Shown here in pieces: positions 1 to 64,000 of a stretch of DNA of 64,000 nucleotides. A model generated the notes under the pieces. The model was not told where the DNA came from. It saw only the letters and a list, made by a program, of their open reading frames with translations, and did not search any database. The stretch is from NCBI RefSeq assembly GCF_008124625.1, contig NZ_VNHM01000012.1, positions 1-64,000 of the forward strand, read 5' to 3'. A program made the translations under genes and the position numbers. The DNA is from Desulfallas thermosapovorans DSM 6562. GTDB lineage: Bacteria; Bacillota; Desulfotomaculia; Desulfotomaculales; Desulfallaceae. Position 1 is the stretch's first letter. The number at the start of each line of letters is the position of its first letter.

Positions 1-104
1 CTAGGTTTAACAAAAAGTAAGCTTCTCGTTAAACCCCGTTCGACTTGCATGTGTTAAGCACGCCGCCAGCGTTCGTCCTGAGCCAGGATCAAACTCTCCA
101 TAAA
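1..104 (-). rRNA. 16S ribosomal RNA, 5' end (partial)
   Basis: The reverse complement carries the universal 16S start (AGAGTTTGATCCTGGCTCAG), followed by the conserved GACGAACGCTGGCGGCGTGC and CATGCAAGTCGAACG stretches. Only the first 100 or so bases lie in the window; the gene runs off the left edge. The V1 helix (helix 6) at 3-32 is long: GTTTAAC and GTTAAAC arms enclose an AT-rich loop. The mature 5' end is estimated from alignment to other 16S genes and may be off by a few bases. Confidence 0.97.
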
Positions 105-290
105 AGTTTTATGAAAAATTTAATCTTTGACTCGTTTAATGAATTACTCGCTTAAGCTTTCGCTTGACGAGGTTTGGTTTGGCCGCCGTCGCTTTTTCGG
201 TCTTTTTTGACCAACTGCGACCAGCGTCCGTTTTACATCTCTTTGCACTGTTTAGTTTTCAAGGACCGTGTGGTCGTTTTCGCGACCGGA

Positions 291-325
291 ATTGTATTGT
301 ATCACTTTTTGTCCGTTCGTGTCAA
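291..325 (-). promoter_or_regulatory. rRNA operon promoter and pre-16S leader
   Basis: On the minus strand a consensus -35 TTGACA (320-325) and -10 TACAAT (296-301) are separated by 18 bp. The -10 is duplicated as overlapping TACAATACAAT (291-301). They lie about 190 bp upstream of the 16S start. The stretch between (105-290) holds no gene; it carries the spacer-like GGTCCTTGAAAACTAAACAG element and small hairpins expected in a pre-16S leader. Confidence 0.8.
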
Positions 326-419
326 TGGCAATTTGTGGTTAGCTCGGTAGTTCTACTGCCGTTGCCACCATTGCCCTGACTTAGTTTTTTACGCCGCCGC
401 CGTAGAGGCGACATTTGTT

Positions 420-448
420 ATGTTATCATTTTGGGGGCATTGATGCAA
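420..448 (-). promoter_or_regulatory. possible second (upstream) rRNA promoter
   Basis: On the minus strand TTGCAT (443-448) and TAACAT (420-425) are spaced by 17 bp, about 120 bp upstream of the stronger rRNA promoter. Tandem promoters are common for rRNA operons, but both hexamers depart from consensus, so this is only a candidate. Confidence 0.35.
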
Positions 449-527
449 CAGGTAAATTTAGGTATATTTTATTAGATGAAATAAAGTAATAATTTTCCAA
501 CTAAACGGAAAGTGTACTCATATTTAA

Positions 528-552
528 CTCCCATCACTATAAGCGATGGGAG
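528..552 (-). terminator. hairpin after the thioesterase gene, possible terminator
   Basis: A perfect 8-bp stem CTCCCATC (528-535) / GATGGGAG (545-552) with a 9-nt loop lies 28 bp past the stop of the hotdog gene. The following T-run on the minus strand is poor (TTAAATAT), so termination would be weak. Confidence 0.45.
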
Positions 553-579
553 CAAAAATAGTTTATTATAACTACTGGC

Positions 580-987
580 CTATTTGTTTTCCCTAAACAC
601 CAACCCTTGCACTGTAGCAACCAGTTTTCCCTGCTCATTTTCTACAGTTATTCTGTAGTGTGCCGTGCGCCTGCCCAAATGAACCTCCTCCGCAGTGGCT
701 ATTAAAACATCTCCGGGTTTACTGGGCCGCATGTAGTTTATGTTAACATTCATAGCCACCGCCGCCGGCCCGTGGGAGTTGCTGGCATTGCCCAGTGCCA
801 CGTCTGCAACAGTGAAAACCACACCGCCGTGGGTAATCCGGTGTATATTGGTCATATGCTCCTGCACCTTTAAGGATACCTTGGCGTAACCAGGCGCAAC
901 CTTGATAATTTCCACCCCCAGATAGTTGGGGAAAGGATCGTCCTTTATTTTTACAGCAATTTCATCACTGAGATTAATATCCGCCAT
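580..987 (-). CDS. PaaI-type hotdog-fold thioesterase
   Basis: A 135-residue single-domain protein of the hotdog superfamily, PaaI/YbgC-like, expected to hydrolyse the thioester of an acyl-CoA in the cytoplasm. The family signature is visible at mid-protein: N-x-HRITHGGVVFTVADVA, where the Gly-Gly turn and the acidic residue (AD) line the active site. The later NVNINYMRPSKPGDVLIATA strand-rich region is also typical. Length is normal. The ATG follows a strong GGGGGAT ribosome site. It stands alone between the rRNA promoter and gap, so the context gives no substrate. A phenylacetyl-CoA or generic acyl-CoA substrate cannot be told apart by reading. Confidence 0.85.
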   Translation of the reverse strand: MADINLSDEIAVKIKDDPFPNYLGVEIIKVAPGYAKVSLKVQEHMTNIHRITHGGVVFTVADVALGNASNSHGPAAVAMNVNINYMRPSKPGDVLIATAEEVHLGRRTAHYRITVENEQGKLVATVQGLVFRENK

Positions 988-1316
988 TATTTATCCCCCT
1001 CTAGTTTGTGTTAACTGAAAAAACAACTATATTATACCAAATAAACTGAAAAGAATAATAGTTATTATAACGGTAACCTCCCTATAACCAAACTCCGGTT
1101 TGTGAAATATGTCATTTACTTTTCAATAAATATAATATAATTTATACTTATAATAAAAAACACCAGAGGCTGAAATATAACACTTTGCCGGCATTAGGAT
1201 ACTGCGGAATTGCCCGCTTCCATGAGAACACTTTGACATTCATACCTTTTAGCCTGGCGGAAAAACTAGCTGCATGTAAAATATTTTTAGGTAAAGAGAA
1301 AGGGGTTGCCGTATTT

Positions 1317-2405
1317 ATGACCATCAAAATAGGTATCAACGGTTTCGGTCGCATCGGTCGCAATGTTTTCCGAGCGGCGCTCGACAACCCGGAAGTGGAT
1401 GTGGTGGCGGTTAACGATCTAACAGATGCCAAAACGCTGGCCCACCTGTTAAAATATGATTCTGTACACGGCGTCCTGGATGCCGACGTAAGAGTCATAG
1501 AGGACGGCTTTACCGTAAACGGCAAGAAAATCAAGGTTCTGGCGGAAAAGGATCCCGGAGCCCTGCCCTGGGGCGATTTAAACGTGGGCATGGTAGTTGA
1601 ATCAACCGGGCGTTTCACCAAGGGGGAAGATGCAGCCGCGCACCTGCGGGCCGGAGCACGAAAGGTGATCATCAGCGCGCCGGGTAAAAATGTGGATGCC
1701 ACCATTGTCATGGGGGTTAACCATAATGATTATGATCCAGATAAACACAATATTGTCTCCAATGCCTCATGCACCACAAACTGCCTGGCACCGGTGGTTA
1801 AAGTATTGCACCAGCAGTTTAAAATTAAAAACGGTATGATGACCACAGTGCATTCCTATACCAACGACCAGCAGATACTGGACTTGCCCCACAAGGATTT
1901 ACGCAGGGCCCGGGCCGCTGGTATGTCTATAATACCCACCACCACGGGAGCCGCCAAAGCCGTTGGGCTGGTTATCCCCGACCTGCAGGGCAAGTTAAAT
2001 GGTTTGGCCATGCGGGTGCCCACCCCCAACGTGTCCGTAGTAGATTTTGTAGCCGTCTTGGAACGGTCCACCACAGTTGAAGAGATCAACGACGCGCTGC
2101 GGCGGGCCGCCGAAGGCGAATTGAAAGGAATTATGGCTTACAGCGATGCACCCTTGGTATCCAAAGATTACTACGGCGATTCCCATTCTTCAATTGTGGA
2201 CGCCCTTTCCACCATTGTGATGGATGGCAAGCTGGTTAAAGTACTGGCCTGGTACGACAACGAGTGGGGTTACTCCTGCCGGGTGCTGGACCTGGTGCTG
2301 TACATGGCCAAGCGGGAATCCGGCAGCGTGCCTAAAATCACCTGGACAGGCATAAACCGGGATAACTTGTACCGCAGCGTTACCGCAGCCTATGTAGCGG
2401 ATTAA
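1317..2405 (+). CDS. gap: glyceraldehyde-3-phosphate dehydrogenase, type I
   Basis: NAD-dependent oxidation and phosphorylation of glyceraldehyde 3-phosphate in glycolysis, or the reverse in gluconeogenesis; cytoplasmic tetramer. The Rossmann start [14 protein letters not shown], the NDLTD segment typical of NAD-preferring enzymes, and the catalytic SNASCTTNC (Cys about residue 152) are all present. The frame is open 132 bases further upstream, but that part matches nothing in the family. The ATG at 1317 begins [11 protein letters not shown], with AGGGG 11 bases ahead. At 362 residues it is about 25 longer than usual because of a C-terminal tail ([15 protein letters not shown]). No pgk, tpi or eno is adjacent, so it is monocistronic here. 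A clear terminator follows. Confidence 0.96.
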
Positions 2406-2463
2406 AGTTCCTGAATAATAGCATACGTCTTTATTAATAGAGACTGTTTGAAAATCAAGGTTT

Positions 2464-2523
2464 GGTGCCAGGTGTTGAAAGGCTCAAAATAAAAAAACTT
2501 TCAACCTCTCAACACCTGGCACC
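2464..2523. repeat. dispersed GGTGCC repeat, inverted pair
   Basis: A perfect 15-bp inverted repeat: GGTGCCAGGTGTTGA (2464-2478) and its reverse complement (2509-2523), with further pairing inside (TTGAAAG / CTTTCAA). It lies between the gap stop and the gap terminator. The same core recurs in other gaps of this window. Confidence 0.85.
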
Positions 2524-2566
2524 ACCGAGATATTAATTATACGTACTTTTTCGAGTGGTATCTAAG

Positions 2567-2595
2567 AAAGCCGCGCGTTTTCCGCGGCTTTTTTT
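2567..2595 (+). terminator. rho-independent terminator of gap
   Basis: Stem AAAGCCGCG (2567-2575) / CGCGGCTTT (2583-2591), 7-nt loop, running into seven Ts (2589-2595). It is 160 bp after the gap stop, with the repeat in between. Confidence 0.88.
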
Positions 2596-2690
2596 GCACA
2601 TTATTTACTCCTATTTGCTCCTTTTGGTTTTGCCATGCATGTGATAAAATTTGGGTAAATTATCAAGACCCAAATAAAACGGTGAATCTT

Positions 2691-3665
2691 ATGTGCAAAG
2701 AAAACAGCAGGTATAATATATATTCCCGGCACTTAATCAAGAAATTCGGACAAAAAGTATATAAACTACCGGTTAATTTACCGGGCACTTGCCCCAACCG
2801 GGACGGAACCCTTGGATACGGCGGCTGCATTTTTTGTGACGAGCAGGGCTCCGGATTTGACGCCCTGCCCAATAAACTGTCGGTCACAGAGCAGCTAAGA
2901 CAGAATAAAGAGTATTTCCGCCAGCGGTTTAACGCGAATAAATATATTGCCTATTTCCAGGCCTTCACCAACACCTACCTGCCCCCGGAGCAATTTGCCG
3001 CCAACATTAAATGTGCGGCTGCAGAAGATGACATCGTGGGCATCTCAGTGTCCACCAGGCCCGATTGTATCAGCGAAGAATATCTGGATATACTTTCCCA
3101 GGTACAGGCCGATAAAAATATTGACATTAATATCGAACTGGGGTTGCAAACGGTTAACTATCATACACTGCAAAAGATCAACCGGGGGCATACCCTGGCT
3201 GAATTTATCGATGCGGTGCTGCGTATCCACCGCCGCAATTTTGAAATATGCACCCATTTGATATTGAATTTACCCTGGGATAATATGCATGATGTAATTG
3301 AAAACGCTAAAATTATATCCGCCCTGGGTATCCAGTACGTCAAACTACATTCACTTTATATTGTCCGCGGCACCCAACTGGGCAACATGTATGAACGCGG
3401 TGAAATTAAATTGATAACTTTGGAACAATACGTTAGACGTATTATTACCTTTTTGGAATACCTGGACCCGAATACCGTAATCCAGCGCCTGGTGGGCAAA
3501 GGACCCCGCAGCGAAGTACTTTTTTGCAATTGGGATACCAGCTGGTGGAAGATAAAAACTGAGCTTGAACGATTGCTCGAAGCGGAGGATACCTGGCAGG
3601 GCAAAAAATTCAGTTATTTGAATGGAAATGCCCTAAGCCGGGCTTGGCCCACAGCTAAAAATTAA
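2691..3665 (+). CDS. radical SAM protein, TIGR01212/YhcC family
   Basis: A single radical SAM domain of 324 residues. Cysteines near the N-terminus (CPNRDGTLGYGGCIFC) follow the wide spacing typical of this family rather than the plain CxxxCxxC motif; they would hold the [4Fe-4S] cluster that cleaves S-adenosylmethionine. Family traits seen are DIVGISVSTRPDCIS and IELGLQT. The biochemical role of YhcC-type proteins is not settled. A GTG at 2682 is in frame, but the GGTG at 2681-2684 serves better as ribosome site for the ATG at 2691, six bases on. The gene is alone; a convergent ArsR gene follows. Confidence 0.85.
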   Translation: MCKENSRYNIYSRHLIKKFGQKVYKLPVNLPGTCPNRDGTLGYGGCIFCDEQGSGFDALPNKLSVTEQLRQNKEYFRQRFNANKYIAYFQAFTNTYLPPEQFAANIKCAAAEDDIVGISVSTRPDCISEEYLDILSQVQADKNIDINIELGLQTVNYHTLQKINRGHTLAEFIDAVLRIHRRNFEICTHLILNLPWDNMHDVIENAKIISALGIQYVKLHSLYIVRGTQLGNMYERGEIKLITLEQYVRRIITFLEYLDPNTVIQRLVGKGPRSEVLFCNWDTSWWKIKTELERLLEAEDTWQGKKFSYLNGNALSRAWPTAKN

Positions 3666-3738
3666 CCAGGCAGGCAACCCGGCTTAGAAATTCATCTCTA
3701 TAATAAAAACAATGATAAATTCGGATATAAAGATTTAT

Positions 3739-4038
3739 TTAAACCTGCTTAAAATTGATAACATCCTCACCCAGTAGAACCTTAACTATTTCCTTTACTT
3801 GTTCATTGGCCACTTTGTAAAAAACCTCGGTACCGTGGCGTTCCCCGTCTACAATACCCTGGGCCCGCAATATGGCCAATTGCTGGGATACCGTTGATTG
3901 CGGCAGTTCCAAACATTCTTTCATTTTGTTAACATTACAGCTGTCATTTATTAACCCGGCTACAATACACAGGCGGGTGGGATGAGCAAGCGCCTTTAAT
4001 AACCTTGCGGGTTCTTCATATTTTGATGTTTCTTTCAA
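3739..4038 (-). CDS. ArsR-family winged-helix repressor
   Basis: A 99-residue small winged-helix DNA-binding protein. The ArsR/SmtB pattern is clear: LLKALAHPTRLCIVAGL followed by the recognition helix region LELPQSTVSQQLAILRAQGIV and the wing GERHGTEVFYKV. Two cysteines lie in the N-terminal half (RLCIV and DSCNV). They are not placed as the ELCVCDL metal site of ArsR/CadC, so the inducer is unknown and a thiol or redox signal is possible. It starts with TTG after GGGGGAT. It reads in the same direction as murJ, 71 bp upstream, but a possible operator separates them, so it is probably self-regulated. Confidence 0.88.
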   Translation of the reverse strand: MKETSKYEEPARLLKALAHPTRLCIVAGLINDSCNVNKMKECLELPQSTVSQQLAILRAQGIVDGERHGTEVFYKVANEQVKEIVKVLLGEDVINFKQV

Positions 4039-4059
4039 TTTGCATATCCCCCAAGTGTT

Positions 4060-4102
4060 TTTTGCAAAATACTATATTATAATATTATGTTTTGCACAAT
4101 AC
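4060..4102 (-). promoter_or_regulatory. possible ArsR-type operator/promoter
   Basis: Two near-identical 13-mers, TTTTGCAAAATAC (4060-4072) and TTTTGCACAATAC (4090-4102), start exactly 30 bp apart. Between them lies the perfect palindrome ATAATATTAT (4079-4088). The block sits directly upstream of the ArsR-family gene. Binding by that protein is inference. Confidence 0.45.
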
Positions 4103-4109
4103 CATTTTA

Positions 4110-5636
4110 TTATTTAATAAACTTTTGCCTGAGCGGAGCAGTCTCTTCCACATTCAGTAATATTAACAACACCAAATAAGCAATTCCCGCAGCCCCCACT
4201 GCCAGCACCATACCTAAAAGCTGCTCCAACAGGGACAAATGCGCATTAAACAACCCGGCATACCCGCTGACCAGCCACAATACACCGGCAAAAACCAGTG
4301 TGGCGGCGACTATCTTTAGCTGGTCCACAAATTGCCGGGTCCAGTCAAAACCCGGTAAACGGCGGTATAAAAATAACAGGAAAAGCGCAGCGGTAACAAA
4401 GGACCCCACAGTATTACCCAATGCCAGGCCGGCATGACCCATCCGGTCCACCAGCAGGTAATCCAGCAGTATATTAACTACCAGTCCGGCCAGCCCTCCC
4501 CAGAGTGGTAACAAAGCGTCACGCATGCTTAAGAATGTATAAGTAAGCACCGAGCTTGCCGACATGGCGGCTACGGAAAAGGCGTAATAACCTAGTGCCA
4601 TGGCGGTGGCGGCGGTGGCGGTGGCATCAAAGGCACCGCGTTCAAAAAGTAGCCGCACCACCGGTACAGCCAGCACCACCAGCAGCGTTATACTGGGGTA
4701 GGTTACCAGTGCCACCAGGCGCAGGCCCATGGCTGTTCTGTCCCGCAGCAACCGCCCGTCCCTGCGTTTGACGGCCGCTGCCAGAGCCGGAAACAACACC
4801 GAGGATACCACGGCGACAAATAAACCATAGGGCAGTTCCCGTATCCGGTTGGCAAAATTCAAGGCGGCAATACTACCTTCCACCAGGTGGGAACCGAACC
4901 AGCGATCTACAAATATAAAGCCCCGGTTGGCCAGGGTGGTTAAAATTACCGGTATGGACATTAACAATACTCTGCGCACATCCGGGTCACCGGTGTTCAA
5001 AAGCGGACGCCAGGGGATACCAAACCGCACCATGGCCGGCAAATTATACAGGTAAAATACCAGTGCCCCGGCCAGGGTGCACCAGGCCAGACCCGGTCCC
5101 AAAAGCCCGCCCAGTGGGAAAACTAGCAATATAAAAATCACGTTTTGCCATACCGGTGCCATGGCGGGTACGGCATATTCCCGGTGAGCGTTGAGCACTG
5201 CCTTGGCTATAAAGCCCATGGTGAGAAATACTGTTGAAGGAAGCATTATTTGAGTACATAACAATGCGGTACGCCTGGCCTCGCCGGTAAAGCCGGGAGC
5301 AAGCAAATCCACCACCAGCGGGGTAAAGATCATACCCAGCAACGCCAGTACCGCAACCAGGGCACCCACAATATACAGGACCGTGGAAGCCAAATAAGCC
5401 CGTTTGTCATCTTGTAAACGATCTGTATACAGGGGCAGCAGGGCATTACCCGCTGAAGTGCCAATGATAGTGGAAAGGGTAAAGGGGATGGTAGCTGCTA
5501 CTACAAAGGCATCGGACTGCAGTGTAGTGCCCAGCAGGGCGGCAATCACTTGCTCCCGGACAAAGCCCAGCACCCTGCTGGCCACAAACAACACCATTAG
5601 AACTGTGGAAGCCTTTAAAAAAGTTTGCTTTGACAT
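4110..5636 (-). CDS. murJ: lipid II flippase MurJ/MviN family
   Basis: A 508-residue polytopic membrane protein of the MOP exporter superfamily, about 13-14 hydrophobic segments. MurJ moves the peptidoglycan precursor lipid II across the cytoplasmic membrane. The N-terminus (KASTVLMVLFVASRVLGFVR) and the first loop (LGTTLQSDAFVVAATIPF) are typical of MviN/MurJ, including the Arg residues of helix 1 and the D-A-F of helix 2. The ATG follows GGAGG at 9 bases. No cell wall genes adjoin. Firmicutes often carry several MurJ/SpoVB-like paralogues, so a specialised (for example sporulation) role cannot be excluded. Confidence 0.9.
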   Translation of the reverse strand: MSKQTFLKASTVLMVLFVASRVLGFVREQVIAALLGTTLQSDAFVVAATIPFTLSTIIGTSAGNALLPLYTDRLQDDKRAYLASTVLYIVGALVAVLALLGMIFTPLVVDLLAPGFTGEARRTALLCTQIMLPSTVFLTMGFIAKAVLNAHREYAVPAMAPVWQNVIFILLVFPLGGLLGPGLAWCTLAGALVFYLYNLPAMVRFGIPWRPLLNTGDPDVRRVLLMSIPVILTTLANRGFIFVDRWFGSHLVEGSIAALNFANRIRELPYGLFVAVVSSVLFPALAAAVKRRDGRLLRDRTAMGLRLVALVTYPSITLLVVLAVPVVRLLFERGAFDATATAATAMALGYYAFSVAAMSASSVLTYTFLSMRDALLPLWGGLAGLVVNILLDYLLVDRMGHAGLALGNTVGSFVTAALFLLFLYRRLPGFDWTRQFVDQLKIVAATLVFAGVLWLVSGYAGLFNAHLSLLEQLLGMVLAVGAAGIAYLVLLILLNVEETAPLRQKFIK

Positions 5637-5734
5637 ACGCCAATGCCTCCGTAAATATATTACCCATATAGTACAAGTTTGTTTTTACAACAATTACTAT
5701 ATTAGCACATTTTATAGTAAGGGGGGAGATTACT

Positions 5735-6472
5735 ATTTTCCCGCAAACTCATGTTTTTTTCGCAGAAATGGTGCTGGGACGCACCTCTGACGCCATTACC
5801 CTGGGCAGTCTTTTCCCCGATATGATTATTAATGCCCGGATAAATCATACCATGGCACACAGTTTAGGCAAGAAAATGCTGCACGTGGTGAAGGAAAATC
5901 ACGCCCTGGCCGATTTCGCCCGGGGCATTATCACCCACGGCATATCCCCTCAAGGTCTTGATTATTTCGGTGATGAAAAGTACCCTGGCTGCGAGCGCGG
6001 ATACTGCTTTGAAAAAGGTCGCCCGCTGGTAGAGCAAACCATCGAGGCATGTAATATCGCACCCGAGATGGGTTGGTGGAAAGCACATAACATTGTAGAA
6101 ATGGGCATAGAATTGCGTATCAGCAATCGTGGCGCTTATGGAAGTGCAATTCGCCAGGCCTTTGGCAACCGGGAATTGATTGATCAAGTTGTAGATTTGT
6201 TAACCGGGCTAACCGGTTACAGCGGAGAGGGACTTAAAACAAGAATCGCCGGCTTTCCCGGGTATATTGAGGTCTTCAAGGCCACTGCCCAATCACTGGC
6301 CGATAAGTACCGCATACAAATGTACGCCAGGCACCGCATTAATATTAACACAGACAAGGTAGCCCGTCTGATAGAAATCGCCGCCGAGCAGGTGGAAGAT
6401 GACCTGGCCGACTTTTTTAACTATTCCCAGGACAATGTATTAAGACAGCTGGACGAATTAGAAAGTTATTGA
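5735..6472 (+). CDS. hypothetical protein, zinc-dependent phospholipase C-like
   Basis: I do not recognise a named family with certainty. The N-terminus reads THVFFAEMVLGR, then LGSLFPDMI, then HTMAH, ITHGI and WWKAHNIVEMGIEL. These spaced His/Asp residues in helices resemble the metal-binding core of bacterial zinc-dependent phospholipase C-like proteins. The usual ATG (5768) would cut off the conserved THVFFAE and has no ribosome site. An ATT at 5735 lies six bases after AAGGGGGGAG and keeps that region, so I place the start there. It precedes the Enzyme I-like gene by 43 bp and may be cotranscribed with it. Confidence 0.6.
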   Translation: MFPQTHVFFAEMVLGRTSDAITLGSLFPDMIINARINHTMAHSLGKKMLHVVKENHALADFARGIITHGISPQGLDYFGDEKYPGCERGYCFEKGRPLVEQTIEACNIAPEMGWWKAHNIVEMGIELRISNRGAYGSAIRQAFGNRELIDQVVDLLTGLTGYSGEGLKTRIAGFPGYIEVFKATAQSLADKYRIQMYARHRININTDKVARLIEIAAEQVEDDLADFFNYSQDNVLRQLDELESY

Positions 6473-6515
6473 TATAAAATATGCAGCACATAATTAACCA
6501 GGAAGGTGATTCCAT

Positions 6516-7505
6516 TTGAGTTCAACCGCAACCGGGCCAAACACGCACACCAAAGACGGACAGGTCATATTAATAAATGCCCCCGCTTACTCCGTGGATG
6601 ATGCGGAAATAATTGCCTCTTCAAACGCAGACGGCATCGGATTGCTAAGCACGGATTTTATGTACATGGACCGCGACGGTCTACCTGACGAGGAAGAACA
6701 ATTGGCCACACTGCTTCGGGTCAGTCGCTTAATGGGCGGCCGGCCGGTGACGGTGCGGCTGCTGCAAGCCCCGCCAAGCATGATAACCGCCCTGGGCAAT
6801 GCCGGTTTGCCGGACGATTGCCGGGGCGTGCGCCTGGGCCTGGCCCGGCCGGACATTTTGGAAACCCAACTGCGAGCTATAGTAAGGGCTTGTGCCGAAG
6901 GGAACTTTCGCCTGCTGCTGCCCATGGTGGCCGATGTGGCCGAGGTCATTAAAGTAAAGGATATTATAAGAACCATACACCATGATTTTGCCGCCCGGAA
7001 TATCCACTGTTCCTCGCCCGACCTGGGCGTTGAACTGGAAGTGCCGGCAGCGGTGGTAATGGCTTCGGTGCTTTCCTTCGAGGTATCGTTTTTCAGCGTC
7101 AGTAAAAAATTGCAGCAGCACACACTGATGGCCAAAGAAGGTGGCTACAGTGGCAATAATGATTTGCTCCACCACTACGCTCCGTCCTTTTTATTTCAAA
7201 TCAGCAATTTGGCCGGAGCGGTGCGCAAAAGACGCAAATCTTTAGCGGTAACGGCACCGCTGGCCGGGCTTTTACCGGCCATACCGCTTTTGGTAGCCAT
7301 GGGAGTCAATGAACTGGTGATGCCGCCTAAACGCATGGAACAAGCCCGGCAAATTATCGCCCGGCTAACCATGCCCAGAGCTAAATTGACAGCCTCCAAA
7401 GCCATGTCTTTCTGGTCCCCGGATGAAATACAGCGCTACGCGGAAGAATCTTTGTCCCGCTTAATACCGTACCCTGCACCCGGTGCCGCCAATAATTTGT
7501 TATAA
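6516..7505 (+). CDS. Enzyme I C-terminal-like TIM barrel, probably non-catalytic
   Basis: A 329-residue protein matching only the PEP-binding barrel of PTS Enzyme I. Seen: GIGLLSTDFMYMDRDGLPDE (about 40-59), RGVRLGLARPDILETQLRAI (103-122), GVELEVPAAVVMA (171-183) and AIPLLVAMGVNELVMPP (255-271). Missing: the swivelling phospho-His domain, the RTLDIGGDK loop (here RLLQAPPS), the GTNDL loop (here VSKKL) and the catalytic Cys (here Thr 246 in VTAPLAG). Loss of all PEP-chemistry motifs with the fold kept suggests a binding or regulatory pseudoenzyme. The TTG start follows GGAAGGTGAT. No PTS genes are nearby. It ends at a good terminator. Confidence 0.75.
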   Translation: MSSTATGPNTHTKDGQVILINAPAYSVDDAEIIASSNADGIGLLSTDFMYMDRDGLPDEEEQLATLLRVSRLMGGRPVTVRLLQAPPSMITALGNAGLPDDCRGVRLGLARPDILETQLRAIVRACAEGNFRLLLPMVADVAEVIKVKDIIRTIHHDFAARNIHCSSPDLGVELEVPAAVVMASVLSFEVSFFSVSKKLQQHTLMAKEGGYSGNNDLLHHYAPSFLFQISNLAGAVRKRRKSLAVTAPLAGLLPAIPLLVAMGVNELVMPPKRMEQARQIIARLTMPRAKLTASKAMSFWSPDEIQRYAEESLSRLIPYPAPGAANNLL

Positions 7506-7520
7506 AGAATTGCCCACATT

Positions 7521-7549
7521 AAAACCCGGCTTATCTCGCCGGGTTTTTT
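7521..7549 (+). terminator. rho-independent terminator
   Basis: Stem AAACCCGGC (7522-7530) / GCCGGGTTT (7538-7546) with a T-run to 7549, 16 bp after the Enzyme I-like stop. It separates that gene from the dynamin operon. Confidence 0.88.
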
Positions 7550-7652
7550 CAGTCATAATTTTCTGCGTTAATTAATATATTCCAACAGGGAGGCTTGGAC
7601 ATCCCTTCGGGGCAAGTAATATTTTCCCGGATATTTATCAGGGAGGGTTACT

Positions 7653-10430
7653 ATGCGAAGTCAAAATATAGAACAATTTTTAGCAGGAGCCGGCAAATTG
7701 GCCGAAACCCACCTGACCCCGGAAGAAGTGCCCACCGTGGCAGTAATGGGACCCTATAATTCCGGCAAGTCCACCCTGGTTAATCAATTGTTGGAGCAAA
7801 ATCTTTCACCGGTGGATATCATACCCGCCACCCCGGTACCGGTTAGATTCAGCTATGGTAAGCGGTTTCTGGCCCGGGTATATTTTACCGACCGGCAGCT
7901 GCATACATTAACGGTAGATGAACTGGCCGGATTTTTGACCCGTAAAGCCCCCCACGGGTCTGAAATTACCAGGGTTGAGGTACGGCACAAGCACCAACTG
8001 TTAAAAAAAATGCACATTATTGATACACCGGGCATGGATGCCTTGCAGGAAGCTTCATCATTGCCCGGGGGCTTTCCTGCCCTGGACCATATTGTGTATT
8101 TAATGCACCAAAGGGGGGTTAACGAAACAGACCGGCAGCACATACAAAAATTATTATCCAACAACCGCCCGGGGGAAATTTCTTTTTGGCTAAACTGCAA
8201 TCTGGGTCCTTTTGACGGTACATCGCTGGAGGAATCCCGCCGGGTCTTGCGCCAAATCTGTGGCAGTGAAGTAACAGTGCATTTCATTAACACCCTGGAC
8301 CACGGAGATATTAGTAAATTCCGCCTGTTTATCGAAAACCGGGCAGCGGTTTTAAACCTGCAAAAAATTACCGGTAAACTAAAAGAGCTGGACCGCAAAA
8401 TACCGGACATTATTAACCGGTCCATGCGGGAAAACAATGATACCTACTTTTTAGTGCAATTTTGGCCGGCTGCGGAACATGCACGCCAAATCTTACACAG
8501 TCAAAACATAATCAAAACTCTGCCTCCGGTGACACAGCAGATAGAATCATTGCTTGAAAAACCGGTCCGCCCGGCAGTTGACCCCGGGGGCACTCCGGTG
8601 GTTTACAGCAGCACCGGCCCCCGGCATGATCCGGTGGCAATACGGGAAAAAATTTTGACGCTGCTGGAACAGGCCATAGCCGACCCGACTTTTACGCCAT
8701 ATTCCGCATCTATCAGAAAGTTGGAGTCATTGCACGGCCGGCTGAAAAAGGAAAATTACCTGGTTACCGCCGCAGGGGGTTTTTCCAGCGGCAAGTCCAC
8801 ATTTTTTAACGCTTTAATGGGTGAAGCCATATTACCCGCGGAAAACCGTCCCACCACTTCCGCCATCACCCTGCTAAAACACGGCCACAATAAGAAAGCC
8901 ACCATCAACTACTCCCGGCAGGTGGTTATACCCACCCACCGCCTTGAAGACGGCCAGGCCATACTATGCAGACATGAATTAGCCGCTCTGGAGCACTGGC
9001 TAACCAGCCCAAAGCTATTGGGAGAAATATATGCACTGGAAAAAGGTAAAACCGGCCGGTTGGTAAAGGTTACAGCGGAGGAACTTTTGGATGAAATAGA
9101 ACTGTTAAAAAAATCTTTCGCCCGGGTTAAAAGGGAATTTCCGGGTCACAGGCGTCCCTGGAAATCCTTGTTTAAAAAGATTTCCAGGCAAAAGTTTTTG
9201 GCCAGTCAACTGGCTGATTACTTCATTATTCATTTCAAGGACGAGGCAAGCCGGGTGCTGGCACTGGAAACACCGGACGGGCAAACTGCACTGGCTGAAA
9301 TATTGGGCTCCCATCTGGCCCTGCGGGTTGCGGATATTGTCATAGAGCACCCGGCGGAGCCCTTACGCCTGGCCACCTTCGTGGATACACCGGGACTGGA
9401 TTCGGTTTACCACCACCACCGGGAAATAGCTTCCCGTTACCTGCCAATGTCGGATTGCTTCCTCTTTTTTTTGAACGGTAAACATATTCTAACTCAACCC
9501 GACATGGGCGTTTGGGAAATGATTCGCCGGGCTATACAAGACAAAAACCACTCTGACCGTAAAACCTTTATCGTAGTTAATTTTGTCGATATGCTAACCG
9601 ATCTGGAAAGGAATAAAGTATCCGACTACCTGCAGGAAAACCTGGTCGCTTCAGGCAAAGCGGCATCAGGCAGCATTCATTTCCTTTCCGCCCTGAACAG
9701 CCTGAACGGGCGTGACAAAACAAACTTTTCCCGCTTGATACAGCATTTAAAAGAACGCATTTGGGAGCTTCGCTGTACCGATAACTACCGGGAGTTTTTG
9801 CTGGCATTTAGAAACGCCCTGCCCGGCACAGTGCTCCAAAATACAAATCAATCCGGCAGCGACACGGACCGGCAGTTGACCGCGCTGCGAAAAGAAGTTC
9901 AAACCCTGCAGTTGGAAATAAAGCAAAAAATCGAACACTGGCGAGGGAAAATAGCTTCTTTTGATACCCGGGAAGATTTTCGCGGATTTCTGGAGGGGCA
10001 AAAATCAATCAGGAAAGGTTTTTTTGGGTTATCCCGCAAATCTGTGCCCGTACCTTCCTGCCGGGACATGTTCGCGAGCATAAACTCGTCTTTAACCGGT
10101 TTTCTGGCCAGGTGGAGCGCTTACACGGACGGGTTCACCTTTGCCGGGTTAGACACCACCGGCTTGAAAAATGGCACTATGGAACTGCTAAACAAAAAGT
10201 TCAATTTAAACCGGGCCCGCAAAATCCTAAACCAGTACATTACTGAAGAGGAGAAGTATATTTATTCAGCCATTAAAAAAATGGAACACCACATTGAAAG
10301 CCAACTGAAGTTACATGCACCAAAACCCGGACACCCCGGGGTATCCCCTGCGGCTTTAATGGCTGCACATCGTTATATTACTGAAATTAATAAATTAGAA
10401 AATGACATCTTCGGCAACATCCAGCGGTGA
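7653..10430 (+). CDS. tandem dynamin-like GTPase (two GTPase domains)
   Basis: A 925-residue protein with two dynamin-family GTPase units in one chain. Unit 1: P-loop GPYNSGKST (33-41) and DTPGMD (from 124). Unit 2: P-loop GGFSSGKST (375-383), DTPGLD (from 578) and the G4-like VVNFVDM. Each is followed by a long helical region, the C-terminal one coiled-coil-like. Bacterial dynamins of this double form (DynA of Bacillus, also fused) bind and fuse or protect membranes; a similar role is inferred. No transmembrane helix is evident. The ATG follows GGGAGGG. Three small genes run on downstream in the same direction with short gaps, probably one operon. Confidence 0.88.
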   Translation: MRSQNIEQFLAGAGKLAETHLTPEEVPTVAVMGPYNSGKSTLVNQLLEQNLSPVDIIPATPVPVRFSYGKRFLARVYFTDRQLHTLTVDELAGFLTRKAPHGSEITRVEVRHKHQLLKKMHIIDTPGMDALQEASSLPGGFPALDHIVYLMHQRGVNETDRQHIQKLLSNNRPGEISFWLNCNLGPFDGTSLEESRRVLRQICGSEVTVHFINTLDHGDISKFRLFIENRAAVLNLQKITGKLKELDRKIPDIINRSMRENNDTYFLVQFWPAAEHARQILHSQNIIKTLPPVTQQIESLLEKPVRPAVDPGGTPVVYSSTGPRHDPVAIREKILTLLEQAIADPTFTPYSASIRKLESLHGRLKKENYLVTAAGGFSSGKSTFFNALMGEAILPAENRPTTSAITLLKHGHNKKATINYSRQVVIPTHRLEDGQAILCRHELAALEHWLTSPKLLGEIYALEKGKTGRLVKVTAEELLDEIELLKKSFARVKREFPGHRRPWKSLFKKISRQKFLASQLADYFIIHFKDEASRVLALETPDGQTALAEILGSHLALRVADIVIEHPAEPLRLATFVDTPGLDSVYHHHREIASRYLPMSDCFLFFLNGKHILTQPDMGVWEMIRRAIQDKNHSDRKTFIVVNFVDMLTDLERNKVSDYLQENLVASGKAASGSIHFLSALNSLNGRDKTNFSRLIQHLKERIWELRCTDNYREFLLAFRNALPGTVLQNTNQSGSDTDRQLTALRKEVQTLQLEIKQKIEHWRGKIASFDTREDFRGFLEGQKSIRKGFFGLSRKSVPVPSCRDMFASINSSLTGFLARWSAYTDGFTFAGLDTTGLKNGTMELLNKKFNLNRARKILNQYITEEEKYIYSAIKKMEHHIESQLKLHAPKPGHPGVSPAALMAAHRYITEINKLENDIFGNIQR

Positions 10431-10484
10431 CAGGTATGAACACCTGCACCCGTGGATTGTGCCCTAACCCGGGAGGGAGCAAGG

Positions 10485-10667
10485 ATGCAAAACGCCAGAG
10501 CACTGGACGAAAGGCTGCGCAAAATAATCAAGGAAATAAGCGACAGCACCGGTCAGGAAATAAAACGCGACCTGATTGAAGAGCTGGCCCGGATGGTCAA
10601 CGAGCACAGAGCCAGGGAAATATATAATTTTCTGGAGACCTTCAACCGGGCCTTGAAAAAAATATAA
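10485..10667 (+). CDS. small helical protein in dynamin operon
   Basis: A 60-residue, charged, wholly helical-looking protein (MQNARALDERLRKIIKEIS at the start, ending FNRALKKI). I recognise no family. The frame is open 33 bases earlier, but GGGAGG eight bases before the ATG at 10485 decides the start. It begins 54 bp after the dynamin stop and ends 16 bp before the next gene. Its length and heptad-like pattern suit a partner or adaptor of the GTPase; that is inferred from position only. Confidence 0.65.
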   Translation: MQNARALDERLRKIIKEISDSTGQEIKRDLIEELARMVNEHRAREIYNFLETFNRALKKI

Positions 10668-10683
10668 AGAAGGGGGAAGGTTT

Positions 10684-10944
10684 ATGCTTAAAGGTCAAAA
10701 CGATGAAATGCAAAAAATTTTAACCGACATCCTGGCGGGTTTGCGGGGTAAATTTGTGCAGCCGGTACTGGACGAAAACAGCCGGCTGCTGAATTTACTG
10801 GAGGAGCTAAAAAAACAGGACCGGGAAGGCATAGCGGATTTAAAGGAGCGGGTTGACCGCCTGGAACAAAAAATTGAAGAGATCCCTTTACTGGTTCTTT
10901 CCGCCCTCAGAGATGCCATTAACCAGGCCGCCGGGGAGGCGTAA
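10684..10944 (+). CDS. small coiled-coil protein in dynamin operon
   Basis: An 86-residue protein. After LAGLRGKFVQPVLDENSRLL comes a heptad-rich stretch (LEELKKQDREGIADLKERV, then DRLEQKIEEI) that should form a coiled coil, ending in a short hydrophobic helix (PLLVLSALRDAI). No known domain. A strong AGAAGGGGGAAGG precedes the ATG. Its stop is separated by only two bases from the next start, which indicates translational coupling. No function can be given beyond likely oligomerisation. Confidence 0.7.
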   Translation: MLKGQNDEMQKILTDILAGLRGKFVQPVLDENSRLLNLLEELKKQDREGIADLKERVDRLEQKIEEIPLLVLSALRDAINQAAGEA

Positions 10945-10946
10945 AC

Positions 10947-11261
10947 ATGGCCAAGCTTTATGACTTGAACAAAGAAGCAGCCCCCGGGGAAGTAACCCAA
11001 TCACTGGCTCGATCCCTCAAAAACGGGCTGTTTGCGCCAACGGAAAAAAAATTTGGTTCCCTGGAAAAGGAAATCGCTGCATTAAAACAGGCAGTTGAAC
11101 TGGATACCCAAAAACTTTCCCTGGAGGTAAACGAAAGGTTCAATAATTTAGAAAACGAGCTTGTACTGTTAAAAAAGCTGTTCCGTATTGGTGCTGCATT
11201 ATCCGTTACCTGCCTGGTGGGCATTACGGTAACTTTAATATTTTTATTTAATTGGTACTAG
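10947..11261 (+). CDS. coiled-coil protein with C-terminal membrane anchor
   Basis: 104 residues: a polar N-terminus, a coiled coil (KKFGSLEKEIAALKQAVEL and ERFNNLENELVLLKKLF), then one hydrophobic helix at the very end (IGAALSVTCLVGITVTLIFL) finishing NWY. This is a tail-anchored layout with the coil in the cytoplasm. It starts two bases after the preceding stop. In an operon with a double dynamin it could recruit the GTPase to the membrane; this is inference. No homologous family comes to mind. Confidence 0.72.
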   Translation: MAKLYDLNKEAAPGEVTQSLARSLKNGLFAPTEKKFGSLEKEIAALKQAVELDTQKLSLEVNERFNNLENELVLLKKLFRIGAALSVTCLVGITVTLIFLFNWY

Positions 11262-11278
11262 CGGTTGGGCCGGTACTA

Positions 11279-11290
11279 ACACCTGGCACT
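11279..11290. repeat. partial copy of the GGTGCC repeat
   Basis: AACACCTGGCAC matches one arm of the inverted repeat at 2464-2523. It lies just after the dynamin operon. Only a half-site is present. Confidence 0.5.
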
Positions 11291-11318
11291 TATCAAGACA
11301 ACTAAGGCTTCTTTCATT

Positions 11319-12224
11319 TCAATTTATTGACAGGCTTTTGATAAGGCCGCGCATATCCGCTGGAAGCGGGCAGTTTATGCGCACCGGAACGCCGGTACGG
11401 GGATGACAAAAGTCAATGGTTGCGGCATGCAGAGCCTGCCGGCCAAGCCTTTCGGTGTCACCACCGTATTGTTCGTCACCCACCAGGGGGCATCCTATAT
11501 GGCTCATATGCACCCGAATCTGGTGCGTACGCCCGGTTTCCAATTCCAGACATAGCAGGGACGCCCCCATAAGTTTGCTGATCAACTGGAAATGCGTTAC
11601 CGCCTGCTTACCACCGGGATCCACGGTCCACCTGGCCGCACTGCCCGGTTTTAAGGCCAGTGGCAAATCAATGGTTCCCCGGCGCCGGGGCGGCGTACCC
11701 TCTGCCACAGCAAGATAGCGGCGGCGCAGCACACCGGTGTCAAGCTGCCGGGCCAACTGCTGAGCTGCATAGCTGTTCCCGGCCACCAGCACAATGCCGG
11801 ATGTATTCCTGTCTATGCGATAAACCGGCCTGAAACGGGCCTTTACCCCTTTATGCTGCCAGTGAAACAGTACGGCATTAGCCAGGGTGCCGTGCTGTTC
11901 ATGGCGCACCGGGTGCACGAGCATCCCCGCGGGCTTGTTTAAAACCAGCACGTCGGCATCCTCATAGAGGATTTCCAGTGGTATATTTTCGGGTTCCAAT
12001 TCCGTACTATCGTCCTTCGGAAAACACACGGTCAGCACATCGCCGGCTTTCACCTTGTCGCGCATATACACCCGAACACCGTTAACCAGCACCTGTCCCC
12101 GCGTTTTAAGTCCGCGAACCAGCGCGCGGGAAAATCCCCTTTTTTTCCGCAACAGGTTTTCCACCGTACACCCGGCTTCACCAGGTCCGATATTAATGAT
12201 CAAATTGTTATCAACACCATTCAA
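11319..12224 (-). CDS. RluA-family pseudouridine synthase
   Basis: A 301-residue enzyme converting specific uridines in rRNA or tRNA to pseudouridine. An S4 RNA-binding domain is at the N-terminus (RGLKTRGQVLVNGVRV). The catalytic domain has the family motif YRIDRNTSGIVLVA, where the Asp is the nucleophile, plus LVLNKPAGMLVHP, LELETGRTHQIRVHM and GDEQYGG. It starts with TTG after GTGAGGAAAG. It is solitary, so the target base (RluD/RluC/YhcT-like) cannot be assigned. Confidence 0.93.
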   Translation of the reverse strand: MNGVDNNLIINIGPGEAGCTVENLLRKKRGFSRALVRGLKTRGQVLVNGVRVYMRDKVKAGDVLTVCFPKDDSTELEPENIPLEILYEDADVLVLNKPAGMLVHPVRHEQHGTLANAVLFHWQHKGVKARFRPVYRIDRNTSGIVLVAGNSYAAQQLARQLDTGVLRRRYLAVAEGTPPRRRGTIDLPLALKPGSAARWTVDPGGKQAVTHFQLISKLMGASLLCLELETGRTHQIRVHMSHIGCPLVGDEQYGGDTERLGRQALHAATIDFCHPRTGVPVRINCPLPADMRGLIKSLSIN

Positions 12225-12369
12225 TTTCTTTCCTCACCATTATTTAATTTTATATTGCCATCATCCCTTAATAATGCGGGAATTGTATAATGGAATTGTC
12301 ACCAGTCCACTTGACAAATGTCTTTATAATATAATTAAGTAAAGTATTGCTATAAAAAGGGGAATATCA

Positions 12370-12762
12370 ATGATCCAGGTGGGCACCGTTTGGACCTACA
12401 TATTTGCACCCAACGTAAACAATAAAGTAGCCGGCAAGTGGATTTACGAGGGAAGTGCCGGTCTTTTTCGGGATCTCTCCCCCCAATTAAATAAACTGGC
12501 CGATCAGGGCAAAATTAATATGGCCAAATTCGCCAATAAAAATCCCCGCCATGATCCATGCCCTTATATAAAACACTCGGTGCTATGCGTATATACCCAT
12601 ATCCCCCGGGACGAAAAGGTAAGACAAATCATCAAGGATGAGCTGGGGTTATGGAGTGATATATATAAAACCGAGGAACAAAGCAACCGGGAATGGCGCC
12701 CCGGAGGCGTTCATTTTGAACAATACGCCCGTTATTGGAAAAATAAAAGGGGCTTTCTCTGA
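12370..12762 (+). CDS. hypothetical protein, possibly DUF1917/Bles03-like
   Basis: 130 residues, soluble and basic. The pattern GKWIYEGS, then a helix ending in KINMAKFA, then VLCVYTHIPRDEKVRQIIKD and YKTEEQSNREW resembles the DUF1917 family related to human C11orf68, whose function is unknown. I hold this match loosely. The ATG follows AAGGGGAAT. It reads toward the DUF815 ATPase 43 bp downstream and may share its transcript. A TTGACA lies upstream (about 12312) but no well-spaced -10 goes with it. Confidence 0.6.
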   Translation: MIQVGTVWTYIFAPNVNNKVAGKWIYEGSAGLFRDLSPQLNKLADQGKINMAKFANKNPRHDPCPYIKHSVLCVYTHIPRDEKVRQIIKDELGLWSDIYKTEEQSNREWRPGGVHFEQYARYWKNKRGFL

Positions 12763-12805
12763 AACAGTTATTTAATCCGCGGTGCGGAGTGAAAAGAGGT
12801 TTATC

Positions 12806-14146
12806 ATGTTAAATTTTCAACCAGTCATTGAAGCTTTACCAGGCTTGACGGTTTACCGAAATATTTTAAAAGATCCTATAGTCAAATCGGTAATTGAACA
12901 CCTTCTGGCACTGGCCAATCCAACCGGCACCATCCACCCCGTCCACAGTTATGGCAGGGTGTACCACATGCTGGCCATGACCCAGAACCCCTTGACCAGT
13001 AGCGATGCCTGGCAAAATCACCTGCTGGAGCTAATCCTGAGCGACGTTAATCCCTTTAGCCGGGCGGCCTATACACCGGGGGGCGATTATACCGTATTTA
13101 AAGCCGCTGTCCACTGGGATTTATCCATATTGCAGTGCTTGTTTGAAATTAGCGTCCAAGATATACACAACGCCACTATAGAGGTACTGGACAATTGCTT
13201 CCCGGTAACCCACCGGCCCCCGTTACCCCGGTGGACGGCCCCCCGTCCACCGGCCGGGGAACAATCCGGCTTACATAACCGGCGCGTACAAATGAAAAGG
13301 GAACTGGCGGCCGCCCGCCGGTGGGACAAGCTGGCGGAACAGCTGGCCCATTATTATGCCACCTACGGCTGCGGTATCTTCGGCCGTTTTATCGCCTTTA
13401 AATGGCAAAACGGCATTTTACAGGGGGTGGATAGACCGGACCCCATTAAATTAAACGGCTTATTTGAATACACCGATATCCGTGAACAAGTAATTGCAAA
13501 TACACGACAGTTTTTAAATGGCTACCCCGCCAACAACCTGCTGCTTTATGGCGACAGGGGTACCGGTAAATCATCAACTGTCAAGGCGCTACTCAATGAA
13601 TACTGGTCCCAGGGGCTACGCCTGGTGGAAGTACCCAAAAAGCAATTGCCGGATTACCATTCCATTGTTCAAGAGCTGAGACATAATAAACACCGTTTTA
13701 TATTGTTTGTGGACGACCTGTCATTTGAAGAAAATGAAACCGAGTTTAAAGACCTCAAGGCATTGTTGGAAGGGGGCATTGAAGACAGGCCCGGCAATGT
13801 GCTTATCTATGCTACATCCAACCGGCGGCATTTAATTAAAGAAACCTTTGCCGACCGGGTGAAAAACAACACGGGTGGGGAAATCCATGCCATGGACTCG
13901 GTGCAGGAAAAGCTGTCCCTGGCTGACCGCTTTGGCATTACCGTTATTTTCCCCACCCCGGACCAGGAGACCTTTTTAAAAATTGCCGTTGGTTTGGCCG
14001 AGCAGCGCGGGCTGCCGCTTCCCCCACAGGAACTGCGCCAGCGTGCCCTGCATTGGTCCATGTGGCAAAATGGGCGTTCACCTCGATCGGCCCGCCAGTT
14101 TGTGGATCAACTGGAGGGACAACTGGCCATGGAAAACGGGGCTTAA
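12806..14146 (+). CDS. DUF815-family AAA+ ATPase
   Basis: A 446-residue protein with a C-terminal AAA+ module: Walker A LLLYGDRGTGKSST, Walker B FILFVDDLSFEEN, sensor-1-like IYATSNRRHLI, and the DUF815 hallmark GEIHAMDSVQEKLSLADRFG. The N-terminal 200 residues are family-specific. Members are widespread in Firmicutes, usually uncharacterised. An in-frame GTG lies at 12782, but AAGAGGT six bases before the ATG at 12806 favours the shorter form. Its stop faces the convergent HAD gene across two bases. Confidence 0.9.
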   Translation: MLNFQPVIEALPGLTVYRNILKDPIVKSVIEHLLALANPTGTIHPVHSYGRVYHMLAMTQNPLTSSDAWQNHLLELILSDVNPFSRAAYTPGGDYTVFKAAVHWDLSILQCLFEISVQDIHNATIEVLDNCFPVTHRPPLPRWTAPRPPAGEQSGLHNRRVQMKRELAAARRWDKLAEQLAHYYATYGCGIFGRFIAFKWQNGILQGVDRPDPIKLNGLFEYTDIREQVIANTRQFLNGYPANNLLLYGDRGTGKSSTVKALLNEYWSQGLRLVEVPKKQLPDYHSIVQELRHNKHRFILFVDDLSFEENETEFKDLKALLEGGIEDRPGNVLIYATSNRRHLIKETFADRVKNNTGGEIHAMDSVQEKLSLADRFGITVIFPTPDQETFLKIAVGLAEQRGLPLPPQELRQRALHWSMWQNGRSPRSARQFVDQLEGQLAMENGA

Positions 14147-14148
14147 AT

Positions 14149-14892
14149 TTATCTTAAATCGGTCACAGCCTTGATTACCGCATCAGCACCGGCGGCGCTG
14201 AGTTGCTCCCGGATACATACTCCCGACAGCACCCCGATACCGCTGGCCCCTGCATCTTTAGCCATTTGTATATCCCGGGGGGTGTCCCCGATAACCACCG
14301 CCCGTTCCGGTGCCACGTTTAGCAAGCGGCAGCTCAAAAGCGCCATGTCCGGAGCGGGTTTGGTTTTAGCCACTAAATCAGCCCCGATAACAACATCAAA
14401 ATATTTAATCAGCCCCAGTGAAACCAGAGAGATTTTAGCCCTTTGGGTCAGATCTGCAGTTACTACCGCCAGTTTGAATTTGTTACTTTGCAGCCGCTTA
14501 AGCTGTTCCTGCAGCCCGGGCAGCGGTTTGGCCAGGGACCCCCAATCCATGGCCGTTTCAGAGCGCTCCAACACCCGGGCCACCAAATCCCGGGCACTTG
14601 CTTCAGCCACACGGTAATTCCGCAAAACTTGCACCAGAGCCTTGCCTAAACCGGACATGGTGCCCCCGGCCAGCGGTCCGTGCGGGTCCACATGCCACGC
14701 AGTTAAATCTATACCCATGGCGTGCTCCAGATCCTTGCGCTGTACACCGTTACGCAAGACGGTTAAAATCTCCTCAATTACGTACCCGGACCACTGGAGC
14801 CACATTGTCTTAAAATCGAGTAAAGTACCGTCCTTATCCAGCAGTATGGCATCGCAATCAAACTCCCTACCTTCAGCCCGCAGTAAAGGCAA
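14149..14892 (-). CDS. HAD-superfamily phosphatase, phosphoglycolate phosphatase-like
   Basis: A 247-residue HAD hydrolase of subfamily IA. Motif I is AILLDKDGTLLDF (nucleophile Asp and the +2 Asp), motif II VVTADLTQR, motif III KTKPAPDM, and motif IV VVIGDTPRDIQMAKDAG. The helical cap lies between motifs I and II. It should remove phosphate from a small metabolite in the cytoplasm; the substrate is open. It starts with TTG after GAGGGGGAT. Confidence 0.9.
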   Translation of the reverse strand: MPLLRAEGREFDCDAILLDKDGTLLDFKTMWLQWSGYVIEEILTVLRNGVQRKDLEHAMGIDLTAWHVDPHGPLAGGTMSGLGKALVQVLRNYRVAEASARDLVARVLERSETAMDWGSLAKPLPGLQEQLKRLQSNKFKLAVVTADLTQRAKISLVSLGLIKYFDVVIGADLVAKTKPAPDMALLSCRLLNVAPERAVVIGDTPRDIQMAKDAGASGIGVLSGVCIREQLSAAGADAVIKAVTDLR

Positions 14893-15011
14893 TTTGTATC
14901 CCCCTCTATCAACATATAAAATTATTTTCTTGCCGGTATTAGCTTTCTACAATAGACACTCCAATCCTTTTGCCATTTCTTCAATCCTTCTACTATTTCC
15001 AGTATCTCCGC

Positions 15012-15042
15012 TGGTGCCGGGTGTTGAAAACACCCGGCACCA
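15012..15042. repeat. perfect hairpin copy of the GGTGCC repeat
   Basis: TGGTGCCGGGTGTT (15012-15025), a 3-base loop GAA, and the exact reverse complement (15029-15042). It is the most compact member of the family in this window, between the HAD gene and a small gene. Confidence 0.9.
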
Positions 15043-15129
15043 AAGGTTGTGATTGTAATGATTCAAAGCATACCTATAAACATGCCATGACGGGTAAATA
15101 ATAATGTCAAAAAAACGGGGGTTATAAAA

Positions 15130-15369
15130 GTGACCTTGAAGATTGAAACCAGGGTGGATAAAGACCTTTCCGCGGATCCCAGCTATATCGTGCATTACCG
15201 GGTAGTAGAAAGCGGGCGCCTGCTGGGTGACGGCGTGGTGGAGTATAACCGGCAGGCTAACTATAACAACATCCCAGTTAATGAAAACATACCGGCACCG
15301 GCCAGAGAACAGGTGCAAAAACAAATTGCCGAAGCCGCCCAAAACCACATCAATCAACTACGGCGGTAA
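15130..15369 (+). CDS. small hypothetical protein
   Basis: 79 residues, no membrane segment or known motif, beginning MTLKIETRVDKDLS with a strand-rich first half (YIVHYRVVESGRLLGDGVVE) and a helical C-terminus (PAREQVQKQIAEAAQNHI). A GGGGGTT seven bases before the GTG supports real translation, and a strong terminator follows. Function unknown. Confidence 0.65.
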   Translation: MTLKIETRVDKDLSADPSYIVHYRVVESGRLLGDGVVEYNRQANYNNIPVNENIPAPAREQVQKQIAEAAQNHINQLRR

Positions 15370-15392
15370 AAAGGCGCAAGCCCCCAAAACAC

Positions 15393-15424
15393 TTCAGGCC
15401 CCCTTAAAGCAAAGGGGGCCTGAA
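15393..15424. terminator. strong two-way hairpin terminator
   Basis: A perfect 13-bp stem TTCAGGCCCCCTT (15393-15405) / AAGGGGGCCTGAA (15412-15424) with a 6-nt loop. It sits between the convergent small gene and the DRTGG gene. Its U-tracts are poor on both sides, so efficiency rests on stem strength. Confidence 0.75.
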
Positions 15425-15439
15425 ATATTAACCGTAATT

Positions 15440-16492
15440 CTACAAAGCGTCCATTATATGCTGCCACTGGCAGTATTGGTTAATGTTGTCCAAAGTTATA
15501 GCTATTCCTTCCCGGTCGCTGGGTTTTAAGTGCCTGGCTACCTGGCCGATCATTTCAATAACGGTGTATGTGTCCTGATAGGCCAGTATAACGGGTACGC
15601 CCTTTTCACCCGCCCGGGCCAGCACCCGCACGTCAGGGTAAAGACCACCGGTGAGTATGAGCGCCGAGGTATGGGTTTCCAGGGCAGCCAGGGCCAAATC
15701 CGAACGGTCCCCGCCTATAACTACGGCTTTATTAGCCGATCGCCTGAAATAAGCGAGTGCGCTATCCATGGTCATGGCTCCCACCACCACATCTTCCACC
15801 AGCCGGTCCATGTGCTCATTACCAACCAAAACTTCACCGCCTAGCGTCTCCCGGTACGCATCCACAGTGGGAGAAGATATCTCCGGCCGGCTGGGTATAA
15901 TACCCAGGGTTTTAAAACCCGCCTGCTCCATGGCCGGGCAAAAAATTCCCTCGGTTTTGGCCAGCATCTGGCGCTGTACATTGTTAAAAACTGTACCCAG
16001 GAGAGTCACTTGACGACCGGTAACGTAACGGTTGTAAAAAACGGCCATGTCCAAGCTGTAATCGTCGTGTACCTTTTGCACCGTAATCACCGGGGCATTT
16101 AATTCTCCGGCCAAAGTTACCGAATCCAACCCCACTGCAGATAGAACATAAGGGTGGACAGCCCCTTCAATCAACATAATGTCACAATTACGGGCGGCTT
16201 CCTCATAAGCCTTTTTTATTTCCTGCATGTTAAACGAGCTATCCGCACCGGCAAGATAGGATGGTCCCGCTTTAACCGGGTTAATTTCCCCCAGGGTCGC
16301 TTCCAAACCCAGCACGTTTTTCATCAGGACAGCATCACCGCCGGGCATCTTTCCGGTGGCGGTTTTTCTGCCGTTATCTATCGGCTTAAAGTAGCCCACC
16401 CGGTGGCCCAGTTCCTTAAACTTCTGCGCCAGGCCCAGGGTAACCGCTGTTTTACCACTGTCGGCATTACCCATGATAAACAGGTTTTTCAT
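15440..16492 (-). CDS. BioD-like P-loop + DRTGG-domain protein
   Basis: 350 residues. The N-terminus is a deethiobiotin-synthetase-like P-loop NTPase (LFIMGNADSGKTAVTLGLA, later DIMLIEGAV); the middle is a DRTGG-type domain (LLVGNEHMDRL-like region about 220-330, with VVIGGDRSDLALAAL and ALILTGGLYPD). This is the layout of the N-terminal regulatory half of long phosphotransacetylases, here freestanding. A GTG at 16501 is in frame, but GAGGTG six bases before the ATG at 16492 fits better. That site overlaps the stop of the acyl-CoA ligase upstream, so the two are coupled. It may sense nucleotides and tune acetyl-CoA/acetate metabolism; inferred. Confidence 0.85.
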   Translation of the reverse strand: MKNLFIMGNADSGKTAVTLGLAQKFKELGHRVGYFKPIDNGRKTATGKMPGGDAVLMKNVLGLEATLGEINPVKAGPSYLAGADSSFNMQEIKKAYEEAARNCDIMLIEGAVHPYVLSAVGLDSVTLAGELNAPVITVQKVHDDYSLDMAVFYNRYVTGRQVTLLGTVFNNVQRQMLAKTEGIFCPAMEQAGFKTLGIIPSRPEISSPTVDAYRETLGGEVLVGNEHMDRLVEDVVVGAMTMDSALAYFRRSANKAVVIGGDRSDLALAALETHTSALILTGGLYPDVRVLARAGEKGVPVILAYQDTYTVIEMIGQVARHLKPSDREGIAITLDNINQYCQWQHIMDAL

Positions 16493-16502
16493 CACAAACA
16501 CC

Positions 16503-18605
16503 TCACGATATGGTGATTTTTATATCCAGGGCAGAAAGCCCGTTTTCGTAAGCAAATACCGGGTTAATGTCCATTTCAGCGATTTCCGGAAAATCATTGA
16601 CCAGGGCCGCCACCCGTCTGATAGTATCCACTAAAGCCTCTATATCCCGGGGTTTTTCACCGCGATACCCCCGCAGCAAAGTATAGGCTTTGGTTTCCCG
16701 CAGCATCTGTTCAATCTCCCGGGTATTAAGCCCCCGTGCCAAGCGGAAAGTAACATCTTTAAGCAGGTTTACATAAATCCCACCCAATCCAAAGCCAATT
16801 AGTGGCCCGAACTGAACGTCCCGGGTCATACCAATGATCAACTCGGTTCCCTTGGGCATCATTTTTTGTACCTCGATACCGTATATCACTGCCTGGGGCA
16901 TATAGCCGTGCACATTATCCATTATTTCAGTAAAAGCCTGGCGTACTTCCTCCGCCGTTTTCAGGCCGATTTTTACCCCGCCGACATCAGTTTTGTGTAA
17001 TATCTTGGGCGAGGCTACCTTCAATACCACCGGATACCCCATTTTATCGGCTTCCTCGGCGGCTTCCTCCGGGGATGTGGCCAATACCACCGGCGCCGCC
17101 GGGATACCGTAACAATTGGCTACCTCCGCCGCTTCACTGCCCAGCAGCACTAACCGGTTATCCTTAATAACATCGTAAAATATGGCCTTGACACCTTTAC
17201 AATCAAAACTGGGCAAACCATTGGTACCATCATCCCGGGGGGTTTCCAGTATCTCGTTATACTTGACCAAACCGCTGATGGAAGCAACAGCCGGCTCGGG
17301 GAACGTAAAACAAGGTACACCTGCTTTAGCCAGCATGGAAGCACCGCCGGCCAGGCTTTCACCTCCCATAAATGCTGCAAAAATTGGTTTTTCGGGGAAC
17401 TTTTTACACATTTCCAGTATGGCTTCACTGGTTTCAACAGGCTGGGTGACCCCCACCGGGCAAACCAACACCACCACACTATCCACATTTGGGTCGGCAC
17501 AAACCTTTTCCAGTGCAAACCTATACCGGTCCGCTTTGGCGTCGCCCAACACATCCACAGGGTTATAAATATTTGCCTCCGCCGGCAGGTTAGCCCGTAA
17601 CTCCTCAATGGTGTCCTTATCAAAACGGGCCATTTGCAGTCCCTTGGCCTCCACATTGTCCGTGGTAATAATCCCCGGGCCGCCGGCATTGGTAACGATA
17701 GCCACCCTGTTGCCCTTTGGCACAGGTGCCTTGGCAAAGGCCACGGCCAGATCGAACAACTCCGTCATACTGTGGGCTCTGATGATACCGCACTGCCGAA
17801 AAGCCACGTCATAGGCCAGATCGCTTCCCGCCAGCGCGCCGGTGTGGGATGACGCTGCCTGGGCACCGGCCTGGCTGGTTCCTGATTTAATTACAATTAC
17901 AGGTTTTTGACGCGCAGCCCGGGCGGCTACATCTAAAAATCGCGGCCCGTCCACTATATCTTCAATATAACATAAAATTACTTTGGTATTGGGATCGGCG
18001 GCAGCGTCTTCGATAAACTCAATTTCAGACAAATCAGCTTTATTACCTAAACTTACCACCTTACTGAAACCAAGTCCCACCTGTGTGCTCCAGTCCAAAA
18101 TGGCTACCAGCATAGCACCGCTTTGGGATAAAAAGGCAATTTCGCCTTTTTGGGGGGATGTGGCTGAAAAGGATGCATTTAACGGTGTATGCATGTCGAT
18201 AATACCCACAACGTTCGGTCCCAACATGCGCATACCATGTTTACGACAGGTTTCCACCAACTGTTTTTCCAGTTCCAGACCCTCGGCACCAACTTCCTTA
18301 AAGCCGGCTGTAATTACCACCAGGCTTTTTACCCCGGCCTGCCCGCAATCACGGGCCACATCCAGCACCCGGGCCGCAGGTACGGCAATAACCGCCAAAT
18401 CCACCGGTTGGGGCACTTCGGAAACAGAGGCATATGCTTTTAAACCTGCTATTTCCTCTTCCTTAGGATTGATGGGAAATATTTTTCCGCCATACCCGCT
18501 GCTGATTACGTTGTTTAAAATAGTATGGCCGATTTTCCCTGGTTTTGGGCTAGCCCCCACCACCGCCACAGATTGTGGCTTGCTCATACTTGTGAGATCA
18601 ATCAC
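16503..18605 (-). CDS. acetate--CoA ligase (ADP-forming), alpha-beta fusion
   Basis: About 700 residues holding both subunits of the ADP-forming acyl-CoA synthetase. It interconverts acyl-CoA + ADP + Pi and acid + CoA + ATP, conserving energy by substrate-level phosphorylation. Order: CoA-binding Rossmann domain (SVAVVGASPKPGKIGHTIL), succinyl-CoA-ligase-like domains (FLSQSGAM; SHTGALAGSD with the phospho-His), and a C-terminal ATP-grasp domain (YPVVLKVASPKILHKTDVGG). GTG starts at 18614 and 18605 and an ATG at 18587 are possible; 18605 has the best ribosome-site spacing. The DRTGG gene follows directly. Acetate is the default substrate; branched or aryl acids are possible. Confidence 0.93.
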   Translation of the reverse strand: MIDLTSMSKPQSVAVVGASPKPGKIGHTILNNVISSGYGGKIFPINPKEEEIAGLKAYASVSEVPQPVDLAVIAVPAARVLDVARDCGQAGVKSLVVITAGFKEVGAEGLELEKQLVETCRKHGMRMLGPNVVGIIDMHTPLNASFSATSPQKGEIAFLSQSGAMLVAILDWSTQVGLGFSKVVSLGNKADLSEIEFIEDAAADPNTKVILCYIEDIVDGPRFLDVAARAARQKPVIVIKSGTSQAGAQAASSHTGALAGSDLAYDVAFRQCGIIRAHSMTELFDLAVAFAKAPVPKGNRVAIVTNAGGPGIITTDNVEAKGLQMARFDKDTIEELRANLPAEANIYNPVDVLGDAKADRYRFALEKVCADPNVDSVVVLVCPVGVTQPVETSEAILEMCKKFPEKPIFAAFMGGESLAGGASMLAKAGVPCFTFPEPAVASISGLVKYNEILETPRDDGTNGLPSFDCKGVKAIFYDVIKDNRLVLLGSEAAEVANCYGIPAAPVVLATSPEEAAEEADKMGYPVVLKVASPKILHKTDVGGVKIGLKTAEEVRQAFTEIMDNVHGYMPQAVIYGIEVQKMMPKGTELIIGMTRDVQFGPLIGFGLGGIYVNLLKDVTFRLARGLNTREIEQMLRETKAYTLLRGYRGEKPRDIEALVDTIRRVAALVNDFPEIAEMDINPVFAYENGLSALDIKITIS

Positions 18606-18614
18606 TATCCTCAC

Positions 18615-19032
18615 CTCGCCATCTGACTAATGTGCTCAATAATCGTAAAACACTTGTAGTTTTTAATTGCCCTTGAAAATATTGCTAGTATTGATTATGT
18701 ACATTATATCTTTTACCTTAAATTTCGTAAACCTAAAACAACAAAGTGAATCTTTTAAAATAATTCTAAACTTTAATTTTACTTATACTGTGAATATTAT
18801 ATAATTATCAAATAACTACCCTTTATTTTTACTTTTATCTTTAATGTTACCGTAGCAATTTATAATTTCTAAAAACTGATTAACTTTTTATTTCCCTTTA
18901 ACTTAATCTTCGATAATATTTTTAGTCTGTTGATTTTTATTAGTATGCTTCATTTTTTTACCATCGCGAAAAAAAAACAGCTTGATTACCCATATCATGC
19001 ACCTCCAAACCATATAATTATACATACTAAAT
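18615..19032. other. AT-rich intergenic stretch with one tiny reading frame
   Basis: Over 400 bases, far richer in AT than its surroundings. On the minus strand GGAGGTG (19000-19006) precedes an ATG at 18993 that opens an 11-codon frame (stop at 18958). The frame crosses a run of nine Ts, and a second short frame (MKHTNKNQQTKNIIED) follows in another phase, so this could be the remnant of a small gene broken by a homopolymer change. Otherwise I see nothing. Confidence 0.35.
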
Positions 19033-19063
19033 AACAAGCCGCCAGTTTATCAGGCGGCTTGTT
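19033..19063 (-). terminator. hairpin terminator after DUF5320 gene
   Basis: Stem AACAAGCCGCC (19033-19043) / GGCGGCTTGTT (19053-19063), 11 bp, 9-nt loop, with TTATTT following on the minus strand. It ends the DUF134/NifX/DUF5320 unit. Confidence 0.7.
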
Positions 19064-19114
19064 CATAAGAAAACCAGGTTAGTCATAGCTACATACACCA
19101 CGCACGATTATATA

Positions 19115-19402
19115 TTATTTTTCGGCATCCTTTTTAACCAATTGTTCCAGACGCTTTTCAACGGCTTGTAGTTGGGCCTTTAAAAATTGAGCCTGGTTTT
19201 GCAAATATTCACTTTCCTGCGGGGAATTTACCGCCACCGGCATTGGGGTGTCGGCTTGAAAATTATAGCCTGCCCACCAGCGCCGGGGCATCCACGGGAA
19301 TACACGGCAGTTGGCACCCCAATTGCCCCTGGTACCGCGGCCAAAACCAGACCCCCTCGCAAAGCCCATACCGGGTCCAAAACCAAAACCACCTCTTGGC
19401 AT
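19115..19402 (-). CDS. DUF5320-like Gly/Phe-rich coiled-coil protein
   Basis: 95 residues. The first half is Gly/Arg/Phe-rich (MPRGGFGFGPGMGFARGSGF, one Cys at GANCRVF); the second is a coiled coil (QFLKAQLQAVEKRLEQLVKK). This two-part layout is typical of DUF5320 proteins found next to NifX/NifB-like proteins and DUF134. Function unknown; a scaffold in metal-cofactor handling is conceivable. It follows the NifX-like gene by 55 bp on the same strand. Confidence 0.75.
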   Translation of the reverse strand: MPRGGFGFGPGMGFARGSGFGRGTRGNWGANCRVFPWMPRRWWAGYNFQADTPMPVAVNSPQESEYLQNQAQFLKAQLQAVEKRLEQLVKKDAEK

Positions 19403-19457
19403 TAAGTTTCACCTCCTTTCATGAGATGTAGATTATAATTTTACTTAACCTTTTGGA

Positions 19458-19823
19458 CTAACAATGGCCGTCGCAATTATGGTGCCGGCCATCTGGATGG
19501 GTGCACAAGCTCGCCCCCGGCACCAGCTTACCATTTACGTAATCCTCCACAACCTGTTTAACTTCGCCGGAAATACCCACAATAGCCTGGATATTGTTTT
19601 CGGCAAATAAGTTTAAAGCCTTTTGCCCCATACCCCCTGCAATGATACAATCCACATCAAGTCCCTTTAAATATTTAGGCAAAAATCCGGGCTGGTGCCC
19701 CGGGTTGGGAATATAGGATAAATTTCCCGCACGCCCGTCCACCACGTCAAAAACAGCATACTCCCGGCATTTGCCAAAGTGCTGGGCTACCCGGCCCTGG
19801 TCTGCTGCGATTGCTATTTTCAT
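19458..19823 (-). CDS. NifX/NifB-type dinitrogenase iron-molybdenum cofactor-binding protein
   Basis: 121 residues with the ribonuclease H-like fold of the Nitro_FeMo-Co family: MKIAIAADQGRVAQHFGKC, IIAGGMGQKAL and IQAIVGISGEVKQVV. The conserved His-Phe-Gly-x-Cys lies near the N-terminus. The tail is rich in Cys and His (SLCTHPDGRHHNCDGHC), a likely metal ligand set. No nitrogenase genes are nearby; such proteins are common in anaerobes without nif. Its place between DUF134 and DUF5320 suggests a conserved iron-sulfur/metal cluster unit. Confidence 0.9.
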   Translation of the reverse strand: MKIAIAADQGRVAQHFGKCREYAVFDVVDGRAGNLSYIPNPGHQPGFLPKYLKGLDVDCIIAGGMGQKALNLFAENNIQAIVGISGEVKQVVEDYVNGKLVPGASLCTHPDGRHHNCDGHC

Positions 19824-19859
19824 ATTGATTGCCTCCTAATTTAATTTATTGTAGTGTAG

Positions 19860-20279
19860 CTAATCACTACAACGGCCCCGCCATCCTTTTCCTTTGCCAC
19901 CGCACCGGGGACATTTGGCTGCATTATCTGCAGAGGACCAATTGGTTTTCATCCAGTCATGGCCACAATTACGGCACTCCAATTTATAAGGGACCAGTTT
20001 ATAATCCCCACCCTCTATGCGTATGGCTTTGCCATTCAAAATAGCTGTACTTAGCTTTTTTCTGGCCGCTGTTAAAATCCTTTGAAAAGTACTCTGGGCA
20101 ACGCCCATAAGTTCAGCACAATCCTCCTGGTCCAGCCCCTCCACATCTTTCAATCGCAAGGCTTCAATTTCATCCACAGTAATGAGCTCTTCCCGGATTT
20201 GTTCATCAAGCCCCACCGGCTGGAAATACGTGACCTTCGGCATAAACCCTACCCGTCGTCTTTTACGCGGCCGCGGCAC
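19860..20279 (-). CDS. DUF134 DNA-binding protein with C-terminal zinc ribbon
   Basis: 139 residues. The N-terminus is the DUF134 signature (MPRPRKRRRVGFMPKV) leading to a sigma-70 region 4-like helix-turn-helix (GLDQEDCAELMGVAQSTFQR). The C-terminus adds a four-Cys ribbon, CRNCGHDW ... CPRCGGKG. DUF134 proteins are presumed transcription factors. Being first in the operon with the NifX-like gene, it probably controls this unit. It starts with GTG after AGGAGGGGAT, 60 bp below a very good promoter. Confidence 0.9.
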   Translation of the reverse strand: MPRPRKRRRVGFMPKVTYFQPVGLDEQIREELITVDEIEALRLKDVEGLDQEDCAELMGVAQSTFQRILTAARKKLSTAILNGKAIRIEGGDYKLVPYKLECRNCGHDWMKTNWSSADNAAKCPRCGGKGKGWRGRCSD

Positions 20280-20338
20280 AACGCTATCCCCTCCTGATCT
20301 TCCAAATCTGTTTTGAATATATACCCCTTATGATTAAT

Positions 20339-20367
20339 ATAGTAATAGAGTTATAAACATATGTCAA
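20339..20367 (-). promoter_or_regulatory. sigma-A promoter of the DUF134 operon
   Basis: Minus strand TTGACA (20362-20367) and TACTAT (20339-20344) with a 17-bp spacer. Confidence 0.8.
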
Positions 20368-20522
20368 GTATTTTTTAAGCATTTGTTCATAATTCAAATA
20401 ACAAATGCCGCATATTACCTGTAGGCATGCGGTAGGACATGGTAAGATTTGATATAATAGTAATTTATTGGGAAACACTATACAGGAAAGGAGTTACAAG
20501 GTGTTTTCAAAAAGGGTGAGGG

Positions 20523-20723
20523 TTAGAAATCCCGGGGGATAACCAGCCAAGCAATTATATAAACCAGGATACCGGGAAACGCAACGGAAGCTATGGAAAC
20601 CACCACGTAAACCAACCGCACCAGGGCGGCATCCACACCAAGGTATTCCGCCAAACCGCCGCAAACACCACCCAGCATGGCATTGCGACTGGAACGATAT
20701 AAACGTCTAATTTGTCTGGCCAA
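20523..20723 (-). CDS. PspC-domain membrane protein
   Basis: A 66-residue protein that is just a PspC domain: basic N-terminus (RQIRRLYRSSRNAMLGGVCGG), the family core LAEYLGVDAALVRLVYV and one or two hydrophobic segments ending YIIAWLVIPRDF. PspC-type proteins act in envelope-stress responses. The TTG start follows AAGGAGATG. The rhomboid gene lies 39 bp upstream on the same strand, so the pair is probably cotranscribed and membrane-related. Confidence 0.92.
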   Translation of the reverse strand: MARQIRRLYRSSRNAMLGGVCGGLAEYLGVDAALVRLVYVVVSIASVAFPGILVYIIAWLVIPRDF

Positions 20724-20762
20724 AAAACATCATCTCCTTAAATGAAATGCCGAATTTGATAT

Positions 20763-21446
20763 TTAGGGACGGAAATAGCCCCGTACCCGTGGGGACATGG
20801 TTTTTATCAATACCGCCCCTATGATGAAGCCACCTATATGGGCCCAATAGGCCACGGTATCGGCGGTGCCACCCAGGGAAGCCACACCGTTGAACAACTG
20901 CAAAATAAACCAGATGGCAATGAAAACCACCGCCGGGATTTCCATTAGAGTAAAAATAATTATAATGGGCACCAGGGCCAGTATACGGGAGCGGGGGAAA
21001 GCTATAATGTACGCGCCCAGCACCCCGGCCACCGCACCGCTGGCCCCGACCACGGGAACAGTGGAAACAGGGTCACTGATTATATGCGCCAGACCGCCTG
21101 CAAACCCGGCCGCCAGGTAAAACAGCAGGTATTTAAAATGTCCCAGCCGGTCCTCTACATTGTCGCCAAATACCCATAGAAAAAGCATATTGCTGATCAC
21201 ATGCAGCCAGCCACCGTGAATAAAGGTGGAAGTGACAAAACTAACCAATACCGGTGTCAAGGAGGACCCGGTAAAAACGGCATTTAACGCTTCGACCGGC
21301 ACCAGACCAAAGGTATAATATACCTGGTTTAGGAGGTACGGTTCCATGCTTACCTCCCAAAGATAAATAAGCACGTTTAGAGCTATGATGGTCAAATTCA
21401 CTATGGGAAATGACTGTGATTTAACGCTGTCCCTGAGCGGAATCAA
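20763..21446 (-). CDS. rhomboid-family intramembrane serine protease
   Basis: A 227-residue polytopic protein, about six or seven membrane helices. Rhomboids cut transmembrane helices within the bilayer. The active Ser motif GASGAVAGVLGAY and the His of the dyad in YWAHIGGFIIGAVL are both present, as are the first-loop HGGWLHVISNMLFLWVFGDN residues. So it should be active. The TTG start follows AGGGGAGT. A repeat copy lies upstream at 21487. Confidence 0.93.
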   Translation of the reverse strand: MIPLRDSVKSQSFPIVNLTIIALNVLIYLWEVSMEPYLLNQVYYTFGLVPVEALNAVFTGSSLTPVLVSFVTSTFIHGGWLHVISNMLFLWVFGDNVEDRLGHFKYLLFYLAAGFAGGLAHIISDPVSTVPVVGASGAVAGVLGAYIIAFPRSRILALVPIIIIFTLMEIPAVVFIAIWFILQLFNGVASLGGTADTVAYWAHIGGFIIGAVLIKTMSPRVRGYFRP

Positions 21447-21486
21447 ATGTACTACTCCCCTTTGATTAAAAGTTTACTTTAATTTA

Positions 21487-21505
21487 TGGTGCCGGGTGTT
21501 GAAAG
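21487..21505. repeat. half copy of the GGTGCC repeat
   Basis: TGGTGCCGGGTGTTGAAAG, identical in its first 16 bases to the left arm and loop of the hairpin at 15012. A short AAGTTGAAAGTTGG echo follows. Confidence 0.75.
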
Positions 21506-21585
21506 TTGAAAGTTGGAATTGCATTTTTAAGCTATATTTATTATTTTTCCACCACTTCTCTATTTTATTTTAATATATTAAGCAA

Positions 21586-21623
21586 TAAAAAAACAGAGAA
21601 GGACATGAAAACTCCTCCTCTGT
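21586..21623 (-). terminator. terminator of hisG
   Basis: Minus strand stem ACAGAG(G)AGGA / TCCT(T)CTCTGT (21593-21623) followed by seven Ts, 30 bp after the hisG stop. Confidence 0.8.
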
Positions 21624-21652
21624 ACTTTATCAGTACGTCCATTGATATATCC

Positions 21653-22528
21653 TTAAGGAATGACTTTGTTCAGTGGATACTCGATAATATCCTGGGCTCC
21701 CCCCCGGCGCAGCGCCGGAATCAATTCGCGCACCTGTTTTTCATCCAACACGGCCTCCAAAGCCACCCAATCGCTGTTGATAAGCTGCGATACCGTGGGG
21801 TGTTTCATAGCTGGCAGTATAGCCAGTATATCTTCCAGTTTATCCTTGGGGAGATTCATTTTCAAACCCACTTTGGAGTCAGCGCGCAGCGCACCCAGCA
21901 GCAGCACCGCCAGGTTCTGTAGTTTCTCCCTTTTGAAGGAGTCGGCCCAAGCTTTGTGGTTGGCATGCAGCCGGGTGGTGGACACTAAAATGGTGTCAAT
22001 CACCTCGAGCTTGTTTGCCCGCAGGGAACTACCCGTTTCGGTAATATCAACAATGGCATCCACCAATTGCGGTACTTTAACCTCTGTGGCCCCGTAACTA
22101 AATTCCACAGAGGCCGTAACACCGTTTTTTGCCAGATAGTTGCGGGTCAGCCGCACCAGCTCGGTAGCTATGCGTTTCCCCTCGAGGTCTTTTATAGTTT
22201 TTATACCGCTATTTTCCGCCACCGCCACCACCACACGAATAGGGTTGGTGGTCTGTTTGGAATAGGCCAAATCGGCCACTTCCACCACATCGGCCTCATT
22301 TTCCAAAATCCAATCCAGCCCGCTTAAGCCGGCATCCAGTACCCCCTCATTTACATAGCGGGGAATCTCCTGTGCCCGCATCAGCACCACTTCAATTTCC
22401 GGGTCATCTATAGACGGATAATAAGAGCGGCTGCGCACTGAAATATTGAACCCCGCCCTTTTAAACAACTGGAACGTGGACTCCTGCAGGCTGCCCTTGG
22501 GTAACCCCAGTCGCAATTTAGCACTCAT
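21653..22528 (-). CDS. hisG: ATP phosphoribosyltransferase, long form
   Basis: First step of histidine synthesis: condensation of ATP with PRPP. 291 residues, i.e. the long (HisG-L) form that carries its own C-terminal regulatory domain and needs no HisZ. Seen: [25 protein letters not shown], and the PRPP loop [19 protein letters not shown]. The C-terminal segment [20 protein letters not shown] is the histidine-sensing domain. No other his gene is adjacent and a terminator follows, so it is separate from any his operon. Confidence 0.95.
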
Positions 22529-22745
22529 AACAGTAAAAACCTCCCTACTTTACCTCGTTATCTATTTAGCATATTAAAGCAACTTTAAATAGTATATACG
22601 CGGGCCAAGAAAGTGTCAAGGCCATTTTAATCAGTAATTATTTTGAACTTATTTAAAATAACTATGGACTAATTGGCTATTATGAACTAAAATAAAATAA
22701 TAAAGTGAACAATATTTCAAAATATTTTATAGGGAGTGATTCTAT

Positions 22746-22961
22746 ATGCTCTCCAACAAATACCAGCTTTCCATAGTTACACTGACTAAAAACCATGTTT
22801 TTTTTAACTTCTTTGTCAATGGTTCTCTGGCCAATACAGATGGTTACATATGCATGTCCATCAATGACTTTGACCGTTTATACAAGGACCTGTTTCGCTC
22901 CTCAAAAGGCCAGTGTACAAAAAATTTTAGTTCCAACCCCCCGGTTCAGTTTTTCACCTGA
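22746..22961 (+). CDS. small hypothetical protein
   Basis: 71 residues starting MLSNKYQLSIVTLTKNHVFF. No known domain, no clear membrane segment. Support is a good GGGAGTG seven bases before the ATG and its isolated position. The upstream 217 bases (22529-22745) are AT-rich with no other gene. It may be a false positive. Confidence 0.4.
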   Translation: MLSNKYQLSIVTLTKNHVFFNFFVNGSLANTDGYICMSINDFDRLYKDLFRSSKGQCTKNFSSNPPVQFFT

Positions 22962-23085
22962 TTATCCCGGCATAAAAAATTAAAAAAAACACATAAATAT
23001 TAATATCAGCCATTATTTTGCAAAGACTGTTCAAAAGGACCGATTATGAAGCGCAAGATCTTTGCAGCAAAGGGGATATTGATAT

Positions 23086-23808
23086 TTGCAACCCATCAAA
23101 GCCTTAGCGGTGATGCTATTTGTGTTGCTCTGTGTTAACACAAGTAAGCCTGGTAGCGCCCTGGCCAGACAAGATAACGATGAAACACCTGAAAGCGTGA
23201 TCATTTTCTGGACCGACGGCACCAGATTAAAGGCAGTCAACTTAACTTTTTCGTTGAACCGGGACGGTCCCATCGGCATTATATCGGTGCCGGTATACAC
23301 ATGGTTGGACTCCAGACAATCGACTACTGTGGCTGAATACTATCTAAAGCATGGCCCCCAAAAACTTATCCGGCGCATGGAAACATTGTTTGGCAGTTCC
23401 ATCACTGCCTATATTATTATTGACCAAAAGGCGCTGGTTAACGTTAGCAATGTTATCGGTCCCATATATATGGCTGGCCGGCACACAACTTTAATGGACG
23501 TATTTGAGGGTAATTATGTGGATGGCCCGGTAAACCTGCAGGACGAAATAAGACAATTGGCCGGTGCCTTGCTGACACCTGCCGTGTTAATTAAAGTACC
23601 CGAAATCATTTGGGTGTTTTGCAAAGAAGTGGACAGCAATATCACACCGCAACATTTAGCGGCATTTTACCGGGTAATTAGACACCGGGGACCTGATGTA
23701 CTGCAAAAAAAGGCCGTGCCGGGTCAAGACTGTGTAATAGAAAACCGCAAATATCGCCGGGTATCCCCCGGTACATGGCAGCAGACTTTAATGGATGTAA
23801 CTTCGTGA
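23086..23808 (+). CDS. secreted LCP (LytR-CpsA-Psr)-like protein, degenerate
   Basis: 240 residues. An N-terminal signal peptide (ALAVMLFVLLCVNT, likely cut after GSALA) is followed by a domain resembling LCP enzymes: IIFWTDGTRL, GIISVPVYTWL (LCP enzymes read IPRDT here), ITAYIIIDQKALVNVSNVIG and VNLQDEIRQLAGAL. LCP enzymes attach polymers to the cell wall. The Arg-Asp residues needed for phosphate binding are replaced, so activity is doubtful. It starts with TTG seven bases after AAAGGGGAT. An lcp gene near leuS/rsfS/yqeK is a common Firmicute arrangement. Confidence 0.75.
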   Translation: MQPIKALAVMLFVLLCVNTSKPGSALARQDNDETPESVIIFWTDGTRLKAVNLTFSLNRDGPIGIISVPVYTWLDSRQSTTVAEYYLKHGPQKLIRRMETLFGSSITAYIIIDQKALVNVSNVIGPIYMAGRHTTLMDVFEGNYVDGPVNLQDEIRQLAGALLTPAVLIKVPEIIWVFCKEVDSNITPQHLAAFYRVIRHRGPDVLQKKAVPGQDCVIENRKYRRVSPGTWQQTLMDVTS

Positions 23809-23848
23809 CATAAAGTTTTTAAATAAATTACCGCTATTAAAGTCAAGG

Positions 23849-23880
23849 GGGCGGGGTTGCTTTTTTGAGCAATCCCGCCC
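23849..23880. terminator. two-way terminator between LCP gene and leuS
   Basis: Stem GGGCGGGGTTGC (23849-23860) / GCAATCCCGCCC (23869-23880), 12 pairs with one G-T. It lies between two convergent genes. Confidence 0.78.
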
Positions 23881-23964
23881 TTCTCAGTATTATATCACCC
23901 GTCTTATATTGTCATATTTTATTGCATAAACCATATATAGTGAACTCAAATGAACCACCGGATA

Positions 23965-26451
23965 TTATTTAACCACAATATTGACCAGCTTACCGGGCAC
24001 CGGTATCACCTTAACCACCTTTTTGTCACCGATGAGTTCCCTTACTTTTTCCTGCTGCATAACCAGTTCCCGCATAGCATCGGGCTTAATGTCCGCAGGT
24101 ACCAACAGTCGTTCCCGAACCTTACCGTTAATTTGTATCACAATGGTGATTTCATCTTCAACAATGGCCTCGGGATCGTACCGGGGCCAGGGCTGGGCAT
24201 GAATACTGCCTTCATGACCGGTTAAATTCCACAACTCCTCGGTGATGTGGGGGGCAAAGGGAGCCAAGAGCAGCAGTAGGGCGTCCACCGCCTCGCGCAG
24301 TACCCCGTCATTGCGGTCGCATTCGGGTAAATCCCGGTACTGGTACATGGCGTTCACCAGTTCCATGATGGCACTGACCGCTGTATTAAAATTAAACCGG
24401 TTGCCCACATCTTCAGTTACCTTTTTAATGGCCAGGTGGGTCACCCGGCGCATATCCTTATTAATCCCCACCAAATTGCTGGCCCGGTCCGGGGGCGCAG
24501 CGGAGGTAAGTGTATCGCCCAGCGGCGCCACCAGTCGCCATACCCGGTTAAGGAAGCGGTAGCAACCCTCCACTCCCTGGTCGCTCCACTCCAGATCCCG
24601 CTCGGGGGGTGAAGCAAACAGGATAAACAGCCGGGCGGTATCAGCACCGTAAGTGGCCACGATATCCTCGGGACTTACCACATTACCCTTGGATTTGCTC
24701 ATCTTGGCCCCGTCTTTAAGCACCATGCCCTGGGTAAGCAGGTTGGTAAAGGGCTCGTCATTATCAATCAATTTCATGTCGTACAGCACCTTGGTAAAGA
24801 ACCTACTGTACAACAGATGTAGGATAGCGTGTTCAACCCCACCGATGTACTGATCCACCGGCAGCCAGTACCTTACCTTGCCGGGATCCCAAACATTGTC
24901 CTCGTCCCTGGGACTGGTATAACGATAGTAATACCAGGAAGAACACATGAAGGTGTCCATGGTGTCGGTTTCCCGTCGCGCCGGGGCACCACAGGCGGGA
25001 CAGGTGGTATTAACAAAACCGGCATGGTCCTCCAGCGGAGAACGACCGGTGGGTTTAAAGGCCACGTCCATGGGCAAGAGCACCGGTAAATCCTTTTCAG
25101 GCACCGGTACCACCCCGCACTTGTCACAATAAATAATGGGAATGGGGGCGCCCCAGTAGCGCTGCCGGGAGATAAGCCAATCCCGCAGGCGGTAGTTGAC
25201 CCGGCCGGCACCCACTCCTTTTTCCTGCAGGTATTTAATTACATCAGTAATACCCTGCCGGTTCGGGGTACCGTTAAAGGGTCCGGAATTAACCATTAAT
25301 CCTTCGCCGGCGTAAGCCTCGGACATAGTGGCGGGATCCAGGGTAACCCCTTCAGGCTCTATAACCACCCGCACGGGCAGGTTATACTTGCGAGCAAATT
25401 CAAAGTCCCGCTGGTCATGGGCCGGGACCCCCATCACGGCGCCGGTACCGTACTCCAACAGCACGTAATTGGCCACCAGTATGGGCACCTTTTCACCATT
25501 TACCGGGTTAATGCAATATGCACCGGTGAGCAAACCTATTTTTTCAGCCTCGGTGGAGGTACGGGCCAGTTCGCTTAAATTGCGCACCTCTTGCACAAAT
25601 TCCCTGATTTCACCGGCCTGGGGTTTACCCTCGATCAATTTTTCCACCAGGGGGTGCTCCGGTGCCAGTACCATATAGGTTACACCGTAAATAGTATCCG
25701 GGCGGGTGGTGAATACCGTGATGGTTTCATCCATGCCTTCAATTTGGAAGGTAATCTCGGCCCCTTCACTGCGCCCGATCCAGTTTTCCTGCATAATTTT
25801 AACTTTGTCAGGCCAACCATCCAGTTTATCGAGATCGGCCAGCAGCCGGTCAGCATACTGGGTAATTTTGAAAAACCACTGCTCCAATTCCCTTTTTTCC
25901 ACAACACTGGAGCAACGCTCGCAGGAACCTTCTTTTACCTGCTCGTTGGCCAACACGGTGGCGCAAGAAGGACACCAGTTTACAGCAGATTTCTTTTTAT
26001 AGGCCAGTCCCTGGTGATAAAGCTGTAAGAACAACCACTGGGTCCATTTATAATAACCGGGGTGGCAAGTGGCCACCTCCCGGTTCCAGTCATAGCTGAT
26101 GCCCAATTGCTTAAGCTGGGCCCGCATGGAGTCAATGTTATCCATGGTCCACCGGGCGGGGTGCAGTGCGCCGTGTTTTATGGCCGCGTTTTCAGCCGGC
26201 AGGCCAAAGGCATCCCAACCCATGGGGTGCAGCACATTAAATCCCTGCATTGTTTTAAACCGGGCCACCACATCGCCTATGGAATAGTTGCGCACGTGGC
26301 CCATGTGCAGTTTACCCGAAGGGTAAGGGAACATTTCCAAGCAATAATATTTAGGGCGATCGCTAAAGTCGGGCACGGCATACATATCCTGCTCCGCCCA
26401 TTTTTGCTGCCACCTGGTTTCTATTTCCCTGAATTCATAGCGGTCCTTCAT
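23965..26451 (-). CDS. leuS: leucyl-tRNA synthetase
   Basis: Charges tRNA-Leu; 828 residues, class I synthetase. HIGH motif in [24 protein letters not shown] in [15 protein letters not shown], an editing domain ([20 protein letters not shown]), a four-Cys zinc module ([10 protein letters not shown] ... CPACGAP) and the C-terminal anticodon-binding helices. The frame is open 60 bases further up, but GGGAGG before the ATG at 26451 and the family start [11 protein letters not shown] set the start. No T-box lies directly upstream; a leucine T-box is found one gene away, in front of the acyl-CoA ligase. Confidence 0.97.
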
Positions 26452-26530
26452 TGCTTCCTCCCGTACGTTATAACTGTTAGTAATATAACAACAATATTTC
26501 AATATTATCACACTATGTTCTTTAATGAAA

Positions 26531-26670
26531 GTTTTAGGGGCTGTTCAAATAGCCCGGGCTGTCCACTTATAACTTCTACGTTGGCTGGCTTTTGCGATGC
26601 CCACACGGGTGCTAGGTGGTTCCCAAAGTTGAAAGATTTTAATCCTTCAACCTTGGGAGCACCTGGCACC
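26531..26670. repeat. composite repeat between leuS and acyl-CoA ligase
   Basis: Two parts. 26531-26607 (GGGGCTGTTCAAATAGCC, then CCACTTATAACTTCTACGTT) closely resembles 30080-30151. 26608-26670 is a diverged inverted pair of the GGTGCC repeat: GGTGCTAGGTGGTTCCCAAA and its imperfect complement ending GAGCACCTGGCACC. It fills most of the 265-bp gap. Confidence 0.7.
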
Positions 26671-26716
26671 AAAGCCTACTTTTTAAACATTCTCTTTAAG
26701 GAGCTTAAAAGCTGCC

Positions 26717-28381
26717 CTACAGTGGATTTGCCGTATTATCATAGCGGGATAATTCCTTGATACCCATTTCCCGCAGCTTGAACTTTTGCACTTTGCCGTT
26801 GGCCGTAGTGGGGTAGCCATCAACAAAATGAATATATGCCGGTATTTTATAACGGGCGATTTTGCCGGAACAATATTTTTTAATATCCTCGACGCTGACC
26901 CGGGAGCCTTCTTTTAACTGGATAAAGGCCATAACTTCTTCCCCGTACTTCTCACTGGGTACGCCCACTACCTGCACATCTTTAACCTGCGGGTGGGTAT
27001 ATAAAAACTCCTCAATCTCCCGGGGGTAAACATTTTCACCACCCCGAATAATCATGTCTTTAATCCGGCCGGTTATTCTAAGATAACCGTTTTCATCCAT
27101 AATGCCCAGATCACCGGTATGCAGCCACCCCTCTTGATCAATGGCAGCAGCCGTGGCTTCAGGCATTTTATAATAACCTTTCATAACGTTATATCCACGG
27201 GCGCATACTTCACCCTGGACACCGGCGGGCACCTCTTCGCCGTTTTCCGGGTCAACGATCTTAACTTCCACCCCTTCCAGCGCTTTTCCTACTGTGGCCA
27301 CCCTCAGTTCCAGCGGGTCGCCGGTGCGGGTCATGGTAATGCCGGGTGACGCTTCGGTTTGTCCGTAAGTAATGACTATTTCCCGCATACCCATTTTTTC
27401 CACCACAGCCTTCATCACTTCAATTGGGCAGGGTGATCCGGCCATGATACCGGTGCGCAGGGAGGATGTATCAAAGGGTTGTTTTTCCAGCACGTCCAAC
27501 TCGGTAATAAACATGGTGGGCACTCCATGCAGCGCAGTACACCGCTCCTTCTCCACCGCTTCCAACACCTTCACCGGGTTGAATGATTCCAGCATTACCA
27601 TGGTGGCGGCATAGGAAACACAGGTCAGCGTGCCCAGAACACAGCCGAAACAATGGAACATGGGCACAGGTATACAAAGGCGGTCATCGGGACCCAGGTT
27701 CATGCACTTGCCTACACTTAAAGCGTTACCCACCAGGTTGTTGTGGGTTAGCATAACTCCTTTGGGAAAACCGGTGGTTCCGGAAGTATACTGCATATTG
27801 ATTACATCACCAGGCTGCAGGGACGATTGCCTGGCTCCCAGTTCTTCATCGGTGATTTCATCGCCCATGGCCAATACATCCCGCCAGTTAAAAACACCCG
27901 GAAGACTCTCTTCACCTATATAGACCAGGTTCTTCAGTATCGGCAGTCTTTTGCAATTCAACCGCCCGGGCATGTTGTCCTGCAGTTCCGGACACAATTC
28001 AAATACCATGTCCACATAGTTCGAATCTTTTATACCGCTGGAAAAAATCAAAGTGGTGGAATCGGACTGGCGGAGTAAGTATTCCAGCTCGAAAACTTTG
28101 TAATTGGTATTTACCGACGTCAATACCGCTCCCATTTTGGCACAGGCAAATTGCAATATGACCCATTCCGGTATATTGGGGGCCAGCAGAGCAATATGTT
28201 CGCCCCTTCTAATACCCAGGGCCATTAATGATTTGGCCACCCGGTTGCATTGCTGCTGAAACTGCCGGTATGTATATCTTAGATCCCTGTCCGGGTAAAC
28301 CAGTGCTTCATTATGGGGGAACCTTCCTGCTGACAGATCCAGCAACTCGCCCATGGTAATTTGACTCTGTAAATTTTTCAT
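26717..28381 (-). CDS. AMP-forming acyl-CoA synthetase (fatty-acyl-CoA ligase type)
   Basis: 554 residues of the ANL superfamily; activates a carboxylic acid with ATP to an acyl-adenylate and then the CoA thioester. Motifs: MQYTSGTTGFPKGVMLTHNN (P-loop), YGQTEASPG, GWLHTGDLGIMDENGYLRI and GRIKDMIIRGGENVYPREIE, with the catalytic Lys near the end (TANGKVQKFKLREMG). It is of the medium/long-chain FadD-like type, but acid specificity cannot be read. The gene sits directly behind a T-box reading a Leu codon, which suggests a link with leucine supply or branched-chain acids. The ATG follows GGGGTGA. Confidence 0.92.
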   Translation of the reverse strand: MKNLQSQITMGELLDLSAGRFPHNEALVYPDRDLRYTYRQFQQQCNRVAKSLMALGIRRGEHIALLAPNIPEWVILQFACAKMGAVLTSVNTNYKVFELEYLLRQSDSTTLIFSSGIKDSNYVDMVFELCPELQDNMPGRLNCKRLPILKNLVYIGEESLPGVFNWRDVLAMGDEITDEELGARQSSLQPGDVINMQYTSGTTGFPKGVMLTHNNLVGNALSVGKCMNLGPDDRLCIPVPMFHCFGCVLGTLTCVSYAATMVMLESFNPVKVLEAVEKERCTALHGVPTMFITELDVLEKQPFDTSSLRTGIMAGSPCPIEVMKAVVEKMGMREIVITYGQTEASPGITMTRTGDPLELRVATVGKALEGVEVKIVDPENGEEVPAGVQGEVCARGYNVMKGYYKMPEATAAAIDQEGWLHTGDLGIMDENGYLRITGRIKDMIIRGGENVYPREIEEFLYTHPQVKDVQVVGVPSEKYGEEVMAFIQLKEGSRVSVEDIKKYCSGKIARYKIPAYIHFVDGYPTTANGKVQKFKLREMGIKELSRYDNTANPL

Positions 28382-28430
28382 GTTATCACCCCTGATTCTT
28401 TGTCTGATTAACGTATTAAAGCTGAAAATT

Positions 28431-28737
28431 TAAAATAAAAACCTCTCATCCCGGTAAGGGACGAGAGGTATTTCTCGCGGTACCACCCTAATTGATAAAG
28501 CCGTTGGTGGAGATGAGGGGAATCGAACCCCTGACCTCCTGAATGCCATTCAGGCGCTCTCCCATCTGAGCTACATCCCCATGACTTTAACCACTTGGTG
28601 TGTTAACGGTACTTGCCGTCCCGGTGTACTTTTTTCCACCGGGCAACTCCGGGGCGAGTTCATTCACCTTACCCACCGCCTCGCACCAACCGGCGGCTCT
28701 CTGGGGGTAAACAGCGATATTACTACTCCCCTTCACA
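28431..28737 (-). promoter_or_regulatory. T-box leader, Leu (CUC) specifier, with tRNA-Ala inside
   Basis: A tRNA-sensing riboswitch read on the minus strand. In order: AGTAG start of stem I; AG-bulge CAGAGAGCCGCC and GGTTGGTGCGA (distal loops); specifier region GTGAATGAACTCGCCCC with codon CTC = Leu at 28656-28658; F-box-like ACCGTTAAC (28602-28610); a complete tRNA-Ala gene (28505-28580); T-box GGGTGGTACCGCG (28476-28488); terminator with a 12-pair stem (28441-28452 / 28458-28469) and TTTTATTTTA. Uncharged tRNA-Leu should favour antitermination into the acyl-CoA ligase and perhaps leuS. Confidence 0.9.
28505..28580 (-). tRNA. tRNA-Ala (anticodon GGC), CCA encoded
   Basis: A full cloverleaf: acceptor GGGGATG / CATCTCC with the G3:U70 pair that marks tRNA-Ala, D-stem GCTC/GAGC, anticodon stem CCTGA/TCAGG with loop ATGGCAT (anticodon at 28545-28547), T-arm AGGGG-TTCGATT-CCCCT, discriminator A and genomic CCA. 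Nothing is broken, so it should be functional. It lies inside the T-box leader and shares its transcript. Confidence 0.97.
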
Positions 28738-28763
28738 GTTTTTAGCATATTGAACTGACCATA

Positions 28764-28792
28764 ATTATAAAATAATAAATATTGAAAGTCAA
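28764..28792 (-). promoter_or_regulatory. promoter of the T-box/tRNA-Ala transcript
   Basis: Minus strand TTGACT (28787-28792) and TATAAT (28764-28769), 17-bp spacer, about 27 bp before the T-box stem I. It should drive the leader, the tRNA and the downstream genes. Confidence 0.85.
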
Positions 28793-28803
28793 CGCCAAAT
28801 TAG

Positions 28804-29163
28804 TTACATACTTAACGGGGATTTTACTACCTGGGCGTCTCCCCACAAGTGCTCCAGATTGTAAAAACGGCGTTGTTCCTCCTGGAAAATATGGATTACC
28901 ACCGAACCGTAGTCCAGTAAAACCCACTGCGCCGTCCTGAACCCTTCCCTGCGTGGTTGACCAACGCTGTGCTGCTGTAATTTATCTTCAATTGCATCGG
29001 CAATGGCCCGGGCATGTACCGGCGATCTACTACTGCAAATAACAAAGTACTCCGCCACCACGGAAACCCCACCGATGTTTAACACGGTGATATCCATAGC
29101 CCTTTTACCTTCCGCCGCTTCTACAGCCAACTGCACAAGAACACCAGGTTCAATTATCAACAA
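28804..29163 (-). CDS. rsfS: ribosome silencing factor RsfS/RsfA
   Basis: 119 residues. RsfS binds ribosomal protein L14 and blocks subunit joining when nutrients are short. The family core is plain: ITVLNIGGVSVVAEYFVICS, HARAIADAIEDKL, QWVLLDYGSVVIHIFQEEQR and FYNLEHLWGDA. It starts with TTG after AGGGGGATT. It lies downstream of yqeK, as in many Firmicutes. Confidence 0.95.
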   Translation of the reverse strand: MLIIEPGVLVQLAVEAAEGKRAMDITVLNIGGVSVVAEYFVICSSRSPVHARAIADAIEDKLQQHSVGQPRREGFRTAQWVLLDYGSVVIHIFQEEQRRFYNLEHLWGDAQVVKSPLSM

Positions 29164-29371
29164 GCAATCCCCCTAAAAATTATTCGTATACTTTTTCGTA
29201 TTATAATTGATATTCGCCCCGGTTCTGAAAGTTCCTGCCCGGTGATAGAAAACAAGTAAAACAGGCATCCTTTTATCACAGCCCAAAGCTAAACAGGCTT
29301 TTCTTTAATTTAGACATCCGTGCCGCTAACCCGACACCAGCAAAAAGGATGGAAATTACCTAACGCTATTG

Positions 29372-29938
29372 TTAAGATAGTTTAAGTCTAATCCAGTTAC
29401 GTGTACTTACAGCTTTGGGGTGAATTAATTCACCATTGCGCAGTGACATTGTTATGGTAGCGTCCAAACACCACAGCATAGCCCGGTCCAAGTCCCGCCA
29501 CATAATTTCCCGCAGTTCCTGTACACCCGGAAAAGCACGCCCGGGCTCAGCTTTGTCTGCAATAAATATTATTTTATCCAGTAATGTCATATCCTTGTCG
29601 CCCAGCGTATGCAAAGCAACAGCCTGTAAAACGGCCTGGTTCTGCACACCAAACTGTCGCCCGGCCAGTAATGCCCCCACAGGAGCATGTAAAATAACCG
29701 GCAAGGCCTCATCCACTTCGTCAACGGGTATATGGTTCTGCCGGGCCAGTAGCAATAATTTCTTCCCTGGTAGATCCCGGGCGCAATCGTGCAGCAAGCC
29801 CGCAAGGGCGGCCTTTCGGCTGTCGGCACCATAAAACTGGGCCAGCTTAACCGCAGTATCCCGTACACCCAGCGAGTGTTTTAACCTTTTATAACTAAGC
29901 ATATCCCGTAACCGTTCCAAATAACCCCGCTGCAGCAT
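29372..29938 (-). CDS. yqeK: YqeK-type HD-domain hydrolase (diadenosine tetraphosphatase)
   Basis: 188 residues with an HD domain: KRLKHSLGVRDTAVKLA, then AGLLHDCARDL (metal-binding His-Asp), then VILHAPVGALLAGRQFG. YqeK proteins cleave Ap4A symmetrically to two ADP. An ATG at 29950 is in frame; the GGGGGA six bases before the ATG at 29938 suits that start better. nadD, its usual neighbour, is absent: upstream is a 540-bp gap with DnaA boxes. The 208 bases downstream to rsfS hold nothing I can name. Confidence 0.92.
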   Translation of the reverse strand: MLQRGYLERLRDMLSYKRLKHSLGVRDTAVKLAQFYGADSRKAALAGLLHDCARDLPGKKLLLLARQNHIPVDEVDEALPVILHAPVGALLAGRQFGVQNQAVLQAVALHTLGDKDMTLLDKIIFIADKAEPGRAFPGVQELREIMWRDLDRAMLWCLDATITMSLRNGELIHPKAVSTRNWIRLKLS

Positions 29939-30079
29939 TTTTTCCCCCATTTGTTAAGTTTAATCAAATAAATGATGATTTATTTAAGCCGGGAGGTGCC
30001 GGTGCTTGTCATTAGATGGCTCAACCGTTGAGATTATAAAAATTATATCATATTTAATTATATTGTCTTTATACTTGAA

Positions 30080-30165
30080 CGGGCTGTTCGAAAGGCCTCT
30101 TAAAATCCACTTATAATTTCAACGTTAACTGATTTTTTGCGCTGCTTACGCAGGTGCCGTGTTAA
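30080..30165. repeat. second copy of the CTGTTC...CCACTTATAA repeat
   Basis: GGGCTGTTCGAAAGGCC, CCACTTATAATTTCAACGTT and CAGGTGCCGTGTTAA line up with 26531-26617 in the same order and spacing, differing by scattered substitutions. Confidence 0.65.
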
Positions 30166-30179
30166 CCGCCGGCGCGGGA

Positions 30180-30338
30180 AGTGGATAATTTTAATACCGG
30201 GGTGTTGATAATGTGGGTAAACCTGTGGATAAACTGTTTATGGTTGTGTATAAACCCGGGTTACCGGCCAACCGCTCATTGTTCCGTACCTGCGCGGAGG
30301 AATAAATACGCTTTTTAGGGCGGCAAGAGTTATCCACA
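30180..30338. promoter_or_regulatory. cluster of DnaA boxes
   Basis: Nonamers matching TGTGGATAA (complement TTATCCACA): AGTGGATAA 30180-30188, TGTTGATAA 30203-30211, TGTGGGTAA 30212-30220, TGTGGATAA 30224-30232 (perfect), TGTGTATAA 30245-30253, all in one direction, and TTATCCACA 30330-30338 (perfect) reversed. Non-perfect ones differ at one base. No dnaA/dnaN adjoins, so a DnaA-titrating or regulatory site is more likely than oriC. The rest of the gap 29951-30482 holds only the repeat and a terminator. Confidence 0.7.
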
Positions 30339-30360
30339 GGACCTGCGTTCTGCCACCGGA

Positions 30361-30395
30361 ATAAAAAGCGTGGGCTTGATGTAAAAAACCCACGC
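30361..30395 (-). terminator. terminator of the chemoreceptor gene
   Basis: Stem GCGTGGG (30368-30374) / CCCACGC (30389-30395) with TTTTTATT following on the minus strand, about 90 bp after the gene. Confidence 0.8.
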
Positions 30396-30482
30396 AGGAG
30401 AACTATTTAATTAACAACTGATCAAAACTTACTTTAGTTTCAATTTGATCCGGTTCCCATTAAGGATTGTGACAATCTATAA

Positions 30483-32402
30483 CTAATTTATTTTAAATCT
30501 CGAAATAGTATTTTGCAATTCCGCTGATATATTAGCCAATTCTTGAGCCGCAGCGGACACTTGCTGCACAGTGGACGCTATCTGCTGGTTTGATGCGGAC
30601 AGTTGCTGCATGCCCTCGTTAGTTTGCTGAGCCCCGCCGGCGATATCTTTAATTACCAGTGTATTATTTTGTATGGCGTTGATAATTTGGTCCAGTAAAG
30701 CACCGGCGTTATTGGCCACCTGCACCCCTTCTTTAACCTCTTCCACACTACCTTCAATAGCGGTTACAGCTTGCCCGACTCCCACCTGTATTTTTTCTAT
30801 TAACCCGGCAATTTCATTGGCGGCTACCGCTGATTTTTCCGCCAGCTTGCGCACTTCCTCGGCTACCACGGCAAATCCCCGGCCTTGTTCCCCGGCCCGG
30901 GCCGCTTCAATGGCAGCGTTTAAGGCTAAGAGGTTGGTCTGTTCTGCTATATTGGTTATCACGCTGGTAATCTCCCCAATTTGGCTCGATTGCTCACCAA
31001 GATTTCTAATGGCTGAGGCAACATTTTTTGATGCTTCGGAAATAGCATGCATTTTAGTCACCGTATCCTTGACTGCCTGGTTTCCTTCCTCGGCTAAATG
31101 TTGCATTTGTTCCGATTCTCCGGTTGCTTTTTCGGCATTTTCCGCCCCTTGGGTTGATGTGGCCGCAACTTCACTGGTAGTGCTGGCCACTTCCTCCACG
31201 GTGGCGCTTACCTCCTCACTGGAAGAAGCAAGTTCCTGGCTATGTGATGCCAATCGATCAGAATTATCTCGAACATTAACTATCATGCTTTTCAGGTTGT
31301 TCACCATTTCAGCAAACGCTATTTTAAGAGAGCCTATTTCATCCTTGCTACCGCTTGTATTCAATTCCAGCGTTAAATCCCCCTGGGCGATAATACCGGC
31401 TTCATTCTTTAACTGGATAATTGGCCTGGTTATATTGTTGGTTACCCAAAAGCCAACAACAGCAGCTATCGCCAATAGTACCAAGCATATTAATAGAGCA
31501 CGATTAATTGCAGCTTGTACGGGAGCATACATTTCATCAATATCCTGCTGCACCACTAAACTCCACCCGGTATCCGCCACCGGCATATAATGTGCGTAAA
31601 CCTGTTTTTGGGTTAAAGGATCAGCAAATTCACCCTCCCCGGTTTTACCCTGCATGGCCAACTGGACCATTGGCACACCGGAAGCGTCTTTCATTTCCTG
31701 CACATAGGCAGCATTTTTATGTGCCGCGATAATTCCGTTTTGATCCACCAAATAAGCCTGGCCTGTATTACCGTATACTAACTGGTTGGTAAATTCACTT
31801 AAACGCTCCAATGTCAAAGCGCCCATTAATACGGCTGTCAGTTCACCGTTGGCACCGGTAACCGGGTGGGATATGGCGACAACAGGTTTTTGCAGTGAAG
31901 AACTGATATAGACTTCGGAAACATGGGTATCCATTTTGGATATGGCTTGCTGGGCCCAGTTACGGTGACCAAAGTCCAATTGTTTCAGGTCCAATTGATA
32001 TTCCCACGGCTCAAGAACAATGTTATAGCCCGCGCCCGGCGCAGTAATTTGTTCCATATAAGCAAAATATCCGTAATTATCTATAATAAAATTGAGAATA
32101 TCTCTTTTTTCACGGTCCACCTCCAAAGGAACACCCATAAACTCCTCCTGAATCAATGGTATGGAGGATACGTCTTTAACATCCGGCAGTTGCGCCGTTG
32201 TTTTTACCATACCCATGGCATCGTAGAGAAACTGCTCAACCTGCTTTTCAAAAGCCTCCGCCAACATTCTTTGCTTCAATTGCGCTTCCGTTTTTAAATT
32301 ATCGCGCATGACAGAAATTGAAGAATATCCCACTACCGCCACTGCCACAAACAATAAAACACCTATGACCATCATTAATTTCAACTTCAAACTTACATTC
32401 AT
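30483..32402 (-). CDS. methyl-accepting chemotaxis protein, dCache type
   Basis: 639 residues with the standard receptor layout: N-terminal membrane helix ([20 protein letters not shown]), a large extracellular double-Cache sensor domain (about 40-300, with [19 protein letters not shown] and [14 protein letters not shown]), a second helix ([19 protein letters not shown]), HAMP, and a cytoplasmic signalling hairpin with the conserved tip [20 protein letters not shown]. Cache domains usually bind small organic acids or amino acids. A TTG 42 bases earlier is in frame, but the ATG at 32402 begins the natural N-terminus. No che genes adjoin. Confidence 0.94.
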
Positions 32403-32673
32403 GTCCCCAACATCTCCTCTTCCATTATTAATATTTATAAACAACCATTATAACTCACAAACCTATGTACAATGTTAGATACAATCTATGTTTCGAATTT
32501 TGTCATTTATAATCCATATTTAACTTATCCCCCGGCATGTAACCCTCCCCTTGAACGGTTAACTTAAATGGCAATTCCTATTATGACCCGGCTTAACCGC
32601 TACCTAAATTATCCAGCTAATTTCAATCTAATTTGCCATCTTTCGACATTAAACTCTTAATTCCTTCTTATTC

Positions 32674-32706
32674 ACCAAAAAAATACCTGTGCCGCCGGGC
32701 ACAGGT
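32674..32706 (-). terminator. terminator of the ger operon
   Basis: Minus strand hairpin ACCTGTGCC / GGCACAGGT (32685-32706) followed by ATTTTTTT, immediately after the small ger gene. Confidence 0.85.
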
Positions 32707-32710
32707 TTTT

Positions 32711-32890
32711 TTAGCCGGCCAGGGCATAATACAACATTAGCAACACCGGTGCTGCCAGGGTGGCACCGGCAACCACAAAGGCCCCCACTGCACCACGCAG
32801 TTTTTTTTCTTTATGCAGAGCATACCAGCCGTAGCTGGCCACATGTATTGAAATCAAAGTCACCGCCAGTAGTATTAAAAGGTCAAACAT
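32711..32890 (-). CDS. small two-helix membrane protein of the ger operon (D-subunit-like)
   Basis: 59 residues with two membrane segments (FDLLILLAVTLISIHVASYG and FVVAGATLAAPVLLMLYYAL) joined by a basic loop (KEKKLRG). Some GerA-type operons encode a small two-helix D subunit that modulates the receptor; size, topology and position fit that. GGAGGT eight bases before the ATG at 32890 marks the start; the longer open frame is unsupported. It is the last gene, 53 bp after gerC. Confidence 0.72.
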   Translation of the reverse strand: MFDLLILLAVTLISIHVASYGWYALHKEKKLRGAVGAFVVAGATLAAPVLLMLYYALAG

Positions 32891-32943
32891 TGATAAATAC
32901 CTCCATGCACAATCACCATTTCCGCCCACACCAGGCCCGGGCA

Positions 32944-34203
32944 CTATCTCAGCGGTTGCATTTCATGTACCAGGCCGGTGCGGCGCAGCCTGTAATCAAC
33001 ATTAACAACAATTTCGGCCTCCTGGTACTTATCCTCCCAGTTAAAGGCAATCCACTGCGGCCAGGTTGGGAATAGCTTCTGGGCATGTAAACCAAAGCCC
33101 AAAAAATCGGCATTTAATTGTTTACTCCTGGCTATGGTATTGTTTATATCCTCTGTAAAGGCCCTTTGCACAGCCTCTTCCACGATATGCAACCGTTCCG
33201 GTATTTCGTAGTCTTCTCCGGATTGCAGGGAAATAATTCCCCCCTCCAATTTAATATCTATGCTAATTTGTGGTCGGTTCCCGGCAATGGTAATATCCAC
33301 CCGGGGCTTTTCCCTGGGTACCACATCGACTATGATATAATTGTCCGGGTGATTGGGATCGGGAACATCTAGAATGGTACGTTTTAAAGTACCAAAAAAC
33401 AATTTTTGCACCCCCACCTCATCACCGTTTAGAGTACCCACCATCCGGCCTTCTTTAAATACCGCACCGCCCATAATTTCTATTTCACTGCCCCCCTTGC
33501 GTGGTAAACGCCCGGCCAGGTATTGCCCTTTGGGCTTGGGCGAATTATCCGGGTAAACAGGTTCCTCACTACCCAGGGCGGCCAATGGGGCTATAGGTTC
33601 CACCCCCGGTGATTCCGATTTATAATAAAATTGATGGAACGAGTCAAAGGGGATAAACTCGGTAAATCGCCAGCCCCGCTGCATAAGCTCGTAAAATTTG
33701 CCCACATTGTCTTCCATCTTGGGCATCCCTTTGGATAAAAAATCCTCGGCCCGACCTTCACATATAATTAACTGGGAGGAGCGACGGAACTGGTGAAAAC
33801 GCACCAGCGGGGCCACGTACTCCCCGATACCTTCCTCGGCCAGCTCCCGGGAAAAAACTATCCATTTGATATGACTGAGGCTAACCCGCCTGTCCACCAC
33901 GGTATTGGCTAGTTCCAGATTACTTAAAACAGTAGGTGAATCTATGGAAACAGTAAAAAAAACTCCCTGGCCGTCCCCCCCGGAGGCACCCTGTTCGCCA
34001 CTCCCGGCAATATTTTTGGGCACCGCTATCACCGACGTAACTGTAAGCTTGTTTTCCCGCCCCTTGTCAACACCTATGGCCAGTACCCAGGCCTTTTCAT
34101 CGGGTTCGGAATAATCATAGCAACCGGCCAGGGGCAATGCAGCACCAAGCATAATTACCACCAGGGCTTTGCGCAGTACTTTAAGCAATTCGACGTTATG
34201 CAC
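32944..34203 (-). CDS. spore germination receptor lipoprotein, GerC family
   Basis: About 419 residues. Lipoprotein signal with lipobox LPLAGCYDY; the Cys is lipidated and the protein sits on the outside of the inner spore membrane as the C subunit of a germinant receptor. GerC landmarks: EKAWVLAIGVDKG, VVDRRVSLSHIKWIVFSREL, and the C-terminal domain ending FNWEDKYQEAEIVVNVDYRL. GTG codons at 34212 and 34203 both fit; GGAGG is better spaced for 34203, giving an 8-base overlap with gerB. Germinant unknown. Confidence 0.93.
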   Translation of the reverse strand: MHNVELLKVLRKALVVIMLGAALPLAGCYDYSEPDEKAWVLAIGVDKGRENKLTVTSVIAVPKNIAGSGEQGASGGDGQGVFFTVSIDSPTVLSNLELANTVVDRRVSLSHIKWIVFSRELAEEGIGEYVAPLVRFHQFRRSSQLIICEGRAEDFLSKGMPKMEDNVGKFYELMQRGWRFTEFIPFDSFHQFYYKSESPGVEPIAPLAALGSEEPVYPDNSPKPKGQYLAGRLPRKGGSEIEIMGGAVFKEGRMVGTLNGDEVGVQKLFFGTLKRTILDVPDPNHPDNYIIVDVVPREKPRVDITIAGNRPQISIDIKLEGGIISLQSGEDYEIPERLHIVEEAVQRAFTEDINNTIARSKQLNADFLGFGLHAQKLFPTWPQWIAFNWEDKYQEAEIVVNVDYRLRRTGLVHEMQPLR

Positions 34204-35293
34204 CGCGCCCACCTCCCCGCGACTTTAAATAAGCCACTGATAGCAATAACAACACAATACCGGTTAATATAGCAAAACTATAACGAATTATATAATCCTG
34301 ATACCAGTAAGTGGCCTGGGGGGCGTTCTGGGTTATAAAGGCCACCACCGTGATAAATACCCCCATGGATAATACAAAGGGCCGGTAATCATCCAGGGCG
34401 CAAAGCCGGCAGAGTACTGCGGCACCGCCATATAGTGAAGCCGACAGGTAAATCATATTGGCAAAAACCCACATGGGTAAAAAAACCACTTCCATCCGCT
34501 GGCCAAAACGACCGATATTTATAATCCTGGCCATTTCAAAGGAGGGCAGGGTAAGTTCGGTAACCGTGGGATATGTAAAAACCAGAATCGGTACCAGCAC
34601 CCCCAGTAGAGAAATGATTCCCGTAATACCCACTCCCCAAAAGCCAATCTTTTTTCCCGTATTGCCGGGCAAAAAGGGATAAATGATACCCAGTAACAGT
34701 ATGGATACATAGACCCCGGTGTTTTCCAGGACGCCCTTGAAAAGTTCCAACGGGCCGGCACCCCAAATGGGAAACAGACTGGCAAAACTCCACAGGGGAG
34801 CGGTTAGCGCCACCAGCGCCAGTCCGGTGGCAAGCAGTATACCCACCAGTAGCCTGGCTGTACGCACCACCGCTTCCAGGCCCAGGTAACTAACCACCAT
34901 AGTGGCTAATATAAAGGAACCGGCCACCAAACTAATGGGCGTATCAGGGAAAAAACCGGCCACCATGTGTTCACTGATCGCCCGCAGGGTAAATCCGGCA
35001 CCAAGCACAAACACAGCCAGGTAAAAAAGACCAAAGAAAAAGTTAATATAAGGCCCGGTCAGTTCTTCCCCCACCTGGACCAAATCCCGGCCGGGAAACC
35101 GGTTGAGCAGTGCAACCAATAGCAGCACACCGGCCAGGCCGACAAACATAAGAACAATGGGAATTACCCAGGCTGCATTCATCCCTCTGTGGTAAAGGAA
35201 TATGGACTGGGTTAAAAAAATTTTAGCAGAAATAACAACGAATAATAACGTCACCGCTTCGGATACCCCAACCACGGGTTTTTGCCGACTCAA
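34196..35293 (-). CDS. spore germination permease, GerB family
   Basis: 365 residues, about ten membrane helices, of the amino acid/polyamine/organocation transporter superfamily. In GerA-type receptors the B subunit binds the germinant. Start VVGVSEAVTLLFVVISAKIF and the loop FPGRDLVQVGEELTGP are typical. The start overlaps the gerA stop by four bases and the end overlaps gerC, so A, B and C are translationally coupled. Confidence 0.94.
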   Translation of the reverse strand: MSRQKPVVGVSEAVTLLFVVISAKIFLTQSIFLYHRGMNAAWVIPIVLMFVGLAGVLLLVALLNRFPGRDLVQVGEELTGPYINFFFGLFYLAVFVLGAGFTLRAISEHMVAGFFPDTPISLVAGSFILATMVVSYLGLEAVVRTARLLVGILLATGLALVALTAPLWSFASLFPIWGAGPLELFKGVLENTGVYVSILLLGIIYPFLPGNTGKKIGFWGVGITGIISLLGVLVPILVFTYPTVTELTLPSFEMARIINIGRFGQRMEVVFLPMWVFANMIYLSASLYGGAAVLCRLCALDDYRPFVLSMGVFITVVAFITQNAPQATYWYQDYIIRYSFAILTGIVLLLLSVAYLKSRGGGRGA

Positions 35294-37206
35294 TTTGCCC
35301 CTGCCCCCCCCCAGGGTTCTTTATCATACCGCCAGCCCCGGCTTTTTTTGGGCTGGCGCTGTATTTGCAGGGGTTCAAGATAATCGGGCCGGGACTTCTG
35401 CCGCCACTGGGGACCTCGCAAAAAATAATCGTTCCCTTTGCGGGTCACCGGTGCTACAGGAGCCCAAAAGGGCACACCAAAGGATTTCAGGGTAGCTGTA
35501 ACACCTAGATGGATAAAAAAGCCCACCATTATACCCAAAAGACCTAGAAATGACCCCAAAATAATGTAATAGAACCGCAGCACTCTCACGGTCAGGGAAA
35601 AGGAATAGTTCGGTATGGCAAAGGAACCCAGGGCGGTCACCGCCACCACAATAATTAGTATTGGGCTGACGATGTTGGCAGCCACCGCTGCCTGTCCCAA
35701 AATCAAAGCTCCAACAATGCCGAGGGTTGTACCCACGGTGCCGGGTATTCTGATTCCGGCCTCCCGAATCAGCTCAAAGGATAGTTCCATTATCAGTACC
35801 TCCACAATAGAGGGAAAGGGTACTTTTTCCCTTGACCCCGTTATGGCCAGCAACAGGTCAGTGGGAATAAACTCCTGGTGATAGGCAATTATAGCCACAT
35901 AATGGGCGGGCAGCAGCAGCGTCAGGAATAATCCCAGATAGCGAATTATGCGCACAAACGAACCCAGCGGCCACCTGATATACGCGTCTTCCGGCGCCTG
36001 CATCAGTGCAAAAAATGTGCAGGGTACCACCATAACAAAGGGGTTCCCGTCCACCAGTATTGCCACCTGTCCTTCCAGCAAGCTGGCGGCCACCCGGTCA
36101 GGGCGCTCGGTGGTGAGTATCTGCGGCACCAATAACCAGGGAGTGTCTTCAATCATTTGTTCTAAAAGACCGGTTTCATGCATAAAATCCCCGCTCACGG
36201 ACTCCAGGCGGTGCTTGACCTCCCGTACCAGATCGGGATTGGCCAAATCGTCCAGGTACATAATGGCGCACTGCATGGGTGCTGAGTTGCCCACCTTGAT
36301 AAATTCTGTGATCAGGGAAGGGCGGTGAATGATTTTCCGCACCAGTGAGGTATTGACCCTGATCTGCTCAGTGAAAGCTTCCTGGGGACCCCGGATGACA
36401 GCCTCCACCTGGGGGGTAGTAACGCTGCGATACTGCCATCCCTTGGTCTCCAACAACAGGGCCTGGTTATAACCATCAATAAGCAATGCGGAGTTACCGC
36501 CCAGCACGTCTTCCGCCACCCGGGCATAGGTATGGGTAACAGTCACCTGATTGTTGGGCACCAGTGCCTCCTTGGCCCGGTCAAAGGTGTCTTTAAAAAA
36601 AGTATCAACCCGGGGCCCGGTTTCACCTCCGGTGCCATGAACAAAGATACCGGACAACAGCATTAAAGGCTGCAGTATGGCCATGTTTTGCACCTGGGAG
36701 TTGGTGATACCGTCAATAAAGACCAGTAATGCTTTGACGGGCGGGTCAATACCGATGGTTAAGCTGCGGAATACAACATCCTTGTTCCGGGGCACCCGGA
36801 ATATTTTAGCCAGCGTTTGCCTGTTTTGCTCCAGATCGTAAACCAGTTCCACCTTTTCATGTATAATGGCATCTATATCCTGGTTTTCAGACACCCGACC
36901 GGCAGGTTTATCTTGCATGACAGTACTACCCCGGGATCTTTTTCGCGTGGATCGCCGGCCATTGGGAACATTACTGCCATTGCGACGGGGCTTTGCATTT
37001 TCGGCCCGCTCCGACTTACTTTGCTCTGCGTATTCGCTACCGGGGATCTCTTCCCGTTCCGATTGCTCAGGCGCCGCATCAGTGTTTTTTTGCTGATTCC
37101 CGACCCCTTTTTCCGCCCGGTCCTCGGCACCGGACTCAAAAAGGGACTTATAGGGGTGAGGTTCCTGGTATAAAAGATACTTGGACAACCTTTTCCACCA
37201 TAACAT
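35290..37206 (-). CDS. spore germination receptor subunit, GerA family
   Basis: 638 residues. The core (about 110-580) is the GerA/SpoVAF fold: soluble domain (DVVFRSLTIG, LLIDGYNQALLLETKGW), then several membrane helices around VGTTLGIVGALILGQAAVAA. The first 100 residues form a long, charged, low-complexity tail (QSEREEIPGSEYAEQSKSER), longer than in Bacillus GerAA. The ATG follows GGAGGT. First gene of the ger operon; such operons are normally transcribed in the forespore by sigma-G, but I could not settle a promoter. Confidence 0.94.
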   Translation of the reverse strand: MLWWKRLSKYLLYQEPHPYKSLFESGAEDRAEKGVGNQQKNTDAAPEQSEREEIPGSEYAEQSKSERAENAKPRRNGSNVPNGRRSTRKRSRGSTVMQDKPAGRVSENQDIDAIIHEKVELVYDLEQNRQTLAKIFRVPRNKDVVFRSLTIGIDPPVKALLVFIDGITNSQVQNMAILQPLMLLSGIFVHGTGGETGPRVDTFFKDTFDRAKEALVPNNQVTVTHTYARVAEDVLGGNSALLIDGYNQALLLETKGWQYRSVTTPQVEAVIRGPQEAFTEQIRVNTSLVRKIIHRPSLITEFIKVGNSAPMQCAIMYLDDLANPDLVREVKHRLESVSGDFMHETGLLEQMIEDTPWLLVPQILTTERPDRVAASLLEGQVAILVDGNPFVMVVPCTFFALMQAPEDAYIRWPLGSFVRIIRYLGLFLTLLLPAHYVAIIAYHQEFIPTDLLLAITGSREKVPFPSIVEVLIMELSFELIREAGIRIPGTVGTTLGIVGALILGQAAVAANIVSPILIIVVAVTALGSFAIPNYSFSLTVRVLRFYYIILGSFLGLLGIMVGFFIHLGVTATLKSFGVPFWAPVAPVTRKGNDYFLRGPQWRQKSRPDYLEPLQIQRQPKKSRGWRYDKEPWGGAGAN

Positions 37207-37459
37207 ATTCTAACCTCCGCAATCAGGGACATTTAATAGCACCGTTTCACAGTAAGGATACAAATCAAGTATACCCTGGCAGTTAGTGGATTATGTGGCT
37301 AATTCTGAGCGGAATAGTTCGGGGGCAGCCTCGGCCGAGCTGACGGTGGGTGACTATACAATATTGCCTGCAATGTATTTGCTATATCTGAAAATAGCGC
37401 TAGATAATTTTCATCCTCTGCTGGTGCCGCGTTAGCGGTATGGGTGTCCCAATAAAATA

Positions 37460-37498
37460 TAAAACCGGGGGCGGTTTAATACTACAACCGGCCCCCGG
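37460..37498 (-). terminator. terminator of the small-peptide unit
   Basis: On the minus strand CCGGGGGC ... GCCCCCGG (with AAACC/GGTT extension) followed by TTTTATATTTTATT. It closely follows two tiny reading frames. Confidence 0.8.
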
Positions 37499-37519
37499 CT
37501 ACTTATTTTCGATGTACAC
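37499..37519 (-). CDS. six-codon micro-ORF
   Basis: GTG-TAC-ATC-GAA-AAT-AAG-TAG, preceded by TAGGAGGG at good spacing and followed at once by a terminator. The ribosome site overlaps the stop of the 38-codon gene upstream. Too short to name; listed because its translation signals are strong. Confidence 0.3.
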   Translation of the reverse strand: MYIENK

Positions 37520-37530
37520 GATAATCCCTC

Positions 37531-37647
37531 CTATTTTTTATTTTCCCCGCCCTCGGATAGGGCTTCCCGCCTGGCTTCGTCGGGCTCTGTTTCAATTTTC
37601 TCCAGGCCAATGTCACGCAGAATTTGGTCAATCAAGTCTTTGGTCAT
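37531..37647 (-). CDS. 38-residue small protein
   Basis: Encodes MTKDLIDQILRDIGLEKI followed by an acidic stretch ending SEGGENKK. Amphipathic N-terminal helix, no membrane segment, no known family. GAGGAGG before the ATG is near perfect, a promoter lies upstream and a terminator downstream, so this is a self-contained transcription unit between gerA and the histidine kinase. Function unknown. Confidence 0.6.
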   Translation of the reverse strand: MTKDLIDQILRDIGLEKIETEPDEARREALSEGGENKK

Positions 37648-37710
37648 ATCTCAATCCTCCTCGTTTATTGTGACTCAATAAATATATGCCACAATATTAA
37701 TTATATGCTT

Positions 37711-37738
37711 ATTATATATGCCCCGTGTAAAAATTCAA
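37711..37738 (-). promoter_or_regulatory. promoter of the 38-residue gene
   Basis: Minus strand TTGAAT (37733-37738) and TATAAT (37711-37716), 16-bp spacer, about 65 bp before the ATG. It starts just after the histidine kinase stop. Confidence 0.6.
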
Positions 37739-37760
37739 ACAACTTATTGTAAAGGTTTGG

Positions 37761-39164
37761 TTAATTACCGGCCCGGGGCAGTGTCACCACCAATTCGGCT
37801 CCACCACAGCGGGCATTGCCGGCCCGGACAGTGCCCCCGTGTTCCTCAATAATGGCCCGGGCAATGGGTAATCCCAGCCCGCTGCCGCCCCGGGGACCTT
37901 TATAAAACCGCTCCCACAACCGGCGCAAATCTTCACCGGTAAACCCCGGACCATCATCAAGCACGGTCACCTGTACCGCTTTCCCCTGTTCCAAGGCCAG
38001 CACCTCAACCCGGGACGCGGCATGACGTATCGCGTTGGCAATTAAATTGACAAAAGCCCGCACCAGTTTTTCGCCATCCCCCCGCAGGTGGACATCCGGG
38101 TAATTCTGCATTACAAGCTTGATATTTCTTTCCAGTGCCACTACCTGCTGAGCCTGAGCAGCCTGTTCCAGCACTTCGCCAAGCTCGATGTCTTCAAATT
38201 TGTAAACCTCCGAGTCGCTTTCCAATTTACCCAGGTAAAGCAGCTCTTCCACCAATTTTTTCAGCCGCCCGGTTTCACGCGCGATAACCTCCAGAGCGCG
38301 CTCCGCTTCTTCACCATGAAAAACTCCGTCACGTATCCCTTCGGCATAACCCTGAATTGACATCAACGGACTTTTTAGCTCATGGGAAGCATTTTGGAAA
38401 AACTGCCTCTGGGCGCGGTCATATTCCGCCAGCTGTTCGTCCATGGCATTGATGGCCCGGCCCAGCTCACCAATTTCATCACCGGTATCCACCGGCACCC
38501 GCCAGCCAAAGTTACGCCTGGCCACCAGCTGCGCCTTTTCCTTGAGTAAATCAAGCGGGCGGGAAATGTGCCGGGCTAAAAACACGGTAATCCCCAGGGC
38601 CACCAGCACAGGCAAAACCAGGCTGGCCAGTAAAAGGGCCAGTAACTCCCGTTGAATTTCCTCCAGGCTCTCCACCCTGGTGAGCAGCACCACCGCGCCG
38701 CCCTGACCGGCGGCACCGCCCAGGTAACGAGCCACCGCCACGTAGCGTTCCCGACCCATGGTTACCTGGCCTTCATAAACACCGGCAGCCAACTCCGCCA
38801 CCATCTCCGGGTCCAGTGCATGGCCCACAAACTCATCGTTAATACTGCTTTCCAGCACCACACCCCGGCGGTTCACCAGCAGGTATTCCCCCTGGATAAC
38901 CCGGCCCAGCATGTGATAGGTCATAAAACGGTGCATCATCATGCCCCGCTGCCCGGACCCTTCCCCCGGGTGCTCATCCATAACACCTGCTAAATTTTGG
39001 GCATCCCGTTGCAGGTTCTCCCGGGCCGCCTGCTCCAGGTGCCTGCTGAGTAGCAGCCAAAAGGAGGAAGCCACCAGCAGCCCGGTGAGCAATATCACCG
39101 CCAGGTAACCAAGCGCTATCCGCAATGCAATACTTTTTCGCCTAATCGTTAATTTTATACCCAT
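37761..39164 (-). CDS. sensor histidine kinase
   Basis: 467 residues: membrane helix (IALGYLAVILLTGLLVASSF), an extracytoplasmic sensor of about 130 residues, second helix (LALLLASLVLPVLVALGITV), HAMP, HisKA with the phospho-acceptor in QNASHELKSPLMSIQGYA, and an HATPase domain with N box (NLIANAIRHA), G1 (DDGPGF) and G2 (GGSGLGLPIA). The sensor carries a Met/His-rich patch (MMMHRFMTYHM), which might respond to metal or redox. Its start overlaps the regulator gene by 23 bases, so the two form a standard pair. Signal and targets unknown. Confidence 0.95.
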   Translation of the reverse strand: MGIKLTIRRKSIALRIALGYLAVILLTGLLVASSFWLLLSRHLEQAARENLQRDAQNLAGVMDEHPGEGSGQRGMMMHRFMTYHMLGRVIQGEYLLVNRRGVVLESSINDEFVGHALDPEMVAELAAGVYEGQVTMGRERYVAVARYLGGAAGQGGAVVLLTRVESLEEIQRELLALLLASLVLPVLVALGITVFLARHISRPLDLLKEKAQLVARRNFGWRVPVDTGDEIGELGRAINAMDEQLAEYDRAQRQFFQNASHELKSPLMSIQGYAEGIRDGVFHGEEAERALEVIARETGRLKKLVEELLYLGKLESDSEVYKFEDIELGEVLEQAAQAQQVVALERNIKLVMQNYPDVHLRGDGEKLVRAFVNLIANAIRHAASRVEVLALEQGKAVQVTVLDDGPGFTGEDLRRLWERFYKGPRGGSGLGLPIARAIIEEHGGTVRAGNARCGGAELVVTLPRAGN

Positions 39165-39822
39165 AACCCCACACCGTATTTACCCTGACCCGGGTTCCGC
39201 TATCCTTCATCTTGCGCCGCAACCGCTTAACCACGTCGTCCACCGCCCGGTTGTCCCCCACATAGTCGTATCCCCACACCCGGTTCAAGATTTGCTCACG
39301 GCTAAACGCTTGCCCGGGATTTGCCGCCAGCAGGTGCAGCAGGTCGAATTCCTTGACCGTTAATTCCAGCCTTTCCGTCCCGGCAGCAGCTTCCCGGCGG
39401 CCCGGGTAAATCACCAGGTCACCCACCCGCACCTCATCCTCCACCGCCGGGCGCTTTCCCGTACCTGTCCGGCGCAGCACGGTTCGCACCCGGGCCACCA
39501 GTTCCCGGGGGGAAAAGGGTTTGGTCAAATAATCATCACCGCCCAGTTCCAGGCCCAGCACCCGGTCCATTTCCTCACCCCGGGCGGAAACAAATATCAC
39601 GGGTACATTCCCCCGGCGGCGGATTTCCCTGCACAATTCCAGCCCATCCATGCCGGGCATCATAATGTCCAGTATAAACATATCGGGCATCCCGCGCTCC
39701 AGTTCCGCCAGCAGGCTGTCCGCGCCGGGGAAAACGCAGACGGAAAACCCCTCCCGGACCAGATAATCACGTATTATTTTGGTTATATGAGCGTCGTCGT
39801 CCACCACAAAAATTTTTTTCAC
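39142..39822 (-). CDS. OmpR/PhoB-family response regulator
   Basis: 226 residues: receiver domain with acidic pocket (VVDDDAHI), phospho-acceptor in FILDIMMPGMDGLEL and the conserved Lys in DYLTKPFSPRELVAR; then a winged-helix DNA-binding domain (LTVKEFDLLHLLAANPGQAF, RVWGYDYVGDNRAVDDVVKR). Partner of the kinase that follows. GTG start. Confidence 0.96.
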   Translation of the reverse strand: MKKIFVVDDDAHITKIIRDYLVREGFSVCVFPGADSLLAELERGMPDMFILDIMMPGMDGLELCREIRRRGNVPVIFVSARGEEMDRVLGLELGGDDYLTKPFSPRELVARVRTVLRRTGTGKRPAVEDEVRVGDLVIYPGRREAAAGTERLELTVKEFDLLHLLAANPGQAFSREQILNRVWGYDYVGDNRAVDDVVKRLRRKMKDSGTRVRVNTVWGYGYKIND

Positions 39823-40103
39823 GGTAGTGCCCCCCGAGCCCCTCCGGGCAAATGAAAGGTATATATTTCATATTAATATAAATCACCGGTTACCCGTTGC
39901 GGCACCCGGCAGATAGTTAACAAGGCCTGTTCAACATAAATTAACGCGCTGGTTATATTTTAATGCAATGCCGCCCAAATCTCAAAAGCCTGCCTTTATA
40001 ATGCCCCGGTTACCAATCCAAAAGCACGTGGCTGTACCTGATTTATGGCATACCCGTTCCTATATGGCATTCTTTAAGACAAACACAAAAATTAAATATT
40101 AAG

Positions 40104-40132
40104 TTGCCCGGTTAAATAATTACATGTATAAT
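40104..40132 (+). promoter_or_regulatory. promoter of the 61-residue gene; gap contents
   Basis: TTGCCC (40104-40109), 17 bp, TATAAT (40127-40132); a second TATAAT-like TATAATATAAAC follows. The rest of the gap 39823-40103 shows only a weak CCTGTTCAACAT match to the intergenic repeat. Confidence 0.6.
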
Positions 40133-40164
40133 ATGTATAATATAAACAACCGGAGGTGGATATA

Positions 40165-40350
40165 ATGAAACCGAATAATATCTACAGAATAACCATAGAT
40201 GGTGACAACCCGCGGCAGTATCACCTCCATTCCAGGTGGTTGGCGGAGGTTTACTTGCAAACTTACCGGCAAATGGGGAAACAAGTCAGCATTGAGCAGC
40301 TGGTTGACGGTTTTTGGCAGCCGCTTCAAGTTTATTATACCGGTGCATAA
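40165..40350 (+). CDS. small hypothetical protein
   Basis: 61 residues (MKPNNIYRITIDGDNPRQYH at the start). Mixed strand/helix, no membrane segment, no recognised family. CGGAGGTGG six bases before the ATG at 40165 is strong (an in-frame GTG at 40156 lies inside that site). With its own promoter it is probably real. Function unknown. Confidence 0.6.
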   Translation: MKPNNIYRITIDGDNPRQYHLHSRWLAEVYLQTYRQMGKQVSIEQLVDGFWQPLQVYYTGA

Positions 40351-40423
40351 ATATTAATTTATTCAAGGCCGGTATAAACGGACAGTAGCAGTTACCGAAG
40401 TGCTTGCGGCCGTTTGTTGCTGT

Positions 40424-42343
40424 TTATACCGGTTCTCTCTTTACCGGTCCCTGATACAACAAGTTAAACACCTCGGGCCGCACACCCGCCTTCAAGGTAA
40501 TGCTGCCGTCAGGCGATAAGTATCCCTTTAGCAGGGGTATCTGTATAGTCACCTCGGGGGGGCTGGCCTTGGTATCATATGACACCACCCGCGCCCCGGG
40601 GGATATCTCCTCCAACTTGCCGCTGTTTTCCAGGCGCTGGATACGCCTGAACAGCTCTCCCGCTCCAAACAAAAAGTCATAAATTTCGTGAATTTTACCC
40701 GATAGCACGGCGGCGGCCTCGTGGGGTATACCATTGTTCAAACGCATGATAAAACGCTTTCTCAACAGTGGCTCAATCAGCTCCGCATAATCCACGTCTA
40801 TTTGTTCCTGCCTGCCCTGGTAATAGGTACGAATGTCCGCTGCCTCGCGCAGCGACTTTTCCGTTTTTGACCAATCCTGGCGCCCGCTGTGTATATAAAT
40901 ATCTTCCAGCCGCCCGGACCGCAGGATCAGAATATCCAGGCGGTCAGCCTGCTCCGCCAGTTGTTCATAGGCCTCCCGTAACCGGCTGAAAATATCCGCC
41001 ACCGGGGTTTTTTGCCAATCCACGGGACCCAAAGCAACGGACAATAGCAGGTGATAGGCCCGGTATTCCCGGTAATCACCGCCGGGGGAACATTTTTTAT
41101 GTAATTCCCCCAGTAAACCGGCCATTGACTCCACCGGCACCAGTTCATCCTTAAACTCCTCCACCCGTTCCAGTGCCCTTTTCATCAACTTCCGCACCGC
41201 ACCGGCCAGGCGGTCCAAAATATCAAACTCACCGGGCTGCCAACTGGGCCGGTCACCCTGATCCGCCACCGGCAAACCCCGGGCATGGGCCTTGGCTTTA
41301 GACAGGCTAACCCATCCCCGCCAGTCAAAACTATCTCCCTCCATACGCCCGCAGTACCAGCGAATGGCCGACGTGGGGTATACCACGTCCCGGTCGCAAA
41401 TTACAAAGGGTTTAACACCTATTTCTTTAAAGAAGGCCGTGTACCTGGCCATATAACCCACCCCGCCCAGGGGCAACACACTGGTACGGGCCAGAGATAC
41501 CCGAAAACCCCCGGACTCAATCAATGCCGTCAATACATCGCGGTCATGCTGGCCTTCCACTAAAATCACTTTATCGGCAAACAGCACTTCCCTCTTATAG
41601 GTGGTTAAACTGGGCAACAGATCGGCATATTGTCCGGCGTCCTCGGGGCTGAGCTGGAAAACCTTGCGCTCTACCAGGTAATTTTTGGGGCGTCTGAAAA
41701 ACACCATTCTGGCCAAATCTTTGGCATCACGCAAATCCACCATAGAGGGCGAGTGGGTAATTAAAATAAAGTGTTTATCCTGCAGCCGGGCCACCTCACG
41801 TAAAACCTGCACAAAAATATGCTGGGCCTGGGGATGCAGGGATTGCTCGGGTTCATCAATGATTACCAGCTTGCGTTCCGGGTCATAAACCGCAATGCCC
41901 AGCAGGGGTAGATTAAGTAATCCAGGGGCATCACGGGCGGGCAAATTACAACCGTCTTCGCCGGACATGCAAAACTTGACCTCACCATCCTCCACGCTCA
42001 CCGATACCCGCTGGGGTACACCCAGCCTTTCCAGAAAGGAGAAGGCCAGAGCCAAAAGGCCGGGCTGCTTGACCGCCCGGTTCCAGTACCGGCAAATTTG
42101 ATCATAGACCAGCCATTCCCTGAAAAAATCTTCCTCTTCCCGCCTGACCACAGGAGCCAAATTGCGCCGCACATCGTCCCGGGTGGGCAGTATATAAAGC
42201 GCCTCATCAAGGTTTTCCCGGGCAAACCTTTTCAGTGCATAGGATTTGCCGGTACCATTGGGCCCGATAATGTAAGTTAGGCCCGGTTTGTTATCTATTT
42301 GATAAGTGCCGCCGTCTGGCAATAACAGATCAATTTTATCCAA
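40424..42343 (-). CDS. OLD-family endonuclease (ABC-type ATPase + TOPRIM)
   Basis: 639 residues. N-terminal ATPase: Walker A GPNGTGKS (27-34), Walker B LVIIDEPEQSLHPQAQ (Asp163-Glu164), switch His in ILITHSPS. C-terminal TOPRIM: VILVEGQHDRDVL (Glu263) and VICDRDVV (Asp317, Asp319), the nuclease metal site. OLD proteins cut DNA and many take part in phage defence. The ATPase is compact and lacks an obvious LSGGE signature (APGLLNLPL is at that place). No UvrD-like helicase adjoins, so it is not a Gabija pair; a stand-alone (class 1-like) form. TTG start after GGGGAG. Confidence 0.85.
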   Translation of the reverse strand: MDKIDLLLPDGGTYQIDNKPGLTYIIGPNGTGKSYALKRFARENLDEALYILPTRDDVRRNLAPVVRREEEDFFREWLVYDQICRYWNRAVKQPGLLALAFSFLERLGVPQRVSVSVEDGEVKFCMSGEDGCNLPARDAPGLLNLPLLGIAVYDPERKLVIIDEPEQSLHPQAQHIFVQVLREVARLQDKHFILITHSPSMVDLRDAKDLARMVFFRRPKNYLVERKVFQLSPEDAGQYADLLPSLTTYKREVLFADKVILVEGQHDRDVLTALIESGGFRVSLARTSVLPLGGVGYMARYTAFFKEIGVKPFVICDRDVVYPTSAIRWYCGRMEGDSFDWRGWVSLSKAKAHARGLPVADQGDRPSWQPGEFDILDRLAGAVRKLMKRALERVEEFKDELVPVESMAGLLGELHKKCSPGGDYREYRAYHLLLSVALGPVDWQKTPVADIFSRLREAYEQLAEQADRLDILILRSGRLEDIYIHSGRQDWSKTEKSLREAADIRTYYQGRQEQIDVDYAELIEPLLRKRFIMRLNNGIPHEAAAVLSGKIHEIYDFLFGAGELFRRIQRLENSGKLEEISPGARVVSYDTKASPPEVTIQIPLLKGYLSPDGSITLKAGVRPEVFNLLYQGPVKREPV

Positions 42344-42580
42344 TAAACCATCTCCCCGCCTAAGCTGCTATTAATACATTATCACTGGTAAAGCAATTGT
42401 GATACAATTTCCACATCTTTTTTCATCGTTCCTGCCCACAATCGTATTTACCACCCCGTTTTCGCACACTTAAACAGCCTTTAACATATTATATTTTGAC
42501 AAGGGAATAATTGGACAACGAGAAAGGATCTATACCGTATTGAACGTTTTAAAACCAATACTTTTACAGGAGGGATAAAG

Positions 42581-43099
42581 GTGAGCGAGGCTGCGGGGAC
42601 GGAAGCAAAAGCCATAACCTGCTCCAGGAATACCTGCCGGGAGATTTTCACCAAAACCGTATGCGGTACGGCCCAAAAGTCGTTTAAATATATCCGTTAT
42701 ATTGATCTACCCCGGGTTTGCGTGCCCAACCAGATTATGGGCTGTTCGGTTATCGGGTTAAGACTGCAAAAACCGGAGGTGGAAGAATCCGGTACCGGGG
42801 TAAATTCCCTGCGGGCCAAAGGACATTGCCAAATTCACATGTGGTATATACGCGAACATGGCAAAGAAACCAGTGTGCTGCAATACCCGTTTAACTTTGA
42901 CGAATTATTACCCCTGGATAACTTCAATTGCCCCAATACCGGCAATCTGGAGGTTAGAATAATAACAGGGAAAAAACCCCTGGTTTCGGCTTCGGCCATG
43001 ATCGAAAACGACCGCATCAAACTGGACATTGAACTGCGTATTTGCGCTGAGTTAATAAGCGAAACAAAACTCTGTGTGAAGGTTGTGCCAAGGCCTTGA
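42581..43099 (+). CDS. spore coat protein, CotE family
   Basis: 172 residues. The body aligns by eye with Bacillus CotE, the organiser of the outer spore coat: REIFTKTVCGTAQKSFKY, IMGCSVIG, GHCQIHMWYIREHGKETSVL and the end AELISETKLCVKVV. It is Cys-richer than CotE (eight or so), notably near the start (ITCSRNTC), which could allow disulfide cross-linking. GTG start after AGGAGGG. Upstream, ACATATT and GAATAATT spaced 14 bp (about 42484-42510) resemble a sigma-E promoter; this is tentative. Confidence 0.78.
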   Translation: MSEAAGTEAKAITCSRNTCREIFTKTVCGTAQKSFKYIRYIDLPRVCVPNQIMGCSVIGLRLQKPEVEESGTGVNSLRAKGHCQIHMWYIREHGKETSVLQYPFNFDELLPLDNFNCPNTGNLEVRIITGKKPLVSASAMIENDRIKLDIELRICAELISETKLCVKVVPRP

Positions 43100-43112
43100 T
43101 GAGTTGTGATTG

Positions 43113-43150
43113 CCGGTACCGATTCTCCTGGGGAGAATCGGTACCCGGTT
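43113..43150. terminator. strong two-way terminator between cotE-like gene and galE
   Basis: Stem GGTACCGATTCTCC (43115-43128) / GGAGAATCGGTACC (43132-43145), 14 pairs, 3-nt loop, followed by a T-run on the plus strand. Confidence 0.88.
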
Positions 43151-43173
43151 TTTATATACAATGCCCGGCCGTT

Positions 43174-44178
43174 TTAGCGACCAGGTTTGTTTTTGGGGTA
43201 ACCGCCGGGATGACTGCTGTGCCACGCCCAGGCTGTGCGTATGATATCCTCCAGTTCACCGTAACGCGGTTGCCAGTTTAGACATTCCTTTATTTTGCGC
43301 GAACTGGCCACCAGCACGGCAGGGTCGCCCTCCCGGTGCGGCCCTTCCTCCACCGTAAAATCTTGCCCTGTTACCCGTCGCACGGCATCCACCACTTCGC
43401 GCACCGAGTGGCCCCGTTCATTGCCCAGATTATATACAGCGGAAGCGGCGCCCGCCTCAAGTGCCTGAAGCGCCAGTATATGGGCTACGGCCAAATCGGA
43501 AACGTGAATGTAATCCCGCAGGCAGGTGCCATCAGGGGTGGGATAATCCGTGCCGTAAATTGTTATCTTGTCCCGTTTGCCCAGAGCCGCCTGCATTATC
43601 AAAGGAATCAAATGCGTCTCCGGATCGTGGTCTTCGCCGATATTGCCTTCGGGGTCGGCACCGGCGGCGTTGAAATAACGCAATGCAACATAACGCAACC
43701 CGAATGCCTGCTCATACCAATTCAGTATTTGCTCCAACATCAGTTTAGTACCGCCGTAAACATTTATCGGGCGGGTGGTGTGGGCTTCATCAATGGGTGT
43801 ATATTCGGGTTCGCCGTAAACCGCGGCCGTGGACGACAGAATAAACTGCCGCACCCCCGCCTGCACCAGAGCAGTAAGAAATTCCACACCGTTACTCAGG
43901 TTATTCCGGCAGTATTTATCCGGCCTGGTCATGGATTCCCCCACCAGGCTATCCGCAGCCAAGTGCACAACAGCGTTAATTCGGTATTGTTTGACCAGTT
44001 CACCAACCAGCACACTGTCGCCGCAGTCCCCCTGCACGAACACCCCGCCGGTCACAGCGTCCCGGTGACCCTTACTCAAATTATCCAGCGTGACCACCAG
44101 GTAATCCCGCTTTAGCAGTTCTTTTACCACATGGCTACCGATATACCCGGCACCTCCGGTTACCAACACATTCATCAT
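43174..44178 (-). CDS. galE: UDP-glucose 4-epimerase
   Basis: About 334 residues, extended SDR family; interconverts UDP-glucose and UDP-galactose with bound NAD, feeding galactose metabolism or surface polysaccharide. NAD motif VTGGAGYIGSHVVKEL, catalytic Ser/Tyr-Lys in LSSTAAVYGEPE and YGGTKLMLEQ, substrate loop RYFNAAGADPEGNIGEDHDP. ATGs at 44178 and 44175 and a TTG at 44184 are all possible. No other sugar-nucleotide gene adjoins. Confidence 0.95.
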   Translation of the reverse strand: MMNVLVTGGAGYIGSHVVKELLKRDYLVVTLDNLSKGHRDAVTGGVFVQGDCGDSVLVGELVKQYRINAVVHLAADSLVGESMTRPDKYCRNNLSNGVEFLTALVQAGVRQFILSSTAAVYGEPEYTPIDEAHTTRPINVYGGTKLMLEQILNWYEQAFGLRYVALRYFNAAGADPEGNIGEDHDPETHLIPLIMQAALGKRDKITIYGTDYPTPDGTCLRDYIHVSDLAVAHILALQALEAGAASAVYNLGNERGHSVREVVDAVRRVTGQDFTVEEGPHREGDPAVLVASSRKIKECLNWQPRYGELEDIIRTAWAWHSSHPGGYPKNKPGR

Positions 44179-44256
44179 AAACAATCCGGTTTACCTCATG
44201 CTCGCAAGGCCAAACCAGACAACACACCTCCTTGCCGCTTGGTGAACAGCTGTGAA

Positions 44257-44283
44257 TTAAATCGCCGCGAAATATAACGACAT
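44257..44283 (-). CDS. eight-codon micro-ORF upstream of galE
   Basis: ATG-TCG-TTA and so on (MSLYFAAI), six bases after a TTTGGAGG ribosome site, in the galE leader. A second ribosome site (AAGGAGGTG, about 44222-44230) precedes another eight-codon frame closer to galE. They could be leader peptides; their coding status is unproven. Confidence 0.25.
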   Translation of the reverse strand: MSLYFAAI

Positions 44284-44365
44284 GCAAACCTCCAAATTAA
44301 CCGCTGGTATTAGTCGATTATTCATGCCTTTTGCTTTTATGTATAATGACAAAGCGGGTGCTAAA

Positions 44366-44445
44366 GTCAACACCCAGCACCTGTGTAATGTCAACCGCGT
44401 GAGCGCCGTAAAAAGCCAGTGGATATATAAGCATATCTCACGCGG
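44366..44445. repeat. galE leader: GGTGCC-type repeat and inverted repeat
   Basis: 44366-44382 (GTCAACACCCAGCACCT) is a diverged copy of the dispersed repeat. CCGCGTGAG (44395-44403) and its exact complement (44437-44445) form a 9-bp inverted repeat with a 33-base centre. On the minus strand TTGACT with TTATAC nearby (about 44342-44370) could be the galE promoter. Confidence 0.45.
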
Positions 44446-44482
44446 GCTTTTCAAACAGCAACCGGTGAACGTTCCACAGCGG

Positions 44483-44523
44483 AAAAATAAGGAGACAGTT
44501 ATGCATGTCACCCAACTGTCTCC
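44483..44523 (-). terminator. terminator of pckA
   Basis: Minus strand stem GGAGACAGTT / AACTGTCTCC (44491-44523) followed by TTATTTTT, 56 bp after the gene. Confidence 0.85.
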
Positions 44524-44578
44524 CCTCCTCATTTATCTATATGTTATACACGAGTTTTTGGCTTCCGCACCCGGCCGG

Positions 44579-46120
44579 CTATTTATTCAAGCACTTAATG
44601 GTGTTCACAATTTCGGGTTTTAATTCCGGGTATTTTTCCAACCACCGGACCCTTTCCTCCCTTAGTTGCTGCACCATTGCCCCAAACTCCTCTTCGCTAT
44701 AATAAGAACGGGGATCGTAAACGGCCATATCAAGTTCGGGGATATATTCCGGCACCTGGTAACCCCAATCGGGATCTGTTTTCCATTTTATTTCGCCGGT
44801 GGCAATATGCTTGAGAATGGTGGTGGAGGCATGAATGCTGATTTTAACCCCCGGACGGTTACCCCCCATGCCAATGCTGCCGGTGTTAAGTAAATAACAT
44901 TCCATGTCGGGGTTGGCTTCCAGGATTTCCAGCAGGCGGTTGCCCTCCTCTCCCTCGGGACCGACGATGAACGGGTTGGTGCCCACTTCCCGCTTGGACT
45001 GTCCTGCTTTGGTGGGGTCACCGGCCGAGGTTTCAACGGACTCGCCCAGCATAAAAAAAGCTGCCGCCTGGCGGGGATCCAGTTTAGCCACCGGCGGAAC
45101 AATCTTGTCATGACGGGTGATAAATATCAGGCGGTGGGCTTTGTCCAGGTCGATACTGTTATCAACACCTGCAACATCTTCCCTGCGAATAACGCCCCGG
45201 CCATTGGAAGTCAGTTCGCTATTGTCAAAGTCAATGGAGCCGTCGTCGTTCACCTTTACGTTTTCAAAAATCGCCTCGGGGCTCAGTGCCGCTTGATATA
45301 ATACCTTCTGGGACTCGTCCAGACCTTCGGTTTTGATATAAAAACCGTTTTCGGTACCATAGCAATAGCCCCGGGGGTTCATCATCGTCACATCATCCTG
45401 CCTGATGATGGCTTGCTCCGGCGGCGTTAAATTATGATCATGCATAGTTAGCGTGGTTTTTCCTGTTCCGCTCAGGCCAAATAGGAGGAAACCCACATCT
45501 TTCAACGAATTATCCGCTGATTTTACCCGCAATACTTTACTACCGGCGTGAAAACCAAGCCCGCCCGCTTTTTTGGCACGGAACATGGCCATACGCAGGA
45601 AAGATTTTTTGGCTTCACCGAAATAATCGGTACCCAAAATGTAAGTGGTGTAGGAAAGAGGGTGGCAAAATATAACTCTTTCCGGCCATTCGGGCACATA
45701 AATACTGACCAAATCAGGTTCGGCATCGGGATTGGCCGGCGGGAAGAGCATAATATTCCATTTCAGGGGAATGCGGGCAAATTTGGAGGTGATGTACAGA
45801 CGGCAATGCAGGCTGAAATCGGGGTGCATTCCCATTTGGCGGTCCAGCCTGATAACCTCTTGCTTCTTCAAATACTCGTGCACTTCATCAGCAATGCGGT
45901 TGGCTTCCTCAATGGAAATGCCCTGCTGGTCTACACCCAGGGGCACCCCGTCTTCGACAATGTAGGTTTTTTTAGCGCTCCGGTTACGCACGGAGGAAAT
46001 AAAACTGGCACTATTATACTTGGTAGTTTTATTACCTTCCCGGGCCAGGGCTTTTAACTCCTGATGACTGGGGTTGTTAATGGTTTTAGCAGCTACTACG
46101 GGTCTCCTTGAAAAGCTCAT
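44579..46120 (-). CDS. pckA: phosphoenolpyruvate carboxykinase (ATP), divergent
   Basis: 513 residues; interconverts oxaloacetate + ATP and PEP + CO2 + ADP, first step of gluconeogenesis. P-loop FGLSGTGKTTLTMHDH and the substrate region ILGTDYFGEAKKSFLRMAMF identify the family, along with GRGVIRREDV and GSIGMGG. Two normally strict stretches differ: the metal-binding DDEHGW is DDVTMM, and the Gly-rich GGCYAKT is NGFYIKT. So it belongs to a divergent branch; activity is probable because the Lys/Asp-Asp core is kept, but not certain. Monocistronic with its own terminator. Confidence 0.88.
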   Translation of the reverse strand: MSFSRRPVVAAKTINNPSHQELKALAREGNKTTKYNSASFISSVRNRSAKKTYIVEDGVPLGVDQQGISIEEANRIADEVHEYLKKQEVIRLDRQMGMHPDFSLHCRLYITSKFARIPLKWNIMLFPPANPDAEPDLVSIYVPEWPERVIFCHPLSYTTYILGTDYFGEAKKSFLRMAMFRAKKAGGLGFHAGSKVLRVKSADNSLKDVGFLLFGLSGTGKTTLTMHDHNLTPPEQAIIRQDDVTMMNPRGYCYGTENGFYIKTEGLDESQKVLYQAALSPEAIFENVKVNDDGSIDFDNSELTSNGRGVIRREDVAGVDNSIDLDKAHRLIFITRHDKIVPPVAKLDPRQAAAFFMLGESVETSAGDPTKAGQSKREVGTNPFIVGPEGEEGNRLLEILEANPDMECYLLNTGSIGMGGNRPGVKISIHASTTILKHIATGEIKWKTDPDWGYQVPEYIPELDMAVYDPRSYYSEEEFGAMVQQLREERVRWLEKYPELKPEIVNTIKCLNK

Positions 46121-46224
46121 TTGCGAATTTCACCTCGGTGTTATTTATATATAAATGAAATTCTGCACATAAATGCTTACTCCTGCTAATAGGGTAAAAA
46201 TTGTATACACCATTCATAATATAC

Positions 46225-46266
46225 GTAAAAAACGAGTGGTGATAATGCTCAAAGCGTTACCACCAC
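46225..46266 (-). terminator. terminator of the VWA-protein gene
   Basis: Minus strand stem GTGGTGGTAACGC / GCATTATCACCAC (46236-46266, 13 pairs with G-U) followed by TCGTTTTTT. Confidence 0.85.
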
Positions 46267-46328
46267 CGGGCTTGGCATACCTTTCACTTAAGTATACATG
46301 TATCGCGAATTTATGCCGGCGTTTTTAG

Positions 46329-47747
46329 TTATAAGCTGCGCAGTGAACGTTCAAGCTGAGACAGGGTATTGCTTTCCAGCATGCGCACCTCCCGGCTGAA
46401 CAGGGCTACCGTACTTACGTCGCGCCACTTGCTGCGGGGCAAGGTATTAAGCCACAGCACATCCCGCACATGTCTTTTCATTTCCGCCAAATGCCGGACT
46501 GTGTCTTCGGCTTGTTGAGTCTTGGTATCGCTGACGATAATTACATAGGTATTTTTAGTAAGCAGGTTATGATAACGCCCCCAAAATGTGTGCAGGGCTT
46601 GAGCCAGATTGGTGGTTTTACCCCACTGGCCGCTCTGGGCCATAATAGCGGACATGGTGCCTGCAAATCCCAGGTTTTTGCGCAGTTGGGGAGTGACCCG
46701 TTCCAAATCCTCGGAAAAAATAAAGGTTTCAATATCCCGTACCACATCGGCCAGACCGTACAAAAACTGCACGATAAGCCGGGCATACATGGCCATGGAA
46801 GCGGAAACATCGCATATCAGTAGCAGCCGGGGTTTTTGCACCCGCTTGCTGCAATAACGCAGGTACAGCGGAATACCGCCGTACTGCACACTGCCCCGCA
46901 CAGTACGGCGGATATCAATGGCCTGTTTCTTGCGACTGCTGCGGTAGCGGCGGGAAAGGCCGGTGGCCAACCGGACGGCCATTTTGCGCAGCAGCACGGT
47001 AACCCGGGGCATATCTTGTTCGCCAATGGAACGCATGTCCCTCTCCAGCAAAGACTCTTCGGGCTCTGAGGCCAGCTCCCGGGATACTGCACGTACCACC
47101 TCATCCACATTTTCATCACCGGTATACTGCACCTGCTGCTGTCTCGTGACCAGACCCTGTTCCTCATCCCGCCTGTTCAGGTGATAGCGCCAGTAATCCA
47201 GGGAAGCCTCCACTACCTGGGCAATAAGGTTGGACGGATCGTTCACCGGGTTGCCCCGGTAGCTTTCCAACAAGTCGTTGATTCTCTGCCGCTCCTTTTC
47301 GGGTAAGCGGGCATAGGTTTTAAGCTGTTCCCCGGTCAATTGGAGCTGCTCGGCAGCCCCACCGGCCCAATCACCGCCGCTGCGGGATACCCCTTCCTTT
47401 AACTCATTGGCGGAGTCTTCCATTAACTGCTCCAGCCGGGCCGCTTCCTCCGCCTCCTGCTGCCGGCGCTGTTCTTTAACCTTTTCCGGGACAAAAAAAG
47501 AATCAAAGGCCAAGTCGAAAGCCCGGACGTCCCGCTGTCTTTTAACCAGGGTGGCCCGCAAAGCCAGGCGAAACTGTTCCCGGTCCAGCACATCCACCGC
47601 AGCCAGTGCCCGGGCTGCATCGCTTAGCTCCGCGGTGCCGGTGTTCAGACCCAGGCTGCGCAGCACGGCCACAAAGCGAGCCAACTGGCCAAAAAATTCA
47701 CCCGGCGTTATTTCCTTACCGGTGTACATTACTCCTGTCTCAACCAT
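46329..47747 (-). CDS. CoxE-like VWA-domain protein
   Basis: 472 residues. The C-terminal half is a von Willebrand A domain with the metal-ion site LLLICDVSASMAMYARL (DxSxS) and VIIVSDTKTQQAEDT. The N-terminal half is helical and charged, as in CoxE/YehP-like proteins. Such proteins usually work with a MoxR-type AAA+ ATPase in metal-cofactor insertion or complex assembly; no ATPase gene adjoins. The ATG at 47747 follows GGGGGAT; a GTG 12 bases earlier is in frame. It is divergent from the small sulfite reductase gene. Confidence 0.87.
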   Translation of the reverse strand: MVETGVMYTGKEITPGEFFGQLARFVAVLRSLGLNTGTAELSDAARALAAVDVLDREQFRLALRATLVKRQRDVRAFDLAFDSFFVPEKVKEQRRQQEAEEAARLEQLMEDSANELKEGVSRSGGDWAGGAAEQLQLTGEQLKTYARLPEKERQRINDLLESYRGNPVNDPSNLIAQVVEASLDYWRYHLNRRDEEQGLVTRQQQVQYTGDENVDEVVRAVSRELASEPEESLLERDMRSIGEQDMPRVTVLLRKMAVRLATGLSRRYRSSRKKQAIDIRRTVRGSVQYGGIPLYLRYCSKRVQKPRLLLICDVSASMAMYARLIVQFLYGLADVVRDIETFIFSEDLERVTPQLRKNLGFAGTMSAIMAQSGQWGKTTNLAQALHTFWGRYHNLLTKNTYVIIVSDTKTQQAEDTVRHLAEMKRHVRDVLWLNTLPRSKWRDVSTVALFSREVRMLESNTLSQLERSLRSL

Positions 47748-47914
47748 TTTATCCCCCACTTAAAAATAAACTGCTAAGTATGATGCAAATGTAACACGAC
47801 ACCAGAGGTTCTATCCCAAATAAAAATGCCATCAACCGGGCAGGGAAAATACATCTTACCTGGAATATATCATAGTTACACGTAAGTTTAAATATCAAAT
47901 AAGGAGGAATAATT

Positions 47915-48568
47915 ATGACGGACGAACCAAAGGGAGCCATTCTTCAGCGCGATAAAGCAACCTACGCCATAGTGCCCAGAACACCCATGGGACTAATAAC
48001 CCCCGATATCCTGGAAAACGTGGCCAAAGTAGCCCGGAAGCATCAAATCCCTATTATAAAAATCACCTCGGCCCAGCGCCTGGCACTGGTGGGCATGAAG
48101 CCGGAAATTGTTGATGAGGTATGGCAGGAACTGGGGCTGTATGTGGGACCGGCCGTGGGACTGTGTGTGCATTACGTGCAGGCTTGCCCCGGCACCACGG
48201 TTTGTCGCTTCGGCCAGCAGGATTCCCTGGGTCTGGCCGGGGAACTGGAAAAAATGTTTGTGGGTGTGGACATGCCCGCTAAAACCAAGATAGGTATATC
48301 CGGCTGCCCCATGAATTGCGGTGAGAGCTATGTCAGAGATTTCGGCGCCTTCGGCAGAAAATCAGGCTGGACCATCACCTTCGGCGGTAACTCGGGCGGT
48401 CGCCCCCGTATCGGTGACGTTATAGCGGAAAATTTAAGCACCGAGGAGGCCATTGCCCTGGCCAAGAAATGTTTTGATTATTACACCGCCAACGCCAAGA
48501 AAAGAGAAAGAACGGCCCGCTTCATCGAACGCATCGGCATTGAAGAGTTCAAAAAGGCCGTGCTGTAA
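47915..48568 (+). CDS. low-molecular-weight (assimilatory-type) sulfite reductase-like protein
   Basis: 217 residues: one ferredoxin-like half domain plus one siroheme/[4Fe-4S] domain. Cluster ligands are in QACPGTTVCRFG and ISGCPMNCGES (C-x5-C and C-x3-C). Size and layout match the roughly 218-residue assimilatory-type sulfite reductase known from Desulfovibrio. It may reduce sulfite to sulfide or a related small substrate; the electron donor is not encoded here. The ATG follows AAGGAGG. Confidence 0.88.
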   Translation: MTDEPKGAILQRDKATYAIVPRTPMGLITPDILENVAKVARKHQIPIIKITSAQRLALVGMKPEIVDEVWQELGLYVGPAVGLCVHYVQACPGTTVCRFGQQDSLGLAGELEKMFVGVDMPAKTKIGISGCPMNCGESYVRDFGAFGRKSGWTITFGGNSGGRPRIGDVIAENLSTEEAIALAKKCFDYYTANAKKRERTARFIERIGIEEFKKAVL

Positions 48569-48605
48569 TTGCCGAACATAGATAATCAGTTCCCTCAAAC
48601 AACAG

Positions 48606-48646
48606 CCCAAGGAAAAGCATAACAACGCGCTTTTTCTTGGGTTTTA
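48606..48646 (+). terminator. terminator after the sulfite reductase gene
   Basis: CCCAAGGAAAAAGC (48606-48619) pairs with GCTTTTTCTTGGG (48630-48642, one bulge), then TTTT. The remaining gap to 48857 shows nothing else. Confidence 0.82.
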
Positions 48647-48857
48647 ATGTTTTTTTGTCCTTAACATTGTTATTTGCATAGCCACAAACCACAGTCATTT
48701 TTCTATTGTCAGATTTTCCAGCAACTCTGGAGGTATTCTCCGACGGAGTTATAATAAAGATAGTAAAAATGCACAGAATAATCGATAGTTTTCATAATTA
48801 AACACAGCGACACAGCCTGTAACACCAGACAATGCCATCAACTGCGGGGGGAGATTA

Positions 48858-50918
48858 TTGGATAAGCACTATGACACGCTGAGCCAGCTGGCCCGTTTGT
48901 ACGGATTACAAACAGTTTACCATGAAGCCGGGGGACAGCGTCGCCAGGCGTCGCAGCAAGCACTGCTGGCTGCACTGCAGGCACTGGGTGCCCCGGTGGC
49001 CGGGCTGTCCGACGTGCCCGGTGCCTTGCGCCAGGGCCGGCTCAAAAAATGGCAGCAGTGCTGTGAACCCGTGACGGTGGCCTGGGAAGACCGGTTTTGT
49101 TATATTGAGCTGCGCCTGCCGGCATACCACAGCAGCCAAAGGGCCCAGTGCCGCCTGGAACTGGAGCAGGGCGACACCAGGGAATGGACGTGCGACTTGG
49201 CCTTACTGCCCCCGGTGAATGCTGCGACACTGGAAGGCATCACTTACCAAATCAAACATCTGCCCCTGCCCGGCAAACTACCCCCGGGGTATCATCAATG
49301 TGTAATTTCCGTGCCCGGCCTGAGCTGCCGGACATTGCTGGTATCCGCACCAAGGCATGTCTACCTGCCCCCGGGAGAGGCTGGTAAACGCGTGTGGGGT
49401 GTTTTCCTGCCCCTGTATGCACTGCGTTCCGAGCACAGCTGGGCAGCCGGGGATTTTGGGGATTTGGAACACCTGCTGCACTGGACGCAGAGTCTGGGCG
49501 GGGGTCTGGTGGGCACACTGCCGCTGCTGGCCGCTTTTCTGGACCAACCCTTCTCTCCCAGTCCCTACTCACCCGCCAGCCGCCTGTTTTGGAACGAGTT
49601 TTTTCTTAATATCACCGCCGTCCCGGAACTTAAAATATGCCCGGAAGCAAGGGAGCTGCTTAATGCACCGGATTTCCAAAGTGAGATTGCGGCACTGCGC
49701 CGGGCCCCCCTGGTGGATTACCGCCGGGGCATGGCGGTAAAACGCCGTATTTTAGAATTACTGGCCCAGTGCTGTGCCAGAACACCGGTCAGGGAAGAGG
49801 CATTGCAAAGCTGGGTGATTAAGCACCCCGCAGTCCGGGATTATGCCCGGTTTCGGGCCGCCATGGAAAAGCAGCAGGCCACCTGGCAAAAGTGGCCGGA
49901 ACGAATGCGTAACGGCGAGTTGCAACCCGGGGATTATGAACCCGAGGCTGAGCGCTACCATACCTATGTCCAGTGGCTGGCCCATGAACAATTACAGGCG
50001 CTGGCCGGGCAGGCCAACCACCGGGGTCCGGGATTATACCTGGACTTACCGCTGGGAGTGCACCGCGCCGGGTATGACGTGTGGCGTGAGGGCCGGGCCT
50101 TTGCCCGGGGGGCGGCCTGCGGCGCGCCCCCGGACCCGCTGAACACCTCGGGGCAAAACTGGGAGTTCCCTCCTCTGCATCCCGAAGGCATCCGGGAGCA
50201 AGGTTACCGGTATTATATCGCCTCCCTGCGCAATCACATGCGGCATGCCGGCATACTGCGTTTAGATCACGTCATGGGCCTGCACCGGCTGTTCTGGATT
50301 CCCGCGGGTATGTCCGCCCGGGATGGCGTGTACGTCAAGTACCGGGCCGAGGAATTTTACGCCATATTAGCCTTGGAATCCCATCGTATGCGCACGCTGC
50401 TGGTGGGCGAAGACCTGGGTACCGTGCCGGCGGTTGTTCGCACAACAATGAACCGGCATAAATTATATCGCATGCATATTTTACCCTTTGAAATACACCG
50501 GCTACCTCGCCGGGGGCCGCATTTACCCCCGGCCCGCTCCCTGGCCGCCCTGAACACCCATGACATGCCTCCCTTTGCGGCGTACTGGCAAAGGGAGAAC
50601 CGGCGCCGGCGCACGGGCCTGTCCCACTTTTTATACCGCAAAGGCTGGATTAAAGCTCCCACCGCCAGTGACCGGGAAGTATTACTGGGCTGTCTTAAGC
50701 ATTTGGCCGCCAGCCGGGCCCGGGTATTGCTGGTAAACCTGGAGGATTTGTGGCTGGAGAAAGCACCTCAAAACATCCCGGGCACCACCACCGAATACCC
50801 CAATTGGCGGCGCAAAGCCGCTCCGGATATGGAGGAATTTACCCGGATGCCCCGGGTGCTTAAAGCACTGCGGGTAATAAACGGGCTAAGAAAAAGAAAA
50901 TACCATATCCCGAGATAA
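48858..50918 (+). CDS. malQ: 4-alpha-glucanotransferase (amylomaltase, GH77)
   Basis: 686 residues. Transfers alpha-1,4-glucan segments between chains in maltodextrin/glycogen metabolism. GH77 catalytic residues are in place: nucleophile Asp in ILRLDHVMGLHRLFW, acid/base Glu in LLVGEDLGTVP, and the third Asp in LNTHDMPPFAAYW; donor-site region GAPPDPLNTSGQNWEFPP is conserved. An extra N-terminal region of about 170 residues precedes the barrel, as in plant DPE2-like or E. coli-like longer forms. TTG start six bases after GGGGGGAG. The GH57 gene follows 116 bp on. Confidence 0.93.
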   Translation: MDKHYDTLSQLARLYGLQTVYHEAGGQRRQASQQALLAALQALGAPVAGLSDVPGALRQGRLKKWQQCCEPVTVAWEDRFCYIELRLPAYHSSQRAQCRLELEQGDTREWTCDLALLPPVNAATLEGITYQIKHLPLPGKLPPGYHQCVISVPGLSCRTLLVSAPRHVYLPPGEAGKRVWGVFLPLYALRSEHSWAAGDFGDLEHLLHWTQSLGGGLVGTLPLLAAFLDQPFSPSPYSPASRLFWNEFFLNITAVPELKICPEARELLNAPDFQSEIAALRRAPLVDYRRGMAVKRRILELLAQCCARTPVREEALQSWVIKHPAVRDYARFRAAMEKQQATWQKWPERMRNGELQPGDYEPEAERYHTYVQWLAHEQLQALAGQANHRGPGLYLDLPLGVHRAGYDVWREGRAFARGAACGAPPDPLNTSGQNWEFPPLHPEGIREQGYRYYIASLRNHMRHAGILRLDHVMGLHRLFWIPAGMSARDGVYVKYRAEEFYAILALESHRMRTLLVGEDLGTVPAVVRTTMNRHKLYRMHILPFEIHRLPRRGPHLPPARSLAALNTHDMPPFAAYWQRENRRRRTGLSHFLYRKGWIKAPTASDREVLLGCLKHLAASRARVLLVNLEDLWLEKAPQNIPGTTTEYPNWRRKAAPDMEEFTRMPRVLKALRVINGLRKRKYHIPR

Positions 50919-51034
50919 ATATGTACTTGCGGTATGAATCAATTCCCGGTTATAGTCACCTAAAAGTTATTTATATATACAAATATTATGGTTGCTTTAA
51001 TAAATTTTAAGCCTGACCCCAATGGAGGTTTGAG

Positions 51035-53470
51035 ATGGAACGATTTCTATGTATTCACGGTCACTTCTACCAACCACCCAGGGAAAACCCCTGGCTGGAA
51101 GCCGTTGAACTTCAGGATTCGGCTTATCCCTATCATGATTGGAACGAGCGAATCAATGCGGAATGCTATGCACGCAACACCGCAGCCCGTATTTTAAACG
51201 ACCGGGGCTGGATCAGAAAGATTTTCAATAATTACTCCCGCATCAGTTTTAACTTCGGCCCCACCCTGCTGGACTGGCTGGAGTCCAGCGATCCCGAGGT
51301 TTATCAAGCCATCATTGAAGCAGACCGGGCCAGCCAGCAATTTTTTTCCGGACACGGTTCTGCCATGGCCCAGGCCTATAATCACATGATCATGCCCCTG
51401 GCCAACCGGCGAGATAAATATACCCAGATATACTGGGGCATTGAGGATTTTAAATACCGCTTCGGCAGGGAGCCCGAGGGCATGTGGCTGCCCGAAACCG
51501 CTGTAGATCTGGAAACCCTTGATATTATGGCCGAGCAAGGTATTCGCTTTACGGTTTTAACACCTTACCAGGCCGGTCGGGTACGGGTTATAGGTGGTAA
51601 TTGGCAGGAGGTGGGGCCGGAAGGTATTGACCCCACCATGCCTTATCTGCTACGCCTACCTGAAAGCGGGCGCCAGATAAGTATATTTTTTTACAACGGC
51701 CCCATATCCCAGGCCGTAGCCTTTGAAGGACTGCTATCCAACGGGGAAAGTTTTGCCCACCGGCTGCTGGGGGGTTTTTCCCCGCATACGGACCGGCCCC
51801 AATTGGTGCATATCGCCACCGACGGTGAAACCTACGGTCACCACCACCGGCACGGGGAAATGGCGCTGGCTTATGCACTGGAATACATAGAATCAAACCG
51901 CTTGGCCCGGATCACCAACTATGGAGAGTTTCTGGCCCTCCACCCGCCGACCCATGAGGTGGAAATAAAGGAGCAAACTGCCTGGAGCTGTGCCCACGGA
52001 GTGGACCGGTGGCAGGATGATTGCGGCTGCCACAGCGGTACACGCCCGGGCTGGGTCCAGACCTGGCGGGCCCCGCTGCGCCGGGCGCTAAACTGGCTCA
52101 GGGACACCATGACCCCCCACTACGAAAAACACGCCGGCCGGCTGTTCAAAGATCCCTGGGCGGCGCGTAATGACTATATCAGTGTGGTGTTGGACCGCTC
52201 CCCGGAAAACGTGGAACAGTTTCTGGCCAGCCATGCCAAAAAAGGTGCCCTGAACGCAGAGGAACAGGTAACGGCGCTCAAACTGCTGGAAATGCAGCGG
52301 CATGCCATGCTGATGTTTACCAGTTGCGGCTGGTTTTTTGACGATATATCGGGCATTGAAACTATACAGGTGCTTCAATACGCCCGGCGGGTAATCCAGT
52401 TGGCCGGGGATCTTTTCGACACCCCGCTGGAGCCCCTGTTTTTGGAGATGCTGGCCCGGGCTAAAAGCAACGATCCCCAATACCGGGACGGTGCTTATAT
52501 ATATAATCATAAAATTACCCCGGCCATGGTGGATTTGCCCAAGGTGGGCGGTCACTATGGTATCTGTTCCATTTTTGAAAACTATGACAAGCATACCCGC
52601 ATTTTTTGCTATGACATAGAAAAACTGGATAACCGGACCTTGAAAGCGGGTACCACCAAACTATCTGTGGGTAAAGTGCGGGTGACTTCCATGGTAACCC
52701 GGGAATCGGCTATCTTGTGCTACGGGGCGATTTATTTCGCCTACCACAATGTAAGCTGCAGCGTGCAGGTCTTTAACAGCGAACAACAGTACCGCGATCT
52801 GGTGCAAAAAATTACCGATGCCTTTAACCGGGCTGACTTTCCCGAAGTTATATTGCTACTTAACCGTTATTTTAAAAATGGTTCCCTTTTTACATTAAAA
52901 CAGCTTTTCCGAGACCGGCAGCGAAAAATATTAAGCAAAATAATGCAAACCACACTGACCGAGCTGGAAAACCAGTACCAACAGATTTACCTGCGCCATG
53001 CCACCTTAATGAGATTTTTGAAAGATCTGGGGATACCCCTGCCCCAGGCCATGTTGTGCGCCACCGAGTTGAACCTTAATGCCCAGTTGCGCAGTTCCTT
53101 CACCCGGAGCGAACCCGATATTGAGCATATCAATGCCCTGTTTAACGAAGCCAAAACCCTGGACATCAAACTGGATGACACCAGCTTGGGCTATGTCATC
53201 AGAATTACATTGGAAAAAATGGCTGAAAGCCTGCATGCCGACCCGTCAAACCTTAACTTGCTGGGCAACCTTGACACTATGACCGGCCTGGCCCGCACAC
53301 TGCCCATTGAAGTGGATCTGTGGAAGGTGCAAAACATCTATTACCGGCTGTTGCATGAAGTGTATCCCTACTTGCGGCGCAAGGCGGAACAAGGGGATGA
53401 GGAAACCTGGGCCTGGGTGGGCCGGTTTGCCGCCCTGGGCGAAAAACTGAAAATACAAAGGGATAATTAA
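51035..53470 (+). CDS. GH57-family glycosidase with DUF3536
   Basis: 811 residues. N-terminal GH57 barrel: CIHGHFYQPPRENPWLE (first conserved His), FNFGPTLLDWL, and the nucleophile Glu in EGMWLPETAVDLETL; HIATDGETYGHHHRHGEMAL is the Asp-bearing motif. The C-terminal 400 residues are DUF3536, largely helical. GH57 enzymes act on alpha-glucans (amylase, branching or transferase activity). With malQ upstream, storage-glucan turnover is likely. Start set by AATGGAGGTTTGAG. Confidence 0.92.
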   Translation: MERFLCIHGHFYQPPRENPWLEAVELQDSAYPYHDWNERINAECYARNTAARILNDRGWIRKIFNNYSRISFNFGPTLLDWLESSDPEVYQAIIEADRASQQFFSGHGSAMAQAYNHMIMPLANRRDKYTQIYWGIEDFKYRFGREPEGMWLPETAVDLETLDIMAEQGIRFTVLTPYQAGRVRVIGGNWQEVGPEGIDPTMPYLLRLPESGRQISIFFYNGPISQAVAFEGLLSNGESFAHRLLGGFSPHTDRPQLVHIATDGETYGHHHRHGEMALAYALEYIESNRLARITNYGEFLALHPPTHEVEIKEQTAWSCAHGVDRWQDDCGCHSGTRPGWVQTWRAPLRRALNWLRDTMTPHYEKHAGRLFKDPWAARNDYISVVLDRSPENVEQFLASHAKKGALNAEEQVTALKLLEMQRHAMLMFTSCGWFFDDISGIETIQVLQYARRVIQLAGDLFDTPLEPLFLEMLARAKSNDPQYRDGAYIYNHKITPAMVDLPKVGGHYGICSIFENYDKHTRIFCYDIEKLDNRTLKAGTTKLSVGKVRVTSMVTRESAILCYGAIYFAYHNVSCSVQVFNSEQQYRDLVQKITDAFNRADFPEVILLLNRYFKNGSLFTLKQLFRDRQRKILSKIMQTTLTELENQYQQIYLRHATLMRFLKDLGIPLPQAMLCATELNLNAQLRSSFTRSEPDIEHINALFNEAKTLDIKLDDTSLGYVIRITLEKMAESLHADPSNLNLLGNLDTMTGLARTLPIEVDLWKVQNIYYRLLHEVYPYLRRKAEQGDEETWAWVGRFAALGEKLKIQRDN

Positions 53471-53527
53471 AAGGCAGTTAACAGGATTGGTTTCTAAAGC
53501 ACATCTACTTGTTTGTCAGCAGCCCCG

Positions 53528-53552
53528 GCCCAACGTTTCACGTTGGGCTTTT
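53528..53552 (+). terminator. terminator after GH57 gene
   Basis: Stem GCCCAACGT (53528-53536) / ACGTTGGGC (53540-53548), 3-nt loop, then TTTT. Confidence 0.82.
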
Positions 53553-53597
53553 GTATGCCAACAAGCCCTGTACCACCCGGCTGACAATTATACCCAC

Positions 53598-53645
53598 TTG
53601 ACTATTTTAACGGGCGGCCTTACAATTAAATCAAACATTTGTTTG
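53598..53645 (+). promoter_or_regulatory. dinB-type gene promoter with LexA-like operator
   Basis: TTGACT (53598-53603), 17 bp, TACAAT (53621-53626). Right after it, CAAACATTTGTTTG (53632-53645) is a near palindrome resembling the Firmicute LexA box CGAACATATGTTCG (11 of 14 match). Position over the transcription start would suit repression. Confidence 0.65.
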
Positions 53646-53655
53646 GGTGGTAACT

Positions 53656-54843
53656 ATGAAACGGGTAATTTTATTGGCTGACATGAACAGTTTCTTTGCC
53701 AGCTGTCACCAGGCCCTGCAGCCGGAACTACAAGGGAAAGAGGTGATTGTGGCCGGCGACCCTGAAAAAAGAACGGGTATAGTGCTGGCCGCCTCTTACC
53801 CGGCCAAGGACCGGGGGGTAAAGACCGGTATGCCGGTACGGGAGGCCAGGCAGCTTTGCCCCGGCGGTTACTTCTTTCCACCGGACTACCAGCTGTATAT
53901 AGATATTTCCAGCCGGATACTGGGCATCATGCGGGACATCACAGACCTGGTGGAGCCATTCTCCATCGATGAGGCCTTTGCCGACCTCACCGGGATACTG
54001 CACCTGGGGGGCACCCCCCGCAGCATCGCCAACCAGCTAAAGGAGCGCATCAAATCCGAAGTGAACGTATTGTGCAGCATCGGTATCGGACCCAACAAAC
54101 TGGCCGCCAAAATGGCGGCCGGGGTGCAAAAACCCGATGGTTTAACTATACTGGAAAGCAACGATGACTTTAAAAGGGTTTTCTGGCCCAGGCCGGTGCG
54201 GGAATTATTCGGTATCGGTCCCAGGTACGAAAGACACCTTCACTATCTTAACATACACACCATCGGTGAACTGGCCAATTTCCCACTGCCCATTCTACAA
54301 AAGCGGTGGGGCAAAAACGGCCAAATGCTCTGGCTTTGCGCCAACGGTATTGATCAAAGCCCGGTGGTACCCACTTCCCTGGATACCTCCAAAAGTATCG
54401 GCCAGCAAAAGACGGTTCCCCGGGATCTGGTGGGTTTCTCCAGTATAAAAGTGGTGCTTCTGGAGTTATGCGAGTTGGTGGCCCGGCGTGCACGCCAGGG
54501 CGGTTACGCAGGACGTACCGTAGTTTTGACATTGCGGGATACCCAACTACGATTTTTATCCAGATCGCTGACTATGGGCGATTATACCGACCTGCCCGAC
54601 GAAATTTATCACACTGCCTGTCGTATTTTATACAAGCACTGGCACGAGGCCTGGGCGGTGCGTCTGGTGGGCGTAACCCTGAGCAATCTGGTCAAACGGG
54701 AGTATTTTCAACCCGATATATTCGGCCGGAGAACACGCCTGTCCAAACTGGCCCGGGCGTGCGATAAAATAAAGGACCGCTTCGGTGAGCGGGCCATTGT
54801 GAGGGGTGTTTCCCTTAAAGAGGAAAGCATAAGTAAAATATAG
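53656..54843 (+). CDS. Y-family DNA polymerase (DinB/Pol IV or UmuC-like)
   Basis: 395 residues; error-prone synthesis past damaged bases. Catalytic acids: DMNSFFASCHQAL and the SIDEAF motif in VEPFSIDEAFADLTG. Helix-hairpin-helix region in FGIGPRYERHLHYLNIHTIG. Near the C-terminus YFQPDIFGR resembles a sliding-clamp-binding QxxLF motif, followed by ACDKIKDRFGERAIVRG, as in YqjW/UvrX-type polymerases. ATG at 53656 chosen (GTG at 53647 also possible). The promoter carries a LexA-like site, so DNA damage control is likely. Confidence 0.92.
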   Translation: MKRVILLADMNSFFASCHQALQPELQGKEVIVAGDPEKRTGIVLAASYPAKDRGVKTGMPVREARQLCPGGYFFPPDYQLYIDISSRILGIMRDITDLVEPFSIDEAFADLTGILHLGGTPRSIANQLKERIKSEVNVLCSIGIGPNKLAAKMAAGVQKPDGLTILESNDDFKRVFWPRPVRELFGIGPRYERHLHYLNIHTIGELANFPLPILQKRWGKNGQMLWLCANGIDQSPVVPTSLDTSKSIGQQKTVPRDLVGFSSIKVVLLELCELVARRARQGGYAGRTVVLTLRDTQLRFLSRSLTMGDYTDLPDEIYHTACRILYKHWHEAWAVRLVGVTLSNLVKREYFQPDIFGRRTRLSKLARACDKIKDRFGERAIVRGVSLKEESISKI

Positions 54844-54849
54844 TTACCA

Positions 54850-55461
54850 TCATGCCACCTCTTTGATCTCCTCCTCCAGGGTTTTTAAAAAACCTTCAAT
54901 CTCAGGGTCGTGCCGGTGGATGAACCTGGCCGCCAGCAGGCAGTTCCTGGCATTATAAAGTTCTCCCAAGCGATAGTAAGCCTCGGCCAGTATTTTATAA
55001 GCCATGACTGACCGCGGGTAGGCAAATAACAACATACTCAGCAGTTTGACCGCTTCCTGGTATCGTTCCCTTTTCAGCAACACCACTGACAGGTTTAAAG
55101 ACACATATATATTTCCCGGGCGCAAGTACAGAGCCTGCCGGAAAAAAGACTCAGCCCGGGCCCAATTATTCTCTAAAGAACATATAACCCCCATAGCCAT
55201 TTTACCGGCAAAGCTGTGAGGCATTAGTTTATAAATTTGCAAGTAAGAGTTTTTTAACTTTTGATGATCACCTGCTTTATTGGCATAAACCCCTCGGATA
55301 ATTAAAAGCTGCACTACAACATCCCGCCAGTAGACTTGTATAAATAGCGCCGCCAGGGCTACCAAAGCAAAAGTCAACATGTTATTTCTTTCTGAAAACA
55401 CCAGAGGAGTAATACCGGTGACCACACAAGCAGTGATGATAAAAAAAAGATGCCTGTTCAT
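54850..55461 (-). CDS. membrane-anchored TPR protein
   Basis: 203 residues: two N-terminal membrane segments (LFFIITACVVTGITPLVF, LTFALVALAALFIQVYW), then three or four tetratricopeptide units (ARAESFFRQALYLRPGNIYV, YQEAVKLLSMLLFAYPRSVM, YYRLGELYNARNCLLAARFI) facing the cytoplasm. TPRs bind other proteins; the partner is unknown. Convergent with the polymerase gene, six bases between stops. Confidence 0.85.
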   Translation of the reverse strand: MNRHLFFIITACVVTGITPLVFSERNNMLTFALVALAALFIQVYWRDVVVQLLIIRGVYANKAGDHQKLKNSYLQIYKLMPHSFAGKMAMGVICSLENNWARAESFFRQALYLRPGNIYVSLNLSVVLLKRERYQEAVKLLSMLLFAYPRSVMAYKILAEAYYRLGELYNARNCLLAARFIHRHDPEIEGFLKTLEEEIKEVA

Positions 55462-55708
55462 AACCCACTTTCACCTCCATCGTTTTCACATTAATACGCA
55501 GCAAATTAGCGGTATGTTATAAAATGTCGCCGAACGGTAAAAATACTACCTTTTGCATAACAAACCTTACCACCGGTCAAAAAGCATATTTTATAAGTCA
55601 AATAAACCCCGTTTTTGACATTTGAGCAGCCACAAGTCATACATCAACCACGATTTGAGGTTAATTTGTCTTTCCATGCGGCAACCGGGCGGGAAAATGG
55701 GATATGGC

Positions 55709-55736
55709 GGTGAAGTAGATTTGGTGAAGTAGATTT
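55709..55736. repeat. 14-bp tandem duplication
   Basis: GGTGAAGTAGATTT occurs twice, head to tail (55709-55722, 55723-55736), in the gap after the TPR gene's upstream region. The gap 55462-55822 otherwise shows nothing I can support. Confidence 0.7.
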
Positions 55737-55822
55737 AATAATACAAAAGGCTGGTACGTTGGCAACAGACGGTCTAAGGGGAATGCGCCTAAAACGTGAA
55801 TAAAATCATTGAGGTGGTGGTT

Positions 55823-56011
55823 ATGGAACAACCCGCATGGTAAAAAAACACCGGTCGTTGCCAACTGCCGGGTATGGTTTTGCTGGTATTACTGCGGGTG
55901 GAACTGGCGGCCGGAGGATTCTGGTACGCCAAATATTATTTTGACCAGGCGACACGGGAAACTCAGGAAGCGAATACGGCAAAAAACACCCGGTGGCCGC
56001 AAGTATCGTGA
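55823..56011 (+). pseudogene. possible small gene interrupted by a stop
   Basis: GAGGTGGTGG precedes an ATG at 55823 (MEQPAW), then a TAA at 55841. The same frame continues for 56 more codons with a hydrophobic stretch (GMVLLVLLRVELAAGGFWYA) and a polar tail to the TGA at 56009. It looks like a small membrane protein with an early nonsense codon, or a chance frame. An overlapping frame from 55837 gives a 35-codon alternative. Confidence 0.25.
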
Positions 56012-56039
56012 TTATGTTCTGACCGGCCCGCCCGGCGGG

Positions 56040-56384
56040 CTAATCTTTAATATCCAACCCCGCAACGGTTATATTTATGGCACCCACATTTAAATCCGTC
56101 ATGGTTCCAATCATTTCCCTGACTTCCCGCTGTACCTTTTGTGCTGTCTCCCGCAGCGGTAATCCATATTCCACCACAATGGACAGGTCAATGTTTACTT
56201 TTTTATCTTCCATAAAAATTTTATTGATTTGGGACAGGTTTTTTCGGGTCAGTATATTACCCGAACCTTCAATCCCGGCCACACCGTCCACCCTGGATAT
56301 AGCCATGCCGGTCATGGTTTTGAGCACGTCTTCGTTATAGCTGATGACACCCATGGCGTTTTGCTCGGTTGAAAAAGCTTTCAT
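56040..56384 (-). CDS. Asp23/Gls24-family envelope stress protein
   Basis: 114 residues matching Asp23/YloU: MGVISYNEDVLKTMTGMAIS, RVDGVAGIEG, KVNIDLSIVVEYGLPLRETA and VGAINITVAGLDIKD. Such proteins are small, abundant and tied to cell envelope homeostasis, often membrane-tethered by AmaP, which is not seen here. AAAGGAGAG eight bases before the ATG at 56384 sets the start; 13 more upstream codons are open but unsupported. Confidence 0.9.
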   Translation of the reverse strand: MKAFSTEQNAMGVISYNEDVLKTMTGMAISRVDGVAGIEGSGNILTRKNLSQINKIFMEDKKVNIDLSIVVEYGLPLRETAQKVQREVREMIGTMTDLNVGAINITVAGLDIKD

Positions 56385-56567
56385 ATAAAAACTCTCCTTT
56401 GGTCTAAAAATTATACAGGTCAATCAGTTACTCCATTTTACCATAATTATACTGCATGTAAAGCAGACAAGTTGGCCATAATTGGCACGGTGCCGGGTAT
56501 TTTAGTTTCTCCGCCAACAAGGATTAAAGTAATAGTCATCGAAATGTTACATCAAGGGGTGACTCAA

Positions 56568-57956
56568 TTGAATACCAAAAAAAATAATTCTTTAACCAAG
56601 GAAGAGATATTGGAGGCCATCGTGGAAAACCCCCATGAGGCGGTAATTTTTGTTGATGAACAGGGCATAATTCGGTTAATCAACCAAGGTTATGCAGAAT
56701 TCCTGGGGTATACACCGGATGAAGTGCTTGGCCGGCATATCCAGGAAGTAGTACCCCAAACCCGCTTGCTGCATGTATTAAAAAGCGGCCAACCCCAGTT
56801 CGGCGATATCTGGGAATATAAAGGCCAAAAGGTTCCGGTCACCAGATTACCCATCGAGAAAGATGGCCGGATCATCGGCGTACTGGGTAAAAGTATATTT
56901 AAGGATGAAATGTCCCTGGCCCGGGAGTTTGTAAAAAAAATTGAACGGTTAGAAAATAAACTGGCCAACTACCGGGCGGAACTGGACCAGGAACGCCGGG
57001 CCAAGTATCATCTCGACGACATTATCGGCCACAGCCGGCAGGTACTTAGATTAAAGCAAAAAGTGCTAAAAGTGGCCAAAACTTCTTCCACTGTATTAAT
57101 CACCGGTGAAAGCGGCACGGGCAAGGAGTTGTTCGCCCATGCCATACACAACGCCAGCCCCCGTAACAACCGGGCCTTTGTACGGGTTAACTGCACCTCC
57201 ATACCCACCGAATTGCTGGAATCCGAATTATTCGGTTACGATGAGGGGGCTTTTACCGGGGCCAGACGGGGCGGCAAGCTGGGTAAATTTGAAATTGCCC
57301 AGGGCGGAACCATCTTCCTGGATGAAATAGGCGATATGAACAAGTCTATGCAGGCCAAACTGCTACGGGTATTACAGGAAAAGGAAATTGAGCGCATCGG
57401 CGGCACTAAACCGGTACCGGTGGATGTACGGGTAATTGCGGCCACCAACCGTAATTTGGAGGAAATGATTATGAGCCAGCAATTCCGGGCGGATTTATAT
57501 TATCGTTTAAATGTAGTTTTGCTCCAGATTCCGCCCCTGCGCGAGCGTAAGGAAGATATACCTTTTTTAACAGAACACCTGATTGCCAAGTTAAATAGAT
57601 CCTTAAACGCTACCGTTGCCGGACTGGATAAAGAGGTGATGGAGTTGTTTATGCAGTATGACTGGCCCGGTAACGTGCGGGAGTTGGAAAATTTCCTGGA
57701 ACAGGCCATCAATCTAAGGGATAGGGATATCCTCTCCCCCGGGGACTTCCCTGTACTGGAGAAAAGATTGCAAAAACAGTTAAGGGGGCAATCCCTGGAT
57801 CTTACCATCAGACCCCTGGAGGAAGTGGTCAGGGAAGCCGAAGAAAAGGCCATTCTTAAAGCACTTACCGCCACGGGGCACAATAAAACGGCAACGGCCC
57901 GGTTGCTGGGTATACACCGTTCTGTTCTGTACAGGAAAATGGAGAGAATGAATTAA
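56568..57956 (+). CDS. PAS-containing sigma-54 enhancer-binding regulator
   Basis: About 462 residues in three parts: PAS sensor (ILEAIVENPHEAVIFVDEQG), a coiled linker, AAA+ sigma-54 interaction domain (Walker A ITGESGTGKELFAHAIHN, GAFTGA loop in YDEGAFTGARRGG, Walker B IFLDEIGDM), and a Fis-type helix-turn-helix (GHNKTATARLLGIHRSVLYR). It should activate a -24/-12 promoter on sensing a small molecule or redox signal through PAS. AGGGGTGA before the TTG at 56568 fixes the start; an ATG at 56544 is also in frame. The CoA-transferase gene with such a promoter lies directly downstream. Confidence 0.93.
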   Translation: MNTKKNNSLTKEEILEAIVENPHEAVIFVDEQGIIRLINQGYAEFLGYTPDEVLGRHIQEVVPQTRLLHVLKSGQPQFGDIWEYKGQKVPVTRLPIEKDGRIIGVLGKSIFKDEMSLAREFVKKIERLENKLANYRAELDQERRAKYHLDDIIGHSRQVLRLKQKVLKVAKTSSTVLITGESGTGKELFAHAIHNASPRNNRAFVRVNCTSIPTELLESELFGYDEGAFTGARRGGKLGKFEIAQGGTIFLDEIGDMNKSMQAKLLRVLQEKEIERIGGTKPVPVDVRVIAATNRNLEEMIMSQQFRADLYYRLNVVLLQIPPLRERKEDIPFLTEHLIAKLNRSLNATVAGLDKEVMELFMQYDWPGNVRELENFLEQAINLRDRDILSPGDFPVLEKRLQKQLRGQSLDLTIRPLEEVVREAEEKAILKALTATGHNKTATARLLGIHRSVLYRKMERMN

Positions 57957-57976
57957 ATGCTACATCGACATAAACC

Positions 57977-58000
57977 AAGTGTCGCATTTTTGCTACACTT
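57977..58000 (+). promoter_or_regulatory. dyad, likely upstream activator site
   Basis: AAGTGTCGC and GCTACACTT arms (one mismatch) around ATTTTT, about 140 bp before the -24/-12 promoter. Distance and symmetry fit an enhancer for the Fis-type regulator encoded just upstream. Confidence 0.5.
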
Positions 58001-58137
58001 GAGACATACCGGGATCAGTACCGCGGGCAGCGCTATATGGCAATAATCGTGACGCTAAATAGAGACATCAAAGTTAAATTCGCCCTAAAAAAAATATTCT
58101 AAATATTATAATTTGCCTAAACCATTGGGTTTGCCTG

Positions 58138-58154
58138 TTGGCACCGTTCTTGCA
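58138..58154 (+). promoter_or_regulatory. sigma-54 (-24/-12) promoter
   Basis: TTGGCAC (58138-58144), five bases, TTGCA (58150-58154): a full match to TGGCAC-N5-TTGCW. The start point would be near 58166, 37 bp before the CoA-transferase ATG. Confidence 0.88.
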
Positions 58155-58202
58155 CCCCTTAATGACAGACAACAAGAATACCATAGGGGAGGCAGAGTAT
58201 CT

Positions 58203-59561
58203 ATGCGGTATAGCGCGGAGTATCAATCTAAATTATGTACTGCCGATGAAGCGGTTAAAGTAGTAAAATCCGGTGATTGGGTGGATTACGGCACCTTTGC
58301 CAATCAGGTGGTGGAACTGGACAAGGCCCTGGCCAAGCGCAAAGACGAGCTGGAGAATGTTAATATCCGCTCGGCCGCCCGGGCTTACGGGCCGCCCATG
58401 ACGGTGCTGGCCGACCCTAAAAAGGAAAGTTTTATCTTCAACAGCGGCCACTTCACCTTGATTGACAGGCGCATGCACGATTACAACTTGTGTAATTTTA
58501 TCCCCATTCTTTTCCGGGAATGTCCCAGCTACGCCCAGTATGTCAAGGCCGACGTTACTATGATCGCCGTATCTCCCATGGATGAGCACGGTTACTTTAA
58601 TTTCGGACTTTCCAATACCTATACCAAAGCAGTTTGTGATATATCCAAAAAGGTTATTGTGGAAGTGAACCCTAAAATGCCCCGGGTGCCCGGCGGCAAC
58701 AGCGAAAGCATTCATATATCCGAAGTGGATATGATTGTGGAGGCCGACTGGACTATGCCGGCCATTCCCAACCTGCCTATCACTGAAGTGGACCACAAAA
58801 TAGCCGCCCTGGTGTTAAACGAACTGGAGGACGGAGCTTGCATCCAGCTAGGTATCGGGGGTATGCCCAATGCCCTGGGCAAATTGATAGCCCAGTCCGA
58901 TCTCAAGGATTTGGGGGCCCATACCGAAATGCTGTGCGACGCTTACCTGGATATGTGGGAGGCTGGCAAACTAACGGGCAAACGCAAAAACATCGACCGG
59001 GAAAAGATGGTGTTCACCTTCGCCCTGGGTAGCCAGAAGCTGTACGATTTTGTGCACAACAACCCGGCAGTGGCTTCCTACCCGGTAAATTACACCAACT
59101 ACCCCCATATCATTGCCCAGAACGATAAGGTTATGTCCATCAACGGAGTGCTGGAAGTGGACCTGTTCGGCCAAGTGGCTGCGGAATCAAGCGGCCCACG
59201 GCAAATCAGCGGTACCGGCGGTCAGGTGGACTTTGTGGAAGGGGCATACCTGTCCAAGGGCGGCAAGGCCTTTTTATGCCTGCCCTCCACCTACACCAAC
59301 AAGAAAGGCGAAATGTTCTCCCGCATTAAACCAACGCTGAGCCCGGGCACCATTGTCACCACCCCCCGGCCCATGGTTATGTACCTGGTAACGGAAAACG
59401 GTATTGCCAATATGAAGTGCAAATCCACCTGGGAGCGGGCCGAAGCACTGGTGGAATTGGCCCATCCCAAATTCCAGGACGAACTGATTCGGGAAGCCAC
59501 TAAAATGAACATCTGGACCAAAACCAACAAGAAACCCACCTTGGACCAGATGGTAAGCTAA
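58203..59561 (+). CDS. acetyl-CoA hydrolase/transferase family CoA-transferase
   Basis: 452 residues of the family I CoA-transferases that include 4-hydroxybutyrate and butyryl-CoA:acetate CoA-transferase and Cat1. It moves CoA between short-chain acids. Seen: VDYGTFANQVVELDKALA, CIQLGIGGMPNALGKLIAQS, and SINGVLEVDLFGQVAAES with the catalytic Glu. The frame is open 90 bases further up, but that part lies over the sigma-54 promoter; GGGGAGGCAG precedes the ATG at 58203. Control by the PAS regulator upstream is likely. The exact acid pair is not readable. Confidence 0.92.
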   Translation: MRYSAEYQSKLCTADEAVKVVKSGDWVDYGTFANQVVELDKALAKRKDELENVNIRSAARAYGPPMTVLADPKKESFIFNSGHFTLIDRRMHDYNLCNFIPILFRECPSYAQYVKADVTMIAVSPMDEHGYFNFGLSNTYTKAVCDISKKVIVEVNPKMPRVPGGNSESIHISEVDMIVEADWTMPAIPNLPITEVDHKIAALVLNELEDGACIQLGIGGMPNALGKLIAQSDLKDLGAHTEMLCDAYLDMWEAGKLTGKRKNIDREKMVFTFALGSQKLYDFVHNNPAVASYPVNYTNYPHIIAQNDKVMSINGVLEVDLFGQVAAESSGPRQISGTGGQVDFVEGAYLSKGGKAFLCLPSTYTNKKGEMFSRIKPTLSPGTIVTTPRPMVMYLVTENGIANMKCKSTWERAEALVELAHPKFQDELIREATKMNIWTKTNKKPTLDQMVS

Positions 59562-59572
59562 ATTAGAACACT

Positions 59573-59601
59573 AAAAGGCCTGGTAGAATACCGGGCTTTT
59601 T
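59573..59601 (+). terminator. terminator of the CoA-transferase gene
   Basis: AAAAGGCCTGGT / ACCGGGCTTTTTT (59573-59601), imperfect stem with a T-run, 12 bp after the stop. Confidence 0.75.
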
Positions 59602-60032
59602 TAGATAAGCGGCGTATCTGAATGGGCCCGGAGGGCATGGTTTTGCGGTCATCCAGCCCTGTGAGTTCATACAAGTACAAATTTACAACCTGGCCGGCAA
59701 GCTTTAAAAAGCCCGGCCCCCAGCCCTTTTTAGTAAATATTTTAGGTTGCCTGCAATCAATGCCGGTGTGTTATTATAGAATTTGTAAATTACCGCAGTT
59801 GTTGTATGCCTCCTTATAGAACAGAGCCCTGATTTATTTCAGGTCTATTTTTTTAGGTTGTTATTTTTATACCAGTTGTTGAAAATTGAAATTATAGTGA
59901 TTTTGTTGTCAAAAATTATAAAATCTTACTGGGCAATTCAGGATAACTTTCCCTGGCATTTACACCTGCAATTGCTTATAATATACTTGTGCGTCTTTGG
60001 GTATACCTTCGAGTAGGAACCGAGGTGGGAAA
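59602..60032. other. intergenic stretch without a supported gene
   Basis: 430 bases. GGCCGG/CCGGCC near 59691-59719 followed by CAGCCCTTTTTAG could be a second hairpin terminator. The open frames here lack ribosome sites or family features. The part 59820-59940 is very AT-rich. Confidence 0.5.
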
Positions 60033-60209
60033 ATGTTATGTAAAGATTGCCTGCATTTCAAGCAGTGGAAAAAAATTGAGGCGTCAATGTGCGAAAAAAC
60101 CAAACAACCGGTAGAGGCCAACAACCGCCCCTGTGACAGTTTTGTCAGCAAGTTGCACATGACCGACGAATGGGGAGACTCGGCCAACGGTTTTAAATGC
60201 TGCAACTAA
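60033..60209 (+). CDS. small Cys-rich protein, possible zinc binding
   Basis: 58 residues, MLCKDCLHFKQWKKIEASMC at the start, with a further Cys in NRPCDSF and a terminal FKCCN. Six cysteines in CxxC-like spacing suggest a small zinc site. GAGGTGGG precedes the ATG at 60033; an in-frame ATG 36 bases earlier has no ribosome site. Terminated by a good hairpin. Function unknown. Confidence 0.65.
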   Translation: MLCKDCLHFKQWKKIEASMCEKTKQPVEANNRPCDSFVSKLHMTDEWGDSANGFKCCN

Positions 60210-60226
60210 AACTTTCGACATTATTA

Positions 60227-60248
60227 CCCGGTAAAACCGGGCTTTTTT
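60227..60248 (+). terminator. terminator of the Cys-rich gene
   Basis: Stem CCCGGT / ACCGGG (60227-60241) then seven Ts, 17 bp after the stop. Confidence 0.82.
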
Positions 60249-60281
60249 TAATATGTTTTGCATTTTATACTCGTTACCCTT

Positions 60282-60330
60282 TGGTGCCGGGTGTTAAAAG
60301 GTTGAAAGTCAAAGGCTTTCAACCTTTTTT
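60282..60330 (+). repeat. GGTGCC repeat fused to a hairpin with T-run
   Basis: TGGTGCCGGGTGTTAAAAG (60282-60300) leads into stem AAAGGTTGAAAG (60297-60308) / CTTTCAACCTTT (60316-60327) and TTTTTT. The T-run means this repeat copy could act as a terminator. Confidence 0.75.
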
Positions 60331-60388
60331 ATACTTTAGAAAATTATGCTTGCCCTATTTATGGCAAGCGCCAAGGATTAAAGTACTG

Positions 60389-60425
60389 AAAAGCGCTCAG
60401 GCAGAACTTAAACGGGGGCGCTTTT
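60389..60425. terminator. weak hairpin after the second chemoreceptor gene
   Basis: AAAAGCGC (60389-60396) / GCGCTTTT (60418-60425), with a 21-base centre; on the minus strand it ends GCGCTTTTCAG. Possible terminator for the gene at 60445. Confidence 0.5.
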
Positions 60426-60444
60426 CTTATACTTGATAACGATT

Positions 60445-61830
60445 TTAAGTTAACTTCACATCTGCACCCAGTACGCCGGTCACTCCGCGCTTATCGCAAA
60501 TAGGCACCGAAACCGTTATGCATGGCTGCCGGGTAATGGCCGATATGTAAATTTCCGAGGTATATTTATCCCCGGCCATAGACCTGCGCCACCATTCCCT
60601 TACTCCGGCATAAGCCAATCCTGCGGGCGGCAGGGAAAAAATAAAATTCCCGGTATGGTCGTTTGACCAGATAGCCTCAAGATAGGGATGATCTTTTTTT
60701 ATACCGGTAAGTATATTTTCGTGCCGGTTTGGCTGCATATTGATAATATCTACCTGCCCGGCAGTATTGGTTAATAATTCCTTAACGGTTTTAATGCGTA
60801 AATCAATTTCTTGATTGATAACATACGACAACCGGTTTCTATCCGCCACCTGTTCCAGGTTGCCGGCCAGCTTGGACATCAGTTTGCCCGTGTTTTCTAT
60901 TTTTTCAAGGTCCTTAAACCGGGTTTCCAATGCCTCGGACGAACTCTGCAGGGATTTATTGGCCTCCAAAAAACTTTCAACGACAATATCGTTCACTCTT
61001 TGCAAAATTTTAAAACTACCGGTGAATGTCTCCTCAATGTCCTTTAACTGTTGTGCAACCATGGCAGAAGATTCAAGGCTGCCGGTGATACTGCTCACCA
61101 CCGTATCCACATTTGACTTCATACCTTCCAACAGATTGAAGGCCTGTCGAACCGCTCCGGCGGTATGATCGGAAAGTTTACCTATTTCCCCGGCCACCAC
61201 TGAAAACCCCCTGCCGTGCGCACCGGCCCGGGCAGCTTCGATAGACGCGTTTAAGGCAAGCATTTTGGTACGACCGGATATATCGCCAATATTCTCGGCT
61301 ATCAAACGCACTTCGGCAACCGCGCTTTCAAGAGTGTCAATATGCTGCTTCATCTCATTATTATCACCGGTAATGGCCTGTACCGTCTCATTTATCCTCC
61401 CCATGGCATCTTGCACACGGGAGGTCGCCTCTTTACTTGCCGAAAAGTCACCTTCAAGACCGGCACAGGTTTGCTGCAATGTCGCAGCCAAATCTTGCAT
61501 TTGCCTCAAAGCCTCTTTCATACCGCAAACCGAAGCTACGGAAGTCTCCACTTGATTGGACGCAGCCCTGACCTGCTGGGAAGTCAGCTGTATTTCCTGG
61601 GCCAGGGATCTAACTTTGGCCAGGAGTTCCTCCTGTGCCTCCGCCAGCTGTTTAAAGTCGGTGGAAGCAACTTCTTTATCTGTTGGAGGCAACTGAACAT
61701 ATTGCCAATTGTCAATATTTTTCTTTAATTCAATTATTATAATTTTATAACGTTTTCTCATATAACAATATGCTGCAATGCCCGTTGCTGCAGCCAATGA
61801 AAATCCACCGATAAATTCAAACCAAGCCAT
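60445..61830 (-). CDS. chemoreceptor-like protein with C-terminal Cache-like domain
   Basis: 461 residues in an unusual order: one N-terminal membrane helix ([19 protein letters not shown]), then a methyl-accepting signalling domain (tip [20 protein letters not shown]), then a C-terminal segment (about 350-461) like the ligand part of Cache domains: [34 protein letters not shown] and [20 protein letters not shown]. Normal receptors have the sensor first and outside the cell; here it would be cytoplasmic. AAGGGTGA before the ATG at 61830 sets the start. A promoter and a leader hairpin lie upstream. Confidence 0.88.
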
Positions 61831-61857
61831 TATAATCACCCTTTGCAGCATAAGCAC

Positions 61858-61884
61858 AAAAAGCTGCCCGCATACACGGACAGC
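61858..61884 (-). terminator. terminator or attenuator in the chemoreceptor leader
   Basis: Minus strand GCTGTCCG / CGGGCAGC (61863-61884), 6-nt loop, then TTTTT. It lies between a strong promoter and the gene start. A second hairpin, GAATACA-ATGA-TGTATTC (61899-61916), precedes it. It may end clpB transcripts, attenuate the chemoreceptor gene, or end a 75-nt RNA. Confidence 0.72.
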
Positions 61885-61937
61885 CTCTTTACTTGTTTGA
61901 ATACATCATTGTATTCTAATTATTTATGTTTAGCTGA

Positions 61938-61966
61938 ATTATAGTTTATGATATCTATTCTGTCAA
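61938..61966 (-). promoter_or_regulatory. sigma-A promoter upstream of the leader hairpins
   Basis: Minus strand TTGACA (61961-61966) and TATAAT (61938-61943), 17-bp spacer, both perfect. It begins 20 bp after the clpB stop. Confidence 0.88.
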
Positions 61967-61985
61967 CCTGTCTATAAGGAATAAT

Positions 61986-64000
<2,015 letters not shown>

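Follow-up and report, generated by a model that had tools for sequence, protein, structure and literature searches.

The locus lies on the minus strand of the window, i.e., the whole stretch of 64,000 nucleotides that was analyzed, in the order yqeK, rsfS, promoter, T-box leader, a gene of the acyl-CoA ligase family and leuS (Table 1). A sigma-70-type promoter precedes the leader, and no other minus-strand promoter-like site was found in 28381-28860. The Rfam T-box model RF00230 matches the leader with an E-value of 2.6e-31, and the covariance model runs from stem I through the antiterminator, which makes the leader a member of this family. No tandem arrangement was detected: the leader gives a single RF00230 match and contains no second stem I or antiterminator. 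The specifier CTC agrees both with the genome's tRNA-Leu(GAG) and with the downstream leuS. The TGGT bulge of the antiterminator (GGGTGGTACCGCG, starting at 28488) is complementary to a tRNA 3' ACCA, and the tRNA-Leu(GAG) of this genome ends in ACCA and fits it. Terminator and antiterminator are mutually exclusive, with the strand CCTCTCGTCCC common to both.

Table 1. Features of the T-box leader and its neighboring genes (positions in the window)
Feature	Position	Strand	Basis and remarks
rsfS, upstream neighbor outside the switch	28804..29163	-	TIGR00090, 112 bits (cut-off 56.9)
Sigma-70-type promoter of the leader, TTGACT-17-TATAAT	28764..28792	-	11/12 consensus matches
Whole T-box leader	28454..28745	-	RF00230, 140.6 bits (gathering 93), model 1-219/219
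T-box stem I, ends approximate	28646..28739	-	RF00230 alignment
Specifier CTC (Leu)	28656..28658	-	sequence
Stem II	28620..28643	-	RF00230 alignment
Stem IIA/B region with the F-box CCGTTA	28604..28619	-	RF00230 alignment
Purine string AAGTG (RRRxG motif 5' of stem III)	28592..28596	-	sequence; motif as given in the available text of PMC7583486
Stem III 5' strand GTTAAAGTC	28583..28591	-	comparative pairing; folding of the local piece only
tRNA-Ala(GGC), 76 nt, in the stem III loop	28505..28580	-	ARAGORN, RF00005
Stem III 3' strand GGCTTTATC	28494..28502	-	comparative pairing; folding of the local piece only
AA 3' of stem III	28492..28493	-	sequence; motif as given in the available text of PMC7583486
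Antiterminator, with T-box bulge TGGT at 28485-28482	28458..28488	-	RF00230
Intrinsic terminator, 12 pairs and T tail	28441..28469	-	overlaps the 3' strand of the antiterminator
Gene of the AMP-dependent acyl-CoA ligase family, first after the T-box	26717..28381	-	NF009233 best, 788.8 bits, below the cut-off of 832
leuS, leucine--tRNA ligase	23965..26511	-	TIGR00396, 1140.5 bits (cut-off 548.4); start codon as in the ORF list, the actual start may be internal

Between stem I and the antiterminator lies a tRNA-Ala(GGC) gene, found by ARAGORN and scoring 67.5 bits with RF00005, with a cloverleaf, a GGC anticodon, G3:U70 and an encoded CCA. G3:U70 is the identity pair of tRNA-Ala. No GGC tRNA other than this nested one was found in the genome (51 tRNA hits), and ARAGORN finds no tRNA within about 1.5 kb on either side of the other 15 T-box loci of the same genome. 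The original prediction, which placed a promoter, a stem I with CTC, an intact tRNA-Ala(GGC) with G3:U70 and CCA, an antiterminator and a terminator on one strand, is thereby confirmed by the sequence, RF00230 and ARAGORN, and its T-box indeed spans the whole model from stem I to the antiterminator. A pattern of a tRNA T-arm plus an antiterminator occurs once in the window versus in none of 100 shuffles.

In this genome and in several relatives, the ligase gene separates leuS from the leucine T-box. At the edge of the window (1-104, minus strand), a 16S rRNA gene starts.

Stem III and the tRNA in its loop

In the available text of PMC7583486 and PMC7778990, stem III and its flanks (5'-RRRxG-stem III-AA-3') are described as part of the aminoacylation sensor. 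The window has both flanks, as the T-box motif requires (AAGTG, AA), in the order AAGTG, GTTAAAGTC, AT, the tRNA, AC, GGCTTTATC, AA, TTA and GGGTGG. The stem itself is formed by GUUAAAGUC (28591-28583), which pairs with GGCUUUAUC (28502-28494) with one U.U mismatch, and RF00230 assigns 82 nt to its loop. The tRNA had initially been thought to replace the linker or stem III; this is ruled out by the RF00230 alignment and the pairing of the flanks, as stem III is retained and the tRNA sits in its loop.

Comparison across a sample of 169 nested loci, 147 of them unique by their flanks, bears on the same point. Anchors for stem III were picked blind to pairing and are present in 116 of the 147 loci, the 31 loci without anchors being dropped. 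Over the seven positions that follow the anchors, 79.4% are standard pairs, compared with a mean of 59.1% after swapping of the 3' strands (63.2% for the largest of 500 swaps) and 28-45% when the strands are slid by one or two positions; as the loci are related and not independent, these figures are not probabilities. Pair types switch on both strands, i.e., by compensatory changes: position 2 is GC in 48 loci, AT in 32, TG in 4 and TA in 3, position 3 is TA in 58, CG in 30 and GC in 5, and position 7 is GC in 28, TA in 22, AT in 17 and CG in 6. The mean duplex energy of the flanks is -10.5 versus -6.7 with swapped strands, in a set whose anchors were chosen by best pairing and in which the window's stem III scores one pair because of the U.U at its second pair.

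Thermodynamic folding could not serve to prove the nested cloverleaf within the leader. ViennaRNA misses the cloverleaf there (acceptor pairs at most 0.08) and gives the window's stem III at most 0.06 in the full leader, whereas in a piece of 121-148 nt only, most pairs of stem III reach about 0.98. The nested tRNA does form a cloverleaf when folded alone, and a free tRNA-Ala(TGC) does not; since this free tRNA is misfolded as well, the energy model is a poor judge of the cloverleaf. The case for stem III is thus made by comparison of sequences and not by energy. Taken with the complete T-box, it indicates that the tRNA almost certainly caps stem III of a genuine leucine T-box.

Spread of the nested layout and its shared features

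The original prediction was based on one locus, but the layout is conserved in related genomes and widespread. Among 60 genomes, 30 have the nested layout, i.e., the window's own and 29 of 59 relatives, 27 of them having been identified by a search with the leader DNA and inspection of the locus and three through the contexts of other GGC tRNAs. In 14 of the 60, tRNA-Ala(GGC) immediately precedes leuS and Rfam gives no T-box in the piece, in one the tRNA follows rsfS with neither T-box nor leuS in the piece, in nine it is located elsewhere, away from leuS within the piece examined, and two have a T-box with a decayed tRNA. No GGC arm was found in the remaining four, two of which are less than 90% complete. 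As with the window's own genome, the GGC anticodon arm is single in 28 of the 30 nested genomes at zero mismatches (one mismatch in G032), while G015 and G022 each carry one nested and one free GGC copy. That a tRNA or mobile element was recently inserted at this one locus is ruled out, as half of these genomes and distant lineages share the layout.

A phylum-wide search with a pattern for any tRNA T-arm, followed by an antiterminator after 16-46 nt, gave matches in 82 of 398 genomes and 52 of 266 genera. ARAGORN called a tRNA before the antiterminator in 28 of 30 loci fetched from this search, and one printed row clearly held no tRNA. The reversed pattern gave none among the matches listed for the same phylum; together with the 0 of 100 shuffles, this control excludes a chance origin of the layout. 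Over the named genome collection, the any-tRNA pattern yields at least 120 stretches. Among the matches listed, 114 of 120 have a tRNA that ends 8-33 nt before the antiterminator according to ARAGORN, and of these, 113 are tRNA-Ala(GGC) and one is tRNA-Ala(CGC). Because the pattern would accept most tRNAs, the restriction to alanine is a result and not an input. As for the other six stretches listed, L062 and L070 are truncated by the end of the locus a short way upstream of the pattern, and no tRNA is seen in L053, L056, L114 and L155.

By the titles of their submitters, which for assembled bins can err, the 114 stretches among the matches listed are distributed over Bacillota (n = 59), Chloroflexota (n = 32), Thermomicrobiota (n = 8), Armatimonadota (n = 3), Atribacterota (n = 3), Coprothermobacterota (n = 2), Actinomycetota (n = 2), Caldisericota, Pseudomonadota and Thermodesulfobacteriota (n = 1 each), with two unplaced. 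A record labelled Desulfovibrio, for instance, is placed inside Bacillota in a tree of the leucyl-tRNA synthetase (LeuRS). In 19 distant nested loci, RF00230 reaches its gathering score in five and matches the other 14 at an E-value of 0.01 or better, below that score.

The tRNA itself is constant where its identity is concerned. Both G3:U70 and the GGC anticodon occur in 146 of the 147 unique nested tRNAs. An encoded CCA was scored in 118 and is absent as scored in 29. The seven bases that follow the acceptor stem are TAGCTCA in 65 loci, TGGCGCA in 59, TAGCGCA in 20 and another sequence in three, so that the body of the tRNA varies by lineage with the anticodon, G3:U70 and place remaining the same. 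Since both main body types are present at homologous leaders within the window's family, the body has been altered or exchanged while identity and place were retained.

The other parts of the element recur as well. A T-run follows the antiterminator in 136 of the 147 unique loci. A specifier could be tested in the 143 unique loci whose upstream part measures 200 nt or more, and 140 of these read Leu CTC. A strict CTC pattern matches 126 of them (mean of 6.6 and maximum of 15 in 100 shuffles), and CTC is read by eye in 14 of the 17 that it misses, i.e., in 12 leaders with a short linker and in L067 and L071. The three leaders without a CTC reading are L153, which may read TTA, L128 and L225. 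A loose specifier pattern matches 142 of the 143 with a chance mean of 57 of 143 by shuffling and was not used for this count; its specifiers in L128 and L225 are spurious, as no stem I is visible there. Downstream, leuS is seen in 139 of the 169 loci (125 within 700 nt, nine further away and five behind a ligase gene). In another 24, the ligase gene comes next and the piece ends before leuS could appear, and six have neither gene, four of these having at most 212 nt downstream. Upstream, rsfS is found in 82 of the 169 loci.

The 12 short-linker leaders (L057, L099, L113, L116, L147, L164, L234 and L239-L243) have a specifier that ends 35-42 nt before the tRNA. From their sequences, stem II and stem IIA/B appear to be absent, with the tRNA-capped stem III directly after stem I.

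Natural variants of the leader

Relatives of the window's genome show that the nested tRNA can be lost. In four of them (L277-L280), the T-box before leuS or the ligase gene has a short stem III and no tRNA, e.g., GATAAG-ATTA-CTTATC, and both plain forms that were scanned (L277 and L279) score 148.6 bits with RF00230. The leuS T-box of L281 (119.7 bits) has a long insert in stem III, in which ARAGORN calls no tRNA. G011 and G013 have kept the T-box (105.8 and 105.9 bits) with a tRNA-Ala in the loop of stem III that is shortened and apparently dead (L270 and L271). In G013, which is rated 100% complete, no tRNA-Ala(GGC) is present among 45 tRNA hits (150 of 208 first-look candidates scored) and the anticodon-arm pattern finds no GGC either; presumably, another Ala tRNA reads those codons. 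As G013 has a decayed tRNA only, the nested tRNA is not indispensable everywhere.

Such remnants speak for the idea that the nested tRNA-Ala is a mere structural cap or spacer of stem III that is unused as a tRNA. The stem III clamp is conserved, both remnant genomes keep the T-box around a truncated and apparently unusable tRNA, and G013 is evidently alive without any other GGC tRNA. Nonetheless, we regard this explanation as very improbable in view of the single GGC arm in nearly all nested genomes, including that of the window, in which no other GGC tRNA was found, and of the conservation of G3:U70 and GGC; moreover, the short plain stem III of the relatives indicates that no cap is needed.

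In other relatives, it is the T-box that is missing. At L246-L255, L259, L262, L265 and L268, tRNA-Ala(GGC) is the immediate upstream neighbor of leuS and frequently follows rsfS, and no T-box is found by Rfam at an E-value of 0.01 in any of 15 T-box-less tRNA-Ala loci. By eye, several of these loci keep a T-box-like terminator hairpin between the tRNA and leuS, and some have promoter-like hexamers immediately before the tRNA. L128, an Anaerolineales record, consists of a promoter-like hexamer, a tRNA-Ala(CGC), an antiterminator, a terminator, a branched-chain-aminotransferase-like gene and leuS; a stem I is not visible in it, and Rfam gives no T-box at an E-value of 0.01. In L133, the end of a second tRNA-Ala is seen immediately before stem I, so L128 may be the product of a deletion between two tRNA-Ala copies. 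In L225, tRNA-Ala(GGC) and an antiterminator precede leuS; a promoter-like site is located a short distance upstream, and a stem I is not visible. Possibly, the T-box has been lost around a retained tRNA in some relatives.

The promoter-like sites before the tRNA in these relatives, L128 and L225 would also fit two overlapping but independent transcription units, with the tRNA made from its own promoter and the antiterminator belonging to another transcript. For the window this is barely credible, as its sole minus-strand promoter-like site precedes stem I and the pairing of stem III across the tRNA requires one RNA.

The LeuRS tree of the nested loci clusters by phylum, with 12 label changes versus a mean of 37.6 after shuffling; built with a quick method from 90 of the 114 nested loci and from nested sequences only, it shows clustering and not the order of gains and losses. 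Such clustering agrees with an old trait that has undergone a degree of exchange or mislabelling. It also fits a neutral, frozen layout, in which the T-box grew (or was lost) around a tRNA in an old tRNA-Ala/leuS neighborhood and the nesting brings no advantage, and the 14 of 60 genomes with tRNA-Ala(GGC) directly before leuS and no T-box favor the same explanation. However, the clamp on both sides of the tRNA has been kept with compensatory changes, the order of stem I, tRNA and antiterminator has been kept across deep lineages, and the losses in relatives show that nesting can be undone, so that we consider neutrality unlikely.

Proposed working and relation to known systems

Given a complete T-box whose specifier, bulge and target gene are consistent with one another, the leader is most naturally read as a normal leucine switch that acts during transcription. 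It is probably a transcriptional leucine T-box with a stem III that is capped by a functional tRNA-Ala(GGC) gene, and with a dual output. The following working is what we infer from its anatomy. Transcription would begin at the single promoter before stem I, stem I would read tRNA-Leu(GAG) via CUC, and the discriminator, composed of the base of stem III and the antiterminator, would check the 3' end of tRNA-Leu as the RNA polymerase proceeds. If tRNA-Leu is charged, the RNA would stop at the terminator; if it is uncharged, read-through into the ligase gene and leuS would follow. Because the tRNA precedes the terminator, every transcript at the decision point already contains it, and RNase P and 3' processing would excise tRNA-Ala either from the terminated leader or from the read-through mRNA. 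The supply of tRNA-Ala would then follow the strength of the leader, with terminated leaders as the everyday source of tRNA-Ala(GGC), while leuS would be expressed upon leucine starvation only. One promoter would plausibly make the tRNA always and the enzyme on demand, as the original prediction had proposed for the tRNA and the downstream genes.

Stem III would keep the 5' leader and 3' trailer of the tRNA paired and may hold back RNase P until the decision has been made. According to the available text of PMC9433436, RNase P is hindered when leader-trailer pairing lengthens the acceptor stem, the pairing there reaching N-1/N-2 and RCCA. Since the pairing in the window starts two bases further out than the one described there, such a delay is only a suggestion. 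Cutting at the tRNA in read-through RNA would release the mRNA from its sensor. Stabilizing leader cleavage is known for thrS of Bacillus subtilis.

Termination could also be subject to feedback, either from cleavage by RNase P or from the nested tRNA-Ala and its state, so that more than leucine is read. The nested 3' ACCA might compete for the TGGT bulge, or cleavage might part stem I from the antiterminator and force termination. The bulge suits the ACCA of tRNA-Leu as well as that of tRNA-Ala, a cut at either end of the nested tRNA would part the sensor from the antiterminator, and the partner is almost invariably Ala(GGC) (113 of the 114 tRNA-bearing stretches among the matches listed), even though the pattern was open to any tRNA. 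Yet, the available text of PMC7583486 describes transcriptional T-boxes as binding and deciding during transcription, which leaves little time for such a second input, and judging by the remnant and plain forms, the switch can apparently do without the tRNA. A two-input switch is therefore quite unlikely. Rather unlikely, too, is the broader reading that an ancient and widespread riboswitch class doubles as a tRNA gene, with stem III of the leuS T-box being a pre-tRNA-Ala and antitermination competing with tRNA maturation on one RNA; the supply of one tRNA would then be coupled to the leucine state of the cell, a two-input logic that goes beyond co-production.

Apart from the leucine switch with dual output that we favor, the element can be set against several known systems. 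It shares with the leuS-type transcriptional T-boxes of RF00230 a stem I with Leu CUC, stem II, the F-box region, a stem III with RRRxG...AA, the TGGN bulge, the antiterminator/terminator and a downstream leuS, and differs from them in a stem III loop that holds a complete tRNA-Ala gene. Insertions with unknown structure and function are reported for every T-box domain, and insertions also for stem III of translational T-boxes, in the available text of PMC7583486, and neither there nor for tandem T-boxes is the insert identified as a tRNA gene, whereas here it is a tRNA that recurs across phyla. The available portions of PMC2494555, PMC7583486, PMC7778990, PMC3766115, PMC4919913 and PMC10482949 do not mention a tRNA gene inside a T-box. 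Among the open-literature papers listed, no description of one was found, in agreement with the original prediction that no T-box of such a layout had been described; earlier notice in the surveys of 2008 (RNA) and 2009 (MMBR) is possible.

Outside the T-boxes, tRNA genes are cotranscribed with mRNA in, e.g., metY-nusA and thrU-tufB of Escherichia coli, where the tRNA is not known to lie inside a regulatory switch. As in those operons, one transcript would yield a tRNA and a coding mRNA, but here the tRNA is inside the switch. The spacer tRNAs of rRNA operons are flanked by leader-trailer helices. They resemble the nested tRNA in that a tRNA-Ala within a larger structured RNA is released by processing, and differ in that no ligand-dependent decision is known for them.

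The nested leader is a new variant of the T-box riboswitch that is real, widespread and structurally coherent. T-boxes bind tRNAs, and here one contains a tRNA gene too. Many Bacillota and Chloroflexota share this nesting, as do records whose labels name several other phyla. Its occurrence suggests that a whole tRNA on the tip is tolerated by stem III, which the available text of PMC7583486 treats as a component of the aminoacylation sensor. The ordering of co-transcriptional switching, termination and RNase P processing on one RNA becomes directly testable. Plain, capped, decayed and T-box-less natural variants are available for comparison. Surveys of T-boxes in which leaders are folded or trimmed may miss one half of the element, as may surveys of tRNAs that are blind to context.

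Some further variation is seen in the genes downstream of the leader. In L132 (tested) and, by eye, in L075, L092 and L138, the nested T-box is separated from leuS by a branched-chain aminotransferase gene. In a plasmid search with 315 matching records, the five listed match the query over its ligase-gene part only. By eye, an ORF that resembles a group II intron reverse transcriptase is located downstream of the nested T-box of L230 where leuS is expected, and L229 shows the flank of a similar frame at the same place.
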